Origin: Acidimicrobiia bacterium
GTDB lineage: Bacteria > Actinomycetota > Acidimicrobiia > Spongiisociales > ZC4RG35
Reading direction: 5' to 3'
DNA length: 32,862 bases
Assembly: GCA_015488325.1 (NCBI GenBank)
Contig: WFOA01000127.1
Location: forward strand, 1-32,862
Shown: piece by piece, positions 1 to 32,862 of the stretch
Position numbering within the stretch: position 1 is the first letter of the stretch
How the letters are laid out: every line of letters begins with the position of its first letter
Translations under genes and position numbers: made by a program
The notes under the pieces: model-generated
Told to the model about the DNA's origin: nothing
The model's input: only the letters and a program-made list of their open reading frames with translations
Database searches by the model: none

Positions 1-540
1 GCCCTGGGGGTCGGCGTGGGGGTGGGGATGGGGACGGTCACCCTGTTCGGGAGGTTCATCTCCCGCCGGGAGATCTGGTTCGGTGCCGGTTTGAGCGTCA
101 CCGGGGCGGCTATCGTCGCCACCGCCCTTGCCGGGAGCCTGATCGGGGCGGCCGCCTGGACGTTCCTCGCCGGCCTCGGCACCGGAGTGGCCTACGTGAC
201 CGGGTTCACCCACCTGCATTCGGTCGTCACCGACGAGATCCGGGGCCGGACCTTCGCCGCCCTGTTCGCCTCCGCCCGGGCGGCGCTGCTGGTCTCCTTC
301 GGGCTGGCGGGGATCGGCGCCGCCGCCCTCGACGGTCTCGTCTCGGGGCGGCTCGGGTCGGGGATCCGGGCGGTCATGACGGTCGGTGGGGCGGTGATCG
401 TGTCGTCCGGTCTCGCTACGTTGTGGGCCGTGCGTGCCCAGTTCCGTCCGGGGCCGATCGACGAGGCGGCCCTCGAGTCGCTGCGGGACGCCAGCGACGC
501 GATCACCTGGATCCGTGGGGCGAGGAGGCCGCCCGAGTGA
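1..540 (+). CDS. MFS-type membrane transporter, C-terminal part (partial)
   Basis: The reading frame is open from the first base, so this is the C-terminal end of a longer protein. What is visible is a series of Gly/Ala/Val-rich hydrophobic helices (about four), separated by short Arg-rich loops such as RFISRRE and TDEIRGRTFAALFASARA. This resembles the last helices of a major facilitator superfamily transporter. The tail after the last helix is soluble. No substrate can be named. The TGA stop overlaps the GTG start of tmk, so the two are probably translationally coupled. In some actinobacteria an MFS domain is fused to dTMP kinase, and this may be the split version. The family call rests on topology and context. 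Confidence 0.6.
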   Translation, partial: ALGVGVGVGMGTVTLFGRFISRREIWFGAGLSVTGAAIVATALAGSLIGAAAWTFLAGLGTGVAYVTGFTHLHSVVTDEIRGRTFAALFASARAALLVSFGLAGIGAAALDGLVSGRLGSGIRAVMTVGGAVIVSSGLATLWAVRAQFRPGPIDEAALESLRDASDAITWIRGARRPPE

Positions 541-1142
541 GAGGCTGCTACGTGGCGTTGGAGGGTGTGGAAGGCGCCGGGAAGTCCACGGTGGGGAGGG
601 CGGTCGCCGCTCGGCTACGGAAACGGGGGTTCGACGTGGTCGAGGTTCGGGAGCCGGGTGGAACTCCGCTGGGGGAGGAGATCCGCCGGCTGCTCCTCCA
701 CGCCGACGAGATGACACCGTGGGCGGAGGCGATGCTGTTCGCCGCCCAGCGGGCACAGCTCGTCGCCGAGGTGGTCGCACCGGCGTTGGAAGACGGAGCG
801 TGGGTGGTGTCCGACCGTTCCTACTACTCGTCCCTCGCCTACCAGGGCGACGCCCGGGGCCTCGGCGTCGAAGCGGTGCGGAAGGTGAACGAATACGCGG
901 TGGGAGGGGTCGTGCCCGACCTCGTCGTCGTCCTCGACGTCGACCCGGGGCGGGGACTCGCCCGGCAGGGGGACGTCGACCGGATCGGAGGCCAAGGCCT
1001 CGAGTTCCAGCGGCGGGTGGCCGAGGCCTACCACCGCCTCGCCGAAGCCGAGCCTTCCCGTGTGGTGGTCGTCACCGCCGACGCCGGGCCCGACGAGCTC
1101 GCCGAACAGGTCGTCGCATTGGCGGAGGCACGGTGCGGCTGA
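537..1142 (+). CDS. tmk: Thymidylate kinase (dTMP kinase)
   Basis: Phosphorylates dTMP to dTDP with ATP in the cytoplasm, for DNA precursor supply. The 201-residue product has the P-loop GVEGAGKST at residues 10-18, EPGGTPLGE near 39-47, and the DRS-type motif followed by YYSSLAYQG at 93-103. The LID-side segment LARQGDVDRIGGQGLEFQ follows, as in the family. Length is normal for bacterial Tmk (about 200-215). The GTG at 537 was chosen because the P-loop then lies at the usual distance from the N-terminus, and a GAGGAGG Shine-Dalgarno sequence lies just upstream. It overlaps the stop of the upstream membrane protein (GTGA) and its own stop overlaps the holB start, a tmk-holB pairing common in bacteria. 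Confidence 0.95.
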   Translation: MRGCYVALEGVEGAGKSTVGRAVAARLRKRGFDVVEVREPGGTPLGEEIRRLLLHADEMTPWAEAMLFAAQRAQLVAEVVAPALEDGAWVVSDRSYYSSLAYQGDARGLGVEAVRKVNEYAVGGVVPDLVVVLDVDPGRGLARQGDVDRIGGQGLEFQRRVAEAYHRLAEAEPSRVVVVTADAGPDELAEQVVALAEARCG

Positions 1143-2182
1143 ACGCCTTCCGGGACGTCATCGGCCACCAGCGGGTCCTCGACCTGCTGGCCGACGAAGT
1201 CCCGGCACCCGCCGGCGCCTACCTGTTCGTCGGTGCCGCCTCGGTCGGCAAGGCGACGGTCGCCCGCCGGTTCGCCGCGGCCCTCCTCTGTCCCCAGGGG
1301 GGAATCCACGCCGAGGCCTGTGCGACCTGTCGCCGGGCCGTCGACGGCTCACATCCCGACCTCGTCGTCGTCGAGCCTCGAGGCCGCCAGACCCTCGGTG
1401 TGGAAGACGCACGCAACGTGGTCGCCCAGGCGGTGCTCAGTCCGGTGGAAGCTCCCCGGAAGGTGTTCTTGTTCGAAGATGCCGGGACGATGACCGACCA
1501 GGCCGCCAACGCGCTGTTGAAGACGTTGGAGGAGCCGACCGGCTCCACCGTCTTCGTCCTCGTCGCCGAGTCCGAAGACGACCTCCCTTCGACGGTCGCC
1601 AGCCGGTGCCGGACGGTCCATTTCGGGCGGGTCGACGAGGCTTCGCTGGTGGAGGCGCTGGTGTCGCTCGGGCTGGACCGTCGGCACGCCGAGAACATCG
1701 GCCGGATCGCCGGAGGTCGCCCAGGGCTCGCCCTCGCCCTCACTCACAGCGCCGAGGCGGCCCGTTTCCGGGACGCCTGGCTGTCGGTCCCCACACGGTT
1801 GTCGCCCGCCCCGGGGGAGGCGTTCATGTTGGCGGAGGAGATGCTGGCCGAGTTGGAACCGCTGCTGGAAGACGTCGAAGCCGACAACGAAGACCGGGTG
1901 ACCCGGGAGCAGCGGGAACGGAGCAGGCGCCGGGCCCGTCAGACCCTGCTGGCGGGCGGACTCGAGATCCTCGCCTCGTGGTACGTCGACGCGGCCGCCC
2001 TGCAGCTGGCCGGGGTGGTGCGCAACCGGGACGTGCCGTTCGAGGAGTTGGCGGCGGTGAGTCCGGACCGGGCGGTCCGCAACGCCCAGCTCGTCCTCGA
2101 CGCCATGAGCGGCCTCGGGCTGAACCTCCGGCCCCGTCTGCTGTTGGCCGAACTGTTCGCCGAGTTGGCGTCGGAGGACTGA
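1133..2182 (+). CDS. holB: DNA polymerase III delta' subunit
   Basis: Clamp-loader subunit that helps load the beta sliding clamp at primed DNA. The 349-residue product has the AAA+ pattern: IGHQRVLDLL near the start, a Walker-A-like GAASVGKAT at 34-42, the LLKTLEEP segment at 128-135 and the SRC motif at 157-159, typical of delta'. The zinc module keeps three cysteines (53, 63, 66), but the fourth expected one is replaced in CRRAV. The C-terminal part is helical and charged, as expected for the collar domain. Start GTG 1133 overlaps the tmk stop by 10 bases and places the conserved FRDVIGHQ at the N-terminus. A strong hairpin follows the stop. Some annotations may call it a generic AAA+/gamma-tau-like subunit. 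Confidence 0.9.
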   Translation: MRLNAFRDVIGHQRVLDLLADEVPAPAGAYLFVGAASVGKATVARRFAAALLCPQGGIHAEACATCRRAVDGSHPDLVVVEPRGRQTLGVEDARNVVAQAVLSPVEAPRKVFLFEDAGTMTDQAANALLKTLEEPTGSTVFVLVAESEDDLPSTVASRCRTVHFGRVDEASLVEALVSLGLDRRHAENIGRIAGGRPGLALALTHSAEAARFRDAWLSVPTRLSPAPGEAFMLAEEMLAELEPLLEDVEADNEDRVTREQRERSRRRARQTLLAGGLEILASWYVDAAALQLAGVVRNRDVPFEELAAVSPDRAVRNAQLVLDAMSGLGLNLRPRLLLAELFAELASED

Positions 2183-2186
2183 CGCG

Positions 2187-2218
2187 GGTCGTGTCGCGGC
2201 ATCTGCCGCGACACGACC
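2187..2218. terminator. Strong bidirectional hairpin terminator between holB and tRNA-Thr
   Basis: A perfect 15-base inverted repeat (2187-2201 with 2204-2218, centred on two unpaired bases) lies five bases after the holB stop and six bases beyond the 3' end of the opposing tRNA gene. There is no T-run on either strand, as is frequent in GC-rich actinobacteria. Its position between two convergent units suggests it ends both transcripts. Confidence 0.75.
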
Positions 2219-2223
2219 GGGGA

Positions 2224-2295
2224 GCCGGAGAGGGGAATCGAACCCCTGACCTGCTCATTACGAGTGAGCCGCTCTGCCGACTGAGCTACTCCGGC
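2224..2295 (-). tRNA. tRNA-Thr (anticodon CGT)
   Basis: The reverse complement folds as a complete 72-nt cloverleaf. It has a perfect 7-bp acceptor stem (GCCGGAG with CTCCGGC), a D arm with GCTC/GAGC, an anticodon arm GCTCA-CTCGTAA-TGAGC giving anticodon CGT (reads ACG, threonine), a five-base variable loop, and a T arm AGGGG-TTCGATT-CCCCT. CCA is not encoded and must be added post-transcriptionally. It is convergent with holB and divergent from the sigma-factor gene. A TACGAT element on its strand (complement of 2305-2310) is positioned as a possible -10 box, but no clear -35 box is seen. Confidence 0.96.
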
Positions 2296-2362
2296 GGGAC
2301 CTTCATCGTAGTGCCCGTGGCGCCGCCCGGATCGCCAGTGGGGTGCTGCTACCTTCCTGTTC

Positions 2363-2941
2363 GTGGCAGACCAGGCCGATTTCGAGCGCGACGCCCTCCA
2401 GTACGCGCCCCAGCTCTACACCGCGGCGCTGCGGATGACGCGTAACCCCGCCGACGCCGAAGACCTGGTCCAGGAGACGTTCTTGAAGGCGTATCGGGCG
2501 TACCACACCTTCCAGGCGGGGACCAACCTGAAGGCCTGGCTCTACCGGATCCTGACCAACACCTTCATCAACAAGTACCGGAGGGATGCCCGCCGCCCCA
2601 GCGAGGTCGACCTCGGTGAGCTCGAAGACATGTATCTGTACCGGAGGATCGGTTCGGAACATTCGGCGGCCTCCGCCCGAAGCGCCGAGGACGCCGTCCT
2701 CGAAGGCCTCGTCGAGGCGGACGTGAAGAAGGCCGTCGAATCCCTCCCGGAGATCTTCCGGCTCCCGGTGCTGTTGGCGGATCTGGAGGGGTTCTCCTAC
2801 AAGGAGATCGCCGAGATCCTCGACATCCCCATCGGGACGGTCATGTCTCGTCTCCACCGGGGAAGAAAGGCTTTGCAGAAGGCGTTGTGGGAGTTCGCAG
2901 AGCGACGCGGGCTACTGCCCGACGAGGTGGCCGATGAGTGA
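2363..2941 (+). CDS. ECF RNA polymerase sigma factor, SigH/SigR (thiol-oxidative stress) type
   Basis: 192-residue group IV sigma factor. Region 2 lies at about residues 14-75 ([20 protein letters not shown], then the [18 protein letters not shown] segment). Region 4 lies at about 123-175, with the helix-turn-helix [23 protein letters not shown]. The sequence closely follows the SigH (Mycobacterium)/SigR (Streptomyces) group, which drives thioredoxin and other thiol-homeostasis genes. That assignment is from family knowledge, and it is supported by the downstream zinc anti-sigma gene, whose start lies inside this gene (8-base overlap). The start is GTG 2363, just after a pyrimidine-rich stretch with no strong ribosome site. 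No convincing GGGAAT/GTT autoregulatory promoter was seen upstream. Confidence 0.9.
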
Positions 2942-3176
2942 TCGATGTGACGAGGCGCTCGCCAATCTCTATCTCTACCTGGACTCGGAGTTGGATCGGG
3001 TGAGCAGCGATCGCATCAGAGCCCATCTTGCCGACTGTCCCCCCTGCGAGCACGTGTTCAGCTTCGAACATCGGTTCAAGCTCGTGGTACGGGAACGTCT
3101 CCGCGAAGAGGTGCCCCCCGAATTCATCGCCAAGATACGCGCCGTCCTCTCCTCCGAATACGAGATCGACGGGTGA
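2934..3176 (+). CDS. Zinc-binding anti-sigma factor, RsrA/RshA type
   Basis: 80-residue protein with the ZAS signature H-x3-C-x2-C at His31, Cys35, Cys38 (HLADCPPC), plus an N-terminal Cys5 at the place of the additional redox/zinc cysteine of RsrA. In that family the reduced zinc form holds the partner sigma factor, and disulfide formation under oxidative stress releases it. The gene overlaps the sigma gene by 8 bases, so the pair should be made in a fixed ratio. Length is slightly shorter than Streptomyces RsrA. The C-terminus ([16 protein letters not shown]) resembles the mycothiol-system anti-sigma-R subfamily. No membrane segment is present, so it acts in the cytoplasm. Confidence 0.88.
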
Positions 3177-3219
3177 GGCGTTCTCGGACCGTGGTGACCT
3201 GTCCGTCCGGAGACGCCTC
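3175..3219 (+). terminator. Imperfect long hairpin after the sigma/anti-sigma pair
   Basis: Starting at the anti-sigma stop codon, GAGGCGT-CTC pairs with GAG-ACGCCTC (3175-3185 with 3210-3219, one bulged T). Internal GGAC/GTCC pairing (3186-3189 with 3205-3208) extends the stem. It lies just before the next gene's start and lacks a T-run. It could be a terminator or attenuator separating the stress-regulator pair from the downstream operon. Confidence 0.45.
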
Positions 3220-3244
3220 AAGGCTCGTGTATCCTCTCGGCTCC

Positions 3245-3538
3245 ATGCGAAGCTCACGTGTCGTCGCCCCGCTGCTGATCCTCGTTCTCGTCGTCGGATG
3301 GGCGGTCCCCGCCGTCGCCCAGGAGTCGCCGCCCGCCGAGGCCGGATCCACCGCGGAGGTGGCGCCGATGGAGCCGGCCGTCGTCGTCCAGCCCCCTGCC
3401 AAGACCGAGACCACCCAACCATGGACCTACCGGTATCTGGTCCCCCTCCTCATCGTCCTGGCCCTGGTGACCGTGTTCGGTACCGTCGTCCAGTACTTCG
3501 TGCGTGTCGTGCGTGGCCGCTACAAGCCGGTCCGGTGA
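3245..3538 (+). CDS. Small secreted/membrane protein of unknown function
   Basis: 97 residues. Residues 1-26 look like a signal peptide (Arg-containing start, hydrophobic core, PAVAQ end). A Pro/Ala/Glu/Val-rich low-complexity stretch follows (27-58). One transmembrane helix at about 64-86 and a short basic tail (RVVRGRYKPVR) complete it. That gives an exported linker anchored by the C-terminus, with a positively charged cytoplasmic end. ATG 3245 was preferred over the upstream in-frame GTG because it starts the signal peptide directly and sits after the hairpin. Its stop overlaps the GTG start of the DUF2342 gene, so it is likely co-translated with that gene. I recognise no family and propose no function. 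Confidence 0.7.
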   Translation: MRSSRVVAPLLILVLVVGWAVPAVAQESPPAEAGSTAEVAPMEPAVVVQPPAKTETTQPWTYRYLVPLLIVLALVTVFGTVVQYFVRVVRGRYKPVR

Positions 3539-4584
3539 CGAACGTCCTCTCCCGCCCTCTCGCCGGGCGGGTCGCCGGTAGGCTGGCCGGAGCCTATCCC
3601 CTCGCCTTCGGATACCACGTCTCCCAGCTCGCCGACGAGCTCGTCGTCGCCGTCGAACGGGCCAACGAGCTGGTGGCGGCCGAGACCGGACTGGAACTGC
3701 CCGGTGCGGCGGCGGTGCTGGTCGTCACCCGCCAGGAGTGGGTCGACCGGAACCTCGAGGTGTTCGCAGAGCTCCTCGCCCCGGCCGAGCGGCGTCTCGC
3801 CGAACGCCTCGAACGGGTGGGCGGTGCGGTCGGGGCCGCCCATGCGTTGGCCCGGAGGCTCCTCGCCGCCGAGACGGGTGCGGTGTTGGGGCTGTTGTCC
3901 CGTCGTGTCCTCGGTCAGTACGAACTCGTCCTCCCCGGAGGCGACGAGGGGGATTCGATCGCTTTCGTCGGCGGCAACCTGTTGGCCATGGAACGTGCCC
4001 ACCAGTTCCGGCCGTCCGAGTTCCGCCTCTGGGTCGCGTTGCACGAGGCGGCACACCGTGCCCAGTTCATCGGCGTGCCCTGGCTGCGGGAATACTTCCT
4101 GTCCCTCGTCGCCGAACTCGTCGACCAGGCTCGGCCCGAACCGGGTCGTCTCAGACGGGTCGTCGACGAGATGGTCGCCGCCCGGAGGGCGGGACGGCCC
4201 GTCGTCGACGAGCGGGGGATCTGGGGGCTGTTGGCGTCGCCCGGCCAGCGGGACGTCCTCGACCGGGTCCAGGCCCTCATGTCGTTGCTGGAAGGTCACG
4301 GCCACGTGGTGATGGACCGGATCGGGTCGAGGGTGCTGCGGACCTCAGAACGCATGTCACGGCTGCTCAAGGCCCGCCGACGCGACCCTCGCACCGCTGC
4401 TCTGCTGCGCCTGACCGGACTGGAGCTGAAGGTTCGCCAGTACGAACTGGGTGAGCGTTTCGTGCTGGCGGTGGAGCGGCGGGGCGGGTGGGAGAGCCTC
4501 GACCGGGCATGGGAGGGACCCGAGGCCCTTCCCACCCTCGCCGAGATCGAAGACCCGACCCGATGGCTGCGGCGCGTCGCCTGA
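3535..4584 (+). CDS. Zinc-dependent metalloprotease-like protein, DUF2342 (F420 biosynthesis-associated family)
   Basis: 349 residues. It has the family's zincin signature HEAAH at 170-174 within LWVALHEAAHRAQF, preceded by a long helical N-terminal domain (SQLADELVVAVERANELVA) and a conserved block around YELVLP and IAFVGGNLLAMER. In actinobacteria this family is found immediately upstream of tilS and hpt, exactly as here. It is often annotated as a zinc-dependent metalloprotease or coenzyme F420 biosynthesis-associated protein. The real substrate is unknown, and peptidase activity is inferred only from the HExxH motif. Start GTG 3535 overlaps the previous stop (GTGA). The last 22 bases overlap tilS. 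No signal peptide is seen. Confidence 0.85.
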   Translation: MTNVLSRPLAGRVAGRLAGAYPLAFGYHVSQLADELVVAVERANELVAAETGLELPGAAAVLVVTRQEWVDRNLEVFAELLAPAERRLAERLERVGGAVGAAHALARRLLAAETGAVLGLLSRRVLGQYELVLPGGDEGDSIAFVGGNLLAMERAHQFRPSEFRLWVALHEAAHRAQFIGVPWLREYFLSLVAELVDQARPEPGRLRRVVDEMVAARRAGRPVVDERGIWGLLASPGQRDVLDRVQALMSLLEGHGHVVMDRIGSRVLRTSERMSRLLKARRRDPRTAALLRLTGLELKVRQYELGERFVLAVERRGGWESLDRAWEGPEALPTLAEIEDPTRWLRRVA

Positions 4585-5888
4585 ATCGGCTCGCCGCCTT
4601 CGTGCGGGAGCGAACCGAGCTCCCCGAAGGGCCCCTCGTGGTGGCGCTGTCGGGAGGTGCCGACTCGGCTGTCTGCGCCTGGACGGCGGTCGAGTCGGGG
4701 GCGTCGGTACGGGCCGTGCACATCCATCACGGCTCGGCGGCCTCGGACCGTCTCGCCGTCGCCGCCGCGGAGGTCGCCGACCGCCTCGGCATCGAACTCG
4801 ACACGGTCACCGTCGACGTGGCGCCGGGACCGTCGCCGGAAGGACGGATGCGCCGCGCCCGTTACCAGGCGCTGGAGGAGCGTCGCCGCCCGGGAGAGTG
4901 GGTCCTCACCGGGCACACCCGGGATGATCAGGCCGAGACGGTGCTGGCCCATCTACTCCGGGGGTCGGGGCCTCGTGGCCTCGCCGGGATCCCGCCTCGC
5001 CGCCACCCCTTCGCCCGGCCCCTCCTCGGTGTCTTCCGTTCCACCATCCGGGAGTTGGCGACCCTGCTCGGCCTCCCCTTCGTGGACGACCCCGCCAACG
5101 AGGATCCGTCCCATCTTCGGAACCGGATCAGGGCCGAGCTGATCCCGGTGATCGAGGCACGGATCGCGCCAGGTGCCCGCCGCACCCTCGCCAGGACCGC
5201 CGAGCTGCTGCGTGCCGAGGTGCAGGTTTGGGAGGAGCGGCTCCGTCGCCTCCCGTTCACCGAAGGGGTGTCGTCGGTGCGGCTGCCCGCCGGGGTGGTG
5301 AAGGCCCTCGGACCCGCGGCGGCGTCGGAGGCGGTGCGGGAACTGGTTGCGAGGGCCGGCGCCGAATACCCCCTGGCCGCCCGGGACGTGCAGAGGATCC
5401 TCGCCCTGGTCCGTTCCGGCGGCGGGTCGCTGGATCTGGCAGGCGGCCTCCAGGCGCGGGTGGGAGGGCCGTGGCTGGAGATCGGGTCGAAGGCCGCCCG
5501 GGAGGACGAGTCGCCTCCGACGCCGCTTCGGCCCGGGTTCGCCGTCCGTTGGGGCCGGTGGCGTTTCGACGCCCGGGTCGGGGAGCCGCCTCGGCCGTTC
5601 CCCCTGTCGCCGTGGATGCTCGCCGTCCCGGTGCCCGACGGCGACCTGACGGTGCGGCGGGTGAGGCCGGACGACCGGATTCGCCTGGGATACGGCTCCA
5701 AACGGGCCTTCGACGCCCTCGCCGAGGCGGGGGTGCCTCGCCACGAGCGGTCCCGCTGGCCCGTGCTGGAGACGACAGACGGAATCCTGTGGATTCCCGG
5801 TGTCCGACGGGCGGCCGGTTCGTCCCGGGACGACACCGGCGGCTACCTTTCCGTGGTCGTGTCCGAGGAGGAACGGTGGAGCGGGTGA
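4563..5888 (+). CDS. tilS: tRNA(Ile)-lysidine synthase
   Basis: Ligates lysine to C34 of the tRNA-Ile CAU anticodon with ATP, so that it reads AUA and is charged with Ile. The 441-residue product has the N-type ATP pyrophosphatase PP-loop SGGADSA at 29-35. It also has the family blocks HIHHGS, RRARYQALEE, TGHTRDDQAETVL, LLRGSGPRGLAGI, and the FVDDPANEDPSHLRNRIRAELIP segment for tRNA/lysine binding. The C-terminal half carries the TilS substrate-binding domain (LTVRRVRPDDRIR). Start ATG 4563 lies inside the end of the DUF2342 gene. Its stop overlaps the hpt start. All signature residues expected from the family appear present. Confidence 0.93.
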   Translation: MAAARRLNRLAAFVRERTELPEGPLVVALSGGADSAVCAWTAVESGASVRAVHIHHGSAASDRLAVAAAEVADRLGIELDTVTVDVAPGPSPEGRMRRARYQALEERRRPGEWVLTGHTRDDQAETVLAHLLRGSGPRGLAGIPPRRHPFARPLLGVFRSTIRELATLLGLPFVDDPANEDPSHLRNRIRAELIPVIEARIAPGARRTLARTAELLRAEVQVWEERLRRLPFTEGVSSVRLPAGVVKALGPAAASEAVRELVARAGAEYPLAARDVQRILALVRSGGGSLDLAGGLQARVGGPWLEIGSKAAREDESPPTPLRPGFAVRWGRWRFDARVGEPPRPFPLSPWMLAVPVPDGDLTVRRVRPDDRIRLGYGSKRAFDALAEAGVPRHERSRWPVLETTDGILWIPGVRRAAGSSRDDTGGYLSVVVSEEERWSG

Positions 5889-6400
5889 AGACCCTGATCT
5901 CGGCGGAGGAGATCGCCGCCAAGCTGGAAGAGATGGGGGCGGCGATCACCGCCGACTATCGAGACAAGGACCTGCTGATGGTCGGGGTGCTGAAGGGTGC
6001 CTTCATCGTCATGGCCGACCTCGCCCGCCACGTGCAGCTGCCCGTCGAATTCGACTTCATGGCGGTGTCCTCATACGGCGCCTCCACCCAGACGTCCGGG
6101 GTGGTGCGCATCCTCAAGGACCTCGACCAGGAGATCACCGACCGCAACGTGCTGATCGTCGAGGACATCATCGATTCAGGGCTGACCCTCAACTACCTGA
6201 TGAAGAGCCTGCGGGTGCGGAGGCCCGCCTCGTTGGAGGTCGCCGCACTCCTCGTGAAGGAGGGCATCCAGCGGGTGCCGATCGACGTGCGATACACGGG
6301 CTTTCGGATCGGTCCCGAGTTCGTGGTCGGATACGGGCTCGACTACGCCGGGAAATACCGGAACCTGCCCTACGTCGGGGTGATGGAGGGTTCAGAGTGA
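5876..6400 (+). CDS. hpt: Hypoxanthine phosphoribosyltransferase
   Basis: Purine salvage enzyme converting hypoxanthine (and guanine) plus PRPP to IMP (GMP). The 174-residue product is of normal length. It contains the PRPP-binding signature VLIVEDIIDSGLT at about 92-104, the VGVLKGAFIVMADLAR block, the flexible-loop segment SSYGASTQTSGVVRI, and the C-terminal purine-site region FVVGYGLDYAGKYRNLPYVGV. GTG 5876 follows AGGAGG with a 4-base spacer; GTG 5885 is an alternative. It overlaps the tilS stop. tilS-hpt-ftsH is a conserved actinobacterial neighbourhood. Confidence 0.94.
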   Translation: MERVKTLISAEEIAAKLEEMGAAITADYRDKDLLMVGVLKGAFIVMADLARHVQLPVEFDFMAVSSYGASTQTSGVVRILKDLDQEITDRNVLIVEDIIDSGLTLNYLMKSLRVRRPASLEVAALLVKEGIQRVPIDVRYTGFRIGPEFVVGYGLDYAGKYRNLPYVGVMEGSE

Positions 6401-6523
6401 CGGGAAAGGTTCCGATAGGGTTGGTCCTCCCGTAGCATGGTCGGTACCGGGAGTCCCGTCTGTACGTTCGCCCGGCCGTCGTCCACACATTCCGCACCAG
6501 ACCGTGTCCCGTAGAGGAGAGCA

Positions 6524-8467
6524 GTGAACCGAACCACCCGCACCTTGCTGATGTACGGCCTCGTCTTTGTGGTGTTGGCCGTGCTCGCCCAGCAGTGGTT
6601 CGGCACCATCGGCGCTCCTACCCAGATCTCGTTGCCGACCCTGGTGGAGCGCATCGAAGACGGCGACGTCGCCTCGGCGGAGATGCTGCTGCGGTCGAAA
6701 CAGGTTCGGGGCCGGTTCGTGGGCTCCGCCACGCCGGAGGGGGCGTTCGACTTCGTGACGGCGTACCCGGAGGGTTGGGAGGCGAACCTCACCGAGCTGC
6801 TGCTCGCCAACGTGCCCGAGGTGGCCTCCAACTCGGAGCCGCCTTCCATGTGGGAGCTGCTTCTCGGATTCCTCCCGTGGCTGCTCCTCATCGGGTTCAT
6901 GGTGTTCATCTTCATGCAGATGCAGGGCAGCGGGAACCGGGTGATGCAGTTCGGCAAGGCCAAGGCCCGGATGGTCACCAAAGACCAGCCCAAGGTCACC
7001 TTCGACGACGTCGCCGGTCTCGAAGAGGCGATCGAGGAGCTCGAAGAGATCAAGGACTTCCTCCAGCATCCCGACCGCTACCGGTCGATCGGCGCCAAGA
7101 TCCCCAAAGGCGTCCTCCTGTTCGGCCCACCGGGGACGGGCAAGACGCTGCTCGCCAAGGCGGTGGCAGGCGAGGCGGGGGTGCCGTTCCTGTCGATCTC
7201 GGGGTCGGATTTCGTCGAGATGTTCGTCGGGGTCGGGGCTTCCCGGGTTCGGGACCTGTTCGAACAGGCCAAATCCAACGCTCCGGCGATCGTCTTCATC
7301 GACGAGATCGACGCCGTCGGACGGCACCGGGGCGCAGGCCTCGGCGGCGGCCACGACGAACGGGAACAGACCCTCAACCAGCTCCTGGTGGAGCTGGACG
7401 GGTTCGAAGGCAACACGGGCGTCATCGTGATGGCCGCCACCAACCGTCCGGACATCCTCGACCCGGCCCTGCTGCGTCCCGGACGGTTCGACCGCCAGAT
7501 CGTCGTCGACGCCCCCGACATCGAAGGCCGCAAGGCGATCCTCGCCGTCCACGCCCGGGGCAAACCGCTGGAAGACGACGTCGACCTCGAAGTCCTGGCC
7601 CGGCGCACCCCCGGGTTCACCGGCGCCGATTTGGCGAACCTCATCAACGAGGCGGCACTGCTGTCGGCTCGGAAACGGAAGCCGAAGATCGGCATGGTGG
7701 AGCTGGAGGAGGCGATCGACCGAGTCATCGCCGGGCCGGAGCGGCGGAGCAAGGTGATGAGCGAAGAAGAGAAGCGGCTCATCGCCTACCACGAGACCGG
7801 ACATGCCCTCGTCGGATGGGCCCTTCCGGAGGCCGACCCGGTGCACAAGGTGACGATCGTCGCCCGGGGACGGTCCCTCGGCCACACGTTGGCGCTGCCC
7901 ACCCGCGACAAGATCCTCGTCAAACGGTCCGAGCTGGTGGACCAGCTCGCCATGCTGCTGGGTGGGCGCACCGCCGAGGAGATCATCTACGCCGACCCGA
8001 CGACCGGCGCCGCGAACGACATCGAGAAAGCCACCCAGATCGCCCGCAAGATGGTGATGGAGTACGGCATGAGCGACCGGCTCGGACCTCTCCAGTACGG
8101 CAAGCCCGACGGCGAAGTGTTCCTCGGGCGTGACTACACCCGCCGGGCCGACTACTCCGACGACGTCGCCGCCCACATCGACGAGGAGGTGCGGCGCCTC
8201 ATCTCGGCTGCCCACGAAGAGGCCCGCCAGATTCTCGACACCCACCGGGACGCGATGGAACGGATGGTGGAGGCGTTGATGGATCGGGAGACGCTGCGGC
8301 GCGAAGAAGTGGAGGAGATCTTCGCCGACGTGCCGAAATGGATCCACGATCCCGACGGGACGCTCCGTATCCGCCAGCCCGACCCCGGTTCGAACGGGGC
8401 GGGCGCGGGCAACGTCCCGGGGGAGGTGGCGGCGGCGTCACCGACGGAGTCCACCCCCACCGTCTGA
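6524..8467 (+). CDS. ftsH: ATP-dependent zinc metalloprotease FtsH
   Basis: Membrane-anchored AAA+ protease that degrades misfolded membrane proteins and regulators. The 647-residue product has a first transmembrane helix at about 7-23, an extracytoplasmic segment, and a second helix at about 111-132. Further on are Walker A GPPGTGKT at 201-208, Walker B IVFIDE at 256-261, the second region of homology RPGRFDR at 318-324, and the protease motif HETGH at 423-427. The distal zinc-ligand region is [12 protein letters not shown]. The C-terminus is Gly/Ala/Pro-rich and variable. GTG 6524 has a GAGGAGA ribosome site six bases upstream. The 123 bases before it are the only sizeable gap in this block and may hold a promoter, though no clear one was found. 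folE follows within 11 bases. Confidence 0.96.
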
Positions 8468-8478
8468 GAGGAGCCGGC

Positions 8479-9045
8479 GTGTCCGTGGACCGAGTGGCCA
8501 TCGCCGGGGCGATCCGCACCATCCTCGAGGCGATCGGCGAAGACCCCGACCGGGAAGGACTCAAGGAGACACCGGAACGGGTCGCCCGGTTCTACGCCGA
8601 GATCTTCGCCGGGTTGCACCGGGACCCGGCCGACGAGGTGGACGCCTTCTTCGGTGAGGAGTCCTACGACGAGATCGTGATGGTGCGTGACATCCCCTTC
8701 TATTCGATGTGCGAACACCATCTCGCCCCGTTCCACGGGTTCGCCCACGTCGCCTACATGCCCGACGGCTGCCTCACCGGACTCTCGAAGCTGGCGAGGC
8801 TCGTCGAAGGCTACGCCAAACGTCCGCAGATGCAGGAGCGCCTCACCAGCCAGATCGCCGACGCCCTCATGGACCGGGTCCGTGCCCGGGGGGCCCTCGT
8901 GGTGATCGAAGCCGAGCACCTCTGCATGTCGATGAGGGGCGTGAAAAAGCCCGGATCTACCACGACGACGTCGGCGGTGCGCGGGATCTTCCGGGAGAAC
9001 CCCGCCACCAGGGCCGAGGCGTTCAGCCTGATCCGCGGGAGATGA
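8479..9045 (+). CDS. folE: GTP cyclohydrolase I
   Basis: Converts GTP to 7,8-dihydroneopterin triphosphate, the first step of folate synthesis. The 188-residue product is the usual length for the type IA enzyme. The zinc ligands are visible as Cys78 and His81 ([10 protein letters not shown]) and Cys149 ([10 protein letters not shown]). The substrate-pocket segments [22 protein letters not shown] and [14 protein letters not shown] are intact. GTG 8479 is preceded by AGAGGAG with five bases of spacing. Its stop overlaps the folP start as ATGA. folE, folP, folB and folK together give most of the dihydropteroate/folate pathway. Confidence 0.96.
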
Positions 9046-9896
9046 CGAGGCCCATCCACTGGCGGACCCGCAGCCGGATCCTGCCGCTGCAACGGACGCT
9101 GGTCATGGGTGTCCTCAACCTCACCCCGGACAGCTTCTCCGACGGTGGCGCCTACCTCGACCGCCGCCAGGCCGTCGAACACGCCTACACGATGGTCGAA
9201 GCCGGTGCCGACATCGTCGACGTCGGCGGCGAGTCGACCCGCCCCGGATCCCTTCCCGTGCCCGAAGACGAAGAGCTGGCTCGGGTGATACCGGTGGTGG
9301 AAGAGCTGGCGGCGGGAGGGGTGGTCGTGTCGGTGGACACCAGGAAACCGAAAGTGGCGGCCGCCGCCCTCGACGTCGGCGCCGAGATCGTCAACGACGT
9401 CTCCGGCCTGCGTCATCCCGACATGCGGGCGGTGGTGGCCGACGCCGGAGCCGGCGTGGTGATCATGCACATGCAGGGCGAGCCCGCCACGATGCAGCAG
9501 GATCCCCGATACGACGACGTCGTCGCCGAAGTGGAGGCGTTCCTCTTGGCCCAGGCCGAGCTCGCCCGTGAGGCGGGGGTGTCGTCCGAGGCGGTGGTGA
9601 TCGACCCGGGGATCGGGTTCGGCAAGACCGTCGACCACAACCTCGAGCTGCTCCGTCACCTCCACCGGTTGGCCGGTCACCGGTATCCGGTGATGGTGGG
9701 GACGTCACGGAAGACCTTCCTCCGCAGGATCACGGGGACCGAAGAGGTTCACCGGCTCGACGAGGCGACGGCCGTGACCGTGGCCTTGGCGGTGGCGCAG
9801 GGGGTCGCGGTCGTGCGGGTCCACGACGTTGGCCTCGCACGGGACGCGGCCACCGTCGCGGAAGCTATCGTCGGGGAAAGCCCATGGCAAGCATGA
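9042..9896 (+). CDS. folP: Dihydropteroate synthase
   Basis: Condenses 6-hydroxymethyl-dihydropterin pyrophosphate with p-aminobenzoate; the sulfonamide target. The 284-residue TIM-barrel protein shows the signatures [15 protein letters not shown] (22-36), [31 protein letters not shown]-like [31 protein letters not shown] and [10 protein letters not shown]. All substrate-loop motifs seem present. ATG 9042 overlaps the folE stop by four bases (ATGA). The 3' end overlaps the next gene by 13 bases. Confidence 0.96.
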
Positions 9897-10375
9897 TCAC
9901 CGGACTCAAACCACGCGGATTCACCTGGGTCATCGCCAACCGGCTGGCGGTGAGCGAACGGGTGGGGGGACACGGTTTTCAGCATCGTCGGGTGCGCCGC
10001 GAAGAGGAGATCACCTGGCTCATCCAGGAGGCGGGGATCACCACCGTGGTCACCCTCCTCCCCGGGAACCAGAACCTGCGGGCCTACCGGGACAACGGTC
10101 TGGTGGCCTATCAGGTGCCGATCAGCGTGCCGGTCGAACCCGGCGAACCCGCCCGCCTGTACGAGGTCCTCGACGAGGCGCTGGCCGACCCGTCCGCCCG
10201 GGTGCTCGTCCACAAAGAGACCATCGACGACACCCTGTCCGGCCTCCTCGGCGGGTACCTGATGGCGTCGGGGCTGGTCGACGACGCGATCCTCGCGTCG
10301 GCGCTGATCCAAGAGATCCTGGGGCGCCCCTTGGGACCGGAAGGGCGGGCGCTCATCTCCGCTCCCGAGTCGTGA
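9884..10375 (+). CDS. Dual-specificity phosphatase-like protein without catalytic Cys/Arg (pseudophosphatase?)
   Basis: 163 residues. The N-terminal half (WVIANRLAVSERVGGHG, then EEITWLIQEAGITTVVTLLP) resembles small dual-specificity/tyrosine phosphatase-like proteins, with a strand-loop pattern ending at VLVH. Where an active enzyme would carry the HC-x5-R loop, this protein reads H110-K111-E-T-I-D-D-T117. The nucleophilic cysteine and the phosphate-binding arginine are therefore both missing. It sits between folP and folB with overlaps on both sides (13 bases with folP, a GTGA with folB), so it is made with the folate enzymes. It may be a regulatory or structural pseudophosphatase, or an unrelated fold with a similar pattern. 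ATG 9893 is an alternative start. Function unknown. Confidence 0.6.
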   Translation: MASMITGLKPRGFTWVIANRLAVSERVGGHGFQHRRVRREEEITWLIQEAGITTVVTLLPGNQNLRAYRDNGLVAYQVPISVPVEPGEPARLYEVLDEALADPSARVLVHKETIDDTLSGLLGGYLMASGLVDDAILASALIQEILGRPLGPEGRALISAPES

Positions 10376-10731
10376 CCGACCAGATCGTCTTGCGGGGGAT
10401 CGAGGTGTGGGCCCGTCACGGCGTCTACGCCGAGGAACGCCGACGCGGCCAGCGGTTCCTGGTGGACGTGGTGGCGGACGTGGACCTGTCCCCGGCCGGC
10501 ACGAGCGACGACCTCGCCGCCACCGTCGACTACGGCGAGTTGGCCCGGGCCGTCCACGACCGGGTCGCCGGCGAACGTTGGGACCTGATCGAACGGGTCG
10601 CCGAACGGGTCGCCGAACTGGTGTTGGGGGACCGCCGGGTACGGGCCGTCGAAGTGACGGTCCACAAGCCGCAGGCCCCGATGCCGGTGACGGTCGCCGA
10701 CGTGGCGGTGGTCGTCCGACGGTTCCGATGA
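10372..10731 (+). CDS. folB: Dihydroneopterin aldolase
   Basis: Cleaves 7,8-dihydroneopterin to 6-hydroxymethyl-dihydropterin and glycolaldehyde. The 119-residue product has the family length. It contains IVLRGIEVWARHGVYAEERRRGQRF with the pterin-binding Glu around 21-22, VDYGELA with Tyr54, and VTVHKPQAPMP with Lys99, matching the catalytic/binding positions of FolB. Start GTG 10372 overlaps the previous stop (GTGA). Its own stop overlaps the folK start (ATGA), so folB and folK are tightly coupled. Confidence 0.95.
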   Translation: MTDQIVLRGIEVWARHGVYAEERRRGQRFLVDVVADVDLSPAGTSDDLAATVDYGELARAVHDRVAGERWDLIERVAERVAELVLGDRRVRAVEVTVHKPQAPMPVTVADVAVVVRRFR

Positions 10732-11678
10732 GGGCTGCGGTCGCCCTCGGGTCGAACGTGGGGGACCGCCTCGGGCATCTCCGCCGGGCGGTGGACGCCC
10801 TGGCGGAGCTGGGACGGGTGGAGGCGGTGTCGTCGCTGTACGAGACCGAACCGGTGGGGGGACCCGAACAGGGCCCGTATCTGAACGCCGTGGTGGTCCT
10901 CGACACGGTTCTGGACCCGGCGGAGCTCCTGGCGGGGCTCCACCGGATCGAAGCGGCAGCAGGACGGACCCGGGAGGTGCGGTGGGGCCCGCGGACCCTC
11001 GACCTCGACCTGGTCGTCTACGGGGACCGTGTCGTCGACCACGAGGACCTCCAGGTTCCCCACCCGCGCGCCGCCGAACGTCGTTTCGTGCTGGAACCGC
11101 TGGTGGAGGTGTGGCCCGAGGCGACGGTCGGGGAGGGGAGGACCGCCCGGGAGGCGCTGTCGGCTCTGCAGGGTCAACGGGTGTTCCGGTGGTCGGGGGA
11201 TTGGAGGTCCGAGACGCCCAGCCTGGGCTGGCGCGGATACGCCTGGGTCGCGGCCCAGTTCGTCCTGTTCGCCGTGTTCGCGGTGCTGATGGTCGTCGGC
11301 GGCGATCCGGCCCCTCCGCAATGGACGCGGGTGGTCGGAGGCGTGCTGGTGGCGGCAGCGGTCGCCTTGGGAGGGTCGGCCGCCCTGGTGTTGGGGCGGG
11401 CCCTCACGCCGCTTCCTCAGCCCCGTCCGGGAGCCGGTCTCGTCGCCCATGGCGCCTACCGACTCGTGCGGCATCCGATCTACGGGGCGGTGGTGCTCGG
11501 GTTGGTCGGCTTGGCCGTGTGGGACGCCAACCCGGCGGCGGCGCTCCTCGGGGCGGCCATGGCGGTGTTCTTCCGGCTCAAGTCCGCCCACGAGGAGGCC
11601 AACCTGGCGCTGGCCTACCCCGAGTACGAGGACTACCGCGCCCGGGTGCGACGCCGGATCATCCCGTGGGTGTGGTGA
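10728..11678 (+). CDS. folK: FolK (HPPK) fused to an isoprenylcysteine/phospholipid methyltransferase-like membrane domain
   Basis: 316 residues. Residues 1-157 are a complete 6-hydroxymethyl-7,8-dihydropterin pyrophosphokinase: LGSNVGDR (7-14), SSLYETEPVGGPEQGPYLNAV, RWGPRTLDLDLVVYG (85-99) and VPHPRAAERRFVLEPL. Without any stop the frame continues through a linker into about four hydrophobic helices (172-191, 203-224, 253-265, 268-283). It carries the motif HGAYRLVRHPIY (241-252) and a cytoplasmic end with EE at 289-290 and YPEYEDYRARV, typical of ICMT/PEMT/NnrU-like membrane methyltransferases. HPPK activity is confident. The methyl acceptor of the second half is unknown. A sequencing frameshift joining two genes cannot be excluded from the sequence alone. 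Confidence 0.9.
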   Translation: MRAAVALGSNVGDRLGHLRRAVDALAELGRVEAVSSLYETEPVGGPEQGPYLNAVVVLDTVLDPAELLAGLHRIEAAAGRTREVRWGPRTLDLDLVVYGDRVVDHEDLQVPHPRAAERRFVLEPLVEVWPEATVGEGRTAREALSALQGQRVFRWSGDWRSETPSLGWRGYAWVAAQFVLFAVFAVLMVVGGDPAPPQWTRVVGGVLVAAAVALGGSAALVLGRALTPLPQPRPGAGLVAHGAYRLVRHPIYGAVVLGLVGLAVWDANPAAALLGAAMAVFFRLKSAHEEANLALAYPEYEDYRARVRRRIIPWVW

Positions 11679-11682
11679 CGGG

Positions 11683-12624
11683 TCAGGGCTGCCAGGTGGT
11701 CGTCGTCGGGATGGTCGGTTGGGCGCCCCGATAGGGCGAGGGCCTCTCTTCCTGGGGGTAGAGGTTGGGGATCGGTCTCCCGTTGTCGTCGAGGGGGATG
11801 GCGATGGCGCCGCCGTCTTCGGGAATGATCAGCTTTCCGTCGGAGACGAGGGGTTCGTAGCCGCCGCTTCGCAGTTCGGGTCGTGTCAGCACGGGCCTTC
11901 CCTCTTGGTCGTACAGGAGCACCTGGGTCGGGTTCCCGTCGAGGTCGTAGGGGTAGAGGTTCGTGATCGGACCGTCGGTGCCGAGCAGGCCCCGATAGGA
12001 GGCACCACCGTGGGGTTCGTCGAGCGACTGGGTGAGGGGGAACGCGCCTGAGAGGGTGATCGACACGTAGAACAGGGTCGCGGCGGTGAAGGCCACGTCG
12101 ACGAACCGTCCCCGGCGAGGGGAACGGGCGAGGCGGAACGACAGCCACGTCGAGGCGGCGACGACGGCGCCACCCACCCACGCCTCGTCGAGGACTTCGG
12201 GAAGTGGGAATCGAACGAAGGGGTCCCGGTTGTAGATCACCGAGATCGAAGCGACGAGGAGCCACCCCCTCGTGGCCAGCCAGTAGGGACGGAGCCGCAC
12301 CCACTGTGCCATCCACCAGCGCACCGCCGGTCGGTTTCGGAACTCGTCGAGCCGACGCCCGAGGGCCGCCCACAGGCCATCGGGTGCCGGTCTCGTTCCC
12401 ATCCCCGCCGCCTCGCGCAACTCCCCGGCGAAATCCTCCGGGGAACCGAGGGCGGCTTCGAGGTCGGTGTCGGTGGAGGGGGCGAGGTCGGCGAGTTGGA
12501 CGGCGACGTCGCCGAGGATCTCTTCCTGTTCGTCCTCGGGGAGGTCGGCGAGGGCCTTGCGAACCCTCTGCAGGTAGTTCTCGGCGGCGGGGGTGAGGGT
12601 GGTGGGTGTGGCGGTGGTGGTCAT
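11683..12624 (-). CDS. HAAS-domain (DUF1700-like) multi-pass membrane protein
   Basis: 313 residues. The cytoplasmic N-terminal part (residues 13-75) is the helical HAAS-type domain, ENYLQRVRKALADLPEDEQ and EEILGDVAVQLADL, followed by a GSPEDFAGELREAAG segment. Such domains are regularly encoded with PadR regulators. About four hydrophobic stretches follow (114-131, 147-166, 175-198 clearest). The C-terminal domain of about 110 residues contains two similar NLYP-containing pieces (NLYPYDLDGNP at 222-232, NLYPQEERP at 287-295) and a TTTT-rich end. It overlaps padR by four bases (ATGA), consistent with co-expression and PadR control. It is convergent with folK, only four bases separating the stops. 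The role is probably membrane or envelope stress sensing, but unproven. Confidence 0.75.
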   Translation of the reverse strand: MTTTATPTTLTPAAENYLQRVRKALADLPEDEQEEILGDVAVQLADLAPSTDTDLEAALGSPEDFAGELREAAGMGTRPAPDGLWAALGRRLDEFRNRPAVRWWMAQWVRLRPYWLATRGWLLVASISVIYNRDPFVRFPLPEVLDEAWVGGAVVAASTWLSFRLARSPRRGRFVDVAFTAATLFYVSITLSGAFPLTQSLDEPHGGASYRGLLGTDGPITNLYPYDLDGNPTQVLLYDQEGRPVLTRPELRSGGYEPLVSDGKLIIPEDGGAIAIPLDDNGRPIPNLYPQEERPSPYRGAQPTIPTTTTWQP

Positions 12625-12953
12625 GCGGCCTCCTCGGTGAGATCCAGCAGGTCGTTCATGACGGCGGCGAGATGGGTCCAGGTCTTCGTGGATCGTTCCA
12701 GCAGGTCCCGCCCGGCGGCGTTGATCCCGTAGTACTTGCGGGGCGGGCCCTCTTCGGAGGGCACGATCTGGGAGGTGAGGTACCCACCCCGGTACAGGCG
12801 GCGGAGGGTCCCGTAGACCGAGGCTTCGCCCACTTCGTCGAAGCCGGCTGCTCGCAGCCGGCGGATGATGTCGTATCCGTAGGTGTCCTCTCGGGCGACG
12901 ATGGCGAGGACCGCCGTGTCGAGGAGACCCTTCAGCACCTGGGTCGTGTCCAT
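12621..12953 (-). CDS. PadR-family transcriptional regulator
   Basis: 110-residue winged-helix protein. The start QVLKGLLDTAVLAIVARED and the motif TYGYDIIRRL (24-33) are typical PadR recognition-domain features, followed by ASVYGTLRRLYRGGYLTSQ (the wing helix), PPRKYYGINAAGRDLLE, and a short C-terminal dimer helix. PadR proteins usually repress their own operon and respond to envelope or compound stress. Here the coupled downstream gene encodes a HAAS membrane protein. ATG 12953 is preceded on its strand by a GGAAGG ribosome site. It is divergent from lysS. Confidence 0.9.
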   Translation of the reverse strand: MDTTQVLKGLLDTAVLAIVAREDTYGYDIIRRLRAAGFDEVGEASVYGTLRRLYRGGYLTSQIVPSEEGPPRKYYGINAAGRDLLERSTKTWTHLAAVMNDLLDLTEEAA

Positions 12954-12974
12954 GTGAGTCCTTCCTGGTCCACG

Positions 12975-13003
12975 GTACTACGGAAAGCACAATAGCATGT
13001 CAT
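12975..13003 (-). promoter_or_regulatory. Candidate sigma-70-type promoter for padR-HAAS
   Basis: On the minus strand ATGACA (complement of 12998-13003, five of six matches to TTGACA) and TAGTAC (complement of 12975-12980, weak -10) are separated by exactly 17 bases. Transcription would start about 15 bases before the padR ATG. A PadR operator may overlap, but no clear ATGT-N8-ACAT palindrome was seen. Confidence 0.4.
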
Positions 13004-13085
13004 CGTCGGAGGATCGTGTGCATGCGACGGCGGTTTCCGCGTTGTACGGTCCGGGTGCACGGCGGCGGCCGTGCCGACGTCCGGC

Positions 13086-13114
13086 TTGAAAAGAGGGACG
13101 CAACCGTCCAGAGT
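13086..13114 (+). promoter_or_regulatory. Weak candidate promoter for lysS
   Basis: TTGAAA (13086-13091) is followed after 17 bases by CAGAGT (13109-13114), which has a poor -10 match. The inferred start point would be only a few bases before the lysS ATG, which itself has no strong ribosome site, so a nearly leaderless message is possible. Confidence 0.25.
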
Positions 13115-13124
13115 GCGACCCCTC

Positions 13125-14615
<1,491 letters not shown>

Positions 14616-14683
14616 CCCCGGTCCCCACGGCGTCGGTCCGCATCGAGCCGGTGGCGTCCAGGCTTCGCGACAGGCGGGTGAGT

Positions 14684-14920
14684 TCAGCTGCGGTCGGTGG
14701 GGAACGGGACGACGTCGGCGTCCCGGAGGTCGTCGGCTCGGCGTAGGACCGACGCCCGGAAGTCCCGGATCGCGTCCACGACCTCTTCGGGGGTCTCCCG
14801 GACGACGAGCTTGCGCCCGTCCACCAGGGTGACGACGGTGTCGGGGGTGGCCTGGACCGACTCGATCAGGTCGGCGTTGAGGAACATCTCCTCGCCGCGG
14901 ATTCGGTGCAGACGGATCAT
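14684..14920 (-). CDS. flbD: FlbD-family flagellar protein
   Basis: 78-residue soluble protein with the FlbD pattern: MIRLHRIRGEEMFLNADLIE at the start, ESVQATPDTVVTLVDGRKLVVRETPEEVVDAIRDFR in the middle, and a short polar tail. In many bacteria flbD lies between flgE and motA; its exact role in motility is not settled. Here it is displaced next to lysS, paired with the degenerate GGDEF gene upstream. The second of two adjacent ATG codons is used because it gives a GGGAG ribosome site five bases away and the canonical MI start; ATG 14923 is the alternative. Confidence 0.8.
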   Translation of the reverse strand: MIRLHRIRGEEMFLNADLIESVQATPDTVVTLVDGRKLVVRETPEEVVDAIRDFRASVLRRADDLRDADVVPFPTDRS

Positions 14921-14973
14921 CATGGCTCCCGTCGGGACTCCTGAGCCTAGATGAAGGACCGTCGTCGGCGTCG

Positions 14974-15534
14974 TCACATCCGAGCCACCGCGACGTCTCC
15001 GGGGGCGGCACGCTGGGCGGTCTCGACGCCGCGGTCGAGGACGGCCCCCGACGTGTGGGTGGTGTTCAGCACTTCGACCGCTCCCACCCGGAACACCCCG
15101 CCCACCTCGGGCAGACTGCGAACGACGATCCCCACCAGGTCGCGTACGCGGTCGGCCACCACCCTCACCGAACCCGGAGTGAGGTCGGCGAGGACCGCGG
15201 CGAACCGTTGGTCGTCGACCCGGCCGACGTCGTCGACCTCCCGGACGCCGGCGGCGATGGTGGCGGCGAGGTGTTTGATCAACTCGATGTGCTCGGGATC
15301 CCTCGTAGCGGGCGTCTGCAAACCCGGGAATTCGACGATGAGGAGGCCGTAGATGTCTCCTCTCCGGGCCATCCAACGTCGACCGCGGTCGAGGGCCTCC
15401 AAGACGCCGTTGCGGTTGAGGATCGCCGCGTCCAGGTCCATCGTGCCGATCACGTCGAGGGTGAGGCGAACGCGTTCCAGCTCCGCTTCGACCTCCGCCA
15501 ATCTCGCCCTGAGCTGCTCGACGTCTTCGGACAT
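14974..15534 (-). CDS. Degenerate GGDEF-domain protein with N-terminal coiled coil
   Basis: 186 residues. Residues 1-27 (VEQLRARLAEVEAELERVRL) form a short coiled coil. The rest follows a diguanylate-cyclase-like layout: LDAAILNRNGVLEALDRGRRW, then DIYGLLIVEFPG, HIELIKHLAATIAAGVREVDD, and GRVDDQRFAAVLADL at 104-118. Where an active enzyme has the GGDEF box, this reads D107-D-Q-R-F111, so cyclic-di-GMP synthesis is not expected. The metal-binding aspartate in the first strand is also not seen (IVEFPG). It could bind a nucleotide or act by dimerisation. It lies 53 bases upstream of flbD on the same strand and divergent from flgN, suggesting a flagellar regulatory role. That role is inferred from context only. 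Confidence 0.65.
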   Translation of the reverse strand: MSEDVEQLRARLAEVEAELERVRLTLDVIGTMDLDAAILNRNGVLEALDRGRRWMARRGDIYGLLIVEFPGLQTPATRDPEHIELIKHLAATIAAGVREVDDVGRVDDQRFAAVLADLTPGSVRVVADRVRDLVGIVVRSLPEVGGVFRVGAVEVLNTTHTSGAVLDRGVETAQRAAPGDVAVARM

Positions 15535-15558
15535 CGCCTCTCCTCGGCGGGGAGGCTA

Positions 15559-15582
15559 GCCGCCCGGCCCGTTGCGGGCGGC
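15559..15582. repeat. Inverted repeat between divergent GGDEF-like and flgN genes
   Basis: GCCGCCCG (15559-15566) and CGGGCGGC (15575-15582) form a perfect 8-bp inverted repeat with an 8-base centre, midway in the 112-base divergent intergenic region. It could be an operator or simply a GC-rich hairpin. No convincing promoter boxes are visible beside it. Confidence 0.4.
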
Positions 15583-15646
15583 GTCTTCGTCCTCCGTACC
15601 CCCGCCATCCCTTACCCGGGTCCGGCGCCGGCCGACCGGGGAGGTG

Positions 15647-16159
15647 ATGAGCCTCGTCTACCGGGAGCAACTCGTCGAGCTCGCCGACACCCTCACGGCC
15701 GAGCGACGGTTGCTCGAGCAGTTGTTGTTCAAGCTGGTCGAAGCCCGCCTGATCTTGGCGGCCGACGAGGCGCGTTTCGTCGGGCAGGCGATGGCCGAGG
15801 TCGAGACGGTGATGGAACGGCTCCGATTCTTCGAACAGCATCGGGTCGACGCCGTCGCTCGCCTCGCCGACGCCCTCGGTGAACCCCCGTCCCGGGTGAC
15901 CCTCTCGTATCTGGCCGAATGGGCGCCGGAGCCGTACCGGACCATGTTCGACCACCACCGCGACCACTTCCTCCGGCTCACCGAGGAGATCTGCCAGGCG
16001 ACGGTCGACAACCGTCGTCTGGCGACGATGGCCGTCCAGAACCTGACCGCCACCTTGGGGGCGATGGTGGGCGGCGGCGGTCTGGCGACCTACACCGCCG
16101 ACGGGCGGACCTCCTCTCGGACCCCCGTCATCCCCACCCAACTCGACGAGGTGCTCTGA
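15647..16159 (+). CDS. flgN: FlgN-type flagellar export chaperone (copy 1)
   Basis: 170-residue, almost entirely helical protein. FlgN chaperones bind the C-terminal ends of FlgK and FlgL in the cytoplasm and deliver them to the export gate, and this gene lies directly upstream of flgK and flgL. The segment ERRLLEQLLFKLVEARLILAA resembles FlgN-family helix 1. ATG 15647 follows GGGGAGGTG very closely; GTG 15644 is an alternative. The TGA stop overlaps the flgK ATG (TGATG). The C-terminal 30 residues are Gly/Thr-rich and probably disordered. A clearly similar protein is encoded at 19098-19571. Confidence 0.75.
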   Translation: MSLVYREQLVELADTLTAERRLLEQLLFKLVEARLILAADEARFVGQAMAEVETVMERLRFFEQHRVDAVARLADALGEPPSRVTLSYLAEWAPEPYRTMFDHHRDHFLRLTEEICQATVDNRRLATMAVQNLTATLGAMVGGGGLATYTADGRTSSRTPVIPTQLDEVL

Positions 16160-17526
16160 TGACCGACTTCTCGGCCCTCCACGTCGCCTTGAGCGGGCTG
16201 CGGGCCGCCCAGTTGGCGATGGACGTGGCCGCCAACAACGTCTCGAACGCCCAGACGCCCGGATACACCCGCCAGCGCGTCGACCTGCGGGCACGTCTCT
16301 CCCGGACCGCCCCCGAGGGTCAGGTGGGCCTCGGTGTCGAAGTGGCCGACGTGGCGCGGGTTCGGGATCGCTTCCTCGATCTCCGCTACCGGGGTGCCGA
16401 CAGCGCCCTCGGCTCGGTCGAGGTGCGGGCGGAGCTGCTGTCACGGGCCGAGCTGGTCCTGGCCGAACCCGACGCCGGGCTCACCGCCGAACTCAACGAG
16501 CTCTGGGACGCCTTCGAGGACCTGTCGCTCGATCCGCCGGATCGCGCCTCCCGGATCGCCGTCATCAACCAGCTCGACTCGATCGCCTCCCGAGTCAACG
16601 ACGTGTCCCAGGGCCTCGGCGATCTCCGGGCGTCGGCCCTCTCGTCGCTGGAGGCGACCCTCACCGAGACCAACGACATGCTCCAGCGGGTGGCCGACCT
16701 GAACGCCGCCATCCTCGACGCCTCTGCCCGGCCTGGTACGCCCAACGACCTCCTCGACCAGCGGGACGTGCTCTTGGATCGGCTGGCCCGAAGCGTCGGC
16801 GCCTCGTTCCTCGACGAAGGCAACGGCACCGTACGGGTGATGATCGGCGGCATCTCGCTGGTGGCGGGCACCGAGGTACGTGAGCTGAGCCTCGACTCGT
16901 CGACCATGCAGATCCTGCATCCCAGCGGGGTCGCCGTCGTCGCCGGCGGCGACGCCGGCGGATACCAGCAGTTCCTCACCCAGGATCTCGTGGACCTGAC
17001 CGGTCGGATCGACCAGTTCGCCACCGACCTCGCCGACGCCCTCAACACCGTCCACGCCTCGGGTTTCTCCCCGTCGGGGCCGGGCGGGGACCTGTTGACC
17101 TACGACCCGACGGCGCCGGCGGCGACCCTGCAGGTGGCCTTCACCGACCCGGACCTGCTGGCCACGGCGTCGTCGGCCGGACCCCCCTTCCCGACGTTCG
17201 ACGGGTCGGTGGCTGCGGCCTTGGCGAACCTGCGGACCCAGCCTGCCGCCCTCGGCGGGACGGTGAGCCTGGAGGAGTCGATGCGAGCCATCGTCTCCGA
17301 CCTCGGCACCCAGACCGCTTCGGCGCAACTCGGCGCCTCCACCCAGCGGGATCTGGTGACGGCGGCGGATGTGGCCCGCATGGCCACCCACGGGGTGTCG
17401 GTAGACGAGGAGCTGGTGACCCTCATGGAGTATCAGCGGATGTACGAGGCGGCGGCGCGGACCATCACCGCGGTGGACGAAGCCCTCGATGTGCTCATCA
17501 ACCGAACCGGTGTGGTGGGGAGGTAG
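16159..17526 (+). CDS. flgK: Flagellar hook-associated protein 1
   Basis: First hook-filament junction protein, exported through the flagellar type III system. The 455-residue product begins with the rod/hook/HAP N-terminal pattern (SALHVALSGLRAAQLAMDVA, ANNVSNAQTPGYTRQRVDL). It ends with the matching C-terminal coiled coil (GVSVDEELVTLMEYQRMYEA, ARTITAVDEALDVLINR), both needed for polymerisation. The middle is a variable surface domain. It is somewhat shorter than enteric FlgK (about 550). Start ATG 16159 overlaps the flgN stop. flgL follows after six bases. Confidence 0.95.
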   Translation: MTDFSALHVALSGLRAAQLAMDVAANNVSNAQTPGYTRQRVDLRARLSRTAPEGQVGLGVEVADVARVRDRFLDLRYRGADSALGSVEVRAELLSRAELVLAEPDAGLTAELNELWDAFEDLSLDPPDRASRIAVINQLDSIASRVNDVSQGLGDLRASALSSLEATLTETNDMLQRVADLNAAILDASARPGTPNDLLDQRDVLLDRLARSVGASFLDEGNGTVRVMIGGISLVAGTEVRELSLDSSTMQILHPSGVAVVAGGDAGGYQQFLTQDLVDLTGRIDQFATDLADALNTVHASGFSPSGPGGDLLTYDPTAPAATLQVAFTDPDLLATASSAGPPFPTFDGSVAAALANLRTQPAALGGTVSLEESMRAIVSDLGTQTASAQLGASTQRDLVTAADVARMATHGVSVDEELVTLMEYQRMYEAAARTITAVDEALDVLINRTGVVGR

Positions 17527-17532
17527 CGACCG

Positions 17533-18426
17533 ATGACGATGCGAGTCACCAACCGGATGATGGTCGAGTCGGCGGTGCGCCGGATGAGCGCGCGGCTCGC
17601 CTCCTTCGAACGGACCCAGAACGCCCTCGCCACCGGGAAGCGCATCCTCACCGCCTCCGACGACGTGGCGGGGATGAACCGGGCCCTGTCGGTCCGGGCG
17701 GGCCTGGCCGCCACCGCCCAGGCGAAGAGGAACGCCGACGACGGTGCCATGTGGGTGGAACTGGCCGACAGTCGTCTGGCGTCGGTCGTCGACGGTCTGC
17801 AGCGGGTACGGGAGCTGGCGGTCAGCGCACGGAACCCCGCGGCGAACGCCGACGCCCTCGAAGCCATCGCCAACGAGGTGGCGGAGCTGCGCGAGGTCTT
17901 CTTGTCGGCGGCGAACTCGCGCCACCGTGGTCGTCCCCTGTTCTCGGGGTTCGTCGCCGACGATCCCGTCGTCGACGTGGGCGGGACCTGGACCTATCAG
18001 GGCGACAACGGCCAGATCACCCGACGGGTCTCGGACACCGACGTCGTCACGATCAACGTGACCGCCGACGAGGTGTTCGGTTTCTCCGACGGGGAAGACC
18101 TGTTCGGGATCCTCGACGATCTCGAGACGAAGCTGCGAACCGGGGACCGGAACGGGATCGGGGCGTCGATCGACGCCCTCGACCGTGCGATGGGCCGTGT
18201 GCTCGAAGCGCGGAGCCGGCTGGGTGCGGCGGGCAGCCGGATCGAAGCGGCCCGTTTCCGGGCGGACGCCGAAGAGGTCACTCTCCGGGCTCAGCTGTCG
18301 TCGGTGGAGGACGTGGATCTGGCGGAGGCGGTGATGGAACTCCAGCTCCAGGAGGTCGCCTATCAGGCCGCCCAGGGGGCGTTGGCCAAGGCCCTTCAGC
18401 CGTCCCTGGCGGCGTTCCTCCGGTGA
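17533..18426 (+). CDS. flgL: Flagellar hook-associated protein 3
   Basis: Second junction protein between FlgK and the filament, flagellin-like at both ends. The 297-residue product has the N-terminal helix MRVTNRMMVESAVRRMSARL with the following QNALATGKRILTASDDVAG, matching the flagellin/FlgL family. The C-terminal helix (SSVEDVDLAEAVMELQLQEV, YQAAQGALAKALQPSLAAFL) completes the D0/D1 domains. The AANSRHRGRPLFSG segment is typical of FlgL rather than flagellin. It follows flgK closely and lies 31 bases before fliW, so all five genes flgN to csrA appear to be one transcript. Confidence 0.94.
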   Translation: MTMRVTNRMMVESAVRRMSARLASFERTQNALATGKRILTASDDVAGMNRALSVRAGLAATAQAKRNADDGAMWVELADSRLASVVDGLQRVRELAVSARNPAANADALEAIANEVAELREVFLSAANSRHRGRPLFSGFVADDPVVDVGGTWTYQGDNGQITRRVSDTDVVTINVTADEVFGFSDGEDLFGILDDLETKLRTGDRNGIGASIDALDRAMGRVLEARSRLGAAGSRIEAARFRADAEEVTLRAQLSSVEDVDLAEAVMELQLQEVAYQAAQGALAKALQPSLAAFLR

Positions 18427-18457
18427 TCGGCCTACGCCGGGTACCCTTCGGACAGCC

Positions 18458-18859
18458 ATGACCGACCCTGAGCCGCAAGTCATCGTCTTCGAAGAGGGGA
18501 TCCCCGGGTTCCCCGACGTGCGACGATTCGTGCTCACCGACATCGTTCCGGACGGGATCTTCCAGGTGCTGCAGTGTCTCGACGACCCGGCGGTGTCGCT
18601 GGTGGTGGCCGTTCCGTGGCTCTTCTTCCCCGACTACGCCCCCGAGCTGACCGAGCTGGATCAGGCCGGACTGGAGCTGGAGAGGGAAGAGGACGCCGTG
18701 GTGTTCTGCTCGGTCACGATCGATCCCGACAGCCACACCGCCACGATGAACCTGCTGGGTCCGTTCATCGTCAACGTGCGGACGCTGAAGGGCCGCCAGG
18801 TCGTCCTCACGGACTCCGACCATCCCCTGCGGGCACCGTTGCCCCTGGCGGTGATCTGA
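18458..18859 (+). CDS. fliW: FliW, flagellar assembly factor and CsrA antagonist
   Basis: 133-residue FliW-family protein with the typical start [19 protein letters not shown], the middle [19 protein letters not shown], and the end [22 protein letters not shown]. In Bacillus and Campylobacter FliW binds either flagellin or CsrA, so that free flagellin releases CsrA repression. That partner-switch is established for the family. Here the stop overlaps the csrA start (TGATG), so the antagonist and its target are made together. Usual family length. Confidence 0.94.
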
Positions 18860-19137
18860 TGCTGGTGCTCACCCGCAAGGCCGGTGAGTCGATCGTCATC
18901 GGCAACGACGTCGTCATCACCGTGCTGGAGGTCCGCGGCGGCCAGATCCGGATCGGGATCGACGCCCCCCGCGACATCGCCGTCCACCGGGCCGAGATCT
19001 ACCGGCAGGTGATGGAGGCGAACCAGGCGGCCGTCCGGTCGGAGCGTGACTCGCCGATCCTCAAGACCACCGCCGAGTCGTTGACACGGCTGCGTTCTCA
19101 GCCGGACAGCCGGCGGGGAGACCCGGACGCGTCGTAG
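18859..19137 (+). CDS. csrA: CsrA translational regulator
   Basis: RNA-binding regulator that recognises GGA in hairpin loops, usually blocking ribosome binding. Residues 1-50 are a canonical Csr[16 protein letters not shown] with Leu4 and Arg6, then [10 protein letters not shown] with Arg44. These are the RNA-contacting positions known from family studies. At 92 residues it is longer than E. coli CsrA (61) by a polar C-terminal tail, in the region where FliW contacts Bacillus CsrA. The last 40 bases overlap, on the opposite strand, the 3' end of the second flgN-like gene. A GGA-rich leader precedes fliA about 600 bases downstream, a plausible target. Confidence 0.95.
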
Positions 19138-19571
19138 CCGTCGGCGTCGATCGCGGCCATCATGCGGGCGACGAGCTCCCGCTGGGCGCCTGCTTCGGCG
19201 TGACCGATCTCCCGCAGGCGTTCGATCTCACCCAAGAGGTCGGACATCGCGGTCCGGAGGTCTTCGAGCTTTACGGCGACGTCGGCGGGGGCGACACCGA
19301 GGAGGTCCTCGATCGTCGGTTCGGTGTCGGCTCCGTCCGCCAGGACCTCGACGACCGCCGCCCGCACGACTTCGGTGGCTGCCAGCTCCCCGGCGATCGC
19401 CTCGACTTCGTCGACGGCGCTCGGTACGAACCGATGCTCCCCGGCGGCGATGAGGAGGGTGGCCTGCGCCTGCCGGTAGAGGATCTGTTCGAGGAGTCGC
19501 CGTTCGTAGTTGAGGATCGAGACGAGCCCGCCGAAGTCGGGGGCGATGAGCGCGGTGGCGTGATCGAACAT
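19098..19571 (-). CDS. FlgN-like protein (copy 2), convergent with csrA
   Basis: 157-residue, mainly helical acidic protein. Its N-terminal core, [20 protein letters not shown] then [20 protein letters not shown], matches the same region of the flgN product at 15647-16159 (ERRLLEQLLFKLVEARLILA, ADEARFVGQAMAEVET). The two are therefore paralogues. The C-terminal half is another helix pair ending in a polar tail. Probable roles are a chaperone for a different export substrate or a divergent FlgN. It is monocistronic, and its 3' end overlaps csrA by 40 bases. An AGGA ribosome site lies five bases before ATG 19571, and a possible sigma-28-like box sits immediately upstream. Confidence 0.7.
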
Positions 19572-19578
19572 GGCGTTC

Positions 19579-19606
19579 CTGTCGGCCGACGGCGGGCGAA
19601 GTTGCG
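19579..19606 (-). promoter_or_regulatory. Possible sigma-28-type box upstream of flgN-like copy 2
   Basis: On the minus strand GCCGACAG (complement of 19579-19586) resembles the sigma-28 -10 consensus GCCGATAA at six of eight positions. A GCAAC element lies about 16 bases further upstream. The surrounding 12 bases TCGGCCGACAGG are identical to a stretch upstream of the HDOD gene. The element is so close to the ATG that it partly coincides with the AGGA ribosome site, which weakens the call. Confidence 0.3.
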
Positions 19607-19711
19607 TGGTTCGAAGTCGTGGGTCGACGGGTCGGAACCATCTCCCGTCGGCAGGACAGCGGCACGGTCAAGGACTTTTCCGGTGAGGGGAGGGACTATT
19701 TCTGAATGACA

Positions 19712-19741
19712 CTCAAGGATTGGTGCTCTCCGTTCCGATGC
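19712..19741 (+). promoter_or_regulatory. Candidate sigma-28-like promoter for fliA
   Basis: CTCAAGG (19712-19718) and CCGATGC (19735-19741) resemble actinobacterial/Bacillus sigma-28 elements (TCA or TAAA, then CCGAT), with an 18-base spacer from TCA to the T before CCGAT. A second TCAAGGA copy sits 44 bases upstream (19669). If real, fliA would be partly autoregulated. The -10 box lacks the final ATAA, so confidence is limited. Confidence 0.35.
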
Positions 19742-19750
19742 TCATGGTGC

Positions 19751-19792
19751 GTCCCGGGAGCGGGATGGGACACGACGAGTCTTGGGAGTGGA
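19751..19792 (+). promoter_or_regulatory. GGA-rich hairpin leader of fliA, candidate CsrA target
   Basis: GTCCC (19751-19755) pairs with GGGAC (19767-19771), placing two GGA triplets in an 11-base loop (at 19757 and 19763). Further GGA triplets occur at 19768, at 19785 within the GGGAG ribosome site, and at 19790 just before ATG 19794. Several GGA motifs, one in a loop and one on the ribosome site, is the usual layout of CsrA-repressed leaders. Confidence 0.4.
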
Positions 19793-19793
19793 A

Positions 19794-20654
19794 ATGGCGC
19801 CGATGAGCACCGAAGAGCAGAACCGGCTGGTGGCCGAGACGCTCGACCTTGTCGGACACATCGTCGCCGAGGTGTCGGTCCGGTATCCCCGGCACGTCGA
19901 CCGGTCGGAGCTGTGGAACGCCGGCGCCCTCGGTCTGGTGGAGGCGTCCCGGCGGTACGACCCCGACTCGGGGATCCCCTTCGCCCGCTACGCGGCGATT
20001 CGAATCCGAGGCGCCATCATCGACTCGACCCGCACCCGTGACTGGGCCAGCAGGTCCGTGCGCCGCCGGTTGCGTGAGATCAACCAGGCGACGGCGATGC
20101 TGGAAGAGCAGCACGGTCAGGCACCGAACAGCGAAGAGCTGGCAGAGTTCCTCGGCATCACGGTCGAAGAGCTCGTCCGTCGTCAAGCCCAGGCGTCGGT
20201 GAGCACGCTGCTGCATCTCGACCAGCCGGCCGAGGGCGACGACATTCCCCTCGTCGACCGTGTCCAGGAGAGCTCGGCCGAGGTGCTCCCTGAGACGGCA
20301 TTCGAGGAGCGTGAGCTCCGAGGAAACCTGGTCGAGGCCGTGAGGAACCTCCCTCCCATCCAGGCCGAGGTCATCAGCCGCTACTACCTCGAGGGCGAAC
20401 TCCTCCAGGACATCGCCGATGACCTCGGCCTGACCGAGGCCCGGGTCTCCCAGATCCGTTCTGAGGCGCTGGCGTCGATGCGGAGCTTCTTCGCCACCCA
20501 GTACGAGGGTGTGGAGGCGACCCCGGAGAGTACCCCCGGGAAGCGTGCCCGGGCCGCCTACCTGGAGCGGATGGCCGCCACCGACTGGCGTACCCGGATC
20601 GAGGCAGCCGACGAACGCGGCGAGGTGGCGGGCCGGAACTACGCGGCTCGCTGA
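19794..20654 (+). CDS. fliA: Flagellar RNA polymerase sigma-28 factor
   Basis: Directs transcription of late flagellar and motility genes. The 286-residue product has region 2 at about 35-92 (RSELWNAGALGLVEASRRYD, IPFARYAAIRIRGAIIDSTR, DWASRSVRRR), region 3 at about 93-160 (NSEELAEFLGITVEELVRR), and region 4 at about 175-231 (LPPIQAEVISRYYLEGELLQ, LTEARVSQIRSEALASMR). The pattern is that of FliA/SigD, not SigB. It carries about 55 extra residues after region 4 compared with E. coli FliA (239 aa), of unknown use. ATG 19794 has GGGAG five bases upstream; in-frame TTG 19782 and ATG 19803 are alternatives. No flgM anti-sigma gene is seen nearby. Confidence 0.92.
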   Translation: MAPMSTEEQNRLVAETLDLVGHIVAEVSVRYPRHVDRSELWNAGALGLVEASRRYDPDSGIPFARYAAIRIRGAIIDSTRTRDWASRSVRRRLREINQATAMLEEQHGQAPNSEELAEFLGITVEELVRRQAQASVSTLLHLDQPAEGDDIPLVDRVQESSAEVLPETAFEERELRGNLVEAVRNLPPIQAEVISRYYLEGELLQDIADDLGLTEARVSQIRSEALASMRSFFATQYEGVEATPESTPGKRARAAYLERMAATDWRTRIEAADERGEVAGRNYAAR

Positions 20655-20659
20655 CTCCT

Positions 20660-20685
20660 TCATCCTCGGGTCGCTCGGCCGACAG
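20660..20685 (+). promoter_or_regulatory. Candidate sigma-28-type promoter for the HDOD gene
   Basis: TCA at 20660-20662 and GCCGACAG at 20678-20685 are separated by 15 bases. The second element matches GCCGATAA at six of eight positions. A start point near 20692 would leave a 20-base leader containing the GAGGAG ribosome site. The spacing is one base short of the commonly described range, so this is tentative. Confidence 0.3.
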
Positions 20686-20711
20686 GTCCCCCGAAGCGTC
20701 ACCGAGGAGCG

Positions 20712-21512
20712 ATGTACGACGTAGCGGCCCGAAAGATCCAGCTGTGGAACGCGGCGATGTCCGCCGACCCGGACCTGTACGAGGTCGCCGCCCGGGTCTC
20801 CACCATCCCCGACACCGCGACCGCCGTGCTGCGGTTCGCCAACTCCGCCTACATCGGCGCCGTCTACCCGGTCGGCACCGTGCTGGAGGCGGTCATCCGG
20901 GTGGGTTCACGGTCGGTGGGTGCCCTGGCCATGGCGTCGCTCAACCGTGACCTGGTCGACACCTGGGGCGCTCCGGAGCTGTGGGAGGCCTCGCTGGTGG
21001 TGGGTCGGGCCGCCAAGCTGATCGGACGGCTGCTGGGGTTCGGCCGTTCGGAGAACGAGCACCTGTTCGTTGCGGGGCTGTTCTCCTGCGCCGGATCGGC
21101 GGGCCTGCTCATGAAGGACGAAGGCTATCTCGACTGGCGTCGCCGGCAGTGGATGAAGGGCGCCTCCGACGCCCAGATGCTCGAGCGTGAGCGGATGGTC
21201 TACGGATCCAACCACGTCGAGATGGCTACCGGGCTGCTTCGGGAATGGAACCTGCCCGACGCCATCGTGCGGGCGGTCGCCGCCCACCATTCACCCCACG
21301 AAGACACCGAGAAGGCGTTGTGGGCGGCCATGATGGTGCTGCCGGTCGATTCCCCGAGCCGATGCCTCGACCTCCCCTTCAAGAACGCCATGCGGGCGTT
21401 GGGTCTGGAAGAGCATCGCGAGTTCGTCGAGACGGAGGCGAGGCTCTTCGCCGACGTCACGGTGGACGCCTTCACGGCGGAGCCTGCGCTGCGGGCGGTC
21501 GGGGAGGCGTGA
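20712..21512 (+). CDS. HDOD-domain signalling protein
   Basis: 266 residues matching the HDOD output/signalling domain. It starts with a helical region containing VAARVSTIPDTATAVLRFAN and SAYIG, then TVLEAVIRVGSRSVGALAMAS, WEASLVVGRAAKLIGRLLG, the HLFVAGLFSCAGSAGLLM block, and AIVRAVAAHHSPHE near 200. HDOD domains are degenerate HD phosphohydrolase folds without activity. Consistently, the position where HD enzymes carry the His-Asp pair reads FSCAG. Such proteins take part in signal transduction and motility in many bacteria, but the ligand is unknown. It lies 57 bases after fliA on the same strand and ends at a hairpin, so it closes this transcription unit. Confidence 0.8.
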   Translation: MYDVAARKIQLWNAAMSADPDLYEVAARVSTIPDTATAVLRFANSAYIGAVYPVGTVLEAVIRVGSRSVGALAMASLNRDLVDTWGAPELWEASLVVGRAAKLIGRLLGFGRSENEHLFVAGLFSCAGSAGLLMKDEGYLDWRRRQWMKGASDAQMLERERMVYGSNHVEMATGLLREWNLPDAIVRAVAAHHSPHEDTEKALWAAMMVLPVDSPSRCLDLPFKNAMRALGLEEHREFVETEARLFADVTVDAFTAEPALRAVGEA

Positions 21513-21514
21513 CC

Positions 21515-21540
21515 GGGAGGCTCCGAGGCGGAGCTCTCCC
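21515..21540. terminator. Hairpin terminator between convergent HDOD and flagellar export operon
   Basis: GGGAGGCTCC (21515-21524) pairs with GGAGC-CTCCC (21530-21540, one bulged T) around a five-base loop. This gives 10 pairs immediately after the HDOD stop and before the end of the opposing operon. No T-run. Confidence 0.65.
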
Positions 21541-21555
21541 ACCGTGTCACGGGGC

Positions 21556-21783
21556 TCAGGCGTCGCCGTCGGATTCGTCGGCGTCGGCGGGCACCAGAAC
21601 CGGGGTGGGGAAGAACGATCTGATGGTCCGGCGCAGGATCACCACGCCGAGGAACAGCCATCCCGCCCGGGAGGCGGCGTCGAGGGCGGTGATCTCGGAC
21701 GTTGCGAGCTTGTAGGCGATCGGGGCCAGCGCGATCAGGCCGATGACCGCCACGATGCGGGCGAGGACCGGTCCGGCGTTCAT
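21556..21783 (-). CDS. Small two-helix membrane protein, last gene of the flagellar operon
   Basis: 75 residues with two hydrophobic helices (about 6-25, VLARIVAVIGLIALAPIAYK; about 39-52, ASRAGWLFLGVVILRR) and a short acidic tail (DADESDGDA). The start overlaps the stop of the FlhF-like gene by four bases (ATGA), so it is part of the motA-flhA transcript. I recognise no family. Position suggests an accessory role at the flagellar base or membrane, without direct evidence. Confidence 0.6.
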   Translation of the reverse strand: MNAGPVLARIVAVIGLIALAPIAYKLATSEITALDAASRAGWLFLGVVILRRTIRSFFPTPVLVPADADESDGDA

Positions 21784-22658
21784 GGCCGCTCCAGCAACTC
21801 ACGGACCGCCCACGCCGCGTCCAGCGCCGTGACCCGGTGGGCCGGCGCACCGAAGCGCGAGCTCATGCCGTACGCGAGGGTGGCACCTGTCAGGTGGGCG
21901 ACCCGGATCGCCCCGACCGCACCCCGCTCCGACACCCACGAGACGAGGGTGGGTGTCTCGGTCAGGGCGGTGGGGGCGCCTTCGTCTCCGACCACCAGGT
22001 GGACCCAGTCTCCCGACGGCCCGGCGCCGAGGGCGGCGGCGAGCCGGTCGGCCCGCGGTCCGGTCATCCGTCCCCGGCCGGGTGGGATCGGTCCGCACAG
22101 GGGTGCCAAGGCCCGGGCGAGGGCGGAGAGGTGGGCGAGGTCGTCGGCCGGGTCCAGGCCCGCGAGCGCTTCGAGGTAGGAGGGGGGGAGGCCCACTTCC
22201 AGCAGTCGGCCCACATCCCAGTGGACACCGGGGACGGCCTCGGATGGCACCGACGGTCCGGCGGCGGTGCGGGGTGGGGTCTCGACGGCCACGCCGGCCC
22301 TGGCGCCCGCAGCCGGAGCCGCTGCGGGTTCGGCTCCCGAGACCAGGGTGCGCCCCAGGACTTCGGCGAAGCTCGCCTGCTCGGCGGCGGCGAGCATCCG
22401 CTCCAGGGTGTGGTCGACGCCTCCAGACGGTGAGACGACGTCGTCGTCCCCGTCGCCGGGGGTGGCTTCGGTGTCCGGTCCGGCCGGGTCGCGGTCCGCT
22501 ACCGCCACCACCTCGACGACCTCCCGGGCGAAGAATCCGGCGATTCCGCCCCGACGGACCCGGTCGGCGCGGACGATCCGCGCCGCCGGACCCAGGCGGG
22601 CGGCGACCTCGGCGAGGGCGTCTTCGACGGTGTCGGCTTCGATGGTGATCTCAGACAT
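21780..22658 (-). CDS. FlhF-like protein lacking a visible SRP-type GTPase P-loop
   Basis: 292 residues directly after flhA, where flhF normally lies. The N-terminus, EDALAEVAARLGPAARIVRA then DRVRRGGIAGFFAREVVEVV, follows the FlhF B-domain pattern. It is followed by an Ala/Pro/Gly-rich linker (about 60-150) and a helical part (LEVGLPPSYLEALAGLDPAD). In true FlhF the G domain begins with a Gly-rich GKT P-loop; none is found here. The last 90 residues (WVHLVVGDEGAPTALTETPT, AYGMSSRFGAPAHRVTALDA) may be a decayed remnant of that domain. GTP-driven placement of flagella is therefore not expected. Start ATG 22658 overlaps the flhA stop by eight bases. Confidence 0.6.
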   Translation of the reverse strand: MSEITIEADTVEDALAEVAARLGPAARIVRADRVRRGGIAGFFAREVVEVVAVADRDPAGPDTEATPGDGDDDVVSPSGGVDHTLERMLAAAEQASFAEVLGRTLVSGAEPAAAPAAGARAGVAVETPPRTAAGPSVPSEAVPGVHWDVGRLLEVGLPPSYLEALAGLDPADDLAHLSALARALAPLCGPIPPGRGRMTGPRADRLAAALGAGPSGDWVHLVVGDEGAPTALTETPTLVSWVSERGAVGAIRVAHLTGATLAYGMSSRFGAPAHRVTALDAAWAVRELLERP

Positions 22659-24696
22659 TGGCGGGTTCTCCTTGCTCGATCACTCCGAGGGGGGTGAGCT
22701 CCACGTGGCTCGGCAGCTCCGGGTAGGCGACGACGGGAATGTCGACTCCCAGGGAGGTGAGGGTTCGGTGCAGGGGCTTGCGGAGGGCCTGACTGCAGAC
22801 GATGGCGACGGGTCGCCCGGCGGCGGCGGTCAGGGCCCGGGTGGCGTCGTCTCGGAGCCGCTCCATCTGTTGAGGGTCGAGGACGAGGTGGGTCTGGCCG
22901 TCCACTTCCCGCAACGCCTCGTGGAAGGCGGCTTCGAGGGCCGGTTCCAGGGTAACCACCGCCAGTTTCCCCTCCGGTGCCAGTTTGGCGACGATGGTGG
23001 ATCCCAAAGCCACCCGGGCGGCTCTGACGAGCTGCTCCACCGATTTGGTCTCCACGGCTTTGGCGGAGACGGCCTCGACGATCCTGCCGATGTCCCGGAT
23101 CGACACCCCGTCTTCGAGCAACCCCCGCAGCACGGCGTGGAGTGTGGACAGGGGCAGCGTCTCGGTGCCGACTTCGCCGGCCAGGATCGGTTCGTCGTAG
23201 CGGAGCCCTTCGACGAGGAGCTGGGTGTCCTGGCGGGTGAGGAGGTCGGCGGCGTGGGATCGGACCACCTCGGCGAGGTGCGTGATCACGGCCGACGACC
23301 GGTCGACGACCGTCGCGCCGGTCGCCGCCGCCGCCGTCTTCGCCGATTCGGGAACCCAGTAGGCCTCCAGGCCGAACACCGGCTCGACCACCTTCTGTCC
23401 ACCCATGGCCTCCAGTTCTGCTCCGTCGCCGACGGGCAGGGCGAGGACGTGGTCCCGGGGGGCGATCCCCCGGCCGACCTCGGTGCCCCGCAGCAGGATC
23501 CGGTAGGTCGCTTCGGGGAGCGCCGCGTCGTCGCGTGCTCGGAGGAGGGGGATGACGATGCCGAGCTCTTCGGCGATCTGACGGCGGAGCGCGCGGACCC
23601 GTTCCATGAGGTCACCACCACGGGCCGGGTCGATGAGGTCGAGGATGTCGTGGGCCAGGTACAGCTCGATCGGCTCGACCCGCATCTGGCCGATGAGCGC
23701 CTCCGGGTCGTCGGGGTTGGCTCGGATCTCCGGGATGGTCTCGGTTTCGTCTTCGGCCTCCCGGTCGGTCCCGCCGCCACGAGACCCGAGGAGCGCCAGG
23801 ATGGCGGCGAGGGCGAAAAATGGCAGTTTGGGCAGCCCCGGCAGCAGCCCCATCCCGCCGATGACGACCGCCCCGATCCGCAGGGCGTGGGTGTTGCCGA
23901 AGACCTGGGAGGTGAGCTCGGAGCCCATCGAGCCTTCAGACCCGACCCGGGTGATGAGCAGACCGGTGGCGATGGAGATCAACAGGGCGGGGATCTGGGA
24001 GACGAGACCGTCACCGACCGAGAGCCGACTGTAGGTGTCGATCGCCTCCCCGACGTCGAGTCCCTTCGTCCCGATACCGATGGCGAGACCCCCGACGAGG
24101 TTGATCCCGGTGATGATGATGCCGGCGATGGCGTCGCCTTTGACGAACTTGGAGGCACCGTCCATCGCCCCGTAGAAGTCGGCTTCCTTCGAGATGCGCT
24201 TGCGGAGGTCGCGGGCCTGCTCTTCGTTGATGAGTCCGGCCCCGAGGTCGGCGTCGATCGCCATCTGCTTTCCGGGCATGGCGTCGAGGGTGAACCGGGC
24301 GGCGACTTCGGCGACCCGGCCCGCCCCGTTGGTGATGACGACGAACTGGATGACGACCAGGATCAGGAACACCACCAGGCCGACGACCACCGAGCCGCCG
24401 ATGACGAACCCGCCGAAGGTGTCGATGACCTTCCCGGCGTAGCCTTCGAGGAGGATCAGGCGGGTGGAGGAGACGTTGAGGGCGAGCCGGGTGAGGGTGG
24501 CGACGAGCAGCAGCGACGGGAAGACGGAGAACTCCAGCGAGTCCTTCAGCACCATCGCCCCCAGCAGGGCCAGCACCGAGAAGGTGATGTTGGCGGCGAG
24601 GAGGATGTCGAGCAGCATCGGCGACATCGGCACCACCATCATCAACACCACGCTCACCAGCGCGAGGGGAGCGAGGACCTGGGCCTTCGATCTCAT
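22651..24696 (-). CDS. flhA: Flagellar export gate protein FlhA
   Basis: Central component of the type III export gate; couples export to the proton gradient and docks chaperone-substrate complexes. The 681-residue product has an N-terminal membrane half with about eight helices (VLAPLALVSVVLMMVVPMSP, LDILLAANITFSVLALLGAM). It contains the FHIPEP-family signature EFSVFPSLLLVATLTRLALN at 55-74 and the FMDGASKFVKGDAIAGI-type loop (reads YGAMDGASKFVKGDAIAG). The cytoplasmic C-terminal domain starts around 320. Length and order are normal. ATG 24696 is chosen as the start of the first membrane helix; it overlaps the flhB end by four bases. Confidence 0.96.
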   Translation of the reverse strand: MRSKAQVLAPLALVSVVLMMVVPMSPMLLDILLAANITFSVLALLGAMVLKDSLEFSVFPSLLLVATLTRLALNVSSTRLILLEGYAGKVIDTFGGFVIGGSVVVGLVVFLILVVIQFVVITNGAGRVAEVAARFTLDAMPGKQMAIDADLGAGLINEEQARDLRKRISKEADFYGAMDGASKFVKGDAIAGIIITGINLVGGLAIGIGTKGLDVGEAIDTYSRLSVGDGLVSQIPALLISIATGLLITRVGSEGSMGSELTSQVFGNTHALRIGAVVIGGMGLLPGLPKLPFFALAAILALLGSRGGGTDREAEDETETIPEIRANPDDPEALIGQMRVEPIELYLAHDILDLIDPARGGDLMERVRALRRQIAEELGIVIPLLRARDDAALPEATYRILLRGTEVGRGIAPRDHVLALPVGDGAELEAMGGQKVVEPVFGLEAYWVPESAKTAAAATGATVVDRSSAVITHLAEVVRSHAADLLTRQDTQLLVEGLRYDEPILAGEVGTETLPLSTLHAVLRGLLEDGVSIRDIGRIVEAVSAKAVETKSVEQLVRAARVALGSTIVAKLAPEGKLAVVTLEPALEAAFHEALREVDGQTHLVLDPQQMERLRDDATRALTAAAGRPVAIVCSQALRKPLHRTLTSLGVDIPVVAYPELPSHVELTPLGVIEQGEPANV

Positions 24697-25730
24697 GCCG
24701 GACGTCTCCTCTTCCTTCGGTACGCCGCGGCGAGGACCACGGCGGTGGCTTCGTACAGGGCGGTGGGGATGAACATCCCGACCTTCGCCTTGCGGTAGAG
24801 GGCGCGGGCGAGGGGTCGGTGCTCGATCACGGGGACGCCGTGTCGGTGGGCTTCTTTGCGGATCCGTCGGGCGCGGCCGTCGGTGCCCTTCGCCACCACC
24901 CGCGGGGCGGGTTCGGGCGGCCGGTACGAGATGGCGACGGCGTAGTGGGTGGGGTTGGTGACGACCACGTCGGCGGTGGCGACGTTGATGATCCGGTTCC
25001 GGCTCATCTCGGTGGCCCGTCGGCGACGCTGGGCCCGGATGTGGGGGTCGCCTTCGGAGTCCTTCGCCTCCTGTTTGACCTCTTGGCGGGTCATCTTGAG
25101 TTGCTTGGTCGTGCGGATCCGGTTCATGGCGTAGTCGGCCAGGGCGACGAGGAGGGCGAGGAGCGCGGCGCGCAGCAGGACGGCGCCGATCATGGCTCCG
25201 ACCTCGTCGAGGGACCGGCCCAGGGACCGTGTGGCGGCGATCCGGGCCATACCCGAGGTCACCGGCTCCCAGCTGACGGCGACGAGCAGTCCGATCTTCA
25301 GGGCGTTGCGGCCCAGCTCCCATCCGGCGACGCTCGGTTTGAAGCGCTGGAGGCCTTTCTTCGGCGAGATGTTGGAGAGTTTCGGTTTGGCCGCCTTGGG
25401 GGCGTAGACGAACCCCACCTGGGCGACGGCGGCGGCGGTCCCGATGGCCACCGAGACGGCGAGGGCAGGGAGGATGCCGGCCGCCAGCATGTCCAGGGCG
25501 AGGGAGCGGAGCGCCGCCGCCGAAGGGTTCGCTCCGGCCATGCCGAGCAGCAGCCGGGTGTCTTCGACGACCGAACGGGCGGCCCCCGGGCCGAACGCTC
25601 GCAGGGCGACGAGCGCCGACACCATCGAGGCGGCGACGGCCACCTCCGGGCTCTTGGCGATACGCCCTTCCCGGCGCGCCTCACGCAGTCTCCGGGGAGT
25701 CGGTTTCTCGGTACGGTCGGACGAGCTCAC
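24693..25730 (-). CDS. flhB: Flagellar export switch protein FlhB
   Basis: Gate component that switches export from hook to filament substrates after self-cleavage. The 345-residue product begins DRTEKPTPRRLREARREGRI, the family start. It has four membrane helices in the N-terminal 210 residues and the cytoplasmic linker IRTTKQLKMTRQEVKQEAKD. The autocleavage motif NPTH lies at about 259-262 inside ADVVVTNPTHYAVAISY. The C-terminal domain keeps HGVPVIEHRPLARALY. GTG 25730 is preferred over GTG 25736 because AGCGAGG then lies five bases upstream. A 91-base gap separates it from fliR. Confidence 0.95.
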   Translation of the reverse strand: MSSSDRTEKPTPRRLREARREGRIAKSPEVAVAASMVSALVALRAFGPGAARSVVEDTRLLLGMAGANPSAAALRSLALDMLAAGILPALAVSVAIGTAAAVAQVGFVYAPKAAKPKLSNISPKKGLQRFKPSVAGWELGRNALKIGLLVAVSWEPVTSGMARIAATRSLGRSLDEVGAMIGAVLLRAALLALLVALADYAMNRIRTTKQLKMTRQEVKQEAKDSEGDPHIRAQRRRRATEMSRNRIINVATADVVVTNPTHYAVAISYRPPEPAPRVVAKGTDGRARRIRKEAHRHGVPVIEHRPLARALYRKAKVGMFIPTALYEATAVVLAAAYRRKRRRPA

Positions 25731-25821
25731 GGGCACCTCGCTTCGGTGTCCGCCGGTCCGTGGCGCCGCGATCGATCCGTGACCCCGATCCTGTCGGCGG
25801 AGATCTGGCGGAGATGAGGAT

Positions 25822-26592
25822 TCATGCGCCCAGTCCGCGGATGACGGTCACGATCGTGTCACGGGTGCTGTCGAGAGCCCCGTCGACGGCGGAGGGGAAC
25901 GCCGTGAACACGAGGCCGACGGACAGCATCGCCGCCAGGAGTTTGCCGGGCAGACCGAGGGAGAACACGTTCGCCTGCGGTGCGAAGCGGGTGGCGATGC
26001 CCAGGCCCACTTCGGTCAGGAACAGGGCGGCGAGGGCGGGCATGGCCAGCTCCACTGCCGCCCGCAGCATCGTCGCCGAGATGCGTACGGCCACGTCCGC
26101 CAGGCCGGGGGCGAAGGAGATCGAGCCGTCGAGGGGGATCGCCGCGACGGTCGCTGCCAGCCCTTCGACTGCCAGGCGGTCGCCTCCGAGGACGAGCCAC
26201 AGGACGATGGCGGTGGCCATGAACCCTCGGGACAGGACGGTGTTGGACGTCCCCGTGATGGGCTCGAAGACCTGCCCGGCGTTGAGGCCGGAGGTGATGT
26301 CGACGAGCGCTCCGGCGACCTGGAACAGGTAGAAGACGAGTCCGGTGAGGAAGCCGAGGACGAGCCCGATCGTGACGTTGACGGCGACGGCGGCGACGAG
26401 CTCCGACAGGCTCGGCGCGGCGAGGGCGGGTTCGGCGAGGGCGAGACCAACGGCCAGGGAGAAGGCGGTACGTCCGGTCGTCGGGAAGGCGCGCAGGAGC
26501 GGAGAGGAGACGGCGAAGGCCCCGACCCGGATCATGGAGAGGACGAGGCCCGCCATCGCCGCCGGTTCGAGGAGGAGACTCACCCCGTTCAT
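25822..26592 (-). CDS. fliR: Flagellar export gate protein FliR
   Basis: 256-residue membrane protein with about six hydrophobic helices, of the FliR family. Seen in it: MIRVGAFAVSSPLLRAFPTT, NVTIGLVLGFLTGLVFYLFQ, GALVDITSGLNAGQVFEPIT (the conserved G-x3-D-x-Q-G-like loop region, here with DITSGLNAG), LFLTEVGLGIATRFAPQANV and FSLGLPGKLLAAM. FliR joins FliP5-FliQ4 in the export channel. The start ATG 26592 overlaps the fliQ stop (ATGA). The stop lies 91 bases from flhB. Confidence 0.94.
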   Translation of the reverse strand: MNGVSLLLEPAAMAGLVLSMIRVGAFAVSSPLLRAFPTTGRTAFSLAVGLALAEPALAAPSLSELVAAVAVNVTIGLVLGFLTGLVFYLFQVAGALVDITSGLNAGQVFEPITGTSNTVLSRGFMATAIVLWLVLGGDRLAVEGLAATVAAIPLDGSISFAPGLADVAVRISATMLRAAVELAMPALAALFLTEVGLGIATRFAPQANVFSLGLPGKLLAAMLSVGLVFTAFPSAVDGALDSTRDTIVTVIRGLGA

Positions 26593-26852
26593 AGTCCGGC
26601 GATCCGTTCCCACAGGTTGGTGACCCACGAGACGAGCTCGCGGATCATCCAGTTGCCGCCGACGAGGAGGATGACGGCGGTCGCCGCCAGCTTGGGGACG
26701 AAGGAGAGGGTCATCTCCTGGACCTGGGTGATCGTCTGGACGATGGAGACGACGACGCCGATCAGCAGCGACGCCACCAGCAGCGGGCCGGCGATCCGGG
26801 TCATCACCGCCAACGCGTCGAACAGGATCTCGAGGACCTGGACGTCGTTCAC
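26589..26852 (-). CDS. fliQ: Flagellar export gate protein FliQ
   Basis: 87-residue protein of normal FliQ length with two membrane helices (about 20-40, ILIG-type stretch LLVASLLIGVVVSIVQTITQ; about 53-70, VPKLAATAVILLVGGNWM). The family motif TQVQEMTLSFVPKL lies between them. GTG 26852 is the start, overlapping the fliP stop (GTGA). Part of the FliP-FliQ-FliR export channel. Confidence 0.94.
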   Translation of the reverse strand: MNDVQVLEILFDALAVMTRIAGPLLVASLLIGVVVSIVQTITQVQEMTLSFVPKLAATAVILLVGGNWMIRELVSWVTNLWERIAGL

Positions 26853-27676
26853 CCGCCCCCACCTCCCACCGAGGCCACCAACGAGCCGATGAGGAGCACC
26901 CAGCCGTCCACCAGCACGAAGAGCAGGAGCTTGAGGGGCAGCGAGATGAAGGTCGGGGGCAGCATGACCATGCCGAGGGACATCAACACGCTGGAGACGA
27001 TGAGGTCGATGACGAGGAAGGGGATGAACACGATGAAGCCGATGATGAAGGCCGTGCGAAGCTCGCTGACGATGAAGGCCGGGACGAGGACGCTGGCCCC
27101 GATGTCTTCGGGGCGTTCCGGCCGGGGACCGTCGGACAGGTCGAGGAACAGCCGCAGATCCTCTTCCCGTGTCTGCTCCAGCATGAAACCCTGGAGGGGG
27201 GCGTAGGCCCGGTCGTAGGCCTCCTCCACGTCGATCTGGCCGTTGAGGAGCGGGTCCACGGCGTCGTCCCACACCTGGGAAAGGAGCGGCTTCATCACGA
27301 AGAGGGTGAGGAACAGGGCGATGCCGATGAGGACGGGCGTGGGAGGGGCGCTCTGGATCCCGAGGGCGTTGCGGGTGAGTCCGAGGACGACGATGAACCG
27401 GGTGAACGAAGTGGCGAGGAGCAGGAGCCCGGGGATGATCGACCCGATGGCGAGGAGGAGGATGAGCGAGACGGACCGGCTGATGCCGCCTTCTGCGCCG
27501 TCGATCGTCACGGTGACAGCCGGGACGTCGGCGGGCTCGTCGGGGGAGGGGACGGTGACCACCGGCGCCTCCGTCGGGGTGGTGGTGGTCGTCGTCTGCG
27601 CAGACGCCGACGTGGCGGCCCCCATCAGGGTCGCGACGACGACGAAGACGAGGACGATCCTACCGGTGGTGGACAC
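26849..27676 (-). CDS. fliP: Flagellar export gate protein FliP
   Basis: 275 residues. Residues 1-26 are a signal peptide ending ATSASA. A Thr/Pro/Val-rich extracytoplasmic linker follows (about 27-60), beginning QTTTTTTPTEAPVV and very like the one in FliL. The conserved core comprises LLLATSFTRFIVVLGLTRNA, QSAPPTPVLIGIALFLTLFV, MKPL, EDIGASVLVPAFIVSELRTA, FIIGFIVFIPFLVIDLIVSS, and LGMVMLPPTFISLPLKLLLF then VLVDGWVLL. These are the FliP-family signatures. GTG 27676 is used. It overlaps fliO by 17 bases and fliQ by four. Confidence 0.95.
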   Translation of the reverse strand: MSTTGRIVLVFVVVATLMGAATSASAQTTTTTTPTEAPVVTVPSPDEPADVPAVTVTIDGAEGGISRSVSLILLLAIGSIIPGLLLLATSFTRFIVVLGLTRNALGIQSAPPTPVLIGIALFLTLFVMKPLLSQVWDDAVDPLLNGQIDVEEAYDRAYAPLQGFMLEQTREEDLRLFLDLSDGPRPERPEDIGASVLVPAFIVSELRTAFIIGFIVFIPFLVIDLIVSSVLMSLGMVMLPPTFISLPLKLLLFVLVDGWVLLIGSLVASVGGGGG

Positions 27677-28043
27677 GGGGAGGCCTCGGACGAGCTGGCC
27701 TGCGGACCGTCAGGTTCCGCAGATGGTCGATCGGGCTCGTCCATGGCCCTGGGGTCGTCGCCGGGATCTCCGGTGCGTCCCCTTCGTCACTTCCCTTCGT
27801 GGGAAGCTCTGAAAGCAGGTTGATTCCTTGGTCGGTGGCGCCGACGAGCAGCCGTCGACGGTCGACCTCCACCACCGCCAGGACCGAGCCCTTCGTGAGG
27901 GCGGTGCGGGCGGTGACGCGGAGCGCCGAGCCGGTGGGACGCCGGCGGCGAGCCCACCAGATGACCAGCGGGGCTCCGACGATCACGAAGAGGGGCGGGA
28001 GGACCCTGCCCAACAGTCCGGCGGTGTCGGCGGCTTCGGTCAT
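27660..28043 (-). CDS. fliO: Flagellar export accessory protein FliO
   Basis: 127 residues with one N-terminal membrane helix (LLGRVLPPLFVIVGAPLVIW, about 9-29) followed by basic residues and a small cytoplasmic domain containing KGSVLAVVEVDRRRLLVGAT and GINLLSELP, the FliO core. The remainder is a Pro/Arg-rich tail. FliO assists assembly of the FliP ring. The start overlaps the fliN stop (ATGA), and the end overlaps fliP. Sequence is poorly conserved in this family, but position and core motif agree. Confidence 0.82.
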   Translation of the reverse strand: MTEAADTAGLLGRVLPPLFVIVGAPLVIWWARRRRPTGSALRVTARTALTKGSVLAVVEVDRRRLLVGATDQGINLLSELPTKGSDEGDAPEIPATTPGPWTSPIDHLRNLTVRRPARPRPPRVHHR

Positions 28044-28360
28044 CGGCGGGGCGGCGTCAGCTCGGCGATACGGGCGGCGAAGTGGTCGTCGATGACGATG
28101 ACGTCTCCCCGGGCGGCCAGATGGTCGTTCACGAGGATGTCCACCGTGGCTTCGGGGCCCCGGTCCAAGGCCACCACCGATCCGGGGCGCAGGTTCGCCG
28201 CCTCGGCGAGGGTGAGCCGGGCCCTCCCCGCCACGATCGAGACGGTCGCCTCCACGTCGGCGAGGACGTCGATGGATCGCTGGGCGCCGGCCCCGGTCGG
28301 GCGGAGCTCGGGCAGGGCGACGGGGGCGACGGTTCGATCCGGGGTGTGGTCTTCGATCAT
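28040..28360 (-). CDS. fliN: Flagellar motor switch protein FliN
   Basis: 106-residue protein; residues about 28-100 form the SpoA (FliN/FliM C-terminal) domain: SIDVLADVEATVSIVAGRAR, TLAEAANLRPGSVVALDRGP, VDILVNDHLAARGDVIVIDD, HFAARI. FliN forms the C-ring with FliG and FliM and takes part in export-substrate reception. Unusually, no fliM precedes it; fliL is the immediate upstream gene, with a 40-base gap. Length is typical for short FliN. The start overlaps nothing, the stop overlaps fliO. Confidence 0.9.
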   Translation of the reverse strand: MIEDHTPDRTVAPVALPELRPTGAGAQRSIDVLADVEATVSIVAGRARLTLAEAANLRPGSVVALDRGPEATVDILVNDHLAARGDVIVIDDHFAARIAELTPPRR

Positions 28361-28400
28361 GTTCGGGTAGGCCCGTCGGCCGAACGACGGGGCAGTGAAG

Positions 28401-28865
28401 TCATTGGACGATCAGTTCGGTGAGGACCGCCCTCATGACCTCGCCGTCGGGGAACAGGGCGATCGCCTCTTCGGTCAACGCCGCGCGGAGGCGGTCCTGG
28501 CCGTCGGTCGTCACCAGCTCGTCGGCGGTGAACCCGGCCATGATCCTGATGGCGGCGTCCTGGAGGAGGGGGATCTTCTCCGCCACCGTCTCGGGGGCCG
28601 TCTCGGCGTTGAGGACGACGGCGAAGCCGAGACGGGCGTAACGGGTGCCGTCGCCGCCGATGTTGACGGTCATCGTGTCGACTTCCACGACCGGGCCTTC
28701 GGTCGGGGCGACGGTCGTGGTGGTGGTCTCCGCGGCGGCGTCGGCGGTGCCGCCCCGTCCGCCCAGGAAGAACCCGGCCGCCACACCGACGACCAGCACC
28801 GGGACGGCGATCATGATCAGCTTCTTCTTTCCGCCCTTTTCCTTGTTGGCTGCTTCGTCTGCCAT
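28401..28865 (-). CDS. fliL: FliL, stator-associated flagellar protein
   Basis: 154 residues: a basic N-terminus (NKEKGGKKK), one membrane helix (about 15-35, KLIMIAVPVLVVGVAAGFFL), and an extracytoplasmic linker AETTTTTVAPTEGPVVEVDT that closely resembles the one in FliP. The C-terminal FliL/stomatin-like domain contains MTVNIGGDGTRYARLGFAVV, LQDAAIRIMAG and EVMRAVLTELIVQ. FliL surrounds or modulates the MotAB stator. It follows motB by three bases, consistent with co-regulation. Confidence 0.88.
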   Translation of the reverse strand: MADEAANKEKGGKKKLIMIAVPVLVVGVAAGFFLGGRGGTADAAAETTTTTVAPTEGPVVEVDTMTVNIGGDGTRYARLGFAVVLNAETAPETVAEKIPLLQDAAIRIMAGFTADELVTTDGQDRLRAALTEEAIALFPDGEVMRAVLTELIVQ

Positions 28866-28868
28866 CGG

Positions 28869-29687
28869 TCATTCCTCCGGCGGGGTCTCCGCGACGATCA
28901 CCAGCTCGACCCGGCGGTTCCGCTGCCTGCCTTCTTCGGTGTCGTTCGGGGCGATCGGTCGGTACTCCCCATACCCCGTCGCCGAGAGCCGGCGGGGGTT
29001 AAGGCCCTGGTCGAGGAGGATGTCGAGGACGGCCAGCGCCCGGTCCGCCGACAGGTTCCAGTTGGTGTATCCGTTGCGGTTGAGGGGGACGGTGTCGGTG
29101 TGGCCTTCGACCCGGATGGAGTTGTCGAAGGAGGCGAGGACGGGCGCCATCACCTCGAGGATCTCCCGGCCGGCGGGCTGCACCTCGGCCGATCCGGTGG
29201 GGAAGAGCACCTCGTCGGTGGCGATGGAGACGACGAGGCCCCGCTCGTCGAGGTCGAGCCGCACCGACGTGTCGACTCCGGCGGCGGCCAGGGCGGCGGC
29301 GAGGGCCTCCCGGACCTGGCGGAGCTCTTCGACCGACCCGAGATAGTTGCCGGGGCTCTCGTTCTCGCCTTCGGGGAAGCCGGGGACCGCCGGCGAGTCG
29401 AACATGACGTCGAGGCCTTCGACGCCGGTCTGGGGTTGGGGCTCGGTCTGTTTGGTGGGGCCGACGATGCCGTTGCCGGTGTTGAGGATCCCTTCGACGA
29501 CGCCTTCGTTCTTGAAGGGATCCCGCAGACCGGACACGAGGAGCTCGAAGCGACGCACGTCGACCTGGGAGATGGCGAAGAGCATCACGAAGAACGCCAG
29601 CAGCAGGGTGACGGTGTCGCCGTAGGTGGTCAGCCACCGGCTGGAGTCGTCTCCCCCGTCGCCGCCGCCTCGCCGGTTGCGGGCCAT
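28869..29687 (-). CDS. motB: Flagellar motor stator protein MotB
   Basis: 272 residues. A single membrane helix (about 21-40) carries the essential proton-binding aspartate as Asp24 in TTYGDTVTLLLAFFVMLFAI. The periplasmic part ends in an OmpA-like peptidoglycan-binding domain with SIRVEGHTDTVPLN, NWNLSADRALAVL, LSATGYGEYRPIAPNDTEEG and RQRNRRVELVI. Together with MotA it forms the ion-driven stator anchored to the wall. The sequence alone does not decide proton versus sodium use. The start overlaps the motA stop by one base (TGATG). Confidence 0.96.
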   Translation of the reverse strand: MARNRRGGGDGGDDSSRWLTTYGDTVTLLLAFFVMLFAISQVDVRRFELLVSGLRDPFKNEGVVEGILNTGNGIVGPTKQTEPQPQTGVEGLDVMFDSPAVPGFPEGENESPGNYLGSVEELRQVREALAAALAAAGVDTSVRLDLDERGLVVSIATDEVLFPTGSAEVQPAGREILEVMAPVLASFDNSIRVEGHTDTVPLNRNGYTNWNLSADRALAVLDILLDQGLNPRRLSATGYGEYRPIAPNDTEEGRQRNRRVELVIVAETPPEE

Positions 29688-30481
29688 CAGGCAGCCTCCG
29701 CCGACGTCGCGCCCTTCGCCCGGGCCTGATGGCCGATCCGGAGTTCGGGGTCGAGGCGGGCTTCGAGACGTTCGACCAGCATCCGGGGACTGGCCCCTCC
29801 CTGGATGGCGAGGACCCCTTCGACGACCAGCTCCCGGACGGCCATCTCGGCGTTGTGGAGCCGTTCGAGTTTGGCGGCGATGGGCAGGTACAGCAGGTTG
29901 GAGAAGATGACGCCGTAGAGGGTCGTGAGGAGGGCCACCGACATGCCCAGGCCGAGCTGGGAGGGGTCGGACAGGTTCTGGAGCATGTTGATGAGCCCGA
30001 CGACCGTTCCGATCATCCCCATGGTCGGCGCGTAGCCGCCGAGGCCTTTGAAGAACCCGATCATCGTCTGGTGGCGTTCGTCCACGGCGTCGAGTTCGGT
30101 GTCGAGGATGGCTCGGACGGTGTCGGTGTCCATGCCGTCGACGACGAGTTGCAGCCCGGAGGTCAGGAGGGGGTCTTCGACCTCTTTGATCTGGGCCTCC
30201 AGCGCCAGGACCCCTTCCCGGCGGGCGATCTCGGCGAACTTCATGAGGGTGGTGACGATCTGGGAGGGATCGGCGGGTTTGGCGGTGAACGAGGCGATCA
30301 TCGCCTTGGGGAACCGTTTCAAGTCGGGGATGTCGTAGCCGGCCATCGTTGCCCCGAAACTGCCGAGGGCGACCAGCAGCAGCGACGACGGGCCGACGAG
30401 GGCCCCGAAGGAGTTGCCGTCCATGATCGTGGCGATCACGATCGAGGCGATCGCCAGCACGATGCCGACGATCGTCAGCAT
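29687..30481 (-). CDS. motA: Flagellar motor stator protein MotA
   Basis: 264 residues, the family length, with four membrane helices (about 1-20, 28-50, 145-170, 180-205). The cytoplasmic loop has AEIARREGVLALEAQIKEVE, the region of the conserved charged residues that contact FliG, and helices 3-4 contain GYAPTMGMIGTVVGLINML. ATG 30481 has GGAGGAG upstream; upstream in-frame codons lie in the leader. It is first in a long minus-strand operon running motA-motB-fliL-fliN to the small membrane protein. The 196-base gap to flgE contains a strong terminator and a second small hairpin (30560-30577). Confidence 0.95.
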   Translation of the reverse strand: MLTIVGIVLAIASIVIATIMDGNSFGALVGPSSLLLVALGSFGATMAGYDIPDLKRFPKAMIASFTAKPADPSQIVTTLMKFAEIARREGVLALEAQIKEVEDPLLTSGLQLVVDGMDTDTVRAILDTELDAVDERHQTMIGFFKGLGGYAPTMGMIGTVVGLINMLQNLSDPSQLGLGMSVALLTTLYGVIFSNLLYLPIAAKLERLHNAEMAVRELVVEGVLAIQGGASPRMLVERLEARLDPELRIGHQARAKGATSAEAA

Positions 30482-30626
30482 GACGTCTCCTCCCGACGTC
30501 TGGATTCGTGCTGCTGTGGCCGACGGCGCGGCATCGGTCACACCTCCGTGTGTTCGCTCGGAGCGTTCCTTCGCTCCTGATGCCTGTCGGCTCCCTCGGG
30601 CCGCGGTGAAGGCACCAGACGCGATT

Positions 30627-30654
30627 CGGGGGGAGCGGTGGCCCGCTCCCCCCG
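30627..30654 (-). terminator. Terminator after flgE, ahead of motA
   Basis: A 12-bp perfect stem (30627-30638 with 30643-30654, mostly G6-AGCG against CGCT-C6) with loop TGGC lies 24 bases after the flgE stop. It probably ends the flgD-flgE transcript and isolates the motA operon. No T-run on the downstream side. Confidence 0.75.
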
Positions 30655-30677
30655 CAGGTCTGCGGTCGTCGGAGATA

Positions 30678-31904
30678 TCAGCGCTTCATGTTGACCAGAT
30701 CGGCGAGGATCTCGTCGGAGGCGGTGATCACCCGCGAGTTCGCCTGGAAGCCCCGCTGGGCGATGATCATGTTGGTGAACTCGGTGGCGAGGTCCACGTT
30801 CGACATCTCCAGGGTGCCGGAGGCGAGGAGGCCGCGGCCTCCACCGCCCGGGTTGCCGACCAACGCCGGGCCCGAGTTCACCGACTCCTCGAACCGGGTG
30901 TTGCCGGCCCGCACCAGCCCCGCCGGGTTGGTGAAGGTGGCGGTGCCGACGACGGCCAGCGTCTTCGTCCATCCGTTGGAGAAGAGTCCCACGATGGATC
31001 CGTCGCTGCCGATCTGGATGTCACGGAGGAACCCGATGGCGTTGCCGTCCTGGGAGAACGCCGCCATCGACGGTGCGCCCCCGAATTGCACCAGCGGCGA
31101 GCTGGTGGCGAAATCGAGATCGAAGTTCAACGGGTCGGCTCCGGGGGGCGTGATCCCCGACACGGTGACCTGCCCGGCGGAGGAGAGGGAGCCGTCACTG
31201 TTGAAGGTGACGGTGGTCGACGACAGGGTCGCCGCCACGCCGTTCACGGTGGCGCTCAGGTCCCAGGTGTTGTCTCCGGTCTTCGTGAAGGTGACCGCCA
31301 GCTCCTGGGTGTTCCCGATCGAGTCGAAGATGGTGAGGGTGGTGGTCTGGGATTCACCGACCGCGGCGTCGGCGGGAACATCCCCGCCGATGTTGACCAC
31401 CGAGGTGGGGATCGGGTCGATGACCTGGCTGACGGGGAGCTGGATCTTCTCGACGGGGCGGTTGATGTCGACGGTCCCGTCGAGTTCGGCCAGCCAACCC
31501 ATCACGAAGGCGCCGTCGGAGGCGACCAGGTTGCCTTGGGAGTCGAGGGTGAAGTTGCCGGCCCGGGTGTAGGCGCGGTTGCCTTCCTGTTCGACGATGA
31601 AGAAGCCGTCGCCTTGGATGGCGAGGTCGGTGCTCCGGCCCGTCACCTGGCTGGCTCCCTGCGTGAAGATCGGGGTGATCGCCGACACCCTCGTGCCGAG
31701 ACCGATCTGGATCGGGTTCGAGCCGCCGCGGGCGTCGGAGGCGGCGCCGACCCCTTGGATCGTCTGGCTGAGGGTCTCCTCGAAGGTGACGGTCGACGCC
31801 TTGAATCCGGCGGTGTTGACGTTGGCGATGTTGTTCCCCACCACGTCCATCAGGGTCTGGTGGGATCGCAGGCCGGAGATCCCGGCGAACATCGAGCGCA
31901 TCAT
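30678..31904 (-). CDS. flgE: Flagellar hook protein FlgE
   Basis: 408 residues. The N-terminal rod/hook pattern is MRSMFAGISGLRSHQTLMDV, VGNNIANVNTAGFKASTVTF. Later come TDLAIQGDGFFIVEQEGNRA, YTRAGNFTLDSQGNLVASDG, and the C-terminal GTLEMSNVDLATEFTNMIIA with the NSRVITASDEILADL helix. The middle is a variable domain rich in Thr/Ser/Asn. It polymerises into the hook that links rod and filament. Length matches E. coli FlgE (402). ATG 31904 is used, with AGGAGG ten bases upstream. It follows flgD after 85 bases that contain a hairpin. Confidence 0.96.
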   Translation of the reverse strand: MMRSMFAGISGLRSHQTLMDVVGNNIANVNTAGFKASTVTFEETLSQTIQGVGAASDARGGSNPIQIGLGTRVSAITPIFTQGASQVTGRSTDLAIQGDGFFIVEQEGNRAYTRAGNFTLDSQGNLVASDGAFVMGWLAELDGTVDINRPVEKIQLPVSQVIDPIPTSVVNIGGDVPADAAVGESQTTTLTIFDSIGNTQELAVTFTKTGDNTWDLSATVNGVAATLSSTTVTFNSDGSLSSAGQVTVSGITPPGADPLNFDLDFATSSPLVQFGGAPSMAAFSQDGNAIGFLRDIQIGSDGSIVGLFSNGWTKTLAVVGTATFTNPAGLVRAGNTRFEESVNSGPALVGNPGGGGRGLLASGTLEMSNVDLATEFTNMIIAQRGFQANSRVITASDEILADLVNMKR

Positions 31905-31950
31905 GGTTGGGTTTCCTCCTGGTCGGGGGTCCCGTCCGTGGCGGTGTCGT

Positions 31951-31972
31951 GTGAGCCGGTCCGTCGGCTCAC
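31951..31972 (-). other. Intercistronic hairpin between flgD and flgE
   Basis: Perfect 8-bp stem GTGAGCCG/CGGCTCAC (31951-31958 with 31965-31972) and a six-base loop lie between the flgD stop and the flgE ribosome site. It may act as a partial terminator or mRNA stabiliser allowing different levels of cap and hook protein. Confidence 0.5.
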
Positions 31973-31989
31973 GGATCGTGTCGTCGGGT

Positions 31990-32412
31990 TCAGGTTCCGG
32001 TGGGCGGGTTCACCTCCACCACTGCGGACATGGGCAGCCATTCGTCTGCCACCTGCACGAGGGGGCCGTCGGCGGTGAAGCGGACACTCTCGACGACACC
32101 GGTGGTCCGTTCGGTGCCGTTCACCACCGTCACCTCTTGGCCGGTCAGGCCGACGGCGAGGGAGAACTGGGCGACCGCCATGATCTGCTCTTGAGTCTTG
32201 GCCAGGCTCTGGAGGGTCTCCACCTGGGTGAACTGGGCGGTCTGGTTGAGCATGTCGGTGCCGTCGGACGGGTTCATCGGGTTCTGGTATTTGAGCTGGG
32301 CGACGAGCAACTTGAGGAAGGCGTCGGAGCCGAGCCCTCCGAGGCCGTTGGGCTCGGCCGGTCGGTCGGTGTTGGGGGTGGTGGGCGCCGTGGCGCCGAC
32401 GTCATGGAACAT
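31990..32412 (-). CDS. flgD: Flagellar hook capping protein FlgD
   Basis: 140 residues, similar in length to Bacillus FlgD rather than the long enteric form. The family signature DAFLKLLVAQLKYQNPMNP lies at about 29-47, followed by DGTDMLNQTAQFTQVETLQS. The C-terminal part has AQFSLAVGLTGQEVTVVN and a small beta domain. FlgD caps the growing hook. ATG 32412 has AGGAGG five bases upstream; GTG 32415 is the alternative. It precedes flgE and follows fliK, the standard order. Confidence 0.93.
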   Translation of the reverse strand: MFHDVGATAPTTPNTDRPAEPNGLGGLGSDAFLKLLVAQLKYQNPMNPSDGTDMLNQTAQFTQVETLQSLAKTQEQIMAVAQFSLAVGLTGQEVTVVNGTERTTGVVESVRFTADGPLVQVADEWLPMSAVVEVNPPTGT

Positions 32413-32424
32413 CACGGCCTCCTG

Positions 32425-32862
32425 TCACATCCGGATGGCGTCGTCGGGCGGGTTGGTGGCCCGGGTGCGGCCCCGCGGCCGGGGCATGCCTCGGGCTTCG
32501 GCGTCGTCGGGATCCGGAGACGATCCTCGGTGCCCCTGGGTGTCGGACCAGGCCGAGCCGGCCAGGTCGAACCCGGCGCGGTTCAGGGCGGCGGTGAGGT
32601 CGCCGAGGAGCCCCTGATGTTCCGGGCGGGCCCCGGGGATCGAGAGGTGGATCCCGTCGGAGCGGAGCGACACGGTCACCCGTACACCGCCGAGGTCGTC
32701 GAGCCGGACCGCGATCGATCGGGGCGGCCGGGACCCGGCGAGTTCCCGGATCGCGTCGACGACCCGCTCGAGGCCCGACGGCCCGACACCCGAGGTGTCG
32801 CGGGGACCGTCCACGACCGGTGCGGCCCCCGTCTCGGTGACCGGCACGGCGGGGCCGGCTCC
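32425..32862 (-). CDS. fliK: Flagellar hook-length control protein FliK, C-terminal part (partial)
   Basis: The frame is open to the right edge, so only the C-terminal 145 residues or so are present. The Flg_hook core is seen as PRSIAVRLDDLGGVRVTVSL, SDGIHLSIPGARPEHQGLLG and DLTAALNRAGFDLAG. In FliK this domain contacts FlhB to switch export specificity. A charged, probably disordered tail follows (DPDDAEARGMPRPRGRTR). It lies 12 bases before flgD on the same strand. Upstream genes beyond the window would be expected to be fliF-fliJ type. Confidence 0.85.
   Translation of the reverse strand, partial: GAGPAVPVTETGAAPVVDGPRDTSGVGPSGLERVVDAIRELAGSRPPRSIAVRLDDLGGVRVTVSLRSDGIHLSIPGARPEHQGLLGDLTAALNRAGFDLAGSAWSDTQGHRGSSPDPDDAEARGMPRPRGRTRATNPPDDAIRM

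Follow-up and report, generated by a model that had tools for sequence, protein, structure and literature searches.

In most flagellated bacteria, FlhF is a GTP-driven switch for flagellar placement and FlhG is its activator. A review describes FlhF as a GTP switch that is released by FlhG, and FipA as a membrane protein that interacts with FlhF in gamma-proteobacteria (PMC12826062). FlhF of Shewanella binds FliG through its first 60 residues, which are both required and enough for this interaction, and contacts the landmark HubP through its NG domain (PMC11236974). The gene table of an mBio article from 2023 lists FlhF as absent from later classes (PMC10746217). No description of a P-loop-less FlhF was found in the open-licence literature in PMC.

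The window analysed here is a stretch of 32,862 nucleotides from an Acidimicrobiia bacterium (NCBI GenBank assembly GCA_015488325.1, contig WFOA01000127.1), and it carries a gene that we call flhF'. Like the described FlhF proteins (S. putrefaciens, structure 8r9r, with its FliG-interacting domain (FID) in 9en1; and 2px0), flhF' has the slot after flhA, the FID fold, a linker and an NG-like C-terminus. Unlike them, it is without P-loop, G2, G3 and G4, its NG domain is about half the size, and its genome is without FlhG. Diverged FlhF proteins of other Actinomycetota (our families f69, f103, f70, f76, f89, f92 and f100) share the absence of FlhG and the slot after flhA, but all of these keep GxxxxGK[ST], and f69 and f103 also keep DT[AP]G and TK[LT]D. 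What is new here is an FlhF by descent that is without the FlhF GTPase.

The gene after flhA and its N-terminal domain

The flhF' gene (21780..22658, minus strand) encodes 292 aa from an ATG start. It lies immediately after flhA in a flagellar cluster, which is the gene slot of FlhF. Its start shares 8 bases with the end of flhA (22651..24696, minus strand; FHIPEP, E 2.8e-233), which is directly upstream and whose own start was taken as the ATG that overlaps the stop codon of flhB. Both flhB and fliR precede flhA on the same strand, and other flagellar genes in the window encode FlgK, FlgL, FliW, a FliA-type sigma factor, MotA, MotB and FlgE. A gene for an HDOD-domain protein (20712-21512, plus strand) is convergent with the flhF' operon and adjoins the FliA-type sigma factor gene.

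The preliminary description had placed an FlhF-position protein without a P-loop at 21780-22658, and this is borne out by the slot, by the motifs and by the N-terminus. GxxxxGK[ST] and the FlhF-kind DxxG and TKxD are all absent from the 292 residues, and a Pfam search of the protein returned no SRP54 domain at E ≤ 10. Residues 5-68 match the NCBIfam FlhF family TIGR03499 (E 9.9e-8), with a score of 32.3 bits that is far under the equivalog cut-off of 174 bits.

An AlphaFold2 model built from 28 alignment rows has two confident blocks, the N-terminal domain and residues 145-291. Between them runs a mostly low-confidence linker (residues 57-144, 22227..22490, minus strand; pLDDT 48-79 in most blocks) with predicted helices at 81-94 and 97-106. 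Residues 1-56 (22491..22658, minus strand) are predicted to form a beta-alpha-beta-beta fold that holds a GGIAGFF segment, and the model of these residues superposes on the crystallised FID of Shewanella FlhF (9en1) with a Z of 7.4 and an rmsd of 1.1 Å over 46 residues (VIA-align). A profile search of the PDB with the FID gave a weak match (E 0.02 at best). An FID profile built from intact FlhF misses 6 of 42 ORFs from the class Acidimicrobiia at E 0.01, and its two 'decoy' matches are themselves cut FlhF' ORFs (L139, L140). As judged from family profile and predicted structure, an FlhF-type N-terminal FliG-interacting domain is present in flhF'. Its prospective partner FliG scores above the family cut-off in 42 of the 47 FlhA-bearing genomes in our class sample of 296, and these 47 are the base for all class counts below. 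In the flhF' genome itself, FliG is encoded by a 325-aa frame on contig C109.

The C-terminal pseudo-NG domain

Residues 145-291 (21786..22226, minus strand) are predicted to form a half-size pseudo-NG domain. The best 40 fold matches of this part of the model are all SRP GTPases (VIA-align), with FtsY at the top (Z 9.3 over 142 residues) and FlhF 8r9r at Z 8.0; a Z near 9 is little above the scores reached by common fold arrangements. The aligned length is 142-143 residues, compared with 255-300 in the matched NG chains, and a Foldseek search was weak, with a best SRP row at E 0.033. The C-terminal domain of other class families is longer and plainly NG-like. With the model of one such form (L244), the top match is FlhF 8r9r (214 residues aligned, Z 17.1), Ffh and FtsY score within 1 Z of it, and Foldseek gives E 3.0e-7.

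These longer relatives also connect the window form to intact FlhF at the level of profiles. The class form scores 56.5 against intact FlhF in local comparison (shuffled maximum 19.6), and the window form scores 37.9 against the class form (shuffled maximum 14.4), with none of 40 shuffles as high in either case. A direct profile match between the window form and the NG domain of intact FlhF is absent (14.2, reached by 6 of 40 shuffles). The class NG-like set comprises 36 sequences chosen by their C-terminal motif, and leaves out the motif-less families (f9, f51, most of f16, f49 and Ilumatobacteraceae); the window-type profile has 17 rows, one of which (L262) is a cut or frame-broken NG-like form. 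The global mode of hhalign was set aside, as its shuffles were erratic, with single values above 120, and 5 of 40 reached the real window-versus-class value. When the class form (A4) was compared with the PDB as a sequence profile, no GTPase was among the matches.

Because fold and intermediate relatives link it to the SRP GTPases, we read the C-terminus of the window form as a reduced NG domain, in which the model indicates that the SRP-type NG fold is kept. The preliminary description had held the G domain to be unrecognisable. That is correct for direct sequence comparison, but a reduced domain emerges from fold and intermediate relatives, and the structural comparison with FlhF NG domains that it had proposed does match 8r9r, at about half the domain size. 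A borrowed FID fused to a new protein, whose C-terminal domain is unrelated to SRP GTPases, would account for the missing direct match to intact FlhF and for those class families whose C-termini show no NG-like motif. This origin is unlikely, since the window form is profile-linked to a class form that is clearly NG-like, only SRP GTPases lead the fold matches, and the gene slot is unchanged.

Two other kinds of ORF occupy the slot elsewhere. The Ilumatobacteraceae-like loci L247, L251, L265 and L267, which form one clade on the FlhA tree, keep the FID segment and continue into a different short C-terminal stretch in which no NG-like domain is visible. In L148 (G267), the ORF after flhA encodes 818 aa; its long middle part is charged and resembles a coiled coil, and its short C-terminus is similar to the window form.

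Distribution, order of loss and selection

FlhF scores above the family cut-off in 0 of 296 class genomes, while the window-family profile matches 41. An uncut ORF follows flhA in 42 of the 47 FlhA-bearing genomes; of the five others, three are cut by contig ends (G101, G182, G311), one has no sequence past flhA on its contig (G246) and one has a flhA fragment only (G073). A first tblastn scan in which the window protein was the sole query gave no relative. An alignment query of a named collection gave 61 loci, nine of them cut by contig ends; they belong to Acidimicrobiia, to Nitriliruptoria and, with Pilimelia and Zafaria, to Actinomycetia. Pilimelia terevasa JCM 3091 and Zafaria cholistanensis (L264, L258) have the longer form. 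Relatives of flhF' extend to other families and orders. The preliminary description had suggested surveying relatives for GTPase motifs, and the P-loop is missing from the NG position in all 42 complete class ORFs and from all 52 uncut ORFs of the named loci, two sets that have genomes in common. The single GK[ST]-like string among the class ORFs (G310) is located in the linker. That description had treated the trait as one of a single lineage, which proved too narrow: it spans a clade with the class Acidimicrobiia, Nitriliruptoria and some Actinomycetia. The gene table of PMC10746217 is corrected accordingly for those classes, in which a diverged FlhF, as identified by sequence and model, is hidden in the expected place.

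Outside the class, 58 FlhA-bearing genomes were sampled and sorted by hand. Intact FlhF was found in 14, a divergent form with a P-loop in 15 and a complete form without a P-loop in 14; three more ORFs are cut with no P-loop seen, two are cut before the domain, eight genomes are without an FlhF-like ORF in the slot, and two (G570, G628) are unsorted. Among the 15 divergent P-loop bearers, four (f69, f103) also keep DT[AP]G and TK[LT]D; in the other 11, D[TS][AP]G occurs in none and [TSN]KxD in six. Family f70 (L313, L314, L316, L317, L319, L346) has a good P-loop, but DTAG is replaced by DTPP and TKLD mostly by [SC]KxD; to judge from these motifs, its FlhF may bind GTP without normal hydrolysis. 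Seven FlhA-bearing loci, L308, L315, L318, L323, L324 (f59), L325 (G394) and L337 (G603), have neither an FlhF-like ORF after flhA nor FlhG. These represent complete loss of FlhF and FlhG, and the f59 cases lie outside the P-loop-less clade.

In the intact group, an FlhG with a DQAxxLR helix is encoded immediately 3' of flhF. Profile searches detected FlhG in 13 of the 14 intact-FlhF genomes; in the remaining one (G642) the N-terminal part is present before a contig edge ends the gene. FlhG was detected in 0 of 47 class genomes and 0 of 44 other FlhA-bearing genomes (0 of 91 combined); the search of the 44 held no positive, and the same profile detected FlhG in the intact set. No full-length FlhG with a DQAxxLR helix was found in the flhF' genome, where the best match (54.5 bits) is a frame that appears Mrp-like by eye.

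An FlhA tree was inferred by a quick method from 85 of 118 rows, after 33 had been dropped as near-copies, cut loci or rows without an assigned state. All 62 P-loop-less rows fall on one side of one branch (SH-aLRT 100), and rows with a P-loop but without FlhG sit between the intact and the P-loop-less rows. This branch order indicates that FlhG was lost first, and the P-loop later and once. The short form of the window lies within a 21-row subclade (support 100) of Acidimicrobiia and Nitriliruptoria, a mixture that agrees with the inter-class exchange reported in PMC10746217. The stages form a series in which first FlhG was lost, then G3 and G4 were weakened, then the P-loop disappeared and finally the domain was halved.

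Stepwise loss of motifs and length, together with slots that hold no FlhF at all in some Actinomycetia-like and f59 genomes, would also suit a remnant without current function, retained by its position between flhA and a membrane protein gene. We consider such a remnant quite improbable, given that the frames are open in 42 of 42 complete class ORFs and that five pairs of relatives give dN/dS values of 0.10-0.16 for the FID and 0.04-0.23 for the last 150 residues; the linker gives 0.17-0.50 (NG86, with dS near or above 1 in some pairs). The gene is maintained by purifying selection and is not in free decay. A compact, remodelled pseudo-NG domain under such selection points to a probable separate function for the C-terminal half.

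The retained fold could in principle still serve a GTPase with an unconventional nucleotide site. The former P-loop site (residues 200-206, 22041..22061, minus strand) follows the first predicted strand (196-199) of the G-like part and is without GKT. Its G200 is nearly or fully invariant among window-family relatives, and the segment would correspond residue by residue to the old P-loop. In 97% of the 36 class-form rows the first glycine of the loop behind strand 1 is still there, but the loop has lost GK[ST] and one residue; DTYR, DTAG and TKLD are gone, and the G1-G4 motifs are absent. With the loop shortened, these motifs lost and FlhG lost as well, continued GTPase activity is very improbable. 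A G domain concealed by a sequencing or assembly error, which an assembly in 162 contigs might suggest, can be dismissed, because the same P-loop-less architecture is open-framed across many independent assemblies, including that of a same-genus genome whose copy is 74% identical. In addition, the genome itself, which is 98.45% complete, yields only two SRP54 G domains when searched in all six frames: Ffh scores 578.4 bits (cut-off 473.2) and FtsY 312.6 bits (cut-off 260.7).

The downstream membrane protein and a proposed role

The next gene downstream (21556..21783, minus strand) overlaps the flhF' stop by ATGA; it encodes a membrane protein of 75 aa that has two hydrophobic segments. Searches of Pfam and NCBIfam with this protein found no family at E ≤ 1. 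Its profile matches at the equivalent position in all 28 window-type named loci (L209-L234, L238, L252) and in 0 of 33 others, in which a diverged small membrane protein is often found there. Small ORFs that have one or two hydrophobic segments occupy that place in all 28 window-type named loci, in 18 of the 24 remaining P-loop-less named loci whose sequence extends far enough, in 23 of 28 other class loci and in 9 of 14 loci with a P-loop but no FlhG, against a background of 123 of 1220 random stop codons. In the FlhG-bearing loci with intact FlhF, a similar small membrane protein lies slightly further downstream (11 of 12, with two cut by the end of the stretch). Its profile scores 30.4 against the class form (shuffled maximum 13.2) and only 16.6 against the window form (shuffled maximum 13.6), scores that run across transmembrane segments and call for caution. 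The idea that the 75-aa protein is a new replacement for FlhG was dropped, as FlhG-bearing genomes have a similar protein downstream. The small membrane protein is probably an old member of the cluster that has adjoined flhF' since the loss of flhG, so that its closeness alone is new. It is perhaps a candidate partner of FlhF', and a possible analogue of FipA, which is likewise a membrane protein and works with FlhF.

Sequence comparison and structural models together show FlhF' as a descendant of FlhF that has lost the GTPase. The reading that we favour, and consider reasonably probable, is that FlhF' carries a pseudo-GTPase and acts as a GTP-independent FliG-docking adaptor, with the pseudo-NG domain as a second binding surface. 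FliG binding and a role in flagellar placement are what the retained FID would predict. On a young basal body, the FID of FlhF' would dock on FliG, and the pseudo-NG domain would offer a fixed second surface towards the membrane, a landmark or perhaps the 75-aa membrane protein. In guiding FliG/FliF assembly, FlhF' would then need neither a GTP-loaded dimer nor release triggered by FlhG. The joint absence of the GTPase and FlhG, with the FID kept, fits a scaffold role in a lineage unable to run the FlhF-FlhG switch. The preliminary description had gone further and allowed the protein a scaffold function only; the scaffold part agrees with these losses, but 'only' sits poorly with a C-terminal pseudo-NG domain under purifying selection. 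Its further idea, that this lineage may place or number its flagella in a different way, is a conjecture at the level of phenotype. More tentatively, and with considerable doubt, a large part of the flagellated Actinomycetota, made up of Acidimicrobiia, Nitriliruptoria and some Actinomycetia, may run a nucleotide-free FlhF as a permanent FliG adaptor, anchored by the small membrane protein, so that basal bodies would be captured and released without a GTP or ATP switch.

The P-loop-less FlhF group is large among Actinobacteria, and in it the motor-docking piece survives the loss of both GTP binding and FlhG. A clade that has the FliG-docking part and the fold, without the GTP motifs and FlhG, separates the scaffold role of FlhF from its role as a switch. 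The group is thus a natural test of what the GTP switch of FlhF is for, and it offers graded stages of its loss.
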